A stretch of 64,000 nucleotides of DNA from assembly GCF_026236535.1 (NCBI RefSeq), contig NZ_JAHTMW010000009.1, positions 248,001 through 312,000 of the forward strand, in the 5' to 3' direction. The position numbers were made by a program, and so were the translations under genes. This DNA comes from Streptomyces sp. SKN60 (GTDB lineage Bacteria; Actinomycetota; Actinomycetes; Streptomycetales; Streptomycetaceae). The notes below the pieces were generated by a model. It made no database searches. It was not told where the DNA came from and worked only from the letters and a program-made list of their open reading frames with translations. The stretch's first letter is position 1; each line of letters opens with the position of its first letter. Below, piece by piece: positions 1-64,000 of this stretch.

Positions 1-506
1 GCGCCGAACGTGGCGGCGGTGGCGAGCGACACCCACAGCGCGCCCGGCAGCGCCGGCAGGACCATCCGGCCCAGCCAGAAGGTCAGCGCGATGGCGGAGA
101 CGATCGTCGGGTTCTCCGGGCCGAGACTGACGCCGCCGGCCAGTGTGAGCGTGCTGGCGAGCAGCAGACCGGGCACCACCCCGGGCTTGATCGGCGCCCC
201 GCCGAGCCCGACCTCGGCCGGGTCGGAGCCGGCGTGCCCGTACACCTTCCAGACGACGAGACCGACCGCGATGCCGCTCGCGGTCAGCATCACGATGATC
301 CACAGCGAGGAGTACGAGCCGATGCCGAGGGCGTCCGGAAGGGTGTCCCAGACCAGGTCCTGGAGCCGCTCGGCCAGCTTGCTGATCCCCAGATACAGCA
401 GCGCCGAGCCGACCCCGACCACGAGCGCGGGCACGCACAGGGGGAGCAGGACCTTCCGGACGATCTCCGGACCGGCGGGGGGCGGGGCAGGTGCTTGGGT
501 GGTCAC
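1..506 (-). CDS. ClC-type chloride channel family protein (3' end cut by window edge)
   Basis: Integral membrane protein, probably an anion channel or H+/Cl- antiporter of the ClC family. Reading from a GTG at 506, the first 168 residues show hydrophobic helices and the motif SLGPENPTI at about residues 126-134. This corresponds to the ClC G(K/R)EGP-like selectivity segment, with Asn where the gating Glu neighbourhood is normally more canonical. A proline-rich cytosolic N-terminus precedes the first helix. The carboxyl half lies outside the window, so pore completeness cannot be judged. It reads away from the neighbouring YbjQ gene on the same strand, about 110 bp upstream. The start is the first in-frame GTG; an ATG two bases upstream is out of frame and stops at once. 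Confidence 0.72.
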   Translation of the reverse strand, partial: MTTQAPAPPPAGPEIVRKVLLPLCVPALVVGVGSALLYLGISKLAERLQDLVWDTLPDALGIGSYSSLWIIVMLTASGIAVGLVVWKVYGHAGSDPAEVGLGGAPIKPGVVPGLLLASTLTLAGGVSLGPENPTIVSAIALTFWLGRMVLPALPGALWVSLATAATFG

Positions 507-573
507 CGGCTCACCATAAGTGGGCAAATGCCGTCATACATCCTGACATTCGGGGCTCGCCGCCCCGGAACCA

Positions 574-615
574 CCGGTACGGGCATGCCGGTACGGGCCT
601 GCCGGTACCGGCATG
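574..615. repeat. Three 14-bp tandem repeats with internal palindromes
   Basis: Three head-to-tail copies of a 14-mer of the form CCGGTACGGGCATG lie at 574-587, 588-601 and 602-615, the last two with one substitution each. Each carries the GGTACC/GCATGC type of self-complementary core. They lie between the channel gene and the stop of the YbjQ gene, where a terminator or slippage-generated spacer could be. There is no T tract. Confidence 0.6.
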
Positions 616-619
616 CGCC

Positions 620-988
620 TCAGGGAATCGGCGCGATCACCACGGCGGTGCCGTACGCGCACACCTCCGTGCCGACGTCGGCGGCCTCCGTCACGTCGAA
701 GCGGAACATCAGGACCGCGTTCGCGCCGCGCGCCCGCGCCTGCTCCACCAGCCGTTCCATGGCCTGGTTACGGGTCTCCACGAGGGTCTTCGTCAGCCCC
801 CGCAGCTCCCCGCCGACCAGCGACTTCAGGCCCGCGCCGATCTGGCTGCCGATGTGCCGCGAGCGGACGGTCAGCCCGAAGACCTCGCCGATCACCTGCT
901 GGACCTGGTGGCCGGGGACGTCGTTCGTCGTCACCACCAGCACGTCCGACTGGGCGGTCTGGCCGCCGCCGTACTCGTCGATGCCCAT
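620..988 (-). CDS. YbjQ family (UPF0145) putative heavy-metal-binding protein
   Basis: This 122-residue soluble protein belongs to the YbjQ/UPF0145 family, small pentamer-forming proteins of unknown role sometimes labelled heavy-metal-binding. Typical features are the N-terminal VVTTNDVPGHQV segment, the RSRHIGSQIGAGLKSLVGGE core, and the C-terminal ANAVLMFRFDV and CAYGTAVVI strands. Two ATGs are possible (994 and 988). The AGGAGG at 996-1001 is too close to the first and about 8 nt from the second, so 988 is chosen. It is monocistronic as far as can be seen. The function is not known, but family membership is clear. Confidence 0.85.
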   Translation of the reverse strand: MGIDEYGGGQTAQSDVLVVTTNDVPGHQVQQVIGEVFGLTVRSRHIGSQIGAGLKSLVGGELRGLTKTLVETRNQAMERLVEQARARGANAVLMFRFDVTEAADVGTEVCAYGTAVVIAPIP

Positions 989-1150
989 GCGCATCCACCT
1001 CCTGGGCCACAGCCTGCTGCCGGGCTGCCCTGCCCGCATCCGGAAGGGGGCCGCCTGGAACCCGGGGCGTTCGCCGCGCGTTGGTACCTTGGGGCAGCTG
1101 TCCCGCACGACACCTCCCATGCCCCCACCGACCGCAGGAGCCCGGAACCC

Positions 1151-1864
1151 GTGAACACGCTTGCCCTCGGACCGAGCTGGCTGGACCCGGACCACCTGAT
1201 CGCGACCTTCGGTCTGATCGGTGTCCTCGTCATCGTCTTCGCCGAGTCCGGACTCCTCATCGGCTTCTTCCTGCCCGGTGACTCGCTGCTGTTCACCACC
1301 GGCCTGCTGGTCACCACCGGCAAGCTCGACACCCCGCTGTGGCTGGTGTGCGCCCTGGTGGTCGCCGCGGCCGTCATCGGCGACCAGGTGGGCTACCTCT
1401 TCGGCCGCAAGGTCGGCCCCGCGCTCTTCAAGCGCCCGGACTCCAAGCTCTTCAAGCAGGAGAACGTCGAGAAGGCCCACGAGTTCTTCGAGAAGCACGG
1501 CCCGAAGTCGCTGATCCTGGCCCGCTTCGTGCCGATCGTGCGGACCTTCACGCCGATCATCGCCGGCGTCAGCCGCATGAACTACCGCTCCTTCATCACC
1601 TTCAACCTCATCGGCGGCCTCCTGTGGGGCGCCGGCGTGACGCTGCTCGGCTCCGCGCTCGGCAAGGTCGACTTCGTGCACAAGCACATCGAGCTGATCC
1701 TCGTCGGGATCGTGCTGATCTCCGTGATCCCGGTCGTCATCGAGATCCTGCGGGCCCGCGCCCAGGCCAAGAAGAACCCGGCCCCCGGCCCCGACACCGA
1801 CCACGACGCCCCCGGCACCCCGAACCCCCCGGCGGCCGAGCGCGGCCGCCACGCCAAGCGGTAG
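1151..1864 (+). CDS. DedA family membrane protein
   Basis: A 237-residue DedA/SNARE-associated (VTT domain) membrane protein. The family is linked to membrane homeostasis and undecaprenyl-phosphate or phospholipid flipping. Visible signatures are the E-GLLIGFFLPGDSLL loop near residues 30-45, a GDQVGYLFGRKVG segment, and the central ARFVPIVRTFTPIIAGVSRM stretch around residue 120, which carries the conserved Arg residues needed for transport in DedA proteins. About four to five hydrophobic segments are followed by a Pro/Arg-rich cytosolic tail. The GTG start is preceded by AGGAG at good spacing. It is followed by a convergent gene. Confidence 0.9.
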   Translation: MNTLALGPSWLDPDHLIATFGLIGVLVIVFAESGLLIGFFLPGDSLLFTTGLLVTTGKLDTPLWLVCALVVAAAVIGDQVGYLFGRKVGPALFKRPDSKLFKQENVEKAHEFFEKHGPKSLILARFVPIVRTFTPIIAGVSRMNYRSFITFNLIGGLLWGAGVTLLGSALGKVDFVHKHIELILVGIVLISVIPVVIEILRARAQAKKNPAPGPDTDHDAPGTPNPPAAERGRHAKR

Positions 1865-1916
1865 GGGGAGAACCGGACCACAAGCCCTTCGGGGCGCAGG
1901 CGGCCCGTCGCGCTCG

Positions 1917-3611
1917 CTAGAAGCCTCTCGTACGCTTCGCCGCGCGGCGGGCCGCCGCCGTGCGCGGGGCCTGCATGAAGAGGCGGGCCAGCTCGCCGCC
2001 GAGGTTCACGCCGATCGCGATCGCCAGGGCCAGGGCCGCCGCCTTGGCCAGGGACGCGAAGCCCGTGTCCAGGTTGTGCTGGGCGATCGCGAGGACACCG
2101 AAGTAGGTCGCGGAACCCGGCAGCAGCGGGCCGATCGCCGCCGTCACGTACGGCAGCGACGAGGTGTGGTGGTAGCGGGCGATCAGCTGCCCGAAGAGGC
2201 CCACCAGACCGGCCGCGACCGCCGTCGCCATCACCGCCGAGCCGCCCGCCGTCACCGCGATCGACGCGTAGATCACCCACGCCACCCCGCCGTTCAGCGT
2301 CGCGAACAGCACCGTCGCCCGCGACTGCTGCAGCAGGATCGCGAAGGTCGCGCACAGCACCATCGACGCCGCGATCTGCACCGCCGGCCGCTCGACCGCC
2401 TTCAGCGCCCCCTCCGGGTTGAGCTCGGCGCCGAACTGCACCGCCAGGTACAGCACCGAAAGCACACCCACCACGATCGCCACGAAGAAGTAGCCGACCT
2501 CGAGCAGCCGGGCCGAGGCCGTGATGTAGAAGCCGGTCAGACCGTCCTGCACGGCCGCCACGAGCGCCCGCCCCGGGATCAGCGCGAACAGGCCACCGGT
2601 GATCACCGCCGAGGGCCGCAGATCCGCGTGGAGCAGCGTCAGCGCCACCCCCATCGCGGCCGGCGGCATCGCCGCCACCAGGAACTGGTAGAACTCCGGC
2701 AGCCCCCGCCCCGCGCACAGCCACGCCAGCCGGTCGCCCAGCATCGCGCCGAGCGCCGCCACGAAGAACACCGTCGCCCCGCCGCCGAGCAGCACCGAGG
2801 CCGCGCCCGCCAGCACCCCGGCCGCCGCGGTGAGCACCCAGCCGGGGTACGGGTGCCGGTTGCGGCGGATCTCCGCGAGCCGCCGGTACGCCTCCTCCGG
2901 CGACACGTCGTGCGCCGGGTCGTTGATGTCGGCGAGCAGCACGTACACCGCCGCGAGCCGCGTGTAGTCGGTGCCCCGGCGCCGTACCGTACGGTTCGCC
3001 GTCACCGGATCGTCCACCAGCGACGGCTGGTACGTGATCGACAGCAGCGTGAACGTCACCGTCGGCTCGCAGCGGTCCAGACCGTACGACCGGCAGATCG
3101 CGAACATCGCCGCCTCGACGTCCTCCGCGCCCTCCCCGCCCGCGAGCAGCAGCTCGCCGATGCGCAGGGTCAGGTCGAGCACGCGCGGCACCGGCGGCCC
3201 CGCCTCGTCCTCCTTGCGCGCCGCCTCCGGCACCGGCCGCTCGCCGACCGGCAGCCGCAGCATCGTGCGCATCCGGTCCTGCCAGGGCGCGTCCTGCGAC
3301 AGCCTGACCATCGGTATGCCGTACGCGGGCGTGAACGCCGGCGCGGCCTGCTGGGCCGAGTAGCCCGAGGGCGGAGCGAAGGCGGAACCTTCCTTCTCCG
3401 GCGACGGCTCCGCCGCGAGACCTTCCGCGAGCCCCTCCGGCAGCGCGAACTCCGAGGTCGGATGCTCCTCCTCCGGCGGCTCCGGCGGCGCCACCCCGGG
3501 CGGCGGCACGAAAGCGCTGCGCGCCTCGTCGGACGCGGGCTTCCGGTCCTCCGGCTCCTCGTCCGGAGCGCCCGGCGCGTCCGGCTTCGCCACCACTCTG
3601 TCCGCCCTCAT
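1917..3611 (-). CDS. ThrE-family threonine/serine exporter
   Basis: A 564-residue membrane protein of the threonine/serine exporter (ThrE) family. The N-terminal 110 or so residues are acidic and proline-rich, hence probably disordered. Next comes the ThrE N-terminal domain (DUF1212-like, RVLDLTLRIGELLLAGGEGA onward), then a C-terminal bundle of about ten helices (DUF3815-like). The single-polypeptide arrangement is that of Corynebacterium ThrE rather than the split YjjP/YjjB pair. It exports Thr/Ser using the proton gradient in the characterised homologue; the substrate here is inferred. The start at 3611 has a weak ribosome site and an in-frame downstream GTG pair is possible. Its 3' end converges with the DedA gene. 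Confidence 0.85.
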   Translation of the reverse strand: MRADRVVAKPDAPGAPDEEPEDRKPASDEARSAFVPPPGVAPPEPPEEEHPTSEFALPEGLAEGLAAEPSPEKEGSAFAPPSGYSAQQAAPAFTPAYGIPMVRLSQDAPWQDRMRTMLRLPVGERPVPEAARKEDEAGPPVPRVLDLTLRIGELLLAGGEGAEDVEAAMFAICRSYGLDRCEPTVTFTLLSITYQPSLVDDPVTANRTVRRRGTDYTRLAAVYVLLADINDPAHDVSPEEAYRRLAEIRRNRHPYPGWVLTAAAGVLAGAASVLLGGGATVFFVAALGAMLGDRLAWLCAGRGLPEFYQFLVAAMPPAAMGVALTLLHADLRPSAVITGGLFALIPGRALVAAVQDGLTGFYITASARLLEVGYFFVAIVVGVLSVLYLAVQFGAELNPEGALKAVERPAVQIAASMVLCATFAILLQQSRATVLFATLNGGVAWVIYASIAVTAGGSAVMATAVAAGLVGLFGQLIARYHHTSSLPYVTAAIGPLLPGSATYFGVLAIAQHNLDTGFASLAKAAALALAIAIGVNLGGELARLFMQAPRTAAARRAAKRTRGF

Positions 3612-3732
3612 TCCGGCCTGGTACCCACGCGACCGGACCCCATACGGGCCGGTTGAAGCCCAGTATGAACGCGCGAAAGGCGGCGCACCTCAGCAGGTGC
3701 ACCGCCCTCGCACAAGATCGGATCAAGCCGGC

Positions 3733-4224
3733 TCAGTGGCCGCCCTGCTCCTCGAAGCGCTTGTACGACTTCTCGACCTCGGCCTCGGCCTCGGCGCGGC
3801 CGACCCAGTCGGCGCCCTCGACGGACTTGCCCGGCTCCAGGTCCTTGTAGACCTCGAAGAAGTGCTGGATCTCCAGGCGGTCGAACTCCGGCACGTGGTG
3901 GATGTCGCGCAGGTGCTCCATGCGCGGGTCCGTCGCCGGGACGCACAGCAGCTTGTCGTCGCCGCCGGCCTCGTCCGTCATGCGGAACATGCCGATGGCG
4001 CGGCACTTGATGAGGCAGCCCGGGAACGTGGGCTCGTCCAGGATGACGAGCGCGTCCAGCGGGTCGCCGTCCTCGCCGAGGGTGTTCTCGACGTAGCCGT
4101 AGTCCGTCGGGTAGGCGGTCGAGGTGAAGAGGCGGCGGTCCAGGCGGATCCGACCGGTCTCGTGGTCGACCTCGTACTTGTTCCGCGACCCCTTGGGGAT
4201 CTCGATGAGAACGTCGAACTCCAC
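3733..4224 (-). CDS. ppa: Inorganic pyrophosphatase
   Basis: Family I soluble inorganic pyrophosphatase of 163 residues, hydrolysing PPi to two phosphates and so pulling nucleotide and tRNA charging reactions forward. The signature [10 protein letters not shown] lies at residues 51-60 with the metal-binding aspartates, and [10 protein letters not shown] precedes it. An upstream in-frame ATG at 4257 exists, but the GTG at 4224 sits 6 nt after AGGAGGAGAT and matches the usual N-terminus of actinobacterial Ppa ([12 protein letters not shown]), so it is chosen. It is divergent from dacB. The length is typical for bacteria. Confidence 0.96.
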
Positions 4225-4329
4225 GGGTGGATCTCCTCCTGAATCAACACATGTCAATGCTCGCGACGACGCGCGATGGTTAAGTGTCTCTCACGCACGC
4301 TCTTGATCGCGAAAGGGGCTGGTCATCAC

Positions 4330-5793
4330 ATGCCGGAGGCGAGAACCTGGCAGCTCGTGGCGGGCTCCGCCGTGCTCGGTCTGGCCCTGGCCGCCGGAGC
4401 GGTCACCGCCGCCGGCCCGTGGGACTCCGGTCAGCGTAAGGCCGAGCGCGCCAGGGCGGCCCTCGCGGACGCCCGAGGTGGCGCACATCACGCCGGCCAT
4501 GCCGCCGGTCCGCCGCCCGCCGCCCCCCGCCGCCCGGCCCCCGCCCCCAGCGCCGCCGGCGTGCTCCGCGCCCTCGGCGCCCCGGACGGACCGGCCGCCG
4601 CCGGCCGCACCGGATCCACCCGGACGGGCGACGACCTCGCCCCCGTCCTCGTACCGCTGCTCGGCGACCCCGGCCTCGGCACCCTGCGCACCGCCTCCGT
4701 CGTCGACGCCGCCACCGGAAAGCAGCTGTACGGCGAGGGCGCCACCACGCCGATGACCCCCGCCTCCACCATCAAGATCGCCACCGCCGCCGCCGCCCTG
4801 TCCGCGCTCGGCCCCGACCACCGCATCGCCACCACCACCGTGGCCGCCCCCGACGGGCGCACCGTCACCCTCGTCGGCGGCGGCGACCCCACCCTCGACC
4901 GGACCCGCCTGAAGGCCCTCGCCGACGCCACCGCCCGCGCCCTCAAGGCCCGCGCCGGCACCGCGCCCGCCATCCGCGTCACGTACGACACCAGCCTCTA
5001 CAAGGGCCCGCTGCTCCACCCGATCGGCCCCAACGACAACCTCGCCCCCGTCACCGCCCTGATGACCGACGAGGGCCGCACCGGCGGCCCCGCCACCGGC
5101 CCCGCCCCGCGCACCGCCGACCCCGCCGGCGACACCGCCACCGCCTTCGCCGGACTGCTCCGCAAGGCCGGCGTACGCATCGACGGCGACCCCGCACCCG
5201 GTCGTGCCGCCACCGGGCCGAAGGCCGCCCAGCTGGCCCGTACCGACTCCGCACCCCTCGCCGACCTCGTCGAACGCACCCTCACCAGCAGCGACAACGA
5301 CCTCGCCGAGGCCCTCGCCCGGCAGACCGCGCTCGCCCGCAAGCAGCCCGCCAGCTTCGCCGGCGCCGGCAAGGCCGTCCACGACGAGCTGGCCCGGCTC
5401 GGGCTGCCGCTCGCCGGCGCCAGGTTCGCCGACGGCAGCGGCCTCGACCGCAACGACCGGGTCTCCGCCGCCCTCCTCACCGGCCTCCTCACCCGCGCGG
5501 CCGACCCCGCCCGGCCCGCCCTGCGCCCCGTCCTCACCGGACTGCCCGTCAGCGGCTTCACCGGCACCCTCGCCGGCCGCTTCGGCACCGGCCCCGCCGC
5601 CTCCGGCGCCGGCCTGGTCCGCGCCAAGACCGGCACCCTCACCGGCGTCAACACCCTCGCCGGCACCGTCGTCACCCCCGACGGGCGCCTCCTCGCCTTC
5701 GCCTTCCTGGCCGGCCGCACCGACTCCGCGGCCGCCGCCCAGACCGCCCTCGACCGCCTCTCCGCCGCCCTCGCCCAGACCGGCGCCCCCTAG
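4330..5793 (+). CDS. dacB: D-alanyl-D-alanine carboxypeptidase/endopeptidase (PBP4 type)
   Basis: Low-molecular-mass penicillin-binding protein of the S13 (DacB/PBP4) family, 487 residues, trimming peptidoglycan stem peptides outside the membrane. The three active-site motifs are visible: SxxK at Ser146-Lys149 (STIK), SDN at 321-323, and KTG at 433-435. A hydrophobic N-terminal segment at residues 8-28 serves as signal peptide or anchor. It is followed by an Ala/Pro-rich linker to about residue 100. An earlier ATG at 4276 is in frame, but 4330 gives a proper signal sequence and has GAAAGGGG upstream. It is followed closely by the metalloprotease gene. Confidence 0.93.
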   Translation: MPEARTWQLVAGSAVLGLALAAGAVTAAGPWDSGQRKAERARAALADARGGAHHAGHAAGPPPAAPRRPAPAPSAAGVLRALGAPDGPAAAGRTGSTRTGDDLAPVLVPLLGDPGLGTLRTASVVDAATGKQLYGEGATTPMTPASTIKIATAAAALSALGPDHRIATTTVAAPDGRTVTLVGGGDPTLDRTRLKALADATARALKARAGTAPAIRVTYDTSLYKGPLLHPIGPNDNLAPVTALMTDEGRTGGPATGPAPRTADPAGDTATAFAGLLRKAGVRIDGDPAPGRAATGPKAAQLARTDSAPLADLVERTLTSSDNDLAEALARQTALARKQPASFAGAGKAVHDELARLGLPLAGARFADGSGLDRNDRVSAALLTGLLTRAADPARPALRPVLTGLPVSGFTGTLAGRFGTGPAASGAGLVRAKTGTLTGVNTLAGTVVTPDGRLLAFAFLAGRTDSAAAAQTALDRLSAALAQTGAP

Positions 5794-5894
5794 GGGACGG
5801 CATGGCGGGCCGACGCGCCGCGCGACCCCGCTGACCCCGGCGAATACTCGCCCGAACCCTCACCGAACGGGCGCCGAGAACGTACGGTTGACGC

Positions 5895-7034
5895 ATGACG
5901 AGCATCGGTGGTGCAGGCACATCGGGGATGGTCGACTGGAATCTCGCCGTCACGACGGCGACCCGACTGGTGCGCCCGGGCCCGGAGGTCACCCGCGAAG
6001 AGGCCCGCGAGGTCGTCGCCGAACTCCGCCGGCACGCCCGCGCCGCCGAGGACCACGTCCGCGGCTACACCCGGATGATCCCCGAGGGCCACACCCCCGA
6101 CGACACCCCCGTCCTCGTCGTCGACCGGGCCGGCTGGATCAAGGCCAACGTCGCCGGCTTCCGCGAACTGCTCTCCCCGCTCCTCGACAAGATGAAGGAA
6201 CGCCGCTCCACCACCCCCGGCGGCACCGTCCTCAGCGCCGTCGGCGGCAAGGTCACCGGCGTCGAGCTCGGCATGCTGCTGTCCTTCCTCGCCTCCCGGA
6301 TCCTCGGCCAGTACGAGACCTTCGCCCCCGCCACCCGCGAACTCCCCGCCGGCACCGACGGCGGCGGCCGCCTCCTCCTCGTCGCGCCCAACATCGTCCA
6401 CGTCGAGCGCGAGCTGGACGTCAGCCCCCACGACTTCCGGCTCTGGGTCTGCCTCCACGAGGAGACCCACCGCACCCAGTTCACCGGCGTCCCCTGGCTC
6501 CGCGACCACCTCCAGGGCGAGATCCAGTCATTCCTCGCCGCCACCGACGTCGACCCCTCCACCGTCGTCGAACGCCTCCGCGAAGCCGCCCAGGCCCTCG
6601 CCGGCGGCCGCCCCGAAGGCGAACAGGGCGAACCTTCCCCCTCCCTCGTCGAACTCGTCCAGACCCCCGAACAGCGCGAGATCCTCGGCCGCCTCACCGC
6701 CGTCATGTCCCTCCTCGAAGGCCACGCCGACTACGTCATGGACGGCGTCGGCCCCGACGTCGTGCCCTCCGTCACCGAGATCCGCGAGAAGTTCCAGCAG
6801 CGCCGCGCCCGCGGCGCCTCCCGCCTCGACCTCGCCCTGCGCAAGCTCCTCGGCCTCGACGCCAAACTGCGCCAGTACCGCGACGGCGAACGCTTCGTCC
6901 GCGCCGTCGTCGACCAGGTCGGCATGGACGGCTTCAACCGCGTCTGGACCTCGCCCAACACCCTGCCCACCAAGACCGAGATCGCCCGCCCCGCCGACTG
7001 GGTGGCGAGGGTGCACCGTAAGGCAGACTCGTAA
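5895..7034 (+). CDS. Zinc-dependent metalloprotease of the DUF2342 / F420-biosynthesis-associated family
   Basis: A 379-residue protein of the actinobacterial DUF2342 family, annotated elsewhere as coenzyme-F420-biosynthesis-associated or putative hydrolase. It contains HEETH at 188-192, a good HExxH zinc site, inside CLHEETHRTQF. A later EGHADYVMDGV segment supplies a candidate third ligand and catalytic-fold helix, as in gluzincins. The gene lies in its conserved place between dacB and tilS. The physiological substrate is unknown. The AT-containing 3' end and the following 240 bp hold three near-identical short repeats (GTGAGAGCAGACTC type) at about 7043-7077. Confidence 0.85.
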   Translation: MTSIGGAGTSGMVDWNLAVTTATRLVRPGPEVTREEAREVVAELRRHARAAEDHVRGYTRMIPEGHTPDDTPVLVVDRAGWIKANVAGFRELLSPLLDKMKERRSTTPGGTVLSAVGGKVTGVELGMLLSFLASRILGQYETFAPATRELPAGTDGGGRLLLVAPNIVHVERELDVSPHDFRLWVCLHEETHRTQFTGVPWLRDHLQGEIQSFLAATDVDPSTVVERLREAAQALAGGRPEGEQGEPSPSLVELVQTPEQREILGRLTAVMSLLEGHADYVMDGVGPDVVPSVTEIREKFQQRRARGASRLDLALRKLLGLDAKLRQYRDGERFVRAVVDQVGMDGFNRVWTSPNTLPTKTEIARPADWVARVHRKADS

Positions 7035-7080
7035 GAGCGGATCGTGAGAGCAGACTCGTGAGAGCAGACTCGTGAGACGG
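7030..7080. repeat. Short tandem repeats after the metalloprotease stop
   Basis: Just after the stop codon the sequence repeats a unit of about 16 nt (CGTGAGAGCAGACT) two to three times with small changes. No stable terminator hairpin is obvious. It is probably slippage-derived spacer DNA with no recognised function. Confidence 0.5.
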
Positions 7081-7272
7081 ATGCGTCGGATGGCGGAACA
7101 GCGCCCCACCCATCACCCGTCCGAGGGACCCTAGACGGCGGGTAAGGCGTGCAATGCTCGGCTGACGGCCAGGTTCTGTCACCATCGACGCACTCTGAGT
7201 GACCGAACCCCCCTTTCCGACCGTTAAGACTCCGACCGAGGCACCCCACACTCTCCACGAAGGGCACCGGAC

Positions 7273-8292
7273 ATGGGTCCCCATCCTGCGGTCGCGGCGA
7301 TACGCCTGGCGGTCCGCCGCGTACTCCACGACGTCCTCACCGAGCACTCCGCACAGCACTCCTCCCCGCCCGGTGACGCGCACCCGCTCGTGCTCGTCGC
7401 CTGCTCCGGCGGCGCCGACTCCATGGCACTCGCCTCCGCGCTCGCCTTCGAAGCACGCAAACTCCCCCTCCGCGCCGGCGGCGTCACCGTCGACCACGGC
7501 CTCCAGCACGGCTCCACCCAGCGCGCCCACGAGGTCGCCGACCGCATGACCGCCCTCGGCCTCGACCCCGTCGACGCCGTCACCGTCACCGTCGGCCGCG
7601 ACGGCGGACCCGAAGCCGCCGCCCGCGACGCCCGCTACGCCGCCCTCGACGCCGCCGCCGAACGCCACGGCGCCACCGCCGTCCTCCTCGGCCACACCCG
7701 CGACGACCAGGCCGAAACCGTCCTCCTCGGCCTCGCCCGCGGCTCCGGCATCCGCTCCCTCTCCGGCATGGCCGCCGTCTCCGGCACCGCGGGCCGCTAC
7801 CGCCGCCCCTTCCTGGAACTCGACCGGCAGACCGTCCGCAAGGCCTGCATCGCCCAGGAACTCGCCGTCTGGGACGACCCCCACAACGCCGACCCCGCCT
7901 ACACCCGCTCCCGGCTCCGCCACGAAGGCCTCCCCGCCCTCGAGAAGGCCCTCGGCAAGGGCGTCGTCGAAGCCCTCGCCCGGACGGCCCAGCTCTCCCG
8001 CGACGACGCCGACGCCCTCGACTCCTGGGCCGCCGACGCCGAGACCTCCGTACGCGACGAGACCGGCCGCCTCGAGTGCGCCAAACTCTTCGGACTGCCC
8101 CCCGCCGTCCGCCGCCGCGTCCTGCGCCGCGCCGTCATCGCGAGCGGCGCCCCCGCCGGCTCCCTCTTCGCCCGCCACATCGAGGAAGTCGACCGGCTGA
8201 TCACCGGATGGCGCGGCCAGGGCGCCATCAACCTGCCCGGCCGCGTCGAGGCGCTGCGGCAGGGTGGCAGACTTGTCATCCGGCAAGGCTGA
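7273..8292 (+). CDS. tilS: tRNA(Ile)-lysidine synthase
   Basis: TilS converts C34 of the CAU-anticodon tRNA-Ile to lysidine using ATP and lysine, so that AUA is read as isoleucine; it is essential in bacteria. The N-terminal PP-loop SGGADS at residues 45-50 is intact, followed by the adenylation core with [20 protein letters not shown] and the conserved RPFLELDR. At 339 residues it is the short actinobacterial form with a reduced C-terminal tRNA-binding part. The ATG has GAAGGG upstream. hpt follows after 35 nt on the same strand, the order found in many Gram-positive bacteria (tilS-hpt-ftsH). Confidence 0.95.
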
Positions 8293-8327
8293 CCGCAAAG
8301 TCGCAAGCTGCAACGAAAGTGACCCGG

Positions 8328-8882
8328 GTGAACGAGAAGGACATGGGCGCCGACCTCCAGTCGGTCCTCATCACCAAGGAAGAGATCGACGCGAAGCTCG
8401 CCGAGCTGGCCGCGAAGATCGACGCGGAGTACGCGGGCAAGGACCTGCTCATCGTCGGCGTGCTCAAGGGCGCCGTGATGGTGATGGCGGACCTGGCACG
8501 CGCCCTGTCCACCCCCGTCACCATGGACTGGATGGCCGTCTCCTCCTACGGAGCCGGCACCCAGTCCTCCGGCGTGGTCCGCATCCTCAAGGACCTCGAC
8601 ACCGACATCAAGGGCCGCCACGTCCTGATCGTCGAGGACATCATCGACTCGGGCCTGACCCTGTCCTGGCTCCTGTCCAACCTCGGCTCCCGCGAGCCGG
8701 CCTCCCTGGAGGTCTGCACCCTCCTGCGCAAGCCGGACGCCGCCAAGGTCGCCATCGACGTCAAGTGGATCGGCTTCGACATCCCCAACGAGTTCGTCGT
8801 CGGCTACGGCCTCGACTACGCCGAGAAGTACCGCAATCTCCCCTTCGTCGGCACCCTCGCCCCGCACGTCTACGGCGGCTGA
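8328..8882 (+). CDS. hpt: Hypoxanthine phosphoribosyltransferase
   Basis: Purine salvage enzyme transferring phosphoribosyl from PRPP to hypoxanthine or guanine; 184 residues. The PRPP-binding motif [13 protein letters not shown] is intact, as are the DWMAVSSYG loop and the C-terminal [17 protein letters not shown] segment. Three starts are in frame (GTG 8319, GTG 8328, ATG 8343). I chose 8328 because GAAAG sits 8-9 nt upstream and the resulting N-terminus ([11 protein letters not shown]) resembles relatives. It sits between tilS and ftsH in the usual order. Confidence 0.95.
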
Positions 8883-9057
8883 GGACCCCACCGCTCCAGG
8901 GGAACCCGCGCCGTCTTCCCTCCGTTGAAGCAAGGGAAGACGGCCGCGGGCACCGATGCTGGGGTACCGTCCGAAGAACAGCTTTTTCACACCGCAGCTA
9001 CTCAGCAGCATTCACCTACGGGCAGGAGGGACGGGGCGGCAAGTGCGCCCCGTATGG

Positions 9058-11082
<2,025 letters not shown>

Positions 11083-11116
11083 GCCTGGGACGGGCCCGGT
11101 GGGCCCCGGAATGGAA

Positions 11117-11154
11117 GCCGCGCCCCCGCAGGTTCTAGCCTGTGGGGGCGCGGC
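11117..11154 (+). terminator. Hairpin terminator after ftsH
   Basis: A 16-bp inverted repeat (GCCGCGCCCCCGCAGG with a six-base loop, one G:T pair) lies 34 nt after the ftsH stop, followed by CTATTT. It separates ftsH from folE. Confidence 0.75.
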
Positions 11155-11196
11155 CTATTTCGCGCCATGTCAGAGGACAGACGGAACGAGGCACAG

Positions 11197-11802
11197 ATGA
11201 CCGACCCGGTGACGCTGGACGGCGAGGGCCCGATCGGCGAGTTCGACGAGAAGCGCGCCGAGAACGCCGTGCGGGAGCTGCTGATCGCGGTCGGCGAGAA
11301 TCCCGACCGAGAGGGCTTGCGGGAGACTCCCGCGCGCGTGGCGCGGGCGTACAAGGAGCTCTTCGCGGGGCTGTGGCAGACGCCCGAGGACGTCCTGACG
11401 ACGACGTTCGACCTGGGTCACGACGAGATGGTTCTGGTCAAGGACATTGAACTGACTAGTCAGTGTGAACATCATTTGTTGCCATTCCATGGCGTAGCTC
11501 ACATTGGTTATATCCCGGCTGAAACGGGCAAAATTACCGGCCTCTCGAAGCTGGCGCGCCTGGTCGATGTCTTCGCCCGCCGTCCGCAGGTGCAAGAGCG
11601 TCTGACGACGCAGATCGCCGACTCGCTGATGAAGATCCTCGACGCGCGGGGCGCGATCGTCGTGATCGAGGCCGAGCACATGTGCATGGCGCTGCGTGGA
11701 GTCCGTAAGCCCGGGGCGAAGACGACCACTTCGGCGGTACGTGGTCAACTTCGTGACGCTACTACACGTGCCGAGGCTATGTCCCTGATATTGGCCCGTT
11801 AG
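11197..11802 (+). CDS. folE: GTP cyclohydrolase I with anomalous internal codon usage
   Basis: FolE turns GTP into 7,8-dihydroneopterin triphosphate, the first step of folate synthesis; folP, folB and folK follow on the other strand. It has 201 residues from ATG 11197; an ATG at 11167 is in frame but the shorter start has the usual N-terminus. Zinc ligands Cys90 and His93 (CEHH) and Cys163 (EHMC) are all present, so the enzyme should be active. Codons for residues about 83-115 (11441-11540) are strikingly non-Streptomyces: TTG TTG, CAT CAT, AAA, ATT, GAA and TAT, with GC near 46% against about 70% outside. The last 70 bp are also softened (CTT, ACT, ACA, ATA). The protein in this stretch ([14 protein letters not shown]) differs from the form I recall for Streptomyces. 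This suggests replacement of the segment from elsewhere. Confidence 0.95.
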
Positions 11803-11823
11803 TAGCGGACTGTCCTTCCTGCT

Positions 11824-11876
11824 CCATACCGTCCCGATCAGTGGAGTTGATCGCTGATCAAGGGGGATCGGTATGG
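11824..11876 (+). promoter_or_regulatory. Long hairpin enclosing the Shine-Dalgarno and start codon of the homing endonuclease
   Basis: CCATACCG (11824-11831) pairs with CGGTATGG (11869-11876), TCCC (11832-11835) can pair with the GGGGG of the ribosome binding site, and GATCA (11836-11840) pairs with TGATC (11855-11859). The resulting stem of about 17 bp closes a 14-nt loop and would mask AGGGGG and the ATG at 11873. No T tract follows, so it is a poor terminator candidate. Translational repression is the simplest reading. Confidence 0.6.
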
Positions 11877-12865
11877 GGTACGGGTTGTCCAGCAATATGT
11901 TGGTGAACCTCGTCGGTGGCTGTATCCGGGCGAAGGGCGTGGTGCCGGGCAGCGCGATGTGGACGCTGGACGGCGACCGGGCGGTGCAGACCACGGTTAT
12001 GGGCGTGACAGCGGTGAAGGGCCGCGAGGCCGTCGACGTGGTCACAGACCACATGACGTTCACCGCGAGCCCGGATCTGCTGCTGAGCACGCCCGATGGC
12101 TGGGTGCAGGCACTGGACTCGGCGGGTGCGACGGTCGCTTGGACGCCGGCGCGGAAGCTGCGCCGGGAGCGGTTCATGATCAGGCCGGGCTACGAGTTCG
12201 GGTACTTCGTCGGGGCCACCTGTGCTGATGGCACGGTCGGCAAGAACTATGTGTCGCTGGTCGTGAACGAGGAGGGTTTCGCGACCCGGTACGCGGCTGC
12301 CTTGACGGCCTGCACGGGGCTTCCTGCGCGCCTGGAGGCGGTAACCCGCCCGTCCGGCTATCTCAGGCGGGACCTGGCGGGTTTCCGGGTCCGGGTCGTC
12401 TCCTCGTACCTCTCCGACGCCCTGAGGCACTACGTGGGCGGGGACGCCCACCACATGCGGCAGCGCTTCCCGCGGGCGGTTCTCCGAGATATCGACACGT
12501 TCAGCGGGTTCCTCGACGGGTACATCGAGGGCGACGGCTGCCGGATCAAGCACTGGCCCGCGCGGATGATCGTCAGTGCCAATGTCCCGTTCCTGGCAGA
12601 GATCGCTCCCGTCATCGGGGCACGGTTCACGCCCGCGACCCACAGGGTGGTCTCTCAGCTCTGTGTCTCCGACCGCTGGCAGAGCCGCGGCACCTTCGCC
12701 CCCGAGCACCACCGCCTCGACCCGCCCGAGTCCACCTGGGTCCAGGTCCACGAGGTCCGCCCCCGTCCCGCCCTCGGTGCCAAGCCCTTCACCTTCTACA
12801 GCTACCGGCTTTCCCCGCACCCCACCTTCCTGGTGAACGGGCACCTTGTACGCGAGCCGTGGTAG
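11873..12865 (+). CDS. Free-standing intein-derived LAGLIDADG homing endonuclease
   Basis: A 330-residue protein with the layout of an intein but encoded alone. Residues about 17-100 look like the N-terminal Hint half (Cys17, WTLDGDR, then TASPDLLLSTPDGW at 64-77, matching intein block B). Two dodecapeptide LAGLIDADG motifs follow, GYFVGATCADG at 110-120 and GFLDGYIEGDG at 212-222, each ending in the acidic metal-binding residue. The C-terminus SPHPTFLVNGHL resembles intein blocks F/G. Splicing residues are lost: block B His is replaced by Leu69, and the terminal His-Asn is replaced by REPW. It should therefore cut DNA but not splice. It starts 71 bp after folE, with a good but hairpin-masked ribosome site. 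The likely target is folE; this is inference. Confidence 0.78.
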   Translation: MGYGLSSNMLVNLVGGCIRAKGVVPGSAMWTLDGDRAVQTTVMGVTAVKGREAVDVVTDHMTFTASPDLLLSTPDGWVQALDSAGATVAWTPARKLRRERFMIRPGYEFGYFVGATCADGTVGKNYVSLVVNEEGFATRYAAALTACTGLPARLEAVTRPSGYLRRDLAGFRVRVVSSYLSDALRHYVGGDAHHMRQRFPRAVLRDIDTFSGFLDGYIEGDGCRIKHWPARMIVSANVPFLAEIAPVIGARFTPATHRVVSQLCVSDRWQSRGTFAPEHHRLDPPESTWVQVHEVRPRPALGAKPFTFYSYRLSPHPTFLVNGHLVREPW

Positions 12866-12914
12866 CCCGGGCGGGCTCGGGCGCGAGTCGGAGGGGTGGT
12901 CTAGGTTGGCTGCC

Positions 12915-13445
12915 GTGAGCGCGTGGGGGCGGGGTTATCGATATGTCGGACCGGTCGGGCTGAAGGCTGCGGTCGGGCCTGATGACGGCGGGTGTCGGAT
13001 CGGTTCGGCTGCCGATTTCGGTGGCTGGGTCGTGGGGCGATCGGCGGCGGAGCTGGCCGAACCGTTCACCTTCGTGGTCGGTATGGACGGTGTGCTTCGG
13101 CTGGCGCCGCGGCGGAGCGAGCACGTGGCCTGTGCCGGCGGGGGCATGGTTCTGAGCGCAGGCGAGATCGGCTTCATGCGCGAGGCGGCCCGGTGGACCG
13201 TGAGCATGGTCAGCAACCAGTCCACCGGGTACTGCCCGGACGTCAGCTCATGGGCGGAGGTCGCCCGTGCCCTGGACGCCGTGGAGCTTCGGCGGCCTTC
13301 CGGCTTCACTCACGAAGTGGTGTTCCGGCGGTGCCCCGACTGTCAGGAGCACAGCATCGTGCGCGAAGACGACTTCGTGTGCGTCTTCTGCGGCAGCGAT
13401 CTGCCCGTGGTGTGGAACGTGGATCCCACTCGTCACACCGGCTAG
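12915..13445 (+). CDS. Hypothetical protein with C-terminal zinc ribbon
   Basis: A 176-residue protein I do not recognise as a named family. The first 120 or so residues contain paired hydrophobic strands (GWVVGRSAAELAEPFTFVVG, RLAPRRSEHVAC). The C-terminus holds CPDC and CVFC knuckles separated by 15 residues, a typical zinc ribbon. It starts at GTG 12915, 49 bp after the endonuclease gene on the same strand, and its 3' end overlaps the convergent DUF3180 gene by 4 bp. Codons are less G/C-biased than in the neighbours. Position and composition suggest it came in with the endonuclease as accessory cargo. No function is proposed. Confidence 0.7.
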   Translation: MSAWGRGYRYVGPVGLKAAVGPDDGGCRIGSAADFGGWVVGRSAAELAEPFTFVVGMDGVLRLAPRRSEHVACAGGGMVLSAGEIGFMREAARWTVSMVSNQSTGYCPDVSSWAEVARALDAVELRRPSGFTHEVVFRRCPDCQEHSIVREDDFVCVFCGSDLPVVWNVDPTRHTG

Positions 13446-13930
13446 CTCACCGGAGCGTGGCCCTGGCCGTTGTGGTCGTCGTCCTCCGGGAGTTTGCAGA
13501 CGCGTTCCAGGAAGAGGGCGGCGGCGATGACGCCGATGGCCGCCAGGACGGCGAAGGCGGCGTAGATGGCCTGGTCGCGGCGGGCGGGGACGTCGAGGGA
13601 GCCGAGGAGGAAGACGCCCGTGCCGCCGTACATGCCGGCGACCAGGGCGGCGACCAGGGCGCTGGCCTGGCCGAAGACGACGGCGCGGGCAGCCATCAGG
13701 GGTTCGACGCCCTTGGCGCCGGGGCGGCGCTCGCGCTGGGCCTTGAGGCGGGCGCGCAGCGAGAGGGCCGTGGCGGTGAGGACGACGGCGATGGCGGCGA
13801 GGACGATGGGGGCCGCGAGCGGCACGCTGGGGAGCGTGCCGAGCGAGTCCCACAGGCGGGCGGCGCCCCAGGACAGGATGCCGGCGCCGAGGAACAGTCC
13901 GGCGAGCACCTTGAGCCGCAGTTGTTTCAC
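13442..13930 (-). CDS. DUF3180 membrane protein
   Basis: A 162-residue membrane protein of the actinobacterial DUF3180 family. Four hydrophobic helices are visible: residues 8-25, 38-57, 83-103 and 123-142. The loop between helices 2 and 3 is Arg-rich (RARLKAQRERRPG). The gene is a constant companion of folK/folB/folP in actinomycetes, 42 bp downstream of folK here, but its role in folate metabolism is not established. It has a short acidic, His-containing tail. Confidence 0.85.
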   Translation of the reverse strand: MKQLRLKVLAGLFLGAGILSWGAARLWDSLGTLPSVPLAAPIVLAAIAVVLTATALSLRARLKAQRERRPGAKGVEPLMAARAVVFGQASALVAALVAGMYGGTGVFLLGSLDVPARRDQAIYAAFAVLAAIGVIAAALFLERVCKLPEDDDHNGQGHAPVS

Positions 13931-13972
13931 CGGGTGTCCTTCGTCCGTGGGTGTCTTCGAGGAGCGTAACGA

Positions 13973-14572
13973 CTACTCGGGGAGTCGGAGTTCCAGGTCG
14001 GGGCGCGGCACGACGCCTTCGGTGCCGACGGCGGCGAGGAGGTCGGCGACGGCGCCGTGTCCGGGGAGCTGGGCGTCGGGGTCCACGTCGTGCCAGGGGG
14101 CGAGGACGAAGGCGCGCTGGTGGGCGCGGGGGTGCGGGAGGGTGAGGACGGGGTCCTCGCGGACGACGTCGGCGTACGTGATGATGTCGACGTCGATGGT
14201 GCGGGCGCCCCAGCGCTCCTCGCGGACCCGGTGGAAGGCTTCCTCGACGGCGTGGGCGCGCTCCAGGAGCGAGGACGGCGGGAGGGTGGTCCGGACGAGG
14301 ACGACGGCGTTGAAGTACGAGGGCTGGGAGCCGGGCTCGACGCCCCAGGGCTCGGTCTCGTAGACGGGGGAGACGGCCTTGACGCGGAGGCCGGGGGTGT
14401 CTTCGAGGGCGTCGACGGCGCCCTGGAGGGTCTCCAGGCGGTTGCCGAGGTTGGCGCCGAGGGCGAGGACGGCCCATTTGGGGTTGGAGAGGGTGACGTC
14501 GGCGGCGTCCACGGCGGCGGTGACGGCGGCGGGGACGGGCTGCACGGTGGGGTCGCTGTGCTGGGGCTTCAT
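13973..14572 (-). CDS. folK: 2-amino-4-hydroxy-6-hydroxymethyldihydropteridine diphosphokinase
   Basis: HPPK transfers pyrophosphate from ATP to 6-hydroxymethyl-7,8-dihydropterin. 199 residues; the ALGANLGNR motif is near residue 35, and the signature RWGARTIDVDIITY carries the two Mg-binding aspartates. It starts at ATG 14572, whose first bases overlap the folB stop (ATGA), so the two are translationally coupled. The first 30 residues are a low-complexity extension common in streptomycetes. Confidence 0.95.
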   Translation of the reverse strand: MKPQHSDPTVQPVPAAVTAAVDAADVTLSNPKWAVLALGANLGNRLETLQGAVDALEDTPGLRVKAVSPVYETEPWGVEPGSQPSYFNAVVLVRTTLPPSSLLERAHAVEEAFHRVREERWGARTIDVDIITYADVVREDPVLTLPHPRAHQRAFVLAPWHDVDPDAQLPGHGAVADLLAAVGTEGVVPRPDLELRLPE

Positions 14573-14928
14573 GCGCGGCTCCGGGTGATGGTGACGGTCA
14601 CGTCGTCGAAGGGGACGGTGATGGGCGCGTCCGGCTTGTGGACGACGACCTCGACCTCCTGGACGCCGGCGTGCTTGAGGCACTGCTGGGCGATGCGCTC
14701 GGCGAGCGTTTCGATGAGGTCCACGGGCTCGCCCTGGACGACGTCGACGACCTCTTCGGCGACGACGCCGTAGTGGACGGTCTTCGTGAGGTCGTCGTCG
14801 GCGGCCGCGGCGCGGGTGTCGATGCCGAGGGTGAGGTCGACGATGAAGGTCTGGCCCTCCTCGCGCTCCTTGGGGAAGACGCCGTGGTGTCCTCGGGCCT
14901 TGAGGCCGCGCAGCGCGACACGATCCAC
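14569..14928 (-). CDS. folB: Dihydroneopterin aldolase
   Basis: Cleaves 7,8-dihydroneopterin to hydroxymethyldihydropterin and glycolaldehyde. 119 residues with the usual order: LRGLKARGHHGVFPKEREEGQ (substrate Glu), VHYGVVAEEV, ETLAERIAQQCL, and VVVHKPDAPI with the catalytic Lys. The GTG at 14928 is chosen because AGGAG lies 7-8 nt upstream; the frame is open to 14997. The stop overlaps the folK start by 4 bp. Confidence 0.95.
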   Translation of the reverse strand: MDRVALRGLKARGHHGVFPKEREEGQTFIVDLTLGIDTRAAAADDDLTKTVHYGVVAEEVVDVVQGEPVDLIETLAERIAQQCLKHAGVQEVEVVVHKPDAPITVPFDDVTVTITRSRA

Positions 14929-15085
14929 GCGAATCACTCCTGCTGTCGTAGTTCGGATGGCCACGCAGCCGGGTGCGGACGGCCGGGTGTCCAGCATCGA
15001 ATCTACCCGCGGGGACCGACAGCCGGACGGGGGGCTCCTGACCGGCGGTGCAGTCGGTCCTTCGGCCGGTCCTTCGGTCGGGGGT

Positions 15086-15580
15086 TCAGTCGGTGGTGTC
15101 GTCGGGGTCGGCGGGGTCGGTCTCGGGGATGACCGGGGAGCCGTGGTGGGACCACACCTTCCACCCGTCCGACGTGCGGCGGAAGACGTTGGTGGCGACG
15201 ACGAGCTGTCCGACGAGGGGTCCGAGTTCGGCGCCGTCCTCGGCGGGTCCGCCGCTGAGGATGTTCTCGGTGCACGTGACGATGGCCACGTCGTCGGCGA
15301 GGGAGATCTCGATGTCGGTGAGGAAGAACTGGATGTAGTCGGTGTTCGCCATGATCAGGGCGTACGAGCGGAGCACCTCGCCGCGGCCGGTGAGGACGGG
15401 CCAGCCGGGGTGGACGCAGGAGATGGCGGTGGCGCCGTCGTCGAGCCAGAGGTCGGTGACGGTGTCGAAGTCGCCCTGTTCCATCGCCTCGTAGAAGGCG
15501 GTGTTGGCGGCCTCGACGGCGGCCCGGTCGGCTTCGCGGGCGGGTCCGCGGTCGGGTCCGCGGTCGCGGGCGTGGGTCAC
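15086..15580 (-). CDS. NTF2-like (SnoaL-type) protein in the folate operon
   Basis: A 164-residue alpha+beta protein of the nuclear transport factor 2 fold. It contains AANTAFYEAMEQGDFDTV at the start of the cone, the WLDDGATAISCVHPGWPV segment, and RTSDGWKVWSHHGSP at the end, all typical of NTF2/SnoaL members. The GTG start overlaps the folP stop (GTGA), so it is co-translated with folP and precedes folB. No catalytic assignment is possible, but constant co-location with fol genes suggests a role in pterin handling; this is inference. The C-terminal tail is Asp/Thr-rich. Confidence 0.82.
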   Translation of the reverse strand: MTHARDRGPDRGPAREADRAAVEAANTAFYEAMEQGDFDTVTDLWLDDGATAISCVHPGWPVLTGRGEVLRSYALIMANTDYIQFFLTDIEISLADDVAIVTCTENILSGGPAEDGAELGPLVGQLVVATNVFRRTSDGWKVWSHHGSPVIPETDPADPDDTTD

Positions 15581-16440
15581 CGGGCTCCTTCGACGGCTCT
15601 GGCGACGCGTACGGCGTCGGCGGTGGCGCGGACCTCGTGGACGCGGACGGCCCAGGCGCCCTCGTGGGCGGCTATGGCGGAGACGGCGGCGGTGGCGGCG
15701 TCGCGTTCGCGGGCGGGCGGCGGGGCGGCGCCGGGTTCGCGGGTGAGGACGTGGCCGAGGAAGCGCTTGCGGGAGGCGGCGACGAGGAGGGGGCGGCCGA
15801 GGGCGCGGAGCTCGGGGAGGTGGGCGACGAGGGCCAGGTCGTGCGGGGCGAGCTTGGCGAAGCCGAGGCCGGGGTCGAGGACGATCCGTTCGGGGGCGAT
15901 GCCGCCGTCGACGACGGCCTCCATGCGGGTGCGGAGTTCGGTGACGACTTCGGTGACGACGTCCTCGTACACGGCGAGGCTGTTCATGTCGGCGCTGAAG
16001 CCGCGCCAGTGCATGACGACGAAGGGGGCGTGGGTGGCGGCGACGGTGGGGATCATGGCGGGGTCGGCGAGGCCGCCGCTGACGTCGTTGACGAGGGTGG
16101 CGCCGGCGTCGATGGCGGCGGCGGCGACGCGGGCGCGCATGGTGTCGACGGAGACGGTGACGCCTTCGGCGGCGAGGCCGTGGACGACGGGGACGACGCG
16201 GCGGAGTTCTTCGTCCTCGTCGACGCGGGTGGCGCCGGGGCGGGTGGACTCGCCGCCGACGTCGACGAGGTCGGCGCCTTCGGCGACGAGGTCGAGGCCG
16301 TGTTTGACGGCGGCCGTGGTGTCGAACCAGCGGCCGCCGTCGGAGAAGGAGTCGGGGGTCACGTTGACCACGCCCATGACCGCGCAGCGGTCCCACTCCG
16401 GCAGGCCTCGCACCGTGCCCCGGTCGATCGTCGTACTCAT
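15577..16440 (-). CDS. folP: Dihydropteroate synthase
   Basis: Condenses p-aminobenzoate with hydroxymethyldihydropterin diphosphate and is the sulfonamide target. 287 residues of the TIM-barrel family. Motifs are MGVVNVTPDSFSDGG (residues 22-36), DVGGESTRPGA, VNDVSGG, LDPGLGFAK and ASRKRFLG. The last contains the substrate-binding Lys and Arg. It is the first gene of the minus-strand folate cluster folP-NTF2-folB-folK-DUF3180, with overlapping or closely spaced reading frames. Confidence 0.96.
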   Translation of the reverse strand: MSTTIDRGTVRGLPEWDRCAVMGVVNVTPDSFSDGGRWFDTTAAVKHGLDLVAEGADLVDVGGESTRPGATRVDEDEELRRVVPVVHGLAAEGVTVSVDTMRARVAAAAIDAGATLVNDVSGGLADPAMIPTVAATHAPFVVMHWRGFSADMNSLAVYEDVVTEVVTELRTRMEAVVDGGIAPERIVLDPGLGFAKLAPHDLALVAHLPELRALGRPLLVAASRKRFLGHVLTREPGAAPPPARERDAATAAVSAIAAHEGAWAVRVHEVRATADAVRVARAVEGAR

Positions 16441-16506
16441 GTCTCCAGCCTAGGTCCTGTCCGGCGGATCAGGACCGGGGCCCGACGGTCCGCGGGGTCT
16501 TCCGGG

Positions 16507-18351
16507 TCAGGCGGCGCGGACCTCGTGCTCGGCCTGCGAGGGGACGATGTGGGCGCAGGGGCGGGGGGCCGGGGCGGGCTTGCGGCGGGTGAAGGGGCGG
16601 GGCAGGGAGAGGTTCACGAAGCCTTCGGCCTGCATGGCGGCGAAGCCGATGCGGGGGAGGTCGCCGCTTTTGCGGTAGACGACGAAGCGGGGTTCCCAGC
16701 GGGGCTGGAACTTGGCGTTGAACTTGTAGAGGGACTCGATCTGGAACCAGCGGGAGAGGAAGACGAGGAGCCCGCGCCAGATGCGCAGGACGGGTCCGGC
16801 GCCGATCTTCTCGCCGCGGGCGAGGGCGGCCCGGAACATGGCGAAGTTGAGGGAGACGCGCTCGATGCCGAGGCGGGGGGACTGCTGGAGGGCGGCGACG
16901 ATGAGGAGTTCGTTCATGCCGGGGTCGGCGCTGCGGTCGCGGCGCATGAGCTCCAGGGACATGCCGTCGGTGCCCCACGGGACGAAGTGGATGATCGCCT
17001 TCAGGTCGCCGTAGGGGGAGCTGCCGGCGGTGTCGTCGTCCTCTTTGTGGGCGGTCGCTATGACCGCCTCTCCGTCGCCGGGGCCGCCGATGCGGCCGAG
17101 GGCCATGGAGAAGCCGCGTTCGGTGTCGGTGCCGCGCCAGTCCTCGGCGGCGCGGCGGACGCGTTCGAGCTCGGCCTCGCCGAGGTCGGAGACGCGGCGG
17201 ACCTTGGTGGTGTAGCCGTTGCGTTCGATGCGCTTGACCATCTGGCGGACGTTGCGCATGGCGCGGCCGGAGAGGGAGAAGTCGGCGACGTCGACGACGG
17301 CCTCGTCGCCGAGTTCGAGGGCGTCGAGTCCGGTCTCGCGGGTCCAGACCTGGCCGCCGGTCTCGGAGCAGCCCATGACGGCGGGGGTCCAGGAGTGGGC
17401 CTTGGCCTCGTCCATGAAGCGTTCGATGGCGCCGGGCCAGGCCTCGACGTCGCCGATGGGGTCGCCGCTGGCGAGCATGACGCCGGAGACGACGCGGTAG
17501 CAGACGGCGGCCTTGCCGCTGGGGGAGAAGACGACGCCCTTGTCGCGGCGGAGCGCGAAGTGGCCGAGGGAGTCGCGGGCGCCGTGCTTGTCGAGGAGGG
17601 CGCGCAGCCGGGTCTCGTCGTCCTCGGTGAGCCGGGCGGCCGGGTGCTCGGGGCGGAAGGCGAGGTAGATGGTGGTGAGGGCGGTGAGCATGCCGAGGGC
17701 GCCGAGGGAGTAGCCGACGGTCCAGCCGGTGTTGCCGGCGTAGTCGACGGGGCCTTCGATGCCGAACAGGCCGTAGAGGACGTGTTCGAGGCGGTCGGTG
17801 AGGCTGGGGCTGCCGATGACGCGGCGGGGGTGGGCGCTGACGATGGCCAGGCCGAGGGCGAGGGAGCCGGCGCCCATGAGGACGAAGTTGGCGAGGGCGC
17901 GCCAGCGGCTGCGCGGGTCGGGCAGGGCGGCGAACTGGTCGCGGTGCACGGCGAGCAGGGTGACGAGCGCGAGGGAGAGCACGGCGCCGGTGACGGAGTG
18001 GCGCCAGGCGAGCTGGGCGGCGGCGCCGAGCGGCAGCAGGACGACGGCGGCGCGCCAGGCGCGGCGCTTGTTGCGCTTGAGGCCGTGGGCGAGGAGCAGC
18101 AGCAGGACGCCGGCGCTGAGCGAGAGGGCGGCGGAGAGCGGCCCGAGGGTGCCGGGCAGGACCTCGGCGGCGGCGTGCATCCTGCTGGCGCGGAACCGCG
18201 GGAGGACGCCCGCGGCGATGTCGATCAGGCCGATGAGCGTGCAGGCCGTGCCGACGAGTGCCGGGACCTTCTCCGGTCGGGGGCCGCGTACGATCCGGCG
18301 CACCCGATTCGGAACCGATCCTGATTTGTCCCCATCTACCGTGACAGACAT
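16507..18351 (-). CDS. MprF-like phosphatidylglycerol lysyltransferase domain protein
   Basis: A 614-residue membrane protein. The N-terminal half has six to seven hydrophobic helices. The C-terminal half is a DUF2156/LPG-synthase GNAT-like domain (from about residue 290; ALLDKHGARDSLGHFALRRDKG, then SPYGDLKAIIHFVPWGTDG and GIERVSLNFAMFR). Such proteins make aminoacyl-phosphatidylglycerol from aminoacyl-tRNA, lowering membrane negative charge. It lacks the full 14-helix flippase of classical MprF, so it is probably a synthase with a reduced membrane part. The frame is open to a GTG at 18411, but the ATG at 18351 is preferred. The substrate amino acid is unknown. Confidence 0.85.
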   Translation of the reverse strand: MSVTVDGDKSGSVPNRVRRIVRGPRPEKVPALVGTACTLIGLIDIAAGVLPRFRASRMHAAAEVLPGTLGPLSAALSLSAGVLLLLLAHGLKRNKRRAWRAAVVLLPLGAAAQLAWRHSVTGAVLSLALVTLLAVHRDQFAALPDPRSRWRALANFVLMGAGSLALGLAIVSAHPRRVIGSPSLTDRLEHVLYGLFGIEGPVDYAGNTGWTVGYSLGALGMLTALTTIYLAFRPEHPAARLTEDDETRLRALLDKHGARDSLGHFALRRDKGVVFSPSGKAAVCYRVVSGVMLASGDPIGDVEAWPGAIERFMDEAKAHSWTPAVMGCSETGGQVWTRETGLDALELGDEAVVDVADFSLSGRAMRNVRQMVKRIERNGYTTKVRRVSDLGEAELERVRRAAEDWRGTDTERGFSMALGRIGGPGDGEAVIATAHKEDDDTAGSSPYGDLKAIIHFVPWGTDGMSLELMRRDRSADPGMNELLIVAALQQSPRLGIERVSLNFAMFRAALARGEKIGAGPVLRIWRGLLVFLSRWFQIESLYKFNAKFQPRWEPRFVVYRKSGDLPRIGFAAMQAEGFVNLSLPRPFTRRKPAPAPRPCAHIVPSQAEHEVRAA

Positions 18352-18531
18352 CGCTTCCCGTGCTTCCCCTGGTTCCGCGCTCAGCGAGAGATCGTTGGTC
18401 CGGCGGGCCACGGCGCTTGGGCGGGCCGTGCCGGAGGTTTTGCGCCTTCTAGGACGGAGCAGCGATGGGGCGGGTTCACTCGCTCTACGGGAAATCTCAG
18501 GGAAAAATCAGGAAGAAAGCTCAGACGTCAC

Positions 18532-19644
18532 ATGGGTCTCACCAGCAACAAAGTCCTCGCGCTGGCGGTCGTCGTCGCCGTGGTGTTCTTCGCCGCCACG
18601 GTCTGGCTGTGGCCACGCCTGGCGCGCGGCGGCTGGAAGGCCGTCGTGGGGCGGATCGGCATGCTGCTCGTCACCCAGCTGGCGCTGTTCGCCTCGCTGG
18701 GTCTGGCCGCGAACAAGTCGTTCCTCTTCTACGGCTCCTGGGCGGACCTGTTCGGCCAGGAGCAGGAGCTCGGCGTGGTCGTGGACCACTCGGCCGGCTC
18801 CCGTGACGTGCAGGTCGTCGGCACCCAGGCGCTCGACGTGCCGGGCGGCGGGCGGCCCTCGGTCGGCGGACAGATACAGAAGGTCGTCATAGCGGGCGAG
18901 AAGTCGGGGATCGACTCCCCGGCGTACGTGTACCTGCCGCCGGAGTACTTCCAGGGCCGGTACGCGAAGGCGACGTTCCCGGCCTCGGTGGTGCTCACCG
19001 GCTACCCGGGCACGGCGGAGAACCTGCTCAAGGGCCTGAAGTACCCCCGGACGGCCTATCAGCAGGCCAAGGACAAGAAGATGCAGCCGATGATCCTGGT
19101 GATGCTGCGCCCGACCGTGGCGCCGCCCCGGGACACCGAGTGCGTGGACGTGCCGGGCGGCCCGCAGACCGAGACCTTCTTCGCCGAGGACCTGCCGAAG
19201 GCGATCTCGCAGACCTACCGGGTCGGTACGCAGGCCCGGAACTGGGGCTTCATGGGCAACTCGACCGGCGGCTACTGCGCGCTGAAGATCGTGCTGCACC
19301 ACCCGGACCGGTTCGCGGCGGGCGCCGGCTTCTCCGCGTACTACAAGGCGGCGGACGACGTGACGACCGGCGACCTGTTCCACGGGGACAAGGCGGCGAA
19401 GAACCGGGCCGACCTGCTGTGGAGCCTGGACCACACGCCGCCGCGGAACACCTCGTTCCTGGTGACCTCCTCGCGGCAGGGCGAGGGCAACCTGAAGGGG
19501 ACGAAGGAGTTCATCCGCAAGGTGAAGGCCCCGGCCCGGGTCTCGTCGATCATGCTCGACAGCGGCGGCCACAACTTCAACACGTGGAACCGGGAGATCC
19601 CGCCGGGCCTGGTGTGGATGGCCGGCCGGCTCAGCGCGAGGTGA
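18532..19644 (+). CDS. Membrane-anchored alpha/beta-hydrolase of the esterase D / antigen 85 type
   Basis: A 370-residue protein with two N-terminal hydrophobic segments (residues 8-28 and 42-62) followed by an extracytoplasmic PF00756-type esterase domain. The nucleophile elbow is GNSTG at about residues 240-244. The downstream SGGHNFNTW supplies the catalytic His. A VVLTGYPG oxyanion strand lies near residue 150. Similar proteins are mycolyl- or acyltransferases in mycolic-acid bacteria and esterases in Streptomyces; the substrate cannot be inferred. It is divergent from the MprF-like gene and convergent with the ABC ATPase, overlapping it by 14 bp. Confidence 0.85.
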   Translation: MGLTSNKVLALAVVVAVVFFAATVWLWPRLARGGWKAVVGRIGMLLVTQLALFASLGLAANKSFLFYGSWADLFGQEQELGVVVDHSAGSRDVQVVGTQALDVPGGGRPSVGGQIQKVVIAGEKSGIDSPAYVYLPPEYFQGRYAKATFPASVVLTGYPGTAENLLKGLKYPRTAYQQAKDKKMQPMILVMLRPTVAPPRDTECVDVPGGPQTETFFAEDLPKAISQTYRVGTQARNWGFMGNSTGGYCALKIVLHHPDRFAAGAGFSAYYKAADDVTTGDLFHGDKAAKNRADLLWSLDHTPPRNTSFLVTSSRQGEGNLKGTKEFIRKVKAPARVSSIMLDSGGHNFNTWNREIPPGLVWMAGRLSAR

Positions 19645-20647
19645 TCTGCTTCGGTACGGGTTCGGGTGCGGGTTCCGGCACGGATACGGCGGTACGGCGC
19701 AGGGCGCGGTGGACCCCGGCCGTGGTGAGGGAGCCGAGCACCCGGTCGGGCGCGCCGGGCGCGTGGACGGCGACCCGGCCGGCGTCGTGCTGGAGGAGGA
19801 CGGCGAGGGCGTCCTTCAGGGAGGCGCCGAGGGGGACGGCGGGGTGCGCGTCCGTGCCTTCTCCCTCGGCCGGGGCCTCCAGGTCGGCCTCGGTGACCGG
19901 GGTGACGGCGAGCCGCTTCAGGCTCCGGTCCGCGCCGACGAAGTCGGCCACGTACGGGGTGGCGGGTGCGGCGAGCACGGTGGCCGGGGTGTCGAACTGC
20001 TCGATGCGGCCCTGCCCGTAGACGGCGATCCGGTCGCCGAGCCGCACCGCCTCCTCCAGGTCGTGGGTGACGAAGAGCACCGTCTTGCGGACGGTGGCCT
20101 GGAGCCGCAGGAACTCGCTCTGCAGATGCTCGCGCACCACCGGGTCGACCGCGCCGAAGGGCTCGTCCATGAGCAGCACCGGCGGATCGGCGGCGAGCGC
20201 CCGGGCCACCCCGACCCGCTGGCGCTGCCCGCCGGACAGCTGCTCGGGGTAGCGGTGGCCGTAGGTGCCGGGGTCCAGGCCGACCAGGTCGAGGAGTTCG
20301 GCGGCCCGCTCGCGCGCCTTCGCCTTCTTCCAGCCGAGCAGGGCCGGGACGGTGGCGGTGTTGTCGAGGACGGTGCGGTGCGGGAAGAGGCCGACCTGCT
20401 GGATGACGTAGCCGATGGTGCGGCGCAGCCGGACCGGGTCGACGGCGGCGACGTCCTCGCCGTCGAGCAGGATCCGGCCGGAGCTCGGTTCGACGAGCCG
20501 GTTCACCATCTTCATGGTGGTGGTCTTGCCGCAGCCGGACGGGCCGACGAGCGTGACCAGTTCGCCCTCGGCGACCTCGAAGGTCAGGTCGTCCACGGCC
20601 GTCGTGCCGTCCGCGTACCGCTTGGTCACCTGCTCGAACCGGATCAT
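19631..20647 (-). CDS. Osmoprotectant/betaine-type ABC transporter ATP-binding protein
   Basis: ATPase of a quaternary-amine uptake (QAT) importer, 338 residues. Walker A GPSGCGKTT at residues 36-44, Q-loop, signature LSGGQRQRVGVARAL, and Walker B VLLMDEPFGAVD are all intact. The C-terminal 100 residues form a reduced CBS-like regulatory part (ASLKDALAVLLQHDAGRVAV), which senses ionic strength or nucleotides in OpuA-type relatives. The ATG at 20647 is chosen over 20701 because GGGGAA precedes it and MIRFEQVTKRY is the standard beginning. It is divergently transcribed from its own permease and binding-protein genes, about 165 bp apart. Confidence 0.92.
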   Translation of the reverse strand: MIRFEQVTKRYADGTTAVDDLTFEVAEGELVTLVGPSGCGKTTTMKMVNRLVEPSSGRILLDGEDVAAVDPVRLRRTIGYVIQQVGLFPHRTVLDNTATVPALLGWKKAKARERAAELLDLVGLDPGTYGHRYPEQLSGGQRQRVGVARALAADPPVLLMDEPFGAVDPVVREHLQSEFLRLQATVRKTVLFVTHDLEEAVRLGDRIAVYGQGRIEQFDTPATVLAAPATPYVADFVGADRSLKRLAVTPVTEADLEAPAEGEGTDAHPAVPLGASLKDALAVLLQHDAGRVAVHAPGAPDRVLGSLTTAGVHRALRRTAVSVPEPAPEPVPKQITSR

Positions 20648-20811
20648 GGTTCCCCATTCTGACCCCTCACGGCCCGAGTTGTGTGAAGGAAGTATTTCCA
20701 CATCGTGGCGCTTCGGCCGTGTGCCCGGTGATTGTCAGTGCCGGAGGTTAGGGTCGCCAGACGGATGTTCGAAGGTGAGGGATGTCCGAAGGCGTGGGGG
20801 AGGGGGTGCGC

Positions 20812-21504
20812 ATGGCCACGGCGAACTGCCTGGTGACGAACGACTGGATCTGCGGGGAGTATCTGCGCACCCGCAGCCAGGAGTTGACCGACGCCACCGT
20901 CCAACATGTGGGAATCACCACGGCGTCGGTGCTGCTCGGCCTCCTCGTCGCCTTCCCGCTGGCGCTCCTGGTGCGCGCCCGGCCGCGCTGGGCGGGTCCG
21001 GTCCTCGGTCTCACCACGCTGCTCTACACGATCCCCTCGCTCGCGATGTTCTCGCTGCTCCTGCCCTTCCTCGGGCTGTCCACCGCGCTCGTCGTGACCG
21101 GCCTCGTGCTCTACTCGCTGACCATCCTGGTCCGCGGCGTCCTGGCCGGCCTCGCCGCCGTGCCCGCCGAGACCCGGGAGGCGGCGCGAGGCATGGGGTA
21201 CGGGTCGGGCCGGCTGCTCTGGGAGGTCGAACTGCCCCTCGCGCTCCCGGCCCTGATGGCCGGCATACGGATGGCGACGGTCTCCACCGTCGCGCTCACC
21301 ACCGTCGGCTCGGTCGTCGGCCGCGGCGGCCTCGGCAACCTCATCGAGGACGCCCTGCCCACCTTCTTCAAGGCCCAGGTGCTCGCCGCCTCCGTGCTGT
21401 GTGTGCTCCTCGCGGTCGCCGCCGACCTGCTGCTGCTCGGCCTCCAGCGGCTGCTCACCCCCTGGACCCGGGTCCGGGCCCGGGCCGCGGCGGGGGGTGG
21501 GTGA
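20812..21504 (+). CDS. ABC transporter permease 1 (QAT family)
   Basis: A 230-residue BPD-type permease with five to six helices. The EAA loop ETREAARGMGYGSGRLLWEV, at about residues 127-146, contacts the ATPase. The N-terminus before the first helix contains two Cys residues (NCLVTNDWICGEY). ATG 20812 follows GGAGGGGG at 7 nt, so it is preferred to ATG 20782 in the same frame. Its stop lies 1 nt before the next permease start. It forms a transporter with the next two genes and the divergent ATPase. Confidence 0.9.
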   Translation: MATANCLVTNDWICGEYLRTRSQELTDATVQHVGITTASVLLGLLVAFPLALLVRARPRWAGPVLGLTTLLYTIPSLAMFSLLLPFLGLSTALVVTGLVLYSLTILVRGVLAGLAAVPAETREAARGMGYGSGRLLWEVELPLALPALMAGIRMATVSTVALTTVGSVVGRGGLGNLIEDALPTFFKAQVLAASVLCVLLAVAADLLLLGLQRLLTPWTRVRARAAAGGG

Positions 21505-21505
21505 G

Positions 21506-22225
21506 ATGGGCGTCTTCGCGGACACCTGGACCTGGCTCACCACCGGCGCCCACTGGACCGGGGAGAACGGGGTGGGCCACCGGCTCGCCGAGCACCTGTA
21601 CGTGAGCGGGACGGCGCTGCTCCTCGCCTGCGCCGTCGCCCTGCCCCTCGGCCTCTGGCTCGGCCACCTCGGCCGGGGCGGCGCGCTCGCGGTCAACGTC
21701 TCCAACGCGGGCCGGGCGGTCCCCGTCTTCGCGGTCCTCGCCCTCTTCATGGTGTCGCCGCTGCGCAACGCCGGATACGTGCCGACCGTCGTCGCCCTCG
21801 TCCTCTTCGCGACACCCCCGCTGCTCACCCACGCCTATGTGGGCGTACGGGAGGTGGACCGGGCCGTTGTCGAGGCCGCCCGCGGCATGGGCATGTCCGG
21901 CGGGCAGCTGTTCCGCGGGGTCGAACTGCCCCTCGCCCGGCCGATGCTGATGACCGGGCTGCGCTCCGCCGCCGTCCAGGTGGTCGCCACCGCGACCATC
22001 GCCGCCATGGTCGGCCAGGGCGGCCTCGGCCGGGTCATCACCGCCGGCTTCAACACGTACAACACACCGCAGGTGGTCGCGGGCGCCGTGCTCGTGGCCC
22101 TGCTCGCCCTTCTCGTGGAGGGGCTGCTCGTGGCGGCGGACCGCTTGCTCGGCCGCGCCGGACGACCGGTCGGCAGACCGGCCGCAGGACCGACCGCAGG
22201 ACCGACCGCAGGACCGAAGGGATGA
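21506..22225 (+). CDS. ABC transporter permease 2 (QAT family)
   Basis: The second permease, 239 residues, with the EAA loop VDRAVVEAARGMGMSGGQLF and the following PLARPMLMTGL segment. The two permeases presumably form a heterodimer, as in OpuB/OpuC. The tail ends in an imperfect GPTA repeat (RPAAGPTAGPTAGPKG) encoded by 12-bp near-repeats (GACCGACCGCAG). The start is one base past the previous stop. The stop overlaps ATG 22222, one of two possible starts of the binding protein. Confidence 0.9.
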   Translation: MGVFADTWTWLTTGAHWTGENGVGHRLAEHLYVSGTALLLACAVALPLGLWLGHLGRGGALAVNVSNAGRAVPVFAVLALFMVSPLRNAGYVPTVVALVLFATPPLLTHAYVGVREVDRAVVEAARGMGMSGGQLFRGVELPLARPMLMTGLRSAAVQVVATATIAAMVGQGGLGRVITAGFNTYNTPQVVAGAVLVALLALLVEGLLVAADRLLGRAGRPVGRPAAGPTAGPTAGPKG

Positions 22226-22230
22226 TCTTT

Positions 22231-23220
22231 GTGAGCAGGACCTTGCGCAGCACGGGGGCGGCACTGGGCGCGATGGCGCTGGCCGTCTCGCTCGCCGCGT
22301 GCGGGGGCGGCGACAGCCTGGAGAACTCCAAGGCCGGCGGCGGGGAGGGCGGCAGCGCGGCCGCGGGCGGCGGGAAGGGCTCGGTCGTGGTCGGCGCGGC
22401 CGCGTTCACCGAGGCCAAGGTGCTCGCCGAGCTCTACGCCCAGGTGCTCGACGACGCCGGATACTCGGCGAGCGTCACCACCGTGAAGAATCGCGAGCTG
22501 TACGAACCGTCCCTGGAGAAGGGCGAGATCGACGTCGTACCGGAATACGCGGCCACGCTCGCCGAATTCCTCAACGCGAAGGCGAACGGGCCGAAGGCCC
22601 CCGAGGAGCGGCCGGTCGCCTCCGGGGACCCCGCCGCCACCACCGAAGCCCTGAAGAAGCTCGCCGAGCCGCGCGGACTGAAGGTGCTGCCGTTCGGCGC
22701 GGCCGTCGACCAGAACGCCTTCGCCGTGAGCCGGGAATTCGCGGAGAAGAACAAGCTGACCACGCTTTCCGATCTCGGCCGCGCCAAGCTGAAGGTGAAG
22801 ATCGCCGCCGGCGACGAATGCGAGATCCGCCCCTTCTGCGCGCCCGGTCTGAAGAAGACCTACGGCATCGACGTCGCCGGCGTCGACCCCAAGGGAGTCG
22901 GCACCCCGCAGGCCAAGCAGGCCGTCAAGGACGGGGTGGACCAGCTCGTCCTCACCACCACCACGGACGCCACCGTGGAGTCCTTCGGACTCGTCTTCCT
23001 GCAGGACGACAAGAAGCTGCAGAACGCGGACAACGTGCTGCCGGTCGTCAATGCCAAGGACGCCGGATCGCCGGAGATAGCCGCCGCCCTCTTCAAGATC
23101 ACCCAGGTCCTGAGCACGGCGGATCTCGCCGAACTCAACCGCAGGGTCGACGCCGAGCGGGCGAAGCCCGAGGACGTCGCGAAGGACTATCTGGAGTCGA
23201 AGGGGCTGCTCAAGAAGTAG
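22231..23220 (+). CDS. Glycine betaine/osmoprotectant-type substrate-binding lipoprotein
   Basis: Extracellular solute-binding protein of the OpuAC/OsmX class, 329 residues. It has a lipoprotein signal with lipobox LAAC (Cys about residue 24) and then a Gly/Ser linker. The mature domain starts VVVGAAAFTEAKVLAELYAQ, with VVPEYAATLAEFL typical of betaine or choline binders. The start at GTG 22231 lies 9 nt after GAAGGG; ATG 22222, overlapping the permease stop, is the alternative. The ligand is a quaternary amine by family, not proven. A hairpin follows the stop. Confidence 0.9.
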   Translation: MSRTLRSTGAALGAMALAVSLAACGGGDSLENSKAGGGEGGSAAAGGGKGSVVVGAAAFTEAKVLAELYAQVLDDAGYSASVTTVKNRELYEPSLEKGEIDVVPEYAATLAEFLNAKANGPKAPEERPVASGDPAATTEALKKLAEPRGLKVLPFGAAVDQNAFAVSREFAEKNKLTTLSDLGRAKLKVKIAAGDECEIRPFCAPGLKKTYGIDVAGVDPKGVGTPQAKQAVKDGVDQLVLTTTTDATVESFGLVFLQDDKKLQNADNVLPVVNAKDAGSPEIAAALFKITQVLSTADLAELNRRVDAERAKPEDVAKDYLESKGLLKK

Positions 23221-23241
23221 GCCCGGGAGAAGCGGAGTCGG

Positions 23242-23273
23242 CCCGGCCCGTCGGGTAAAGGCGACGGGCCGGG
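23242..23273 (+). terminator. Hairpin after the binding-protein gene
   Basis: A 12-bp perfect inverted repeat, CCCGGCCCGTCG with an eight-base loop, lies 22 nt after the stop at 23220. There is no T run, as is common for streptomycete terminators. Confidence 0.6.
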
Positions 23274-23351
23274 GCGGCGACGGCGAGAACTCGCCAAGAG
23301 ATTGCCGGGGCGACCCCCCATACAGCGCCTACGCACGGTAAATTTCAGGCC

Positions 23352-24362
23352 ATGCCACGTGGACGCCACCGCCATTCCCCGCCCCTGCACAAGCTCCTGC
23401 CGCCCTCCGCGGTCGCCGGGGCTTCGGTCGTCTGTGCCGCGGGCGCCTGGCTGCTCGGTGATCCCGTGGTGCTGCGGCTGCTCGTCGCGGCCGCGGCGGC
23501 CGCCGCCGTCACCGGCGCCGTCCTCATGCGCAGTTGGGACCGCGAGGCCGGCCGCCAGGTCGCCGAGCTCGACCGGGCCCGCACCGCCGACCAGTGGAAG
23601 CACGAGGAGCGGATCGCCGAGCTGGAGTCCGACCTGGACGAGTCGCGCGAACTGCGCACCCGCCTGGACGCCAAGCTGCGCGCCAAGCGCGTCGAGCTGG
23701 CCGGTCTGCGCACCGAGCACGCCGACCTGCTGCGCCGCTACGCCACGGCCGAGACCGAGCGCGCCAGCGCCCTGGAGGGGCGCCGCATGCTCGCCCTGGA
23801 GTCCTCCGCCGCGGCCGCCGGCGCCGTCAAGGAACTCCCCGCCGCCGGCTCCACGCCGACGCCCGAGGCCTACCGCCGTGCCGCCGAGGCGCTGCGCAAG
23901 CTCGCGGGAGGGACCGACGAGGAGGCGGGGGAGCAGGCCGACCCCGAGCCGGAGCCGGCAGTGCAGGCGGAAGCCGCTCCCGTACCCGCGCCCGCTCCCG
24001 TACCGGCGCCCGCGCCCGCGCAGGACGAGGCCGACCACACCAAGGCCCCGGCGATGCGCCATGTGCCCGCCGCGGCCGCGATCGTCCCGTACGCCGCGCG
24101 CCGGGCGGCCCGCCCCACCGGCAACTTCGACTACTTCGGCACCCAGAGCACGCAGCCCGCGATCGGCGCCAAGAAGGCCGCCGCCGCGATCGAGGCCGTC
24201 CAGGACACGGACCTGGCCGACGTCGTCGGCGAGGAGGTCCTCGCGGCCGCCACGCCGCGCCCCCCGGAGCAGCGCGCGGTCGGTCAGGTCATCGACCTGA
24301 CCGCGCACGACGAGACCGAGCAGCTGGACGTGGCGGAGCTGCGCGGCGCGGTCAGCTCGTAA
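23352..24362 (+). CDS. Membrane protein with coiled coil and disordered tail
   Basis: A 336-residue protein of a conserved Streptomyces hypothetical family. A basic N-terminus (RGRHRH) is followed by two hydrophobic helices (about residues 19-37 and 39-57). A heptad-rich coiled coil follows (residues 62-135, Glu/Arg/Leu pattern), then an Ala/Pro low-complexity linker (PVPAPAPVPAPAPAQ). The conserved C-terminal region includes NFDYFGTQ and QVIDLTAHDETEQ. The layout suggests a scaffold anchored in the membrane with its coiled coil inside the cell. No enzymatic motif is seen. It is convergent with the NuoD-like gene across a strong hairpin. Confidence 0.8.
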   Translation: MPRGRHRHSPPLHKLLPPSAVAGASVVCAAGAWLLGDPVVLRLLVAAAAAAAVTGAVLMRSWDREAGRQVAELDRARTADQWKHEERIAELESDLDESRELRTRLDAKLRAKRVELAGLRTEHADLLRRYATAETERASALEGRRMLALESSAAAAGAVKELPAAGSTPTPEAYRRAAEALRKLAGGTDEEAGEQADPEPEPAVQAEAAPVPAPAPVPAPAPAQDEADHTKAPAMRHVPAAAAIVPYAARRAARPTGNFDYFGTQSTQPAIGAKKAAAAIEAVQDTDLADVVGEEVLAAATPRPPEQRAVGQVIDLTAHDETEQLDVAELRGAVSS

Positions 24363-24389
24363 CGGCCGTAACGCCGTAAAGAGAGCGCA

Positions 24390-24424
24390 GAAGGCGCCGG
24401 TGGACGATTCCACCGGCGCCTTCC
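24390..24424. terminator. Bidirectional hairpin terminator
   Basis: A 15-bp perfect inverted repeat (GAAGGCGCCGGTGGA and complement, four-base loop) lies between two convergent genes and is suited to terminate both. Confidence 0.8.
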
Positions 24425-24438
24425 GCATGAGTCTGCGG

Positions 24439-25581
24439 TTACTTGTCGATGTCGCCGACCACGAAGAACAGCGAGCCGAGGATCGCCACCATGTCCGCGA
24501 CCAGCGTCCCCGGCAGCAGCTCCACCAGCGCCTGGATGTTGTTGTACGAGGCCGAGCGCAGCTTCAGCCGGTACGGCGTCTTCTCGCCCTTGGAGACCAG
24601 GTAGTAGCCGTTGATGCCGAGCGGGTTCTCGGTCCAGGCGTAGGTGTGGCCCTCCGGCGCCTTCAGGACCTTCGGCAGCCGCTGGTTGATCGGCCCCTGC
24701 GGCAGCGCGTCGAGCCGGTCCAGACAGGCGTCGGCGAGTTCGAGGGCGTTGTGGGTCTGGTCGAGCAGGCACTCGAAGCGGGCCAGGCAGTCGCCCTCGG
24801 TCCGGGTCACCACCCGCAGCACGTCCTGGAGTTCCCCGTACGCGAGGTACGGCTCGTCCCGGCGCAGGTCGAAGTCGACCCCCGAGGCGCGGGCGATCGG
24901 CCCGGACACCCCGTACGCGTGCACCGTCTCGGGCCGCAGCACGCCGACCCCGCGGGTCCGGCCGCGGAAGATCTCGTTGCCGAGGACCAGCTTGTCGTAC
25001 ACGTCCATCCGGGAGCGCACGTCCGCGACCGCCTGCCGGGCCCGGCCGAGCCAGCCCGCCGGCAGGTCCTCCTTCAGGCCGCCGACCCGGTTGAACATGT
25101 AGTGCATCCGGCCGCCGGAGACCTCCTCCATGACGGTCTGGAGCTCCTCGCGCTCGCGGAAGGCGTGGAAGACGGGCGTGATGCCGCCCAGTTCGAGCGG
25201 GTACGAGCCGAGGAACATCAGATGGTTGAGCACCCGGTTCAGCTCGGCGAGCAGCGTCCGCGTCCACACCGCCCGCTCCGGCACCTCCATGCCGAGCATC
25301 CGCTCGACGGCCATGACGACCCCGAGCTCGTTGGAGAACGCCGACAGCCAGTCGTGCCGGTTGGCCAGCATCACGATCTGCCGGTAGTCCCGGGCCTCGA
25401 ACAGCTTCTCCGCGCCGCGGTGCATGTACCCGACGACCGGCTCGGCCTCCCGGATCACCTCGCCGTCGAGGACCAGGCGCAGCCGGAGCACGCCGTGCGT
25501 GGAGGGATGCTGCGGCCCGATGTTCAGCACCATGTCGGTGCTCTCCGCCGCGCCGCCGATGCCGACCGTGGTCTCCGTCAT
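24439..25581 (-). CDS. nuoD2: Stand-alone NADH-quinone oxidoreductase subunit D homologue
   Basis: A 380-residue homologue of the 49-kDa/NuoD subunit of complex I, outside any nuo operon. It has [15 protein letters not shown] at residues 20-34 and [13 protein letters not shown], including the His that lines the quinone cavity (GPQHPSTHG). NEGDC-type residues ([13 protein letters not shown]) and the C-terminal [13 protein letters not shown] are present. Length and conserved regions look intact. The ATG at 25581 follows the upstream methyltransferase stop by 4 bp, so the two are co-translated. Streptomyces genomes also carry a full nuoA-N operon, so this is an extra copy of unknown purpose. Confidence 0.9.
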
Positions 25582-25585
25582 GCGG

Positions 25586-26746
25586 TCAGTATCCCCCGTG
25601 CCCCGAAGCACCCGGGACCCGCTGGACCAGCCACCGGAAGTCGCCGAGGCCGCCGGTGGCCGTCAGCTCGGCGGCCTCGCCCGCCGCGGCCAGCGCGCGG
25701 ACGTAGCCGGCGGGGTCGGTGGTGGCGAGGGCGAGCGGCGGCCGGGTCCCGATCACCCCGAGCTCGTGCAGCGCCTCGCGCTGGGTGAGCAGCCTGGTGC
25801 CGGTGCCGGTGCCGGTGCCGGTGCCGGTGCCGGTGGCGGGGCCGAGGCCGGGGCCGGAGCGGGAGCCGGTGCCGAGGCCGGAGCCGGTGGTGCCCGTGCC
25901 CGCGCCCGTGCCGGAGCCGGGCGGTATGGCGTACGGCACCGCCGCCGCGCACGCGTCCAGGGCCACATGCGCGGTCAGGTCCCGGCTGCCGTCCGGTACC
26001 GGCGGGACCTCGCGCCCGCCGCGGAAGCCGGTGAGGGTGCCGAAGGGCGGCCGGGCGGGGGCCAGGTGCGCGTAGTCGACCGCGACCGCCGTGCTGCCCG
26101 GCGCGAGCGCGCCGACCGCCGCCGCCCAGGCCTCGTCGCGGGTCCGGCCGATCTCCGCCCGCTCGCCCGGCTCCCGCAGCGGCCACCAGCGCGCCAGCCA
26201 CCGAGCGTCGGCGCCGGTCACGACCGCGCCCAGCCGCTCCGTACCGCCCGCGTCGACCTCCACGTACCGCACCGTGCCGTCCTCGTCGGCCTGCGCCACG
26301 TCCACCGGCACGTTGTCCAGCCACTCGTTCGCGAAAAGAAGCCCGCGCTCGCCCTCCGGGATCCGGTCGGTCCAGCTGATCCGCGGGTCCAGACCGGCCG
26401 GGCGGGACGCGCGCTCCACCCCGTACGCCCGGACCCCGCCGCGCAGATCGGCCGGCAGCGCGGCGAGGACCCCGGTGAGCAGCTCGCCGCGGCCCGCGCC
26501 CATGTCCACGAACGCCGGCTCGTCGGTGTCCAGCTCCTCCGCCACCCGGACGAGGAGGCGGGCCACGGCGCCCGCGAACAACGGGGAGGCGTGCACCGAG
26601 GTCCGGAAGTGCCCGGCCGGTCCCTCGGGCCGCAGGAAGAAGCCTCCGGGGCCGTACAGGGCCCGTTCCATGGCCTCCCGCCAGCCGAGCCACCCCGGCC
26701 ACCGCCGCTGCGATTCACCCGTCTCGTCTGTCACCTCGTCCGTCAC
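25586..26746 (-). CDS. MidA/NDUFAF7-type SAM-dependent methyltransferase
   Basis: A 386-residue class I methyltransferase of the MidA family (PF02636). It has [20 protein letters not shown] near the N-terminus and the SAM-binding [12 protein letters not shown] at about residues 78-89. It also has [11 protein letters not shown], equivalent to the conserved NE(x)DA/VP segment. In mitochondria the homologue NDUFAF7 dimethylates an arginine of the NuoD counterpart NDUFS2. Here the gene sits 4 bp upstream of a NuoD homologue, so the pairing itself points to the substrate (inference). A Gly-Thr hexanucleotide repeat encodes a flexible low-complexity insert (GTGTGTGTGTGT) in the C-terminal third. 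Confidence 0.86.
25796..25831. repeat. Hexanucleotide microsatellite inside the methyltransferase gene
   Basis: Six perfect copies of GGTGCC, followed by degenerate GGTGGC/GGGGCC variants to about 25930. On the coding strand they specify alternating Gly-Thr. Unit gain or loss would keep the reading frame. Confidence 0.85.
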
Positions 26747-26843
26747 GTGCCCCAGTCTCCACCTTGGGGAGTAGGGGCCGGAGCGGAAGGATCGCCCCCA
26801 CGGTTGACCCCTGCACCTATCCGCTTTCCCTACGCTGGGTCAC

Positions 26844-28052
26844 GTGCAGCGCCTCTACGACTTCCTCCGCAGACACCCGACGGGCGTCGACACCTTCTGG
26901 GCCGTCGTCCTCTTCGGGTTCTCCCTGCTGTGGGTGGCCTCGAAGCCCACGGGGGCCGAGGGGGCACCCGCGGTGTACGCCGTCGTCGCGGCGCTGCTCT
27001 CCCTGGTCGTGGCGCTGCGCCGGCGCATGCCGGAGAAGATGCTGGTGCTCACGGTGCTGCTCGGCCTCGCGCAGCTCGCCTTCGGCCTCGTGCCGTTCAT
27101 GGCCGACTTCGCCATGCTCGTGATCATCTACACCGTCGCCGCGCACGACGGCCCGCGCTGGGCCTCCCGGCTCGCCCTGGCCGGCGGGCTGAGCGCCGCG
27201 ACCCTCTCCCAGCTGCGCTGGCCGCTGGAGGACGGCGCGGAGTCCTCCGCCGCCAAGATCTTCTTCACGGTCATCATGACCGTGCCCTTCGCCCTCGCCT
27301 GGGTCCTCGGCGACTCCCTGCGCACCCGCCGCGCCTACTTCGCGCAGCTGGAGGAACGTGCCTCCCGCCTGGAGAAGGAGCGCGAGGCGCAGGCCAAGGT
27401 CGCCGTCGCCGCCGAGCGCGCCCGGATCGCCCGCGAGCTGCACGACGTCGTCGCCCACAACGTCTCCGTGATGGTGGTGCAGGCCGACGGCGCCGCCTAC
27501 GTCATGGACTCCTCGCCCGAGACCGCCAAGCAGGCCCTGGAGACCATCTCCTCCACCGGCCGGCAGGCCCTCGCCGAGATGCGCCGGCTGCTCGGCATCC
27601 TGCGCACCGGCGAGCACCAGGAGGCCGGGGAGTACGTGCCGCAGCCCGACGTCCAGCAGATCGAGGACCTCGTCGAGCAGGTCCGCGGCGCCGGCCTCGC
27701 CGTCGACTTCAAGGTCGAGGGCACCCCGCGCCCGCTGCCCAGCGGCGTCGAGCTCACCGCGTACCGGATCGTCCAGGAAGCCCTCACCAACAGCCGTAAG
27801 CACGGCGGCCCCGACGTCGGCGCCAGCGTCCGGCTCGTCTACTTCGACGACGGCCTCGGCCTGCTCGTCGAGGACGACGGGCGCGGGGCGCCGCAGGAGA
27901 TGTACGAGGACGGCGGCGCCGACGGCCGCGGCCACGGCCTGATCGGCATGCGCGAGCGCGTCGGCATGGTCGGCGGCACGCTCGACGCGGGCCCGCGCCC
28001 CGGCGGCGGCTTCCGCATCAGCGCCCTGCTCCCCCTCAAGCCCGCCCACTGA
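26844..28052 (+). CDS. Two-component sensor histidine kinase (HisKA_3 / NarL type)
   Basis: A 402-residue kinase with four to five N-terminal helices forming the sensor, then a linker coiled coil (EERASRLEKEREAQAK). The HisKA_3 phospho-acceptor box is ARIARELHDVVAHNVSVMVV, whose His lies near residue 205. The HATPase_c domain has N-box EALTNSRKH, G1 VEDDGRG and G2 GHGLIGMRER. It should autophosphorylate and pass phosphate to the response regulator 22 bp downstream. The GTG start has a weak ribosome site. The signal is unknown; the pair is conserved in streptomycetes next to the NuoD2/MidA genes. Confidence 0.93.
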   Translation: MQRLYDFLRRHPTGVDTFWAVVLFGFSLLWVASKPTGAEGAPAVYAVVAALLSLVVALRRRMPEKMLVLTVLLGLAQLAFGLVPFMADFAMLVIIYTVAAHDGPRWASRLALAGGLSAATLSQLRWPLEDGAESSAAKIFFTVIMTVPFALAWVLGDSLRTRRAYFAQLEERASRLEKEREAQAKVAVAAERARIARELHDVVAHNVSVMVVQADGAAYVMDSSPETAKQALETISSTGRQALAEMRRLLGILRTGEHQEAGEYVPQPDVQQIEDLVEQVRGAGLAVDFKVEGTPRPLPSGVELTAYRIVQEALTNSRKHGGPDVGASVRLVYFDDGLGLLVEDDGRGAPQEMYEDGGADGRGHGLIGMRERVGMVGGTLDAGPRPGGGFRISALLPLKPAH

Positions 28053-28073
28053 CGACTCTTAAGGAGTCATTGC

Positions 28074-28760
28074 ATGTCCATCCGCGTGATGCTCGTCGAC
28101 GACCAGGTGCTGCTGCGCACCGGTTTCCGCATGGTGCTCGCCGCCCAGCCGGACATGGAGGTCGTGGCGGAGGCCGGTGACGGCGTCGAGGCCCTGGAGG
28201 CGCTGCGCGGCACCGAGGTCGACGTCGTCCTGATGGACGTGCGCATGCCGAAGCTGGACGGCGTGGAGACCACCCGCCGGATCTGCTCCGCGCCCGACGC
28301 CCCGAAGGTGCTGATCCTCACCACCTTCGACCTCGACGAGTACGCCTTCTCCGGGCTCAAGGCGGGCGCCAGCGGCTTCATGCTGAAGGACGTGCCGCCG
28401 GCCGAGCTGCTCGGCGCGATCCGCTCCGTGCACAGCGGCGACGCCGTCGTCGCCCCGTCCACCACCCGCCGGCTCCTCGACCGCTTCTCGCCGATGCTGC
28501 CGTCGAGCGGCCAGGACACCGGCCACAAGGACCTGGACAAGCTCACCGACCGCGAGCGCGAGGTCATGCTGCTCGTCGCGCAGGGCCTGTCCAACGGCGA
28601 GATCGCCGCCCGCCTCGTGCTCTCCGAGGCCACCGTCAAGACCCACGTCGGCCGCATCCTCACCAAGCTGGGCCTGCGCGACCGGGTGCAGGTGGTGGTG
28701 CTCGCGTACGAGACGGGGCTGGTGCGGGCCGGGGGTGCCGGGGGTGCGGGGGGCCGCTGA
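28074..28760 (+). CDS. NarL/LuxR-family response regulator
   Basis: A 228-residue DNA-binding regulator: receiver domain with acidic pocket Asp11-Asp12 and phospho-acceptor near Asp56 (VVLMDVRMP), a conserved Thr (LTTF), and Lys in MLKDVPP. The C-terminal LuxR HTH has LTDREREVMLLVAQGLSNGE. The tail is Gly/Ala-rich. The ATG has AAGGAG at 8 nt spacing. It is the partner of the kinase just upstream. Confidence 0.95.
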   Translation: MSIRVMLVDDQVLLRTGFRMVLAAQPDMEVVAEAGDGVEALEALRGTEVDVVLMDVRMPKLDGVETTRRICSAPDAPKVLILTTFDLDEYAFSGLKAGASGFMLKDVPPAELLGAIRSVHSGDAVVAPSTTRRLLDRFSPMLPSSGQDTGHKDLDKLTDREREVMLLVAQGLSNGEIAARLVLSEATVKTHVGRILTKLGLRDRVQVVVLAYETGLVRAGGAGGAGGR

Positions 28761-28761
28761 C

Positions 28762-29373
28762 ATGCTGCTGTGGATCAACGGGCCGTTCGGCGGCGGCAAG
28801 ACGCAGACGGCGTACGAGCTGCGCCGCCGGCTGCCCGGCAGCGTTGTCTGCGACCCCGAGCACATCGGCTTCGGCCTGCACCGCACGCTGCCGGAGGCGC
28901 TGCGCGGGGACTTCCAGGACCTGCCGGCCTGGCGGCAGGGCGTATACGACGTCCTCGACCTGGCGCTGCGCCGCCACCACGACGGGCCGGTGATCGTGCC
29001 CATGACGCTCGTCGAGCCCGCGTACTTCGCGGAGGTCGTCGGGCGGCTGCGGGACGCTCACGGCGCGGACCGGGTCCGGCACTTCGCGCTGCTCGCGGAG
29101 CGGGAGCGGGTTCTGAAGCGGCTCAGCGAGCGGGGCCTCGGGCGCGGGCTCAAGCGCGAGAGCTTCGCCGTACGGAAGCTGGACGGCTGCCTGGAGCGGC
29201 TCGCCGGCCCGGAGTTCGCCGACCACATCCGTACGGACGAGCTGACCGTGCCGCAGGTCGCCGAGCGGGTGGCGGGGCTGGCCGGACTGCCGATCGCGCC
29301 GAACAGGGACGGGCGGGTGCGGCACCGGCTGCGGCGGATGCGGGTGGGTCTGGCCCACATCCGCTTCGACTAG
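28762..29373 (+). CDS. P-loop kinase-like protein, TmrB family
   Basis: A 203-residue P-loop NTPase beginning LLWINGPFGGGKTQTA, where GPFGGGKT is the Walker A. It resembles TmrB-type tunicamycin-resistance proteins and small nucleoside/shikimate-type kinases. Conserved GFGLHRTLP and VIVPMTLVEP strands fit that group. It starts 1 nt after the response-regulator stop, so it is transcribed with the two-component genes. Resistance activity is not implied by the sequence alone. Confidence 0.82.
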   Translation: MLLWINGPFGGGKTQTAYELRRRLPGSVVCDPEHIGFGLHRTLPEALRGDFQDLPAWRQGVYDVLDLALRRHHDGPVIVPMTLVEPAYFAEVVGRLRDAHGADRVRHFALLAERERVLKRLSERGLGRGLKRESFAVRKLDGCLERLAGPEFADHIRTDELTVPQVAERVAGLAGLPIAPNRDGRVRHRLRRMRVGLAHIRFD

Positions 29374-29379
29374 CTGCGG

Positions 29380-30468
29380 TCAGCGGAGTACGGACTCCAG
29401 GAAGTCGCTGCCCAGGCGGGCGACCGCCGAGAAGTCCAGCTGGTGCAGCACGTACCGGCCGCGCCGCTGCGTGGTCAGCAGCCCCGCCTTCTTCAGGAGC
29501 GAGAGGTGCCGGGACACCTCCGGGGCCGTGATGCCGTACGCGTCCGCCAGCTCGCTCGTCGAGTACGCACTGCGCGACAGGTTCCGGCACAGGCTCATCC
29601 GCATGGGGTGCGCCAGCGCCTCCAGGCGCAGCCGCACCGTCTCCACGGACTCGGTGCCGCCGATCTCCTGGGTGGCCACCGGGTACTGGATCACCGGCTG
29701 CCAGCCGGGCGCGTACAGCGCGAACAGGTGCGGCCAGCCGAAGACGCTCGGCAGCAGCGTCACCGCGCTGCCGTGGGCCTCGGTGCGGCCGTGCACCAGC
29801 TTGTCCACGACGATCCGGCGGCCGCCGTGCTCGTCCTCCTCCACGCTCAGCGCCGGCGACGCCGCCGTCAGCGCCTCCGCGAGGCCCTTGCGGCGGAGCA
29901 GCTCCGTCTTGTGCCGGGCGTCGGCGGCGAGCTGGACGCGGACCCGGCGCCAGGTGTCGCCGAAGAACGCGTCCTCGCAGTCCTCCATCAGGCGCCGGAT
30001 CCACGCGCGCGTGGCGGTCGGATCCGCGAGCATCCGCTCCACGAACGCGGCCTGGCGCGGGCCGCGCGCCGCCGCCAGATCCAGCGCCCGGCGCCGCGAC
30101 CACGCGTCGGTGAGGGGCGACGGCAGGCCCTTCGGGTAGTGGTTGGTGCTGCACGAGATCTCCAGGGCCGCGCCCACGAAGGTCTCGTCGTCCATCCGGT
30201 CGAGGTCGTCCAGCTCCTCCGCCAGGGTCTCCCGGGGCTGCGCCGGCATCAGGAAGTCGGAGCGCGTCGACCGCCACATGAAGTCGGCCTCCAGGAGCCG
30301 GTCCGCCAGCTCCGGCTTCAGCGCGGCCGAGGTCGCCGTCGTCCACGCGTGCAGCCGGGCGTGGTGGGCCGGCTCGGCCAGCGCGTGCAGTGCGTTGGCG
30401 AGTTCGGCCAGGGGCGACGGGCAGAAGGTGATCCGCTCGGGCGGCAGTCCGGTGATGTCGATGCTCAC
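29380..30468 (-). CDS. ArsR-type winged-helix regulator with long N-terminal domain
   Basis: A 362-residue protein. The last 90 residues form an ArsR-like wHTH (LEALAHPMRMSLCRNLSRSA, TSELADAYGITAPEVSRHLS, then the RRGRYVLHQLD wing). The first 250 residues are a DUF5937-like domain beginning with VSIDITGLPPERITF, found in streptomycete regulators of unknown ligand. No metal-binding Cys pair is seen in the HTH, so it is unlikely to be a classical metal sensor. GTG 30468 is preferred to GTG 30474 because of spacing from AGGGGGG. Confidence 0.85.
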   Translation of the reverse strand: MSIDITGLPPERITFCPSPLAELANALHALAEPAHHARLHAWTTATSAALKPELADRLLEADFMWRSTRSDFLMPAQPRETLAEELDDLDRMDDETFVGAALEISCSTNHYPKGLPSPLTDAWSRRRALDLAAARGPRQAAFVERMLADPTATRAWIRRLMEDCEDAFFGDTWRRVRVQLAADARHKTELLRRKGLAEALTAASPALSVEEDEHGGRRIVVDKLVHGRTEAHGSAVTLLPSVFGWPHLFALYAPGWQPVIQYPVATQEIGGTESVETVRLRLEALAHPMRMSLCRNLSRSAYSTSELADAYGITAPEVSRHLSLLKKAGLLTTQRRGRYVLHQLDFSAVARLGSDFLESVLR

Positions 30469-30574
30469 GCTCACCCCCCTATGGTGCGGGGTCCACGGCG
30501 GGTGCTGTCGCGCCGTTTGACGACCCGCGTCAATCGGCGCGCGCCGCGGTCGTCCCCGGCCGCACGGTGACTCC

Positions 30575-30775
30575 ATGAACGCTCTTCAGCAACACGCCCT
30601 GGACACGTACCGCGCCGCGCAGCACGGGAGCCCCGCGCCGCCGGTGCCGGGAGCGGGTGAGCTTGCGGTGGTGCGGGCGGTGGTGCGGTGGTGGCGTGGG
30701 GGGTGCTCCGGCCGCCCCGCCGTTGTGGGCATACGTTCCGCAGGGGCTGGGGGTCCCCCCAGGGCGAAGCCCTAG
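30575..30775 (+). CDS. Small protein, apparently truncated by an adjoining repeat
   Basis: A 66-residue reading frame starting MNALQQHALDTYRAAQHGSP. I recall similar short proteins in streptomycetes with this opening followed by a basic helix. Here the helix start is present (VVRAVVRWWRGG), but the rest reads into the left arm of the inverted repeat at 30724 and ends at a TAG inside it. It looks like a small gene whose 3' end was replaced. Role unknown; it may be non-functional. Confidence 0.45.
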   Translation: MNALQQHALDTYRAAQHGSPAPPVPGAGELAVVRAVVRWWRGGCSGRPAVVGIRSAGAGGPPRAKP

Positions 30776-30976
30776 GGGGAGGGTGGGCACAACGGACGGC
30801 GCCCGTTGCCGGGCCTAGGCTTCCGCGCCTGAACGCCCAGCACGAGGGCGCCGTGCTCGTGGTGCGGGTCCAGGCCCGGGTGCGGAACGCGCCCGCATAG
30901 GCGCCGTCCCGTGTGCCCACCCTCCCCCTGGCTTCGCCGGGGGGACCCCCACGCCCCAGCGGGACGAATGCCCACA
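30724..30976. repeat. Large imperfect inverted repeat (non-coding element)
   Basis: The left arm 30724-30803 and right arm 30900-30976 are inverted copies. Both contain TGTGGGCAT, a GGGGGTCCCCCC block, a GGCGAAGCC core, GGGAGGGTGGGCACA, and inner ends GGACGGCGCC/GGCGCCGTCC (perfect over 10 bp). Each arm can also fold on itself. The 96-bp centre has no open frame of note. From 30977 to 31139 the DNA continues as GC-rich palindromic fragments with no gene. Elements of this composition recur between genes in streptomycete genomes, as I recall; I see no transposase. Confidence 0.75.
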
Positions 30977-31139
30977 CGGAGTGAGGCGGGGGCGATGCCC
31001 GCGCGGTGCCCTCGCGGTGCCGGCACAAGGCGGGGAAGCGCAGGCCCCGGCACGGGGCGCCGTTCGTTGGGCCCGCCCGCGCCTCGCCCTCGGGCTGGGC
31101 GCCCAGGCCCAAGAGGCCCAGGCCCCGCAAGTCGCGCCG

Positions 31140-32309
31140 CTACAGCCGCGCCAGGAAGTCGCGTACCGCCGCGCGCACATCGGCCGCCGTCCACGCGAGG
31201 CCCGGCCCGCCCACCGTCAGTTCCGTCGCCGCGACCCCCGGCGGGCCGCCCGCGGGGGCGGGGAACCAGCGGCGGAAGAGGGTCGTGCCCGTCTCCTCCG
31301 CCTGGGCGAGGGCCGCGGCGGTGAGGGCGTCGGCGTCGTACGGGAGCCAGACCTGGAACTGGTGGGTGTGCGGGGCCTCCGGGTGGACCCGGAACCAGCC
31401 GGGGCCGCCCGGCTCCGCGAGGGCGTCGCGGACGGCGGCGGCCACCACGCGCGCGTGGGCGACGTACGAGGGCAGGCGGGGCAGCTCCTCGGACAGGCCC
31501 CGCAGCGCGGAAAGCGCGGCCGGGTACTGCTGGAAGACCTGGCCCCCGTACCGGTGCCGCCAGATCCGCGCCTCCTCGATCAGCTCGTCGGGTCCGGCGA
31601 GGGCGGCGCCGGACAGGCCGCCGAGGGACTTGTAGAAGGACACGTACACGCTGTCGGCGAGCCCGGCGATCTCCGCGAGCGGGCGCCCGAAGTGCGTCGG
31701 GCAGTCCCACAGCCGCGCGCCGTCGAAGTGGACGACCGCGTCCCGCTCGCGCGCCGCGTCGACGACGGCGACCAGCTCGTCCCAGCTGGGCAGCACGAAG
31801 CCGGCGTCCCGCAGCGGCAGCTCCAGCATCAGGGCGCCGAAGCGCTCCGGGTGGTCGCGCACCTCGTCGGCGGTGGGCAGCCGGGGCTCGTCGGTGGGGT
31901 GGACCGTGCGCAGGCCGCTGACCGCGGCGAAGGCGCCGTTCTCGTGCACCTCGGGGTGGGCCAGCGGGTGCAGCGCGACCACCGGGTCGCCGGTGCGGGC
32001 GGCCCAGCAGCGCAGGGCGACCTGCTGGGCCATGGTCCCGGTGGGGAAGAAGGCCGCGGCGGGCATGCCGAGCTCCTCGGCGACCCGCTGCTCCAGTTCC
32101 TCGACGACCCCGTTGCCGTACATGTCGAGGGGCAGTCCGGCGCGGCCGGAGCCGTCCGCCCAGTCCGCCAGGTTGCGCAGCCGCGCGCCCACGGTGCCGT
32201 CCATCGGCGCGTTCCACAGCTTGCGCGGGGCGCCGCCCCACACCCGGGCCCGGTACGCCGGCCCCGACTCCTGCGCGGTGCTGTTCTCGGTCTCGTTCTG
32301 ATCCTCCAT
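31140..32309 (-). CDS. Low-specificity threonine aldolase family PLP enzyme
   Basis: A 389-residue fold-type I PLP enzyme of the beta-eliminating lyase/threonine aldolase family (Thr to Gly plus acetaldehyde). FPTGTMAQQVALRCWAAR binds the cofactor phosphate. VVHFDGARLWD carries the Asp-Arg pair, and SFYKSLGGLSGAAL contains the Schiff-base Lys. HPLAHPEVHENGA is the conserved His region. The start is ATG 32309. It is followed on the other strand by the DUF2520 gene, 128 bp away, with a short AT-containing promoter-like spacer. Exact substrate preference is not readable. Confidence 0.87.
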   Translation of the reverse strand: MEDQNETENSTAQESGPAYRARVWGGAPRKLWNAPMDGTVGARLRNLADWADGSGRAGLPLDMYGNGVVEELEQRVAEELGMPAAAFFPTGTMAQQVALRCWAARTGDPVVALHPLAHPEVHENGAFAAVSGLRTVHPTDEPRLPTADEVRDHPERFGALMLELPLRDAGFVLPSWDELVAVVDAARERDAVVHFDGARLWDCPTHFGRPLAEIAGLADSVYVSFYKSLGGLSGAALAGPDELIEEARIWRHRYGGQVFQQYPAALSALRGLSEELPRLPSYVAHARVVAAAVRDALAEPGGPGWFRVHPEAPHTHQFQVWLPYDADALTAAALAQAEETGTTLFRRWFPAPAGGPPGVAATELTVGGPGLAWTAADVRAAVRDFLARL

Positions 32310-32436
32310 GAGCAGATCATCACACCGCCGCCCACACCCTGTGGACAGCCACGGGCGAGCGCGAAACGCTGGCGTAGCATGACCAGAAATCGTCCGGTAC
32401 CCCCCGAGGACTGGAACGGAAGGCCGACCCGAAACC

Positions 32437-33426
32437 GTGAACGCACCACCAGAACCCCGGCACCCGCAGGCGGACCGCGCCGAGGACCGCCCCGCCCGGC
32501 TCACCGTCGGAGTCGTCGGCGCCGGACGCGTGGGCCCTGCCCTCGCCGCCGCACTCCAGCTCGCCGGACACCGGCCCGTCGCCGTCTCCGCGGTCTCCGA
32601 CGCCTCCCGCAGGCGCGCCGCGGCCCTGCTGCCGGACGTCCCCGTGGTCGAGCCCGCCCGGGTGCTCGCCCTCGCCGACCTGGTCCTGCTCACCGTCCCC
32701 GACGACGCCCTGCCCGGCCTCGTCGAGGGCCTGGCCGAAACCGGTGCGGTGCGCCCCGGGCAGCTCCTCGTGCACACCTCCGGGCGGTACGGGGTGCGGG
32801 TGCTCGACCCGGCCCGCCGGGCCGGTGCGCTGCCGCTCGCGCTGCACCCGGCCATGACCTTCACCGGCACCTCGGTGGACGTGCAGCGGCTCGCGGGCTG
32901 CTCCTTCGGCGTCACCGCGCCCGAGGAGCTGCGGCTCGCCGCCGAGGCGCTGGTCATCGAGATGGGCGGCGAGCCCGAGTGGATCGCCGAGGCGAACCGG
33001 CCGCTCTACCACGCGGCCCTCGCCCTCGGCGCGAACCACCTGGTCACCCTGGTCGCCCAGGCCATGGAGCTGCTCCGCGCGGCCGGCGTGTCCGCGCCCG
33101 ACCGGATGCTCGGCCCGCTCCTCGGCGCGGCCCTGGACAACGCGCTGCGGTCCGGTGACGCCGCCCTGACCGGCCCCGTCGCCCGCGGTGACGCCGGCAC
33201 CGTCGCCGCCCATGTGGCGGAGCTGCACAAGCACGCCCCCGGCACCGTCGCCGGCTATCTCGCGATGGCCCGCGCGACCGCCGACCGCGCCCTCGCGCAC
33301 GGCCTGCTCAAGCCCGAGCTGGCCGAGGACCTGCTCGGCGTGCTCGCCGCCGACACCCCGCCGGGCCCGACCGGAACCAGCGGCACGACCGGACCCGCCG
33401 ACGGGCCGCAAGGAGACGACCGATGA
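32437..33426 (+). CDS. Rossmann-fold / DUF2520 dehydrogenase, first gene of the pantothenate-NAD operon
   Basis: A 329-residue NAD(P)-dependent protein with [17 protein letters not shown] (GxGxxG-type loop at about residues 22-38) and a C-terminal helical DUF2520 domain ([19 protein letters not shown]). Its architecture is that of 6-phosphogluconate/ketopantoate reductases. The stop overlaps the panC ATG (ATGA), which suggests it works with PanC. The best guess is ketopantoate reduction, since no panE is seen here and PanG-type alternatives exist. This is inference. The tail is Thr/Gly/Pro low complexity. Confidence 0.85.
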
Positions 33427-34478
33427 GCCTGATCGCCGAGCAGAGCGCCGGGCGCCACCAGCCGGGTGAGCTGGCCCCCACGGCCGCGGAACTGGCGGAC
33501 GCCAGGTCGCGGTTCGGCGCGCCCGGACGCAACGCCGTCGTCATGACCATGGGCGCCCTCCACGAGGGCCACGCCACCCTGATCAGGGCCGCCCGCGAGC
33601 GGGTCGGCGCCGACGGTTTCGTCGTCGTCACCGTCTTCGTCAACCCGCTGCAGTTCGGCGCCGGCGAGGACCTCGACCGCTACCCCCGCACCCTCGACGC
33701 CGACCTGGCGCTGGCCTTCGCGGCCGGTGCCAGCGTGGTCTTCGCCCCCTCCGCCGACGAGGTCTACCCCGGCGGCGAGCCGCAGGTGCGGATCACCGCC
33801 GGCCCCATGGGCGAGCGCCTCGAAGGCGCCTCCCGGCCCGGGCACTTCGACGGCATGCTCACCGTCGTCGCCAAGCTCCTTCACCTCACCGGCCCCGACC
33901 TGGCCTTCTTCGGCCAGAAGGACGCCCAGCAGCTGGCCCTGATCCGCCGCATGGTCCGCGACCTGAACTTCCCGGTCGAGATCGTCGGCGTGCCGACCGT
34001 CCGCGAGGACGACGGCCTCGCCCTGTCCAGCCGCAACCGCTATCTGTCGCCCGAGGAGCGCCACACCGCCCTCGCGCTGTCCCGGGCGCTGTTCGCCGCC
34101 CGCGACCGGCTCGCCGCCCAGGCGGCGCTGCGCGCCCGCGCCGACGCGCTGCTCGGCGACCCCGGCCGGGCCGAGAACCGCGCCGAGGCGCTGTCCCGGC
34201 TCGGCGAGGCCCGCGCCGCCGCCGACGCCCACGCGGTCGCCCAGGCCGCCGAGGGCCGGGGCGCCGAGGCCGTACGGGCCGCCGCCCGTGCCGTACTGGA
34301 CGACGCGTGCCATGCCGAGCCGCCGCTCGCCCTGGACTATCTGGCCCTGGTCGACCCGGCCGACTTCACCGAGGTCGAGGACGGCCACGACGGAGAGGCG
34401 ATCCTCGCCGTCGCCGCGCGGGTGGGGACCACGCGGCTCATCGACAACATCCCCCTCACGTTCGGAGTCGTGAAGTGA
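33423..34478 (+). CDS. panC: Pantoate-beta-alanine ligase (pantothenate synthetase)
   Basis: Joins pantoate and beta-alanine with ATP to make pantothenate, the CoA precursor. 351 residues, longer than the 280-300 typical elsewhere because of an Ala/Arg-rich insertion (about residues 220-290). Motifs are [16 protein letters not shown] (HIGH-like), [22 protein letters not shown], and [14 protein letters not shown] (KMSKS-like region). It is translationally coupled to both neighbours: ATGA with the DUF2520 gene and GTGA with nadB. Confidence 0.96.
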
Positions 34479-36181
34479 CCGGAATACGGCTGCACGCGCC
34501 CGCCCCCGGATGGTCCATCGACGCGGATGTCGTCGTGGTCGGCTCCGGTGTCGCGGGCCTCACCGCCGCCCTGCGCTGCACCTCCGCCGGGCTGCGCACG
34601 GTCGTCGTCACCAAGGCCCGGCTCGACGCCGGCTCCACCCGCTGGGCGCAGGGCGGCATCGCCGCCGCGCTCGGCGACGGCGACACCCCCGCGCAGCACC
34701 TCGACGACACCCTCGTCGCCGGCGCCGGGCTGTGCGACGAGCCGGCCGTGGACGTCCTGGTCACCGAGGGCCCCGACGCGGTCCGCCGGCTGATCGCCAC
34801 CGGCGCCCACTTCGACAAGGCCGACGACGGCACGATCGCGCTGACCCGCGAGGGCGGCCACCACCGCCGCCGCATCGTGCACGCCGGCGGCGACGCGACC
34901 GGCGCCGAGGTCTCCCGCGCCCTGGTCGAGGCGATACGGGACCGGGGCGTGCGCTTCATCGAGCACGCGCTCGTGCTCGACCTCCTCAAGGACGAGACGG
35001 GCCACACCGCCGGCGTCACCCTGCACGTGATGGGCGAGGGCCAGCACGACGGCGTCGGCGCCGTCCACGCCCCCGCCGTGGTCCTCGCCACCGGCGGCAT
35101 GGGCCAGGTCTTCTCCGCCACCACCAACCCGTCCGTCTCCACCGGCGACGGCGTCGCCCTCGCGCTGCGCGCCGGGGCCGAGGTCTCCGACCTCGAATTC
35201 GTCCAGTTCCACCCCACGGTGCTCTTCCTCGGCGCCGACTCCGAGGGCCAGCAGCCGCTGGTCTCCGAGGCGGTACGGGGCGAGGGCGCCCATCTCGTCG
35301 ACGCCGACGGGGTCCGCTTCATGCTCGGGCAGCACGAGCTGGCCGAGCTCGCGCCCCGCGACATCGTCGCCAAGGCGATCACGCGGCGGATGCTGGAGCA
35401 GGACGCCGAGCACATGTACCTGGACGCCCGGCACTTCGGCGCCGAGATGTGGGAGCAGCGCTTCCCGACCATCCTGGCCGCCTGCCGCTCGCACGGCATG
35501 GACCCGGTCACCGAGCCGATCCCGATCGCCCCGGCCGCCCACTACGCCTCCGGCGGCGTCCGCACCGACCTGCACGGCCGCACCACCGTCCCCGGCCTGT
35601 ACGCGTGCGGCGAGGTCGCCTGCACCGGCGTGCACGGCGCGAACCGGCTCGCCTCGAACTCGCTCCTGGAGGGCCTGGTCTTCGCCGAGCGGATCGCCGC
35701 CGACATCACGGCGCACGGCCCGCACCGCGAGGGCCGCCCGGCGGTGGCCGACACCTCCACGGTGCTCAGCCTGCTCGCCCCCGAGACCCGCCGCGAGGTG
35801 CAGCGCACCATGACCGCCGGCGCGGGCGTGCTGCGCTCCGCCGAGAGCCTGGCCGGGGCCGCCGACGCCCTGGAGGTGCTGCGCCGCGGCGCCGAGGACG
35901 AGCGCAAGGCCGCCGAGCCGGGCGTGGACTCCTGGGAGACCACCAATCTGCTGTGCGTGGCCCGGGTCCTGGTGGCCGCCGCCCGTGAGCGCGCGGAGAC
36001 CCGCGGCTGCCACTGGCGCGAGGACTTCCCCGACCGGGACGACGCGGCCTGGCGCCGTCATCTCGTCGTACGCCTGACGCCCGACCGCCGCCTGGCGGTG
36101 CACCGCACCACCGGCGCGGACTTTCCGCCCGTAACCCCCGACGCCGTAACCGTCGACGCACCCTGGGAGCCGCAGTCGTGA
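34475..36181 (+). CDS. nadB: L-aspartate oxidase
   Basis: FAD enzyme oxidising L-aspartate to iminoaspartate, the first step of de novo NAD synthesis; 568 residues. The FAD-binding [14 protein letters not shown] is at residues 18-31. [15 protein letters not shown] and HPTVLFL are catalytic-site segments. [20 protein letters not shown] and [16 protein letters not shown] are the succinate dehydrogenase/aspartate oxidase signatures. No nadA (quinolinate synthase) is adjacent, so it must lie elsewhere. The GTG start overlaps the panC stop; the stop overlaps the nadC GTG. Confidence 0.95.
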
Positions 36182-37209
36182 CCACGCCCGAAGAAGCACG
36201 TCCGGAGCCCGTGGACGTCCCCCTCATCCAGATCAGCGCCGTCCCGGCCGAGTCCGGGGCCGAGGCCGCGGGCGGCTGTGGCGACGGCTGCGGCTGCGGC
36301 GAGGCCGACGAGTTCGAGTGCGGCCTCGACCCGGCGCTCGCCGGGCTGCTCGCCGACGCGGGGCTCGACCCGGTGCAGGTCGAGGACATCGCGCACCTCG
36401 CGATCGCGGAGGACCTCGACGGCGGGGTCGACGTGACGACCGTGGCGACCGTCCCCGAGGACGCCGTCGCGACGGCCGACTTCACCGCCCGCGAGGCCGG
36501 TGTGGTGGCGGGCCTTCGGGTCGCCGAGGCGGTCCTGTCGATCGTCTGCACCGACGAGTTCGAGGTCGAGCGGCACGTCGAGGACGGCGCGCGGGTCGCG
36601 GCGGGCGAGAAGCTGCTCAGCGTCACCGCCCGCACCCGTGACCTGCTGACCGGTGAGCGCAGCGCGCTGAACATCCTGTGCCGCCTGTCCGGCATCGCGA
36701 CCGCCACGCGCGCGTGGGCGGACGCCCTTGAGGGCACGAAGGCGAAGGTCCGCGACACCCGCAAGACGACGCCGGGCCTGCGCGCCCTGGAGAAGTACGC
36801 GGTGCGCTGCGGCGGCGGCGTGAACCACCGCATGTCCCTTGCGGACGCGGCCCTCGTGAAGGACAACCACGTGGTGGCGGCGGGCGGCGTCGCCGAGGCC
36901 TTCAAGGCCGTCCGGGAGCAGTTCCCCGAGGTGCCGATCGAGGTCGAGGTCGACACGATGCACCAGGTCCGCGAGGTCCTGGACGCGGGCGCCGACCTGA
37001 TCCTGCTCGACAACTTCACGCCGATCGAGACGGAGGAGGCGGTCGCCCTGGTCGCCGGCCGCGCGGTCCTGGAGTCCTCCGGCCGGCTCACCCTGGACAA
37101 CGCGGCGGCGTACGCGGCGACCGGCGTCGACTACCTCGCGGTGGGCGGCCTCACCCACTCCTCCCCGATCCTGGACATCGGCCTGGACCTGCGCGAGGTC
37201 GACGCCTGA
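36178..37209 (+). CDS. nadC: Quinolinate phosphoribosyltransferase with Cys-rich N-terminal extension
   Basis: Converts quinolinate and PRPP to nicotinate mononucleotide. 343 residues; the catalytic barrel begins around residue 60, with TARTRDLLTGERSALN, RDTRKTTPGLRALEKYA, GGGVNHRMSLADAALVKDNH (catalytic Arg, His, Lys) and LLDNF. The first 55 residues are an unusual extension containing CGDGCGCGEADEFECG, six Cys in 20 residues if the flanking ones are counted. That could bind a metal or Fe-S cluster or act as a redox switch. Length elsewhere is about 285. The stop overlaps the coaX ATG by one base. Confidence 0.95.
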   Translation: MTTPEEARPEPVDVPLIQISAVPAESGAEAAGGCGDGCGCGEADEFECGLDPALAGLLADAGLDPVQVEDIAHLAIAEDLDGGVDVTTVATVPEDAVATADFTAREAGVVAGLRVAEAVLSIVCTDEFEVERHVEDGARVAAGEKLLSVTARTRDLLTGERSALNILCRLSGIATATRAWADALEGTKAKVRDTRKTTPGLRALEKYAVRCGGGVNHRMSLADAALVKDNHVVAAGGVAEAFKAVREQFPEVPIEVEVDTMHQVREVLDAGADLILLDNFTPIETEEAVALVAGRAVLESSGRLTLDNAAAYAATGVDYLAVGGLTHSSPILDIGLDLREVDA

Positions 37210-38015
37210 TGCTGCTCACGATCGACGTCGGCAACACGCAGACGGTCCTCGGTCTCTTCGACGGCGAGGAGATCGTGGAGCACTGGCGCATCTCCACGGA
37301 CCCGCGCCGGACCGCCGACGAGTGGGCGGTCCTGCTGCAGGGCCTGATGGGCATGCACCCGCTGCTCGGCGTCGAGCTGAGCGACGGCATCGGCGGCATC
37401 GCGATCTGCGCCACGGTCCCCTCGGTGCTGCACGAGCTGCGCGAGGTCACCCGGCGCTATTACGGGGACGTGCCGGCGGTCCTGGTGGAGCCGGGCGTCA
37501 AGACGGGCGTCCCGGTCCTCACGGACAACCCGAAGGAGGTCGGCGCCGACCGCATCATCAACGCGGTGGCGGCGGTCGACATGTACGGCGGCCCGGCGAT
37601 CGTGGTCGACTTCGGCACGGCGACGACGTACGACGCGATCACGACGCGCGGCGAGTACGCGGGCGGCGCGATCGCCCCGGGCATCGAGATCTCCGTCGAG
37701 GCGCTCGGCGTGAAGGGCGCGATGCTCCGCAAGATCGAGCTGGCCCGTCCGCGCAGCGTGATCGGCAAGAACACGGTCGAGGCGATGCAGTCCGGCATCG
37801 TCTTCGGCTACGCGGGCCAGGTCGACGGCGTCGTCGCCCGCATGAAGCGCGAACTCGTCGGCCCGACCGGCGACCCCTCCGACGTCACGGTCATCGCCAC
37901 CGGCGGCCTGGCCCCCATGGTCCTCGCCGACTCGAAGGAGATAGACGCCCACGAGCCCTGGCTGACCCTGATCGGCCTCCGCCTGGTCTACGAGCGCAAC
38001 GCGCCGCGGATGTAG
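37209..38015 (+). CDS. coaX: Type III pantothenate kinase
   Basis: Phosphorylates pantothenate in the first CoA step. It is the ASKHA-fold type, insensitive to CoA feedback and needing a monovalent cation. 268 residues: LLTIDVGNTQTVLGLF (phosphate 1), VGADRIINAVAA, VVDFGTATTYDAI (phosphate 2) and AGGAIAPGIEIS. It is the last gene of the five-gene coupled operon DUF2520-panC-nadB-nadC-coaX, linking cofactor routes to CoA and NAD. A GC hairpin follows. Confidence 0.96.
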   Translation: MLLTIDVGNTQTVLGLFDGEEIVEHWRISTDPRRTADEWAVLLQGLMGMHPLLGVELSDGIGGIAICATVPSVLHELREVTRRYYGDVPAVLVEPGVKTGVPVLTDNPKEVGADRIINAVAAVDMYGGPAIVVDFGTATTYDAITTRGEYAGGAIAPGIEISVEALGVKGAMLRKIELARPRSVIGKNTVEAMQSGIVFGYAGQVDGVVARMKRELVGPTGDPSDVTVIATGGLAPMVLADSKEIDAHEPWLTLIGLRLVYERNAPRM

Positions 38016-38020
38016 CCGGT

Positions 38021-38043
38021 GGCCCGGCCCCCGGGGCCGGGCC
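38021..38043 (+). terminator. Hairpin after coaX
   Basis: GGCCCGGCCCC and its complement form an 11-bp stem with almost no loop, 6 nt after the coaX stop. No T tract follows. Confidence 0.5.
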
Positions 38044-38145
38044 CTGAGGGCCGCACCCGCCTCCCATTGCGCCGTACGGCTTGATTCCGCCGCCGCGAAG
38101 ATCGAGAAGGGGCGGATTTGTCCGATTAGCGCGTATCGTCGGTCC

Positions 38146-38775
38146 ATGCCCACGCCCTACGGATCCCGCGGCGGCATGGCGTTCAGCGCGGACGAGCTGC
38201 GGGTGCTCCGACGCGCGCTCGCCACCGCGCTGAACCCTGCCCCCCTTCAGGACGACGACGTGCAGGACTGCCTGCGTCTGGCCGACTCCGTGGACGAGGC
38301 CGTGCGCGAGGCCGGGCGGCTGCGCGCCTTCCTCGTCGACGATCTGGTCCGGTACCGGCAGGCCCTGCCCGGGTCTCTCGGCGGCTATCTGGAGCTGCTC
38401 CAGGACGCCCTGGCCGCGGGGTACGACCCCGGGGTCGACGACCTCGCCGCGCTCCGGGCGCTCCGGGGCAACGCGCGGGCCGCCGGCCTGCTCGCCCGCT
38501 GCCAGGTCCTGGCGGAACGATCCGTCCGGGCCCGGCTCGCCCGGGTCACCCAGGCGACGGCGCGGCCCCGCGCCCGGCTGCTCGCGCTGCCCGGCGGGCG
38601 GGCCGCCGACGAGCGGCCCAAGCCGCCGGCGCCGTCCGGCCCGGCCAAGCCCGCCCCGAACGCCCCGAAGCCGCCCGCGCCGGGCGAGAAGCCCGTGCCC
38701 AAGCCCTCCGAGGTGTTCCCGCCGCGCCGCCGCCCCGTACCCCCGCCCCCGCCCGAGGAACGCGCCGCCGGATAG
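38146..38775 (+). CDS. Conserved hypothetical helical protein with Pro-rich tail
   Basis: A 209-residue protein of a streptomycete-specific family that I cannot name. Residues 10-140 are predicted mostly helical, with many Leu/Arg/Ala (ELRVLRRALATALNPAPLQD, DDVQDCLRLADSVDEAVREA). The last 60 are Pro/Lys-rich and disordered, ending PPRRRPVPPPPPEERAAG. No signal peptide or membrane segment is seen. It is followed 14 bp later by a tiny membrane protein. The upstream spacer carries ATTTGTCCGATT, also found upstream of the M23 peptidase. Confidence 0.75.
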   Translation: MPTPYGSRGGMAFSADELRVLRRALATALNPAPLQDDDVQDCLRLADSVDEAVREAGRLRAFLVDDLVRYRQALPGSLGGYLELLQDALAAGYDPGVDDLAALRALRGNARAAGLLARCQVLAERSVRARLARVTQATARPRARLLALPGGRAADERPKPPAPSGPAKPAPNAPKPPAPGEKPVPKPSEVFPPRRRPVPPPPPEERAAG

Positions 38776-38789
38776 CTACGCTGGACGCC

Positions 38790-38969
38790 ATGGACTACGT
38801 ATCCGCGCTCGTTCCCCCCGTGGTGATGGCGGCCTTCTTCATCGCCCTGATCGTCGTGATCGTGAAGACCCAGGGCGGGCCCAACAAGGCCAAGGAGGAC
38901 GCCGCCGTGGACGCCGCCCTCGCCCGCGCCGAGGCCGCCCGCCAGCAGGACGGCACCCCCGCCCCGTAG
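38790..38969 (+). CDS. Small single-pass membrane protein
   Basis: A 59-residue protein, MDYVSALVPPVVMAAFFIAL and onward. One hydrophobic helix (about residues 5-25) is followed by Lys and a charged, Ala/Glu-rich cytosolic segment (EDAAVDAALARAEAARQQDG). It is preserved downstream of the helical hypothetical gene and followed immediately by a strong terminator, which argues that it is a real gene. Function unknown. Confidence 0.75.
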   Translation: MDYVSALVPPVVMAAFFIALIVVIVKTQGGPNKAKEDAAVDAALARAEAARQQDGTPAP

Positions 38970-38982
38970 TCGCGGCGCCCGA

Positions 38983-39021
38983 GGACGTACGACCGGCAGT
39001 GCCCGGCCGTACGTCCTTTTT
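38983..39021 (+). terminator. Intrinsic terminator with T tract
   Basis: GGACGTACGACCGG pairs with CCGGCCGTACGTCC (one mismatch/bulge), followed by TTTTT. It is a classical rho-independent structure and closes the small-protein gene. Confidence 0.85.
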
Positions 39022-39088
39022 GCTGTCTCCCGGGGCGTTTCATCCATAAATGGACGTATATTCGGTGATCTCGCACTAAGGTGGCGCC

Positions 39089-39511
39089 GTGCCCCGTCAA
39101 TTGGGAGAGCTGGAAGACGCCGTCATGACCCGCGTCTGGCAATGGAACCGCGCGGTGACCGTCCGGGAAGTCCTGGAGGATCTCCAGCAGGAACGGTCCA
39201 TCGCCTACACCACCGTCATGACGGTATTGGACAATCTCCATCAGAAGGGCTGGGTGCGCCGGGAAGTCGAAGGCCGCGCCTATCGATATACGGCGGTCTC
39301 CACCCGCGCCGCCTACTCGGCCGCGCTCATGAACGAGGCCTGGGCGCAGAGCGACAACCCCGCCGCCGCCCTCGTCGCCTTCTTCGGCATGATGTCGCCC
39401 GAACAGCGCGAGGCGCTGAACGACGCCATCCGTATCGTCCAGCGCGACAACCCCGATCCGCCCCCCGCCGGCACCGAGGGCGGCGAGGAGACGGAAGGCC
39501 CCGGGCGATAA
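39089..39511 (+). CDS. BlaI/MecI-family transcriptional regulator
   Basis: A 140-residue winged-helix regulator of the penicillinase-repressor family: LGELEDAVMTRVWQWNRAVTV, then IAYTTVMTVLDNLHQKGWV (recognition helix) and EVEGRAYRYTAV. A BlaR/MecR sensor protease is not encoded nearby, so this is an orphan regulator. The tail is Gly/Glu-rich. The GTG start lies in a locally AT-rich promoter region (39040-39088). Confidence 0.9.
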   Translation: MPRQLGELEDAVMTRVWQWNRAVTVREVLEDLQQERSIAYTTVMTVLDNLHQKGWVRREVEGRAYRYTAVSTRAAYSAALMNEAWAQSDNPAAALVAFFGMMSPEQREALNDAIRIVQRDNPDPPPAGTEGGEETEGPGR

Positions 39512-39520
39512 CGTCCCCCC

Positions 39521-40063
39521 ATGTCATCCGCGTCATCCTTCTCGCCGGCGCCTTCCGCCCGTGCCGTCACCGTGCGCCGCGCTCGTACCTCCGATGTCGC
39601 CGCGGTGCGCCGGCTCGTCGATCCGTTCGTGCGCCGCGGCATCCTCCTCGACAAGGCGACCGTGACGCTTTACGAGGCCATCCAGGAGTTCTGGGTCGCC
39701 GAACGCGACGACGACGCCACCGTCGTCGGCTGCGGCGCGCTGCACGTGATGTGGGAAGACCTCGCCGAAGTCCGCACTCTCGCCGTCGATCCCGACTTCA
39801 AGGGCGCCGGAGTGGGACATCAGGTGCTCGACAAGTTGCTGCACACCGCGCGCTGGCTCGGTGTCCGCCGGGTTTTCTGCCTCACCTTCGAAGTGGACTT
39901 CTTCGCGAAGCACGGCTTCGTCGAGATCGGCGAGACTCCGGTCGACGGAGATGTCTACAGCGAGCTCCTGCGTTCCTATGACGAGGGTGTCGCGGAGTTC
40001 CTCGGTCTCGAACGAGTGAAGCCGAACACCTTGGGCAACAGCCGGATGCTTCTGCACCTGTGA
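39521..40063 (+). CDS. GNAT acetyltransferase, probable amino-acid N-acetyltransferase (short NAGS)
   Basis: A 180-residue GNAT enzyme, VTVRRARTSDVAAVRRLVDP at the start and acetyl-CoA loop DPDFKGAGVGHQVLDKLL at about residues 88-105. It matches the short N-acetylglutamate synthases (ArgA-like, Rv2747 type) of actinomycetes: RGILLDKATVTLYEAIQEFWV and FFAKHGFVEI. These make N-acetylglutamate for arginine synthesis. It starts 9 bp after the BlaI-type gene. The substrate is inferred from family resemblance. Confidence 0.82.
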   Translation: MSSASSFSPAPSARAVTVRRARTSDVAAVRRLVDPFVRRGILLDKATVTLYEAIQEFWVAERDDDATVVGCGALHVMWEDLAEVRTLAVDPDFKGAGVGHQVLDKLLHTARWLGVRRVFCLTFEVDFFAKHGFVEIGETPVDGDVYSELLRSYDEGVAEFLGLERVKPNTLGNSRMLLHL

Positions 40064-40128
40064 GACGGGCCCGGGGCCGAGTGCTTCGGAGTGCCTATGT
40101 CCGAATCGCGCACGTTTCCCGCGATGCC

Positions 40129-40143
40129 GAGGTTCTGAACCTC
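40129..40143. promoter_or_regulatory. 15-bp palindrome upstream of lsr2
   Basis: GAGGTTCtGAACCTC is a perfect palindrome with a one-base centre, about 75 bp before the lsr2 start. The DNA from there to the gene is AT-rich (GTTTGTGTTTTTCC, GCATTTTCGATG) and contains GCGG-CCGC half-sites. It is a candidate operator or autoregulatory site. Confidence 0.4.
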
Positions 40144-40217
40144 TGCCAGGGGTTTGTGTTTTTCCGGGAAAAGCGGTTTCCTTTCCGCGTACTGCATTTT
40201 CGATGAAAGGAAATCCG

Positions 40218-40556
40218 GTGGCACAGAAGGTTCAGGTCCTTCTTGTCGACGACCTCGACGGCGGCGAGGCGGACGAGACCGTGACGTTCGCGCTGGACGG
40301 CAAGTCCTACGAGATCGACCTCACCACCGCCAACGCGGACAAGCTCCGTGGCCTGCTCGAGCCGTACACCAAGGGTGGCCGACGCACCGGTGGCCGCACC
40401 GCCGGCGCCCGCGGCAAGGCCCGCGTCGCCGTCTCCGGCGGCAGCCAGGACACCGCGAAGATCCGGGCGTGGGCCAAGGAGAACGGTTACAACGTGAACG
40501 ACCGCGGCCGCGTGCCGGCCGACATCAAGGCCGCTTACGAGGACGCCAACCGCTGA
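40218..40556 (+). CDS. lsr2: Lsr2 nucleoid-associated silencer
   Basis: H-NS-like protein that binds AT-rich DNA in the minor groove and silences foreign genes and specialised-metabolite clusters. 112 residues: the N-terminal dimerisation strand region (KVQVLLVDDLDGGEADETVTF) is followed by a flexible Gly/Arg linker. The C-terminal AT-hook-like domain has IRAWAKENGYNVNDRGRVPA, containing the RGR motif. GTG 40218 is chosen over ATG 40203: GAAAGGA precedes it at good distance and VAQKVQVLLVDDL is the family start. Its 3' end overlaps the convergent neighbour by 22 bp. Confidence 0.96.
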   Translation: MAQKVQVLLVDDLDGGEADETVTFALDGKSYEIDLTTANADKLRGLLEPYTKGGRRTGGRTAGARGKARVAVSGGSQDTAKIRAWAKENGYNVNDRGRVPADIKAAYEDANR

Positions 40557-41164
40557 CCGCCCGCCCCCGCAGCCGCCGGCTCCGGCCGGTGGGCCCGGGC
40601 AGCACTCAGCAGTCGCGCCCGATGACACTCGGCGGCCGCCGCGGCCACCAGCCTGACCAGGCAGGGAGCGGCCCCGTCGGCCGAGGCGCCGCTCCGCGAC
40701 GAGGGCCGCAGGGCCGGCAGCGAGGACTCCACCTCGCGCCCCGGCTCCGGGGCCCTCAGCCACACCGCGGGCCCGGGCGCCGCGCCGTACGCGCTCCGGC
40801 CGGTCGGGCGCCCGCCGGGGGGCACCGGGGCGGTCATCCGGCCGTCGGCGCCGAGCATCGCCAGATCCAGTGAGATCCCGCGCCACTCCAGCCAGTCGAG
40901 CAGCCCGGGCAGCTCCTCGGCGCTTCCCGCCGCGACGAGCAGCCGCATCCGCCGCCCCATCAGGGCCACCGGACCGGTCGCCGCGCCCACCCGGCGCAGC
41001 ACACCGCGGCCGGCCGCCGCGGGCAGCTCGAGGACGTCGAAGCGCAGCCCCGTGACCAGCTGCACCGGAGGCCCGGCCGCCGTCGCCCAGCCGAGCTCGT
41101 GCTCGTACCACCGCGCCACACCGCCGTCCGACGGGGTGCGGGGCAGGGGCACGGCGATGGTCAT
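40535..41164 (-). CDS. SCO3374-like conserved Streptomyces protein
   Basis: A 209-residue protein conserved in streptomycetes between lsr2 and clpC. The N-terminal 60 residues (ARWYEHELGWATAAGPPVQL, then GLRFDVLELPAAAG) resemble the opening of bifunctional primase/polymerase domains; the acidic polymerase motif is not complete, so enzymatic activity is doubtful. The C-terminal part is Ala/Arg-rich low complexity. ATG 41164 is the chosen start; the frame is open further upstream. The stop overlaps lsr2 on the other strand. Confidence 0.75.
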   Translation of the reverse strand: MTIAVPLPRTPSDGGVARWYEHELGWATAAGPPVQLVTGLRFDVLELPAAAGRGVLRRVGAATGPVALMGRRMRLLVAAGSAEELPGLLDWLEWRGISLDLAMLGADGRMTAPVPPGGRPTGRSAYGAAPGPAVWLRAPEPGREVESSLPALRPSSRSGASADGAAPCLVRLVAAAAAECHRARLLSAARAHRPEPAAAGAGGQRLASS

Positions 41165-41268
41165 ACCGAGGGAACGCCCACGGGCGACTTTGGTCACGCT
41201 CGGTCCTTGATCCGGAGCGCAGAGTGTCCATGATGGGGGCGTACGGGTGCATTCGAGCGCGCAAGGTT

Positions 41269-41285
41269 GTTCGCCCGTAGCGGAG
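41269..41285 (+). promoter_or_regulatory. Candidate ClgR operator 1
   Basis: GTTCGCCCGTAGCGGAG fits the GTTCGC-N5-GCG core of ClgR sites known upstream of clp genes in Streptomyces and relatives. It lies 341 bp before the clpC start. Confidence 0.45.
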
Positions 41286-41385
41286 GGACCCGGGGTGCGC
41301 CGCATGGAGTGTCAGTACTTACGGGTAAGACATTCCATGTGAGGAGGGGCGTCTCGCGGGCAGAAGTCGGGCCGAAGCGTCTCAC

Positions 41386-41402
41386 GTTCGCCATCGGCGT
41401 AC
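41386..41402 (+). promoter_or_regulatory. Candidate ClgR operator 2
   Basis: GTTCGCCATCGGCGTAC again fits GTTCGC-N5-GCG, with the outer AC matching as well, 224 bp before clpC. Two matches in one promoter region strengthen the case for ClgR control. Confidence 0.45.
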
Positions 41403-41625
41403 TGGAGGCGTGGGTAACTGCTTGGCCTGCGGGAACATCGTCTCGCACCATCGAGTTGGAGCATTTGTCGGCTGTTCGGCAGCAGGTCTCCCCAAGAAGT
41501 AAGGGGGTGATCCGGACGGATGTCGGCAGTTGGAATGAGCGGTCCCCGCTTGCGGGACTAAGCTGCGGAAGGACAGGGAGGGGATCGACCCCTAACTGAC
41601 TGACCGCTCTGAGGAGCGATTAACG

Positions 41626-44148
<2,523 letters not shown>

Positions 44149-44183
44149 CGTGACGCTGCGCTGGGCCTGAGCCTGTAGCGCGT

Positions 44184-44228
44184 AAGGGGCGGCCCCGGGA
44201 CCGGAAACGGTTCCGGGGCCGCCCCTTT
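44184..44228. terminator. Strong bidirectional hairpin after clpC
   Basis: AAGGGGCGGCCCCGGGACC, a six-base loop, then its complement with one mismatch, ending CCCCTTT. It lies between convergent clpC and the trypsin-NACHT gene. Confidence 0.85.
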
Positions 44229-44241
44229 GTGTTGCGCGGTG

Positions 44242-47004
44242 CTATTCGACGGTGAGGCGGTCGCCGAGGGCGGCGGCGCCGAGGATGTTCTTGCGGGGGA
44301 CGCCCGTCACCATGATGTGGGCGGTGTGCCCGATGAAGGGTCGCAGGTCTGGCCGAGACTCGCGGGAGGCGGTTAGGCGAAAGTGCTTCAGGCCGCTCAG
44401 GTCGGCGAGGGCCGTTAGGTCCGTCGCCATGGGACAGTCGAGCAGCTCCAGGATCCTGAGCCGGGTGCAGTCCACGGATCGCAGCACGTCTAGGTCGGTG
44501 AGCACAGCGTTGGCGGACACGCGGATGCTGAGTGGGCGCCAGCCCGTCAGCGCTTGCCGCAGCACTTCAGAGGGGTGATTGCCGCGCAGATGCAAGATGG
44601 ATACCTGGGCGGCATGGCGAACGTGGCGCGCTTGTTCCGCCCGGGTCACAGTGATGACGCTCGAGTCCGGCACCTGGCTGAGCACGTCACGGGCGAAGGC
44701 CTCCGCTGGGAACCGCTCCCAGTGGACCGAGATCCGCCACTGTCCTGCCCGCGCGTACGCGCGGGCATGGGGTAGCCCGGCGGCTGTGCCGATGAGGCCG
44801 ATCAGGTCGACGATCTGATCGGCGGAGTCCTTCGCAACCTCCTCAGGCCCCGGTAGGAGGGGGAGGACGTACGCACCCAGCCGCGACAGCTGCACCAGCT
44901 GCTCCGGACTCCTCGGCGGGATCATCGACGTCACCGCCTTCCGCACCCGCCGCCGCAGGCCCTCCTCCAGCCACGCCCCATGCTGCGCGGCCAGCGCCGC
45001 CATCACGTACAGCGTGGTCTTCAGGTCCCGCTTGCGCGTCCCGGAGCCCGCCTTCAGGAGGCCTTCCACCAGGAGGGGAAGGTCCGACCGCCGGCAGTGG
45101 CCGGCCGCAAGCAGTAGGACGTCGTGCCACTGCTGGTCGTGGGCCTTGAGCAGAGCCTCGGGGAGGGCGTCGTCCTCGACGAGCTCCTTCGCCGCCAGGA
45201 AGTCCTGGAACGTGCGGTGGGTGAACTGGAAGACGTCGTCCGTGCGCTCCTGGAGGAGGCCGCTGCGGTTGATCAGGTGGGTGAGGATCTCCTCCGGGGT
45301 GCCCTGGGCCCGGATCCGCGGCATGCCGGGGAGGTCGTGCTCCAGGCGCTGGAGGGCCTGCTCGCGGGTGAACTCGGTCTGGCCCGTGCGGACCAGACGG
45401 ACGGCGAGGCGCTGGAGGAGCTGGCGGTGCTCCTCGACCGACATGCGGATGCCGTCGGGGGAGCCGACCCGGCGGCGCTCGTCGCGGGTGCCGAGCAGCA
45501 TCGTGAGGGCGGAGTCGTACAGCTCCCAGCGGGTCTCGGGCAGGAGGCCGTCCCGTAGCCGGTGCAGGGCGCAGATCACCGCGCACAGCAGCGGGGTGCG
45601 GGCGAGCTCGGCGAGGTTGGGGTTGTGGCGGAACTGCTGGGCGAGGTCGCGTTCGAGCTCGTCGAGGGCGGCCCGGTCGTACGCGTCGGCGTCGAGGCGG
45701 GCCGCGTCGTGCCAGGCGGTGACGAAGGCCTGGATGTCCTCGCCGCGCAGCGGGAGCAGGGTCAGCTCGTCGAAGCGCTCGGCGCCCAGCCAGTCGGGGG
45801 CGACGGCGTGCGGGCGTACGGTCGCCACGCACCGGGTGTCGGGGAAGCGGGCGAGGAGGCCGCTGAGCCAGGTGTGGGCGTCGTCGCGGTCGTCCTGGGT
45901 GACCTCGTCCAGGCCGTCGACGAGCAGCAGCCCGCGCCCGGCGGCGAGCACCCGCCCCGCCCAGCCGTCCGGGGCCGCGTCGACCATGAGTCCGGCGACG
46001 CCGGGCAGCTCGCCGGGGGCCGGGAAGCCGGCGCCCTTGGCCCGGAGGGAGCGCAGGGGTACGACGAAGGGGACGAGCCCGTTGAGCGCGGCGAGCCCCG
46101 GCCCGAGCGTCCCGGCGGCGGCGTGCGCGGCCAGCCACCACACCAGGGTGGTCTTCCCGGCACCGGCGTCGCCGCGCAGCAGGACGCGGGGCCGGTCGGC
46201 GAGCAGGTCGTCGATCCTGCGCGGTACGGGGACGGTCTCCCGGGTCCTGGCGGTGGCCTCCAGGGAGAGGTAGGCGGTGTCGAGGTCCCACTCGGAGGCG
46301 CGCTTGCCGAGCTCGTCCAGGCCGAAGATCCGGGTGCGGCGGTAGGCGGCGCCGACCGCCGCGGCGTACTCCGCCTCGTAGGCCCGGTCCGCGGGATGTT
46401 CGTCGGCCGGGGACAGCAGGGTGTCGGGGAGCCACTGCCGTACGGATTCCTGGGCCGTGACGGTGGACAGCGGGACGCACTCCAGGCGGCGGTGGCCGCG
46501 GCCCCGGGGGACGGAGCGGACGATGCCGATGAGGCCGTCGGCGGCGAAGACGGGGGCGCCGGAGAGGCCCGCCAGGGGCGAGGGGCCGTCCGGTTCCTCG
46601 GCGGTCACGGGCGGATGGTCCAGCTCGACGGTGAGGAGGCCCCGGATGCGCCCGGCCAGCGGCAGCACGGTGCCGGTGAACTGGTCGAGGTCCAGCTTCC
46701 GGCCCTCGTACCGCTGGATCCGGGGGTAGCCGAGGATCTCGCAGCCCTGGATCGGGCGGTCGGTGGTGAGCCCGCTGAGCCGGGGTGCGGGGCCGAGGGG
46801 CTCGGCGGCGCGCAGGAGGGCGGCGTCGAGGCCGTGGTCGACCCAGACCACCCGTAACTCCTTCAGGGGCCGGTCCGGTGCGGCGGCCCGGGCGCTGAAG
46901 GCGTCGCCGACGACATGGGCGCTGGTCAGGACCAGGTCGGGGGCCACGAGGACCCCGCTGCCCTGCTGCCTGCCGAGGATCGCGAGCGCGGAGCGGACGC
47001 TCAC
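44242..47004 (-). CDS. Trypsin-like protease / NACHT NTPase / leucine-rich repeat protein (conflict-system effector)
   Basis: A 920-residue fusion. Residues 1-200 form a trypsin-like serine protease with triad His30 (TSAHVV), Asp60 (LDAALL) and Ser148 (GLSGAP), with no signal peptide, so it acts inside the cell. A linker leads to a NACHT/STAND NTPase: Walker A GDAGAGKTT at 278-286, Walker B LLLVDGLDE near 370, and the downstream winged-helix/superhelical region with QFTHRTFQDFLAAKEL. The last 150 residues contain leucine-rich-repeat-like strands (LRILELLDCPMATDLTAL). The GTG start overlaps the trypco2 stop (GTGA). This layout matches the NTP-dependent conflict systems of multicellular bacteria, where the sensor releases protease activity. 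The 3' third is less GC-rich, suggesting transfer or recent diversification. Confidence 0.88.
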   Translation of the reverse strand: MSVRSALAILGRQQGSGVLVAPDLVLTSAHVVGDAFSARAAAPDRPLKELRVVWVDHGLDAALLRAAEPLGPAPRLSGLTTDRPIQGCEILGYPRIQRYEGRKLDLDQFTGTVLPLAGRIRGLLTVELDHPPVTAEEPDGPSPLAGLSGAPVFAADGLIGIVRSVPRGRGHRRLECVPLSTVTAQESVRQWLPDTLLSPADEHPADRAYEAEYAAAVGAAYRRTRIFGLDELGKRASEWDLDTAYLSLEATARTRETVPVPRRIDDLLADRPRVLLRGDAGAGKTTLVWWLAAHAAAGTLGPGLAALNGLVPFVVPLRSLRAKGAGFPAPGELPGVAGLMVDAAPDGWAGRVLAAGRGLLLVDGLDEVTQDDRDDAHTWLSGLLARFPDTRCVATVRPHAVAPDWLGAERFDELTLLPLRGEDIQAFVTAWHDAARLDADAYDRAALDELERDLAQQFRHNPNLAELARTPLLCAVICALHRLRDGLLPETRWELYDSALTMLLGTRDERRRVGSPDGIRMSVEEHRQLLQRLAVRLVRTGQTEFTREQALQRLEHDLPGMPRIRAQGTPEEILTHLINRSGLLQERTDDVFQFTHRTFQDFLAAKELVEDDALPEALLKAHDQQWHDVLLLAAGHCRRSDLPLLVEGLLKAGSGTRKRDLKTTLYVMAALAAQHGAWLEEGLRRRVRKAVTSMIPPRSPEQLVQLSRLGAYVLPLLPGPEEVAKDSADQIVDLIGLIGTAAGLPHARAYARAGQWRISVHWERFPAEAFARDVLSQVPDSSVITVTRAEQARHVRHAAQVSILHLRGNHPSEVLRQALTGWRPLSIRVSANAVLTDLDVLRSVDCTRLRILELLDCPMATDLTALADLSGLKHFRLTASRESRPDLRPFIGHTAHIMVTGVPRKNILGAAALGDRLTVE

Positions 47005-47336
47005 AGGCCGCCGCCGAAGCCGGAGACGTCCGCCTCCTCCTCGCTGCCCACCAGCCACGCCCCGCCCGTCGCCGCGTTCCGCGGCTTCAGGGTGAAGGAG
47101 ACCCGGTGGGTCTCGCCGCGGGAGCGGCTCGCCTCGGCGCCGGCCTCGACGACCCAGGCCTTGACCTTGCCGCCGCCCTTCGCCTCCTTGCGGAGCTCGA
47201 CGGTGAACTCCATCTCGATGTCGCCGACCTCGAAGGAGACGGGGTGGCCGGTGGCGCGGCGGGCGGCGGTCAGGAGTTCGTCGCGTACGGAGGCGATGGC
47301 GTCGGCCAGTTCGATCTTGGGCGTGGTGTCGGTCAT
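47001..47336 (-). CDS. Trypco2 (trypsin-co-occurring domain) protein
   Basis: A 111-residue protein: MTDTTPKIELADAIASVRDE, then FEVGDIEMEFTVELRKEAKG, KVKAWVVEAGAEASRSRGET and HRVSFTLKPRN. This is the pattern of the trypco2 domain family described as a constant partner of trypsin-NACHT/TPR conflict proteins. An N-terminal helix is followed by four strands; no catalytic residues. It is translationally coupled to the effector downstream (GTGA overlap). The likely job is to regulate or recruit the protease; this is inference. ATG 47336 has GAGG close upstream. Confidence 0.85.
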   Translation of the reverse strand: MTDTTPKIELADAIASVRDELLTAARRATGHPVSFEVGDIEMEFTVELRKEAKGGGKVKAWVVEAGAEASRSRGETHRVSFTLKPRNAATGGAWLVGSEEEADVSGFGGGL

Positions 47337-47801
47337 GCCTCGGAAGCTAGCCCGCCGAAAGCGGTGGTGGAGGGGGTTCCGGACGGTTCGGTCGCGTGAC
47401 CCAGGTCGCAATGGCGGGGTGGGCGTGGTGACAAGGCGCACAGGCGTTTCGGGCGGTACTAGGCGGAATAGTGGTGGCGTTCCGCCGTGATCCGGGCCTT
47501 TCGGGGCGAACCGCCGGGACGTAGGTCCCGGATAAGGCGGAAGCGGGCGCGGGTGGGCGTTTCGGGCGGTTCGGGGCGGGCGCGACATGGGGTTAAACGG
47601 GTCTACGCGGGTCGCATTTGTCCGATTTCGCGCCGCGGTCCGCGAGGGGGTGCCGGGTTGATTCCCGGCGAGATCGCTACGACGCAATGTCGTAGATGGG
47701 GTGTTTTACCCGGGCCGGGAGTCCGGGTTACCAAGGATGAGCAAGCCCGGCGCCGACCGCTCTGGTGCCGGGTCCCGTTCTGTCCGGAGGTTCTCCCCCG
47801 T
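47337..47801 (+). promoter_or_regulatory. Structured 5' leader / promoter region of the M23 peptidase gene
   Basis: 465 bp without a convincing gene. From about 47655 four hairpins follow one another: GCCGGG-CCCGGC (47656-47673), CTACGAC-GTCGTAG (47678-47696), ACCCGG-CCGGGT (47708-47728) and CCCGGCGCC-GGTGCCGGG (47745-47771). Stem-by-stem order and the TTACCAAGGATGAGC segment recall a riboswitch leader (cyclic di-AMP ydaO class is known before Streptomyces wall hydrolases), but I cannot match the consensus fully. ATTTGTCCGATT is at 47616-47627. A 27-codon frame (47737-47820) runs from inside the leader over the peptidase start. Confidence 0.45.
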
Positions 47802-48548
47802 ATGTCGAAGCGCGTCATGAAGCCCAGCATCCGTACCACCGCCGTCGCCCTCGCCGCCGCGGGTCTGGGAGCGTCGCTGGTGGCCGGAGCCGGCTCCGCG
47901 TTCGCCGCCGAGGGCAAGGCCGCCGTCGCGTCCACCACGAACGTCGCCGCATCCGCCGCCGTCGCCCAGCAGGCCGCCACCCAGGCCAAGGTCGCCGCGC
48001 AGGTCAAGGCCGCGCAGGCGAAGGCCGCGCAGGCGAAGGCCGCGCAGCTGAAGGCGGCGCAGGTCAAGGCCGCCGTCGCCAAGGCGAAGGCCGCGAAGAC
48101 CGTCAAGCCTGCCGCCGCCAAGAAGGCCGCGTCCTGGGTCAAGCCGGTCAGCTCCTACACCCTGTCCGCCACCTTCAACCAGGGCGGCGCCATGTGGGCC
48201 CACAAGCACTCCGGCCAGGACTTCGCCGTCCCGACCGGCACCTCGGTCAAGGCCGCCGGCGCCGGCACCGTCGTGAAGGCCGGCCCGAACGGCGGCGGCG
48301 ACGGCCCCGCGTACGGCAACGCGATCGTCGTGAAGCACGCCAACGGCACGTACTCGCAGTACGCCCACCTGTCGAAGATCAAGGTCCACATCGGCCAGAA
48401 GGTCGCCGCTGGCCAGCAGATCGCCCTCTCGGGCAACACCGGCAACTCCTCCGGCCCGCACCTTCACTTCGAGATCCGCACCACGCCGAACTACGGCTCC
48501 GCCATCAACCCGGCCGCCTTCCTGCGGACCCACGGCGTCTCCATCTGA
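47802..48548 (+). CDS. Secreted M23 family peptidoglycan hydrolase
   Basis: A 248-residue exported zinc endopeptidase. The signal peptide (residues 6-36) ends AGSAFA-AEG. Next is an Ala/Lys/Gln repeat region (about 45-110, units like AKAAQ) with coiled-coil or wall-binding character, then a LytM/M23 domain. Zinc ligands lie in HKHSGQDFAV (H and D) and in HLHFE, with YSQYAHLSKI between. It cleaves peptide cross-links in the wall during growth or sporulation by family role. Start at ATG 47802 (GGAGG about 11 nt upstream); ATG 47817 is possible and would overlap the leader ORF stop. Confidence 0.92.
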   Translation: MSKRVMKPSIRTTAVALAAAGLGASLVAGAGSAFAAEGKAAVASTTNVAASAAVAQQAATQAKVAAQVKAAQAKAAQAKAAQLKAAQVKAAVAKAKAAKTVKPAAAKKAASWVKPVSSYTLSATFNQGGAMWAHKHSGQDFAVPTGTSVKAAGAGTVVKAGPNGGGDGPAYGNAIVVKHANGTYSQYAHLSKIKVHIGQKVAAGQQIALSGNTGNSSGPHLHFEIRTTPNYGSAINPAAFLRTHGVSI

Positions 48549-48562
48549 CGCTGACGGCGGTC

Positions 48563-49135
48563 TCAGGACCGCTGTGAGGCCTGCTCGGCCTGCTCGATCA
48601 GATCGAGGGCGACCTCGAGGACGGCTTCCTGCTTCTCCTCGGGGTCGCCCTCGACGTTCTGCATGAAGAACGTCCCGGCGTGCAGCGCGAAGATCGCGCT
48701 CACGGCGCGGACCTTGTCCTTGATCGGGGCCGCGGGGTCCTGGATGAACTCGTTGAGCGCGACGAAGCGCTCCTTGAAGGTGAGCCCGATGCTGAGGTCG
48801 CGCACGGTCGCCTGGTTCTCGTGCATGAAGCGGAACAGCGGCGCCGCGTCGGTCAGGGCGCTGTGGTAGCGGCGCAGGATCTCCTTCTTGGTCTCCAGGG
48901 TGCGCGGCTGCTCGGCCGCCCAGGCGACGAGCTCGTCGATCGGCCGCGCCAGGTCCTGGAAGATCCCGATGATGATGTCTTCCTTGGTCTTGAAGTGGTA
49001 GTAAAGCGCCGCCTTCGTGACGTCCAGGCGCTCGGCGATCTCGCGCAGCGAGGTCTTCTCGTAACCCTGCTCGGCGAAGAGTTCGAGAGCCACGTCCTGG
49101 ATGCGCTGGCGGGTGTTGCCTCGGGCCTGGGCCAT
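48563..49135 (-). CDS. TetR-family repressor of the adjacent efflux pump
   Basis: A 190-residue TetR regulator: the HTH TRQRIQDVALELFAEQGYEK, TSLREIAERLDVTKAALYYH is at residues 8-47. A ligand-binding helical domain follows. It is divergent from an MFS exporter with a shared 115-bp spacer holding ACTTG-CAAGT repeats, the usual local repressor arrangement. ATG 49135 is preferred over the GTG at 49159 because GAAGGAAACGAGAG precedes it. The ligand is unknown but probably a pump substrate. Confidence 0.9.
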   Translation of the reverse strand: MAQARGNTRQRIQDVALELFAEQGYEKTSLREIAERLDVTKAALYYHFKTKEDIIIGIFQDLARPIDELVAWAAEQPRTLETKKEILRRYHSALTDAAPLFRFMHENQATVRDLSIGLTFKERFVALNEFIQDPAAPIKDKVRAVSAIFALHAGTFFMQNVEGDPEEKQEAVLEVALDLIEQAEQASQRS

Positions 49136-49167
49136 GTCTCTCGTTTCCTTCGCTGACACACAAACTT

Positions 49168-49185
49168 ACTTGACGACCGGCAAGT
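49168..49185. promoter_or_regulatory. Candidate TetR operator
   Basis: ACTTGacgaccggCAAGT has 5-bp inverted arms and sits in the divergent promoter region of the TetR/MFS pair. Flanking AACTT and AAGTT extend the symmetry, and a further CAAGT half-site is at 49226-49230. Confidence 0.45.
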
Positions 49186-49250
49186 TACGGGTCTACTTTC
49201 CCCAGTGTAGTAACTAGCCGGGCGGCAAGTAAGGGAAGCAAGGGGACGAC

Positions 49251-50840
49251 ATGGCAACGACACTGACACCCGAGGCAGCCGAGGGGGAGGCCGCACCCGC
49301 GCGCAGCGTTCGCGTCGTCCTCCTCGCCCTCATGATCGCGATGCTGCTCGCGATGCTGGACAACATGATCATCGGCACCGCGATGCCGACCATCGTCGGC
49401 GAGCTCGGCGGCCTGGAGCACCTCTCCTGGGTCGTCACCGCCTACACCCTGGCCACCGCCGCGTCGACCCCGATCTGGGGCAAGCTCGGCGACATGTTCG
49501 GCCGCAAGAGCGTCTTCCTGACCTCGATCGTGATCTTCCTGATCGGCTCCGCGCTCAGCGGCATGGCCCAGGACATGGGCCAGCTCATCGGCTTCCGCGC
49601 CGTCCAGGGCCTGGGCGCCGGCGGACTGATGGTCGGCGTCATGGCGATCATCGGCGACCTGATCCCGCCCCGGGACCGCGGCAAGTACCAGGGCATGATG
49701 GCCGGCATCATGGCGCTCGCCATGATCGGCGGACCGCTGGTCGGCGGCACCATCACCGACCACTGGGGCTGGCGCTGGTCCTTCTACATCAACCTGCCGC
49801 TCGGCGCCGTCGCCCTCGCGATGCTCGCCACCGTGCTCCACCTGCCGAAGAAGGAGCGCGCGGCCGGCACCCGGATCGACTTCCTCGGCGCTGCGCTGCT
49901 GACCATCGGCATCACCGCGATCGTCCTGGTCACCACCTGGGGCGGCACCGAGTACGCCTGGGGCTCGGCCACCATCATCGGCCTCGCCGTCGGCGGCGTC
50001 CTGGCCCTCGCGGCCTTCCTCCTCGTCGAGACCCGGGCGAGCGACCCGATCATGCCGCTGCACATCTTCCGCAGCCGCAACTTCACCCTGATGTCCGTGA
50101 TCGGCTTCCTCACCGGCTTCGTCATGTTCGGCGCGGTGCTCTTCCTGCCGCTGTTCCAGCAGTCCGTGCAGGGCGCCTCGGCGACCAACTCCGGTCTGCT
50201 GCTCCTGCCGATGCTGCTGTCGATGATGGTCGTCTCGATGATCGCCGGCCGGGTCACCACCAGCAGCGGCAAGTACAAGATCTTCCCGATCATCGGCGGC
50301 GCGTTCATGGTCGTCGGCCTGTACCTGCTGTCCACCATGGACACCGACACCACGCGGTTCGTCTCGGGCGTCTACATGGCCGTGCTCGGCGCCGGCATGG
50401 GCTTCCTGATGCAGATCACCATGCTCGTCGCGCAGAACAGCGTCGAGATGAAGGACATGGGCGTGGCCTCGTCCTCGACCACCCTCTTCCGGACCCTCGG
50501 CTCCTCCTTCGGCGTCGCGATCATGGGTGCGCTCTTCAACCACCAGGTCCAGAACGAGATGGCCGCCCGCGGCGGCGGCGCCGCGACCGCGCGCTCGGCG
50601 CAGCTCGACGCCGCGAGCCTGGCCAAGCTGCCGGAGGCGGTCCGCGAGGCCTACCAGCACGCGGTCTCCTCCGGCACTCACTCGGCCTTCCTGGTCGGCT
50701 CGATCGTGGCCGTCCTCGGCTTCGTCCTCGCCTTCTTCGTGAAGGAGGTGGCACTGCGCGGCACCGGCCTCCCGAAGGCGGACGAGGCCACGGCGGATGC
50801 CGCCGAGCCGGCGGACAAGACCGCGAAGGCCACCGCCTAA
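49251..50840 (+). CDS. MFS drug exporter of the DHA2 (EmrB/QacA) family
   Basis: A 529-residue proton antiporter with 14 predicted helices. It begins VRVVLLALMIAMLLAMLDNM, containing the LD(x)TIV-like motif D1. Motif A (GKLGDMFGRKSV) is in the loop after helix 2, and motif C-like GGPLVGGTITDHWGWRW is in helix 5. It exports hydrophobic drugs or antibiotics; the substrate is unknown. Control is probably by the divergent TetR. The ATG follows AAGGGGACGAC. It ends at a strong hairpin. Confidence 0.93.
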   Translation: MATTLTPEAAEGEAAPARSVRVVLLALMIAMLLAMLDNMIIGTAMPTIVGELGGLEHLSWVVTAYTLATAASTPIWGKLGDMFGRKSVFLTSIVIFLIGSALSGMAQDMGQLIGFRAVQGLGAGGLMVGVMAIIGDLIPPRDRGKYQGMMAGIMALAMIGGPLVGGTITDHWGWRWSFYINLPLGAVALAMLATVLHLPKKERAAGTRIDFLGAALLTIGITAIVLVTTWGGTEYAWGSATIIGLAVGGVLALAAFLLVETRASDPIMPLHIFRSRNFTLMSVIGFLTGFVMFGAVLFLPLFQQSVQGASATNSGLLLLPMLLSMMVVSMIAGRVTTSSGKYKIFPIIGGAFMVVGLYLLSTMDTDTTRFVSGVYMAVLGAGMGFLMQITMLVAQNSVEMKDMGVASSSTTLFRTLGSSFGVAIMGALFNHQVQNEMAARGGGAATARSAQLDAASLAKLPEAVREAYQHAVSSGTHSAFLVGSIVAVLGFVLAFFVKEVALRGTGLPKADEATADAAEPADKTAKATA

Positions 50841-50875
50841 CGGCCCGCACCCGCGCGAGCCGCGGCCGGCAGCCG

Positions 50876-50913
50876 AACGGCCCCCGGTGTCCCTGTGGAC
50901 ACCGGGGGCCGTT
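50876..50913. terminator. Bidirectional hairpin terminator
   Basis: AACGGCCCCCGGTGTCC and its exact complement, 4-nt loop, ending GTT. It lies between the convergent exporter gene and cseC. Confidence 0.85.
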
Positions 50914-50922
50914 GCCGTACGA

Positions 50923-50950
50923 GCAGGGAGCAGGGAGCAGGGAGCAGGGA
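50923..50950. repeat. Four tandem 7-mers (GCAGGGA)
   Basis: Four perfect copies of GCAGGGA immediately before the cseC stop codon region. Non-coding; probably slippage-generated. Confidence 0.85.
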
Positions 50951-50957
50951 GTGGGGG

Positions 50958-52312
50958 TCAGTCGGCTAACCGCAGGATCGGAAAGCTCCCCGTGGTCGTC
51001 GGCGCGTGCTCCGGGAGCCACAGCACCGCGATGGCGCCGCCCGCGCCGTCCGGAGTCCCCTCCGGGGCCGCGTTGCGGAAGGTGAGGCGGGCGCCGAGGA
51101 CCCGGGCCTGGCCGGTGGCGATGGTCAGGCCCAAGCCGTGGCCCTGGCCCGCGCGGTCGCTGCTTCCCGTACGGAAACGGCTCGGGCCCTCCTTGAGGAG
51201 CGCCTCGGGGAAGCCGGGCCCGTGGTCCCTGACCCGTACCACCCGGCCCTCGACGGTGACCTCCACCGGTCCGCCCGCACTGCCCTTGCCGCCCTTGCCG
51301 TGCTTGGCGGCGTTGGCGAGGAGGTTGCCGAGGATGCGCTCCAGGCGGCGCGGATCGGTGTTGACCCAGGACTCGTGGACCACATGGACCACCGCGTCCG
51401 GGTCGAGCGCCCGCACCCGCCGCTCGACGAACTCGCCGAGCGCGATCTCCTGCAGCTCGGCCCGCTCCGACGCGCTGTCCAGCCGGGCCACCTCCAGGAC
51501 GTCCTCGACCAGGGTCCGCATGGCCTGCGCCCGGTCCCGTACGAGCTCGGTCGGACGGCCCGGCGGCAGCAGCTCGGCGGCCGTGAGCAGCCCGGTCACC
51601 GGGGTGCGCAGCTCGTGCGCGATGTCGGCGGTGACCCGCCGCTCGGCCTCGATCCGCTCGCCCAGGGCATCGGTGAGGGCGTCGACGGCCCGGGCCAGCT
51701 CGTCGGTCTCGTCGCGCACGACGCCGCCGATGGCGTCCCGTACCCGCACCTCGGTGTTGCCCTGGGCGACCCGGCCGGCCGCCGCGGCGGCCTTGCGCAG
51801 CCGCCGCGAGAGCTGCCCGCCGATGAGCACGCCGAGCGCGCAGCCGCCGAAGACCACGGACACCGAGCCGATGATCAGTGCCCGGTCGAGGTCGTTCATG
51901 ATCGTGGCGCTGCGGTCGGCGAACGGCACGTGGAGCGAGAGCACGTCGCCGTTGGCGAGCGGCACGGCCGCCCACACGTCCGGCGGGCCGCTGCGATGTT
52001 CCTGTACGTAGGTGCCGCGCCGTCCGTCGCGCATCAGCTGGTCGAGCTGGGGCGGCAGCGCCGGGTCGTTGATCTTGGTGCCGAAGCGCGGCTCCTTCGG
52101 CTTGGAGGTCTCGTAGACCCGCTGGGCGAAGACGAGCCGCCACATCTGCACATCGCGGGCGTTGTCGAGCATCGAGACCCGGGCCGCGTTGTGGACGACC
52201 AGACTGAGGGTGACCGCGACGAGCGCGCCGACCGCCGCGATGGCGACCGCGATCTTCCAGCGGACCCCGGTCCGGAGGGCTCTCCTCCGTCTGATCCGCC
52301 TCCCGAACGGCT

Positions 52313-52316
<4 letters not shown>
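50958..52316 (-). CDS. cseC: Sensor histidine kinase CseC
   Basis: Envelope-stress kinase of the SigE system, 452 residues. A basic N-terminus is followed by TM1 (residues 20-43), an extracytoplasmic sensor of about 110 residues, and TM2 (about 148-168). A HAMP linker comes next, then HisKA ADIAHELRTPVTGLL (phospho-His near residue 235) and HATPase with NLLANAAKHG, VRDHGPGFP and GQGHGLGLTIA. It detects cell-wall damage and phosphorylates CseB. The ATG overlaps the cseB stop (ATGA). Assignment rests on the four-gene order sigE-cseA-cseB-cseC. Confidence 0.93.
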
Positions 52317-53011
<695 letters not shown>

Positions 53012-53098
53012 GGGTGGTGGTGCCTTCCGCTGACGCGCTTGCCGGTCGTGGGGGAGTGGGGGGAGTAGGGGGCGGGGCTGTGTCTTTCGGGTCAGTGC

Positions 53099-53785
53099 CT
53101 AGCTCGACGGGACCGGCGCCGGCTCGGTGGCGTCGATGCCGCCGTCCCCGACCGCCTTGCTGTAGTCGTTGTGCACCCAGTCGTGCTGGGTGAACTTGTT
53201 CCCCGCCCAGCGGTACGTGATCACGTCCTCGCCCGACGGGAAGGCGACCGGGTCGCCCTTCGCGTACACCTGCTTGGTGACGATCAGGTCCCCGCGGTCG
53301 ATCGTCCCGTACACCGCCGCGTCCTCGGCCATGAACACGTTGCGGTACGCGTTGTTCTCCTCGCGGTACACGTACGTGCCGATGCCGACGGCGTCGCCGC
53401 AGGTCATCACGTTGACGACGACGTCGGGGGAGGAGGAGTTGGTGAGGTTCCCGTACGAGGTGTCCACCGGGTAGGCGTCGGCCGTGCACGGCTTGAGGTC
53501 GGCCTTCAGGCGCTCGCCGATCTTCGGATCGTTCTTGATCAGCGCGATCGGGTCCACCCGCTTGGCCTTCAGGCCCGCGTCCTGGCCGGGCGGGGCGGAC
53601 GGGCTCGGGGTGGCCGGGGCCGTCGAGGCGACCTCGTCGGACCGGGCGGCGCCCTCGTCGCGCGAACCGGTGCCCCCGGTGGAGCAGCCGGCCACGAGCA
53701 GCCCGAAGGCGGCGAGCCCGGCCGCCGCCGTGCCACCCGCCGCCCACCGTCCGCCGACCGGTTCACCTGGTCTCAGGCCGCGCAC
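53099..53785 (-). CDS. cseA: Lipoprotein CseA
   Basis: A 228-residue extracytoplasmic lipoprotein that dampens the SigE response in the studied species. The signal sequence is followed by lipobox LVAGC (Cys about residue 34), then a Ser/Pro/Thr linker and a folded domain (PIALIKNDPKIGERLKADLK, CTADAYPVDTSYGNLTNSSS, VVVNVMTCGDAVGIGTYVYR) with two Cys likely disulphide-linked. GTG 53785 overlaps the end of sigE by 13 bp, coupling the two. Confidence 0.9.
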   Translation of the reverse strand: MRGLRPGEPVGGRWAAGGTAAAGLAAFGLLVAGCSTGGTGSRDEGAARSDEVASTAPATPSPSAPPGQDAGLKAKRVDPIALIKNDPKIGERLKADLKPCTADAYPVDTSYGNLTNSSSPDVVVNVMTCGDAVGIGTYVYREENNAYRNVFMAEDAAVYGTIDRGDLIVTKQVYAKGDPVAFPSGEDVITYRWAGNKFTQHDWVHNDYSKAVGDGGIDATEPAPVPSS

Positions 53786-54405
53786 CGCTCCTGCTTCCGC
53801 TCGTCGCCTCGTACGGTCGTGATCTTGTTCGTGTTCGTGTTCGTGTTCGTGGTCGCGCTCCGCTCCAGGACGCCGGCGCCCAGGGCCCGGGCGTCGCCCT
53901 CGGCGGCCCGGCTCTCCAGCTCCTGGCGCAGTCGGGCCAGGGCGCGGTGGAGCGTGCTCTTCACCGTACCGGTCGACATGCCGAGCGCGGCGGCGGTCTC
54001 CTCGGTGCTCATCTGCTCCCAGTGGCGCAGCACGACCACGCTGCGCTGCTTGGGCGCGAGCACCTTCAGGATGTCCATGAGCAGGGCCCGGTCGGCGTGC
54101 TGCTCGGTGGCGTCCTCGACGCGCGCGTCGGGCAGCTGCTCGGTGGGCACCTCTTCGAGCTTGCGGGCCCGCCACCACTCGGTCCGGGTGTTGATCATGA
54201 CCCGGCGGAGGTACGCGTCGGCCAGCGACTTGTCGGCGATGCCGTCCCAGCGTCCGTACGTACGGACCAGAGCGGTCTGCAGCAGGTCCTGGGCGTCCAC
54301 CGGGTCGGGCACGAGCCGGCGGGCGCTGCGCAGCAGCGCGTCCTGCCGGGTACGTACGTACTCCTCGAAGTCGAGCACCTCGCCGAGCGTCTCGCCGTGC
54401 GCCAT
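53773..54405 (-). CDS. sigE: ECF sigma factor SigE with Thr-Asn repeat insert
   Basis: Extracytoplasmic-function sigma factor (SigE family), 210 residues, directing wall-maintenance genes under envelope stress. Region 2 is RSARRLVPDPVDAQDLLQTA and VMINTRTEWWRARK. Region 4 is RSVVVLRHWEQMSTEETAAA and GTVKSTLHRALARLRQEL. The C-terminal 40 residues are longer than in the S. coelicolor protein as I recall it and include TNTNTNTN, encoded by tandem hexamers at 53826-53851. It is the first gene of sigE-cseABC. ATG 54405 lies 9 nt after GGAGG; a frame-internal start is possible. Confidence 0.94.
   Translation of the reverse strand: MAHGETLGEVLDFEEYVRTRQDALLRSARRLVPDPVDAQDLLQTALVRTYGRWDGIADKSLADAYLRRVMINTRTEWWRARKLEEVPTEQLPDARVEDATEQHADRALLMDILKVLAPKQRSVVVLRHWEQMSTEETAAALGMSTGTVKSTLHRALARLRQELESRAAEGDARALGAGVLERSATTNTNTNTNKITTVRGDERKQERCAA
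53826..53851. repeat. Hexanucleotide repeat in the sigE 3' region
   Basis: Four copies of TGTTCG plus a partial fifth, encoding alternating Asn-Thr on the gene strand. In-frame by design of unit length. Confidence 0.85.
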
Positions 54406-54639
54406 CCCGAACCGCCTCCGATCCCCGTGACCAGCCCTGGTCATTGACCTGGTCTCTGCTGCCCTGATCCCTTACGCCGACGACGCTACGGAGCAGTTGT
54501 CACGGGGCTGTGCGGGGCAGCCGTCGGCGGACGCACGGCTGTCCATCGGTTGTGTAACAGCGGATGCAAAGGTTCCGGATCCTTCGGATCGAAGGCGCGG
54601 TCCGGACCGGGGATCCGGATGCACGGATCAGCTCGGCCG

Positions 54640-55647
54640 TCAGCCCAGCGGAAGCCGGTAGCGGCCGCCCTCCAGCGGCTCGACCAGACCGTCCGCGACC
54701 AGGCCGTCGAGCGCCCGGGCCCGCTGCACCGGCTCGTCCCACACCGCGTCGAGCGCGGCCTGCGGCACCGGGTCCACGGCCTCCCGCAGGACGGCGAGCA
54801 GCTTGCCCCGCACCTGCCGGTCCGTGCCCGCGTACGTCTGACCGCGGCGCGGCGGACCGTCATGAGCCGGCTTACCCGCGAGCCGCCAGGCGCACACCTC
54901 CGCCACCGGGCAGCGCCCGCACTCCTCGTTCTTCGCCGTGCACACCAGGGCGCCCAGCTCCATGGAGGCCGCCGCCCACCGCGCGGCCGTCGCCTCGTCC
55001 GCGGGCAGCAGCGCCCGGGCGAGCCGGCGCTCGGCGGCCGTGGTCGCGTTCGGCGGGTACTGCACGCCGCTCGCCGCCCGCGCGAACACCCGCCGCACGT
55101 TCGTGTCGAGCACCGCGTGCCGCTGCCCGTACGCGAAGGAGGCCACCGCCGCGGCCGTGTACTCGCCGATCCCCGGCAGCGCGAGCAGCTGCGCGTGATC
55201 GCTCGGTACGTCCCCGCCGTGCCGCTCCTTTATGGCCACCGCCGCCGCGTGCAGCCGCAGCGCCCGGCGCGGATAGCCGAGCCGGCCCCAGGCGCGGACC
55301 GCCTCGCCCGGCGCCTCGGCGGCCAGGTCGGCCGGGCGCGGCCAGCGCGCCAACCACTGCTCGTACACCGGAAGCACCCGCACCACCGGCGTCTGCTGGA
55401 GCATGAACTCGCTGACCATCACGCCCCACGCCCCGGCCTCGGGGCGGCGCCACGGCAGATCGCGGGCGTGCCGGTCGAACCAGGCGAGGACGGGCCCGTG
55501 CAGCGCGGCGGGCGATCCCTCGTACCCGGCGGCGGACGGGGCGTCGTGGGGAGCGTCGTGGGGAGCGTCGTGCGGAGCGGAGGGCGCGGCGGCGGGTGCG
55601 GCGGCGCGGGGGGCGGCGCTGGATGCGGAGGCGTCGATGGAAGTCAT
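54640..55647 (-). CDS. mutY: Adenine DNA glycosylase
   Basis: Removes adenine mispaired with 8-oxoguanine. 335 residues: EFMLQQTPVVRVLPVYEQWL with the catalytic Glu, helix-hairpin-helix LPGIGEYTAAAV and catalytic Asp in VLDTNVRRVF. The 4Fe-4S cluster loop is CTAKNEECGRCPVAEVC. The C-terminal part is short, so the 8-oxoG-recognising NUDT1-like domain is missing or reduced, as in other actinomycete forms. The N-terminal 40 residues are a low-complexity extension with HDAP repeated three times (12-bp repeats). Confidence 0.94.
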   Translation of the reverse strand: MTSIDASASSAAPRAAAPAAAPSAPHDAPHDAPHDAPSAAGYEGSPAALHGPVLAWFDRHARDLPWRRPEAGAWGVMVSEFMLQQTPVVRVLPVYEQWLARWPRPADLAAEAPGEAVRAWGRLGYPRRALRLHAAAVAIKERHGGDVPSDHAQLLALPGIGEYTAAAVASFAYGQRHAVLDTNVRRVFARAASGVQYPPNATTAAERRLARALLPADEATAARWAAASMELGALVCTAKNEECGRCPVAEVCAWRLAGKPAHDGPPRRGQTYAGTDRQVRGKLLAVLREAVDPVPQAALDAVWDEPVQRARALDGLVADGLVEPLEGGRYRLPLG

Positions 55648-55680
55648 GGCACCTCCGATCCTGGCATGTCCGCCGGGGGA

Positions 55681-56343
55681 TCAGCGCGCGCCGTGGCGCG
55701 CACCCACGGGGCGCGCGGAGGCGTGCGAGCGCACCCCGCGCCCCACGCACCACACCACCGCGCCGCTCCGGCTCGCCCTGGCCGTCTCCACCAGGGCGAG
55801 GACCGGGCGCCGGCCCGCCTTCACGGCCACGAACGCGACCGCGCCGCCGGCCAGCAGGCCGACCGTGACGTCGTGCGGGTAGTGCACGCCGACGAACACC
55901 CGGGAGAACGCCATGAGGAGCGCCATCGGCGCGGTCAGCCACACCATCCCGCGCCAGGACAGCGCGAGCGCGACGGCCGCGGCCCCGGCGATCGCCGAGT
56001 GGTTGCTCGGGAAGGACCAGTCGCCGTGCGGCGGGCACGCGACGAGCGAGACCGGCGCCCCGGCCACCGCCCGGCACGGACGCTCCTCGTCCACCAGGGA
56101 CTTGAGGCCCTCGCTCACCACATAGCCGAAGGCGGTCGCGAGCGGGGCGAGCAGCGCCGGCGCCATGGCGTCGGCGGAGCCCCGGCGCGAGCGCCACCAG
56201 CCGGCCACGAACAGCACCCCGAAGAGCAGCAGCCCGAGTTCGGTCCACACCTCCGCGATCTTCTGGAACCAGTGCGGGGTGGTGTGGGCGAACTCGCTGA
56301 TGTCGAGATACAGGCCGTCGGAGAGCTGGGGGAGGTTGTCCAT
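55681..56343 (-). CDS. PAP2-superfamily membrane phosphatase
   Basis: A 220-residue integral membrane phosphatase. The three motifs are LKSLVDEERPC (KxxxxxxRP), PSNHSA (PSGH variant with Asn) and SRVFVGVHYPHDV (SRxxxxxHxxxD), so the active site is complete. Likely substrates are undecaprenyl diphosphate or phosphatidate by family. It has five to six helices and a basic His/Arg tail. It lies 33 bp upstream of mutY on the same strand. ATG 56343 is chosen; the frame is open upstream. Confidence 0.9.
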   Translation of the reverse strand: MDNLPQLSDGLYLDISEFAHTTPHWFQKIAEVWTELGLLLFGVLFVAGWWRSRRGSADAMAPALLAPLATAFGYVVSEGLKSLVDEERPCRAVAGAPVSLVACPPHGDWSFPSNHSAIAGAAAVALALSWRGMVWLTAPMALLMAFSRVFVGVHYPHDVTVGLLAGGAVAFVAVKAGRRPVLALVETARASRSGAVVWCVGRGVRSHASARPVGARHGAR

Positions 56344-56553
56344 GGTCAACGACGGTATCCGGCCCGGGGAGTCCCCCGCCCCGGCCCTTCGGCGACGCCC
56401 CTCCCCGACGAAAGTAGGGGTGCGGATGTGAGCCCGGATGCGAGGCCGGATGCGAGCTCGGACGCGAGCTCGGATGTGATCATCGGCAAAACTTGGTGCC
56501 TGGAGCGGCATGGGGGGCGGGAGTTGGCCCTGATCTCTCGTAAGGTTCGTGGC

Positions 56554-57390
56554 GTGGGATCACTGCGCAATCCGGTCGGGCCGCTTCCCTCCTCCATCTA
56601 CTGGCGTCGGAGGGCCGTGGCGCTGTGCCTGGTTGCCCTGCTCGCGCTGATCGCCGTATGGGCCCTCACCTCCGGTGGCGGCGGCGGGGGCAAGAAGCCG
56701 AACGACGCCGCCAACGGCTCCTCGCCCGCCCCCTCCCCCATCACCCCCGGGCCCTCCGGCACCGGCCCGGCGATCAGCCAACAGCCCGGTGGCCGCGACG
56801 AGTCGGGTGACTCCGGCGACTCGGACGGCGCGGGCGGCGACAGCTCCGGCGCCGCTGACGGCGGTACGGACGCGGGCACGGGCGGCGCGGACGCGGGGGC
56901 CTCGGCCGGCAAGAACGGCGACACGGACGGCGCGGGCGGCGACGGCGGCGCGGGCACCGGCGCCGGACAGCAGGTTCCGGCCGATTCTCCGCTGCCGAAC
57001 TGCCCGGCCGGCGCGCTGCAGTTGACCTTCCGCAGCGCCGAACTGGCCTACGGACCGGGCGAGAAGCCGCGCTTCCTGCTGACCGTCAAGAACACCTCGG
57101 CCGCCGACTGCAAGGCCGATCTCGGCCCGAAGAGCGCGGTGTTGACGGTCCGCGATACCAAGGGCGTGCTGTGGTCCTCCAAGGACTGCCCGGCCGCCGC
57201 GCCCCCGCTGTTCCTCAAGGTCCCCGCCAAGGGCACCATCACCCACACCGTGGAGTGGGACCGCCACCGCAGCGCCCCGCAGTGCGCGAGCGCCCCGGCG
57301 GGCGAGGCGGCCCCGGGCAACTACCTGGTGGAGGCGGCGGTGCCGGGCCTGAAGGTGTCGCCGGTGGCGTTCCGCCTGGACAAGGACTAG
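56554..57390 (+). CDS. Single-pass membrane protein with disordered linker and extracytoplasmic beta domain
   Basis: A 278-residue protein. A short cytosolic start (VGSLRNPVGPLPSSIYWRRR) and one helix (about residues 22-40) are followed by a very long Gly/Asp/Ser/Ala linker (residues 45-145). The C-terminal domain of about 130 residues is beta-rich with conserved Cys and Trp (LPNCPAGALQLTF, VKNTSAADCKADLG, LWSSKDCP). This resembles DUF4232-like extracellular domains. The linker should cross the thick wall. Function unknown; the protein is conserved near disA/radA in streptomycetes. Confidence 0.82.
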   Translation: MGSLRNPVGPLPSSIYWRRRAVALCLVALLALIAVWALTSGGGGGGKKPNDAANGSSPAPSPITPGPSGTGPAISQQPGGRDESGDSGDSDGAGGDSSGAADGGTDAGTGGADAGASAGKNGDTDGAGGDGGAGTGAGQQVPADSPLPNCPAGALQLTFRSAELAYGPGEKPRFLLTVKNTSAADCKADLGPKSAVLTVRDTKGVLWSSKDCPAAAPPLFLKVPAKGTITHTVEWDRHRSAPQCASAPAGEAAPGNYLVEAAVPGLKVSPVAFRLDKD

Positions 57391-57424
57391 GGCCTGCCCT
57401 GGCGCCGTACCCGTACAGAGGGGG

Positions 57425-57457
57425 GAGGCCCCGGGACGAGCCGTCCCGGGGCCTCTT
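57425..57457. terminator. Bidirectional hairpin before disA
   Basis: GAGGCCCCGGGAC and exact complement with a five-base loop, then TT. It separates the membrane protein gene from convergent disA. Confidence 0.8.
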
Positions 57458-57486
57458 CGCGTACGGATGCGGTGGCGCTGTGAGCG

Positions 57487-58572
57487 TCAGACGTACCGCT
57501 CCAGGATCGAGGACTCCGCGAGCCGCGACAGGCCCTCGCGGACGCTGCGCGCCCGGGCCTCGCCGACGCCGTCCACGGTCTGCAGATCGTCCACGCTCGC
57601 CGCGAGCAGCTTCTGCAGGCCGCCGAAGTGCTCCACGAGCCGTTCGATGATCGCGCCGGGCAGCCGCGGCACCTTGGCGAGCAGCCGGTAGCCGCGCGGC
57701 GAGACCGCCGAGTCCAGGGTCTCCATGGAGCCGCTGTAGCCGAGGGCGCGGGCCACTATCGGAAGTTCGAGCAGCTCGGCGTGGGTCAGCGCGTCCAGCT
57801 CGGTCAGCGCCTCCGGGACCGTGCGGGACCGCTTGGCGGTGGGCTCCGGCACGTAGTCGCGGATGACCAGCTCGCGCTCCGGCTCCACGCCCGCGATCAG
57901 CTCGTCCAGCTGGAGCGAGAGCAGCCGGCCGTCGGTGCCGAGCTCCACCACGTACTCGGCGATCTCGGTGGCGATCCGGCGCACCATCTCCAGGCGCTGC
58001 GCGACCGCGGTCACGTCCCGGACGGTCACCAGGTCCTCGATCTCCAGGGCGGAGAGCGTGCCGGCCACTTCGTCCAGGCGCAGCTTGTAGCGCTCCAGGG
58101 TCGCGAGCGCCTGGTTCGCGCGGGACAGGATCGCGCCCGACTCCTCAAGGACCCGGCGCTCGCCGTTCACGTACAGGGCGATCAGGCGCATCGACTGGGA
58201 GACCGAGACGACGGGGAAGCCGCACTGCTTGGAGACCCGGTCGGCGGTGCGGTGCCGGGTACCGGTCTCCTCGGTGGGGATCGACGCGTCCGGCACCAGC
58301 TGCACGCCGGCCCGCAGGATCTTCGAGATGTCCTTGTCGAGGACGATCGCCCCGTCGAGCTTGCACAGCTCGCGCAGCCGGGTCGCCGCGAAGTCGACGT
58401 CGATGACGAAACCGCCGGTGCACATCGACTCGACGGTCTTGTCCATGCCCAGCACGATCAGACCGCCGGTGTTGCCGCGGAGAATGCGTTCGAGCCCGTC
58501 GCGGAGGGCGGTGCCGGGGGCGACGGCGCTGAGCGACGCACGCATCAGTGCCTCGTTGTCCTTGGCTGCCAC
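57487..58572 (-). CDS. disA: Diadenylate cyclase / DNA integrity scanning protein DisA
   Basis: Makes cyclic di-AMP from two ATP and slides on DNA, slowing synthesis at branched structures. 361 residues: DAC domain with DGAIVLD and GTRHRTADR (both catalytic motifs intact), helical linker, and C-terminal RuvA-like HhH domain ([20 protein letters not shown]). The GTG at 58572 is chosen from GGAGGAG 5 nt upstream; the frame is open to 58626. It forms the usual disA-radA pair on the minus strand. Its product may control wall hydrolase genes by riboswitch. Confidence 0.96.
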
Positions 58573-58750
58573 TAGACTCCTCCGGCTCGTACGGATGGGC
58601 GAGACCAGGGCAAAGTCTAGCGACACCGCCCCGCGGCCCAGGGCCCCGCGCCGCGAGCCCTTCGCGCCCGCACACCGCGAACCCCCGCCGGACGGCCCTT
58701 ACGGACCCTCCCGGACCGGCCTCCGAAGCCCCGTTCACCCCCACCGGCGG

Positions 58751-60154
58751 CTAGGCGCGCTCCTCCGCCTCGGCGCGCGGGCGCCGGCCGCGCGGCAGCA
58801 CCCGCAGCGCGTCGCCCATGTCCGCGACCTCGGTGACCTTCATGCCCGGCGGCACCTTCCCCGGGTCGGCCGGCACGAGCGCGTGGGTGAACCCGAGCCG
58901 GTGCGCCTCCGCGAGCCGCCGCTGCACACCGGTCACCCGGCGCACCTCGCCGGCGAGGCCGACCTCGCCGATCGCGACCAGGTTCTTCGGCAGCGGGGTG
59001 TCGCTCGCGGCCGACGCCAGCGCCAGCGCGATGGCCAGGTCGGCGGCCGGCTCGGACAGCTTCACGCCGCCCACCGTCGCGCTGTAGATGTCCCGCTTGC
59101 CGAGCGCGCTGATCCGGCCGCGCTGCTCCAGGACGGCCAGCATCATCGACACCCGGGAGGTCTCCAGACCCGAGGTGGTCCGGCGCGGCGAGGGGATCTG
59201 CGAGTCCACCGTCAGCGCCTGCACCTCGGCCACCAGCGGCCGGCGGCCCTCCAGGGTCACGGTGAGGCAGGTGCCGGGCACGGCCACGTCGCGCCGGGTC
59301 AGGAACAGCCCGGACGGGTCGGCGAGCCCGGTGATGCCCTCGTCGTGCAGCTCGAAGCAGCCGACCTCGTCCGTCGCCCCGTACCGGTTCTTCACGCCCC
59401 GGACCAGGCGCAGGCGCGCGTGCCGGTCGCCCTCGAAGTGCAGCACCACGTCGACCAGGTGCTCCAGGAGCCGCGGACCGGCGATCGCGCCGTCCTTCGT
59501 CACATGGCCGACGAGGAGGGTCGACATGCCCCGCTCCTTGGAGGCCCGGATCAGCGCGCCCGCCACCTCGCGGACCTGCGCCATACCGCCCGGCGCGCCG
59601 TCGATCTCCGGCGAGGCCACGGTCTGCACCGAGTCCAGGATCAGCAGCGAGGGCTTCACCTCGTCCAGGTGCGCGAGGACGGCGGACAGGTCCGTCTCGG
59701 CCGCCAGATAGAGGTGGTCGCTGAGCGCGTGGATCCGGTCGGCGCGCAGCCGGACCTGGCTCGCGGACTCCTCGCCCGTCACGTAGAGGGTGCGGTGCTC
59801 GTCGCTCGCGGCCTTCGCCGCGACGTCGAGCAGCAGCGTCGACTTGCCGACGCCCGGCTCGCCCGCGATCAGCACCACCGCGCCGGGCACAAGCCCGCCG
59901 CCGAGCACCCGGTCCAGCTCGTCGACGCCGGTGCCCCGGGCGGTCGCCTGCCGCCCGTCGACCTGCGCGATGGGCAGCGCGGCGCTCGACACCCGCCCGG
60001 CGGCGGTGGTCCGCACGGCGGGCGCGCCGTACTCCTCGACGGTGCCCCAGGCCTGGCACTCGGGGCAGCGGCCGAGCCACTTCGCGGTCTGCCAGCCGCA
60101 CTCGGTGCAGCGGTAGGACGGCCTGTCCTTGGCGGTTTTGGTACGAGCAGCCAT
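58751..60154 (-). CDS. radA: DNA repair protein RadA (Sms)
   Basis: RecA-related branch-migration helicase. 467 residues: N-terminal zinc finger with Cys16, Cys19, Cys30, Cys33; ATPase with GEPGVGKS Walker A near residue 90; the RadA KNRYG motif (VKNRYGATDE); and a C-terminal Lon-like P domain (IYSATVGGVKLSEPAADLAI). Start MAARTKTAK at 60154; an upstream frame-internal ATG at 60184 is less likely. disA lies 178 bp downstream with no visible terminator between them. Confidence 0.96.
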   Translation of the reverse strand: MAARTKTAKDRPSYRCTECGWQTAKWLGRCPECQAWGTVEEYGAPAVRTTAAGRVSSAALPIAQVDGRQATARGTGVDELDRVLGGGLVPGAVVLIAGEPGVGKSTLLLDVAAKAASDEHRTLYVTGEESASQVRLRADRIHALSDHLYLAAETDLSAVLAHLDEVKPSLLILDSVQTVASPEIDGAPGGMAQVREVAGALIRASKERGMSTLLVGHVTKDGAIAGPRLLEHLVDVVLHFEGDRHARLRLVRGVKNRYGATDEVGCFELHDEGITGLADPSGLFLTRRDVAVPGTCLTVTLEGRRPLVAEVQALTVDSQIPSPRRTTSGLETSRVSMMLAVLEQRGRISALGKRDIYSATVGGVKLSEPAADLAIALALASAASDTPLPKNLVAIGEVGLAGEVRRVTGVQRRLAEAHRLGFTHALVPADPGKVPPGMKVTEVADMGDALRVLPRGRRPRAEAEERA

Positions 60155-60366
60155 GACCGACACCGTATCGGCCCCCACTGACACCCTCTTTTGAGGCCTC
60201 GGCTTGCCTCCGGGCGCTTTGAGCCGGGCTCACGACCCCGACCGTGCTCTCCCCCTCGTTCCTCGGGGGCTCCGCGCGCTCGGGGCCGTTCCCCCGGCGC
60301 GCCCTTTGGCTCGCTCGGCGGTTCTCGGTCGGGCCGCACCGGTTCGGCACCGGTCTGGGGCCGCCG

Positions 60367-60384
60367 TTAACCCGTACGGGTTAA
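60367..60384. promoter_or_regulatory. Perfect 18-bp palindrome
   Basis: TTAACCCGTACGGGTTAA is perfectly self-complementary and sits 52 bp before the start of the sigma-like/BACON gene, in an otherwise featureless 281-bp spacer. A likely dimeric-regulator site or DNA motif; no T tract. Confidence 0.45.
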
Positions 60385-60435
60385 AAGCGTGCAAGGGGTG
60401 AGAAGTGTCCCCGCCCTCCTGCCTACGGTCGCCCA

Positions 60436-62145
60436 GTGACGAGCAGCCGCCTGGAACGACCCGACCGAAGCACCGGAGGCCCCCGCACCCTCGGCCGGCG
60501 GCCTCCCGCGCGCTACGAGGAGTATCTGGACGGCCTGTTCACGTACTGCCTCTCCGTGCTCTGCGACCACGACACCGCCACCGCCGTCCTCGGTGACGTC
60601 CTCGCCGTCGCCGAGCGGCACCACGGCCGCTGCCCGTCCGACGCGAGCGGCCGGCGGGCCTGGCTGTACGCGCTCGCCCGCTGGGCCTGTCTGCGCAGCC
60701 TCGGCGAGCAGCGGCGCCGCCGGCAGGGCGCGCACACCGGCCGCCCGGCGGTCGCCGCGCCCGCCGCGCCCCGGGTCTCCCCGGAGGTCGCCGAGCGCCG
60801 CCGTACCGAGCTCGCCGCACTGGCCTGGCCGGAGGCCGCCGGGACGACGCCGGAGCAGCGCGAGGCCCTGGAGCTCGCGGTGCGCCACGGGCTCGGCTCC
60901 CGGGAGGTCGCGGCCGTCCTGTCGCTCGACCCGGTCGCCGCCCGCGAGCTGCTGTCCTCGGCCGGCTGCGAGGTCGAGCGCACCCGGGCCGCCCTCGCGG
61001 TCGTCGAGACCGGCGACTGCCCGACCGTGGCCCGGCTGACCGGCGACCACCAGGTGCTGCTCTCGGCGACCCTGCGGGCCGAGCTGGTGCGGCACGTCGA
61101 CGACTGCCCGCGCTGCCGCCGGGCCGCCGAGCGGGCGGGTGCCGCCGGGCCCTGGCCGGGCGCGACCGCGCTGCCGGCCGGCCGGCTCCCGGTCGTCGAG
61201 GCGCCGCGCGCCGCCGCGTACGTGGCGATGCTGCACGTCCCGCGCGCCCGCGCGGGTGCGCCCCGGTTCGGTCCGACCGGCTTCCCGCTGGACCCGAAGG
61301 ACCACGCGGCCCGCCGCGACCGGATGCGGGCCCGCGCGGTCACCACCACCGTGGTCGCCGCGGTCGTCGCCGCCCCGGTGCTCGCGCTGTGGACCTCGTA
61401 CCGCGGCACCCCGGCCGGCGGCGAGGGCCAGGACGGGCCCGGGATCAGCGCCCGCGAGGCGGACGAGCGGGGCGACACGCAGGGCGGCACCGGCAAGCGC
61501 CCGTACGACCGCTACGAGAACGCGGGCAACGCCCGTACCACCCCCGGCCCCCGCTTCACCCGCGGCAGCCGTTCCCCGGACGTGTCCGTCGAGGTCATCA
61601 GCCCCGGCGCGCCCGGCAGCCCGGCCGTGCCCGGACAGCCCGCGCCCGCCCTGCTCACCGTCGAGGCCCGCGGCAGCGGCGGAACGACCCTGCTGACCGT
61701 CACCAACGGGGGCGGCTCGCCGGGCGCCTGGTCGCTGTGGTCGGACGCGCCCTGGCTGTACGTGAGCCAGGCCTCCGGCGTCCTGCGCCCGGGCGAGTCG
61801 ATCACCGTGCGGATCTTCGTCGACCGCTCCCGCGAGCCGGCCGGCGCCTGGAGCGCGCGGGTGGGGGTGAACCCCTCGGGCGCGGTGGTGCGGATCAGCG
61901 GGTACGGGGCGGTCCCGCCGCCCACGACGACGCGGCCGACCACTCCGCCGGCGACCGGGACGGACGAGCCGACGACCCCGCCGCCCACCACGGACCCGAC
62001 GACCGAACCGCCCACCGGCGAGCCCACGACCGACCCGACCACCGACCCGACGACCGAGCCGCCGACCACGGAGCCCACCCCGGAGCCGACGGACTCGTCG
62101 AGCACCGGCTCACCGAGCACCGACCCGACGCCGTCCTCCAGCTGA
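60436..62145 (+). CDS. Sigma-factor-like / zinc-finger / transmembrane / BACON fusion protein
   Basis: A 569-residue multidomain protein. Residues 25-100 resemble ECF sigma region 2 (YEEYLDGLFTYCLSVLCDHD, RRAWLYALARWACLRSL). Residues 130-175 resemble region 4 (EQREALELAVRHGLGSREVA). Then comes a zinc-finger-like HVDDCPRC motif similar to anti-sigma ZAS segments. One transmembrane helix (about 300-318) follows, then an extracytoplasmic BACON-type beta domain (SLWSDAPWLYVSQASG, ARVGVNPSGAVVRI) and a Thr/Pro-rich tail of DPTT/EPTT repeats. It may tether transcription control to the wall. Conserved promoter-contact residues look weak, so DNA binding is uncertain. Confidence 0.82.
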   Translation: MTSSRLERPDRSTGGPRTLGRRPPARYEEYLDGLFTYCLSVLCDHDTATAVLGDVLAVAERHHGRCPSDASGRRAWLYALARWACLRSLGEQRRRRQGAHTGRPAVAAPAAPRVSPEVAERRRTELAALAWPEAAGTTPEQREALELAVRHGLGSREVAAVLSLDPVAARELLSSAGCEVERTRAALAVVETGDCPTVARLTGDHQVLLSATLRAELVRHVDDCPRCRRAAERAGAAGPWPGATALPAGRLPVVEAPRAAAYVAMLHVPRARAGAPRFGPTGFPLDPKDHAARRDRMRARAVTTTVVAAVVAAPVLALWTSYRGTPAGGEGQDGPGISAREADERGDTQGGTGKRPYDRYENAGNARTTPGPRFTRGSRSPDVSVEVISPGAPGSPAVPGQPAPALLTVEARGSGGTTLLTVTNGGGSPGAWSLWSDAPWLYVSQASGVLRPGESITVRIFVDRSREPAGAWSARVGVNPSGAVVRISGYGAVPPPTTTRPTTPPATGTDEPTTPPPTTDPTTEPPTGEPTTDPTTDPTTEPPTTEPTPEPTDSSSTGSPSTDPTPSSS

Positions 62146-62147
62146 GA

Positions 62148-63053
62148 TCAGGCGGGGTCGGCCGGGTGCGGGGCCACCAGCGGCAGCTGGGAGGCGAGCC
62201 GCGCCTCGCACAGGCCGACGAGGACCTCGTACGCCGCCTGCCCCATCATCTCGACGAGCTCGGGACGGTAGGAGACGTACACCGGCTCCTTGCCGACGTG
62301 CGCCGAGCTGGCCGTCGTGCAGTACCAGTGCAGGTCGTGGCCGCCCGGGCCCCAGCCGCGCCGGTCGTACTCGCCGATCGACACCTGGAGCACCTTGGTG
62401 TCGTCGGGCCGCTCGATCCAGTCGTAGGTCCGCCGCACGGGCAGCTGCCAGCACACGTCCGGCTTGGTCTCCAGCGGCTCGCGGCCCTCCTGCATCGCCA
62501 GGATGTGCAGCGAGCAGCCGGCGCCGCCCGCGAACCCGGGCCGGTTCTGGAAGATGCACGAGCCCTGCCAGCGGCGGGTCTGCCGCTCGCCGTCCTCGTC
62601 GACCTGCACCCAGCCGGTCTCCGTGCCCACGTCGTGGAACTGCCACAGCTCCGGCGTCAGCCGCGCCACGTGCTGGGCGACCCGCTTCTCGTCGTCCTCG
62701 TCGGAGAAGTGCGCGCCGAGCGTGCAGCAGCCGTCGTCCGCCCGGCCCTCCCGGATGCCCTGGCAGCCGTTGCCGAAGATGCAGGTCCAGCGGGAGGTGA
62801 GCCAGGTCAGGTCGCAGCGGTAGACCTGCTCCTCGTCCTCGGGGTCGGCGAACTCCACCCAGGCGCGGGGGAAGTCAAGACCCTTCTCGTCGGGCTCGGG
62901 CGCGGGGTCGGCGTCCTTGGCGCGCTTCTTCCCGACCTTCACGGCCTTCACGGCCTTGGCCGCGTGCGAGACCCTCGCGGCCTTCGCGGCACTCTCGTCA
63001 GCACTCGTGTCGGCGCTGCCTTTGCCCGGCTTCGCCTTTTTCGTCTTTGGCAC
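62148..63053 (-). CDS. Cys-rich conserved actinobacterial protein
   Basis: A 301-residue protein. The first 55 residues are Lys/Ala-rich (DNA- or RNA-binding-like, [14 protein letters not shown]). The body contains repeated Cys, Trp and His: [53 protein letters not shown] and [13 protein letters not shown]. The Cys spacing suggests a metal site, possibly related to DUF3109-type proteins, but I am not certain. It is convergent with the BACON gene (3' ends 2 bp apart) and divergent from ppx with a 41-bp spacer. No function is proposed. Confidence 0.75.
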
Positions 63054-63094
63054 AACACCAAGCGTATGCGGCGCGCGCAGTAGCGTTTCCGTCC

Positions 63095-64000
63095 ATGAGA
63101 CTCGGAGTCCTCGACGTCGGTTCGAACACAGTGCACCTGCTGGTGGTGGACGCCCACCCCGGCGCGCGCCCGCTGCCCGCCCACTCCCACAAGGCGGAGC
63201 TCCGCCTCGCCGAGCTGCTCGACGAGCGCGGCGCCATCGCCGACGCGGGCGTGGAGCGGCTCGTCGCCACCGTCCGCGACGCGCTGACCGCCGCCGAGGA
63301 CAAGGGCTGCGAGGAGGTCCTGCCCTTCGCGACCTCCGCCGTCCGCGAGGCCAGCAACGCCGACGAGGTGCTGGCCCGGGTGTACGAGGAGACGGGCATC
63401 GCGCTCCAGGTCCTCACCGGCCCCGAGGAGGCCCGGCTCACCTTCCTGGCGGCCCGCCGCTGGTACGGCTGGTCGTCGGGGAAGCTGTTCCTCCTGGACA
63501 TCGGCGGCGGCTCGCTGGAGGTCGCCTTCGGCATCGACGAGGAGCCCGACGCGGCGGTGTCGCTGCCGCTCGGCGCGGGCCGGCTCACCAAGGGCTGGCT
63601 GCCCGGCGACCCGCCGGACACCGGGGACGTGAAGGCGCTGCGCCGGCACGTGCGGGCGCAGATCGCCCGTACGGTCGGCGAGTTCAGCCGCTTCGGCCGG
63701 CCCGACCACGTGGTGGCCACCTCCAAGACCTTCAAGCAGCTCGCCCGCATCGCCGGCGCCCCCGGCTCCGGCGAGGGCCTCTACGTCCAGCGCACCCTCT
63801 CCAAGTCCTCCCTGGAGGAATGGGTCCCCCGCCTCGCCGCCATGACCACCCCCGAACGCGCCCTCCTCCCCGGCGTCTCCGAAGGCCGCGCCGCCCAACT
63901 CCTCGCCGGTGCCCTGGTCGCCGAGGGCGCGATGGACCTCTTCGGCGTCGACCGCCTGGAGATCTGCCCCTGGGCCCTCCGCGAGGGCGTGATCCTGCGG
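63095..64000 (+). CDS. Ppx/GppA exopolyphosphatase family protein (3' end cut by window edge)
   Basis: ASKHA-fold phosphatase acting on polyphosphate and/or pppGpp. The first 302 residues are present: [20 protein letters not shown] (phosphate 1), [43 protein letters not shown] (phosphate 2) and the C-terminal helical region [19 protein letters not shown] with [11 protein letters not shown]. That is nearly the whole protein for this family (about 310 residues). ATG 63095 is close to the divergent gene; the promoter must be in the 41-bp spacer. Confidence 0.94.

Follow-up and report, generated by a model that had tools for sequence, protein, structure and literature searches.

We propose that the window analysed here, the whole 64,000-nucleotide stretch of DNA from Streptomyces sp. 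SKN60, is likely to contain a free-standing homing element that derives from a folE intein and copies itself together with a cleavage-resistant 3′ part of folE, as a bacterial analogue of the WHO elements of yeasts. The element would be a single block, consisting of the folE 3′ part with its recoded target, a hairpin leader and a LAGLIDADG endonuclease gene. The features discussed below are the following:

11167..11802, + strand: folE (GTP cyclohydrolase I), intact ORF (Pfam PF01227, E 7.9e-75; NCBIfam FolE; identity profiles)
11443..11463, + strand: upstream half-site, 21 nt; strongest departure of altered alleles from intein flanks and from ordinary alleles (mismatch counts)
11446..11541, + strand: recoded AT-rich patch over CEHH, about codons 94-125 (codon profile, GC scan, matched pairs)
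11463..11464, + strand: point matching the in-frame FolE intein site, between codons 99 and 100, inside the patch (comparison with Prauserella, Kibdelosporangium and others)
11737..11799, + strand: second recoded stretch, folE 3′ end, codons 191-211 (codon profile, GC3 recount)
11820..11880, + strand: hairpin leader of the endonuclease gene, behind folE (MFE -44.5 kcal/mol, z -4.7; covariation)
11873..12865, + strand: free-standing putative homing endonuclease of intein origin, 330 aa, HINT and LAGLIDADG (alignment, model, fold matches)
12194..12235, + strand: LAGLIDADG motif 1, with Asp 119 at 12227-12229 (D in 46/46 intact ORFs)
12500..12541, + strand: LAGLIDADG motif 2, with Asp 221 at 12533-12535 (D in 46/46 intact ORFs)

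In the proposed mechanism, the endonuclease descends from an intein that still interrupts FolE before the Cys of CEHH in other bacteria. The block would reach an ordinary folE by conjugation or another form of DNA exchange, where the endonuclease is expected to cleave at the former intein position. Repair templated by the copy with the element would then replace the rest of that folE and insert the endonuclease gene behind the stop codon. An element that lies behind its target and not inside it would have to be protected by a changed target, the recoded patch, which would appear AT-rich because most synonymous changes in a GC-rich genome go towards A or T. Once the endonuclease decays, the codons would drift back to G or C while the amino-acid changes stay.

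Two recoded stretches in folE

The original prediction described an AT-rich patch over the catalytic motif of folE, and a 100-bp GC scan of the window bears this out, with a GC of 0.46 at 11441-11540 against a window mean of 72.5%. The lowest 100-bp value of the whole 64 kb (0.44) is found at 11437, and only 0.04% of the 100-bp windows have a GC of 0.46 or less. The sole other place at or below 0.50, at 40115-40258, overlaps the start of an ORF (40203-40556) that we take from its sequence to be Lsr2-like, and is probably promoter DNA. The codon profile also contains the AT-type codons that had been named. The numbering of the catalytic residue as Cys90 holds when translation is counted from the ATG at 11197, but from the ATG at 11167 it is residue 100.

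The codon profile was referred to 94 Streptomyces folE genes with the ordinary motif, none of which has the endonuclease gene beside it. In these ordinary alleles GC3 is 0.90 over codons 94-120, 0.94 over codons 121-190 and 0.93 over codons 191-211, and the corresponding values in the window are 0.37, 0.86 and 0.38, so that the first recoded stretch covers about codons 94-120 and a second one lies at the 3′ end of the gene. Codon 208, inside this second stretch, is ATA, and it is retained in most altered alleles without the neighbouring gene (GC3 0.25 there). ATA has no synonymous transition to a G- or C-ending codon, and we infer that it is therefore the slowest to drift back. As a guess, the second stretch may make repair tracts extend as far as the endonuclease gene. 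Scans with promoter and terminator consensus sequences around the endonuclease gene found none, and a promoter role of the second stretch is neither supported nor excluded by them.

AT-rich codons at CEHH could also reflect a translational effect, in which slow codons are used at the catalytic motif irrespective of what lies next to folE. Ordinary Streptomyces alleles do have TGT at the Cys in 55% of cases, and GC3 at their two His codons is 0.63-0.69. However, their GC3 deficit over the patch as a whole is only -0.02 (n=94), and in 20 other actinobacteria patch GC3 is 0.68-1.00, with a median deficit of -0.05 and a lowest value of -0.18. Since the codons are not markedly AT-rich in these 20 actinobacteria, the patch is not a property of the CEHH motif itself. 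A translational effect is already disfavoured by the linkage to the endonuclease described below, and we regard it as extremely unlikely.

Two short AT-rich stretches in one gene might instead have come in by introgression, on part of a folE gene from an AT-rich donor, the endonuclease being a passenger and resistance playing no role. Such a history appears very unlikely, as gene-bearing loci have a GC3 of 0.89 over codons 121-190, between the two recoded stretches, which is near the ordinary 0.94, and as FolE residue 96 follows the endonuclease clade. This residue is Ile in 0/21 sequences of the window's endonuclease clade and in 24/25 of the other clade, and it separates the two clades but for one row.

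An intein relative without splicing residues behind folE

An intein-like endonuclease had been expected directly downstream of folE, and the ORF at 11873-12865 indeed combines HINT and LAGLIDADG regions. It is a separate ORF after the folE stop codon and not an in-frame insertion in the host protein. The window protein alone has no Pfam match at E<=1; among 23 aligned family members, Pfam LAGLIDADG_3 is found in 21 (the window row not among them) and an intein splicing domain in 5. The AlphaFold model of the window protein (mean pLDDT 91.5) places a LAGLIDADG domain within a HINT domain, and among PDB folds it is most similar to those of the TliVMA and PhoVMA inteins and of PI-SceI. The HINT part alone matches mini-inteins with VIA Z scores of 19-20 over ~130 residues and an rmsd of mostly 1.5-1.8. 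A PDB sequence search with the family profile gave three weak matches only; the informative matches came from the fold searches.

Conservation was assessed in 46 intact ORFs, which are the 50 full-length matches minus four in which no ORF of 310-345 aa is open. By alignment, the splicing residues have been lost (Gly at the aligned Cys1 in 46/46, the block-B His in 0/46 and the terminal Asn in 0/46), while the predicted catalytic Asp of both LAGLIDADG motifs is retained in every one. A median dN/dS of 0.21-0.23 among these ORFs indicates that the endonuclease ORF is under purifying selection. Such selection would also suit a domesticated DNA-binding protein that acts through the patch as a regulator of folE. 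Domestication of a LAGLIDADG protein is known from WhiA, which is among the weaker fold matches of the endonuclease model. Against such a regulator stand the 46/46 retention of catalytic Asp, the frequent decay of the gene and its patchy distribution on the ftsH tree (both below), and we consider it highly improbable.

Catalytic motifs like this one had been named as typical intein insertion points, and in other bacteria in-frame inteins do occur at this Cys. A scan of named genomes yielded 61 loci, of which 54 are Streptomyces loci with the gene after folE and seven are loci outside Streptomyces in which the homolog interrupts FolE at the CEHH Cys. These seven belong to Prauserella endophytica, Prauserella flavalba, Kibdelosporangium philippinense, an Amycolatopsis and three MAGs (one named Gemmatimonas, one named Rubrobacter and one Rubrobacteraceae). 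In Prauserella endophytica, FolE and intein read as one protein, with Cys1, a TPDHP block and a terminal His-Asn immediately before the motif (...HLTHN/CEHH). The in-frame inteins have 49-52% protein identity to the window protein. For one of the seven loci (L082) only the 3′ junction is available, as its contig begins inside the homolog, and in the Amycolatopsis locus (L075) the frame seems to change just before the intein, before 3992, which would seem to be a broken gene or a sequencing error.

When these two loci are set aside, the 46 free-standing and the five remaining intein sequences separate on one branch of an unrooted tree with 100/100 support, which fits a single escape from the intein state. 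At the level of sequence, the free-standing endonuclease and the folE intein are shown to have a common origin. A direction from intein to free-standing gene is suggested by the intein position and by the loss of the splicing residues. An in-frame folE intein was found in none of the 45 Streptomyces genomes with a match.

The leader of the gene is a hairpin whose 3′ arm covers the window's start codon and most of an AAGGGGG ribosome-binding-like run. In 40 sequences, the window included, pairing is 86.9% in the upper and 71.1% in the lower helix; the upper hairpin is absent from a single sequence (L033). Over both helices, 65 cells are changed on both sides, compared with 27.1 (sd 4.1) in shuffles that do not keep relatedness, and two of five measures do not exceed the shuffles. 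The aligned leaders show covariation on this measure, and the hairpin probably represses translation of the endonuclease, which would hold its level low.

Linkage of altered folE to the endonuclease gene and the replaced 3′ tract

A homolog match was obtained in 45/392 Streptomyces genomes, and in all 45 a whole or fragmented gene sits downstream of folE in the same orientation, at a distance of 60-90 bp in 32 of 37 loci. Twenty-seven of these genomes have one long match and 18 have pieces only. A class-wide profile search of 394 genomes (E<=1e-20) found the gene in seven, all Streptomyces; it returned no in-frame intein and is accordingly no census. Plasmid and phage records gave no endonuclease match (tblastn, E<=1e-5). 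An inverted piece of the endonuclease gene was seen in one genome (L041, 5669-5875; genome of L010) downstream of that genome's own copy and inside another coding sequence. Most of this piece encodes letters identical to those of the own copy, and an assembly join may account for it.

Mapped onto a 122-locus ftsH tree, a full-length gene requires 25 changes in presence, and well supported branches force 16 of these; the figures are 26 and 13 for any homolog and 27 and 15 for the altered folE motif. Presence is patchy, with at least 13-16 gains or losses needed on this tree. Endonuclease distance correlates only modestly with distance in the patch (codons 94-120), with a partial r of 0.37, and with the ftsH region given the patch with 0.58. 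It follows folE codons 121-211 better (partial 0.70 given the ftsH region), and the weaker correlation of the patch is perhaps due to its compositional drift back.

To compare folE alleles, with one genome per species, 213 distinct folE genes were kept after identical folE DNA had been dropped; seven of these have inteins. Genes with the motif CEHH[LM]L[PVA]FHG were classed as altered, a split from ordinary alleles that was defined after the table had been viewed. The altered motif is present beside the full-length homolog in 50/50 distinct folE genes and beside a broken homolog in 24/30, the other six having the ordinary motif. Without a homolog, 32/126 folE genes have the altered and 94/126 the ordinary motif. 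The gene-free genomes came from a folE list favouring genes close to the window's, with 77 more picked through the remaining 229, and the sample is enriched in such close folE genes. The association of the 46 intact ORFs with the altered motif, relative to gene-free loci, has a Fisher p of 5e-21, uncorrected for relatedness and with the motif chosen post hoc; as the loci are related to each other, the counts are not independent. At this level the alleles show linkage of the endonuclease gene with altered folE, in line with the original prediction that the patch would occur mainly with that gene.

The same prediction took AT-rich codons in relatives without the gene as a sign against it. Altered folE without the gene does exist, but only 1/32 of these alleles has a patch GC3 of 0.70 or less, compared with 27/50 beside a full-length gene and 3/94 ordinary alleles. 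The median patch GC3 rises from 0.68 beside a full-length gene to 0.875 in altered alleles without the gene and 0.91 in ordinary alleles. Alleles that are altered and gene-free with regained GC3 fit a later loss of the endonuclease gene. AT-richness is not always retained beside the gene either, since patch GC3 is 0.86 or more in 11/50 loci with a full-length copy. Four loci (L140, L146, L150 and L197) have ordinary residues yet AT-rich CEHH codons; the first three are gene-free, and L146 has an apparent endonuclease leader behind folE. These four may represent another type of altered allele, one that is independent of the first.

Replacement of the folE 3′ part was assessed by pairing 30 gene-bearing loci with their closest ordinary gene-free relative, the ftsH region being at least 93% identical. 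Ten different ordinary partners were used, none with any homolog, and loci with <1300 bp upstream were left out of both this and the ftsH-tree analysis. Median identity over the 30 pairs is 94.8% at codons 12-40, 84.9% at 41-93, 64.9% at 94-112, 80.1% at 113-190 and 72.2% at 191-211, and identity at codons 94-112 is below that at codons 12-40 in 30/30 pairs. Control pairs of ordinary alleles (n=32) have 94.3, 91.8, 89.5, 92.1 and 92.1% in the same five segments. Pairs of gene-bearing and altered gene-free loci are intermediate, with 78.9% at codons 94-112 (n=25). Individual profiles leave high identity at about codons 40-55, and folE is by these profiles chimeric, with an ordinary 5′ part and an altered 3′ part.

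Downstream of the gene, an identity of 91-96% is regained in 7/7 pairs with enough downstream DNA. In S. tendae (L051), compared with L138, 96% identity resumes 10 bp past the endonuclease stop. The window's own downstream boundary is not placeable by pair comparison because another ORF follows the gene. Since the tract is replaced and identity returns after the gene, the gene entered the space behind folE, ahead of the gene that follows, along with the 3′ part of folE. The pair comparisons show one replaced block, made up of folE from about codon 40-55 and the endonuclease gene. In line with the earlier suggestion of a co-converted target, the replaced stretch ends with the endonuclease gene.

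Relative to three actinobacterial intein flanks, the upstream half-site has a median of 6/21 mismatches in ordinary alleles and 9.5 in gene-bearing ones (50 loci), and we infer that this half-site is the main immunity change. In the downstream half, the median mismatches out of 33 are 6 for gene-bearing, 7 for ordinary and 6 for outgroup alleles, and the idea that the patch merely matches intein flanks was not upheld there. The flanks of in-frame inteins are themselves low in GC3 (median deficit -0.21, codons 100-121, n=7), and part of the patch could be inherited intein flank.

These flanks bear directly on the alternative that the patch is a scar of intein loss, in which the AT-rich codons are mainly co-converted extein flank, the intein was precisely lost, the endonuclease survived behind the gene and immunity is a by-product. 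Their AT-richness would suit this history, as would the window's downstream half-site, which differs from the Prauserella flank at 4/33 nt. However, when all 50 loci are considered, intein flanks are matched no better by the downstream half than by ordinary and outgroup alleles, the upstream half is farther from them, and the matching Streptomyces genomes have yielded no in-frame folE intein. We consider an intein-loss scar unlikely, and regard the patch as a probable cleavage-resistant version of the endonuclease target.

Relation to known homing systems and significance

As described by Coughlan et al. 2020 (PMC7282813), the WHO elements of Torulaspora and Lachancea (and HO) have an intein-derived endonuclease without exteins, located downstream of a metabolic host gene. 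The 3′ end of the host gene is replaced by a version reported to be resistant, the host gene is chimeric and copies decay to pseudogenes. Yeast is also where the evolution of an intein into a free-standing homing gene such as HO has been argued, but there the proposed intein source sits in a different gene, VMA1 (PMC7282813). The folE element is similar in its intein-derived endonuclease behind a host gene, replaced 3′ end, chimeric host gene and broken copies. In contrast, it is bacterial, its intein relative is found at the equivalent position in folE itself, it occurs in single copies with no clusters seen and a hairpin lies over its start codon. It also has no fused zinc finger, as the window protein and its aligned relatives end at the HINT C-terminus. 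A WHO-like duplicated 3′ folE fragment downstream was found in 0/61 named loci (blastn, E<=1e-4) in the stretch of DNA covered at each locus. The folE element is WHO-like by working principle and is not a member of the WHO family.

A zinc-ribbon-like ORF (12924-13445), with weak Pfam zinc-ribbon matches, lies directly behind the endonuclease gene of the window, and a damaged relative of it is found behind the endonuclease gene in one other genome (L003/L036/L111). Given the fused zinc finger of WHO proteins this neighbour is curious, and it may be chance.

SegF and MobE are free-standing phage endonucleases of the GIY-YIG or HNH type that carry out intronless homing; according to PMC2988022, the cut site lies in a neighbouring gene hundreds of bp off and the stretch between is co-converted. 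The folE element recalls these T-even phage systems in the distance from its presumed cut site to the endonuclease gene, and the matched pairs show a replaced tract that reaches this gene; unlike them, it encodes an intein-derived LAGLIDADG protein on a bacterial chromosome. The in-frame FolE inteins of Prauserella, Kibdelosporangium, Rubrobacter and others have the HINT/LAGLIDADG layout and the corresponding folE site in common with the free-standing gene, but they have splicing residues and, as they interrupt their target, need no recoding.

Synthetic home-and-rescue gene drives link a cutter to a recoded functional copy of the target gene. The folE element differs from these in being natural, and its recoded copy and cutter are neighbours at the native locus. 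No folE intein or bacterial element of this kind was described among the literature matches listed, which covered titles and abstract starts of open-licence papers. On balance we favour an independent bacterial invention of the WHO/HO type, in which an intein would have escaped from its host protein, lost splicing and, once behind folE, needed to bring along a recoded, resistant version of its target. It would then be a natural home-and-rescue drive on folE across Streptomyces, and the second recoded stretch would force repair into the endonuclease gene.

At this one bacterial gene, the intein, the free-standing gene, the empty site, broken copies and probable scars left after loss are all found. 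Many such strains are in culture collections, and each step from intein to homing gene is testable as a result. folE would be a housekeeping gene with two histories, which matters for phylogeny, and if the proposed mechanism is true, gene drives with a recoded rescue copy would have a precedent in nature.
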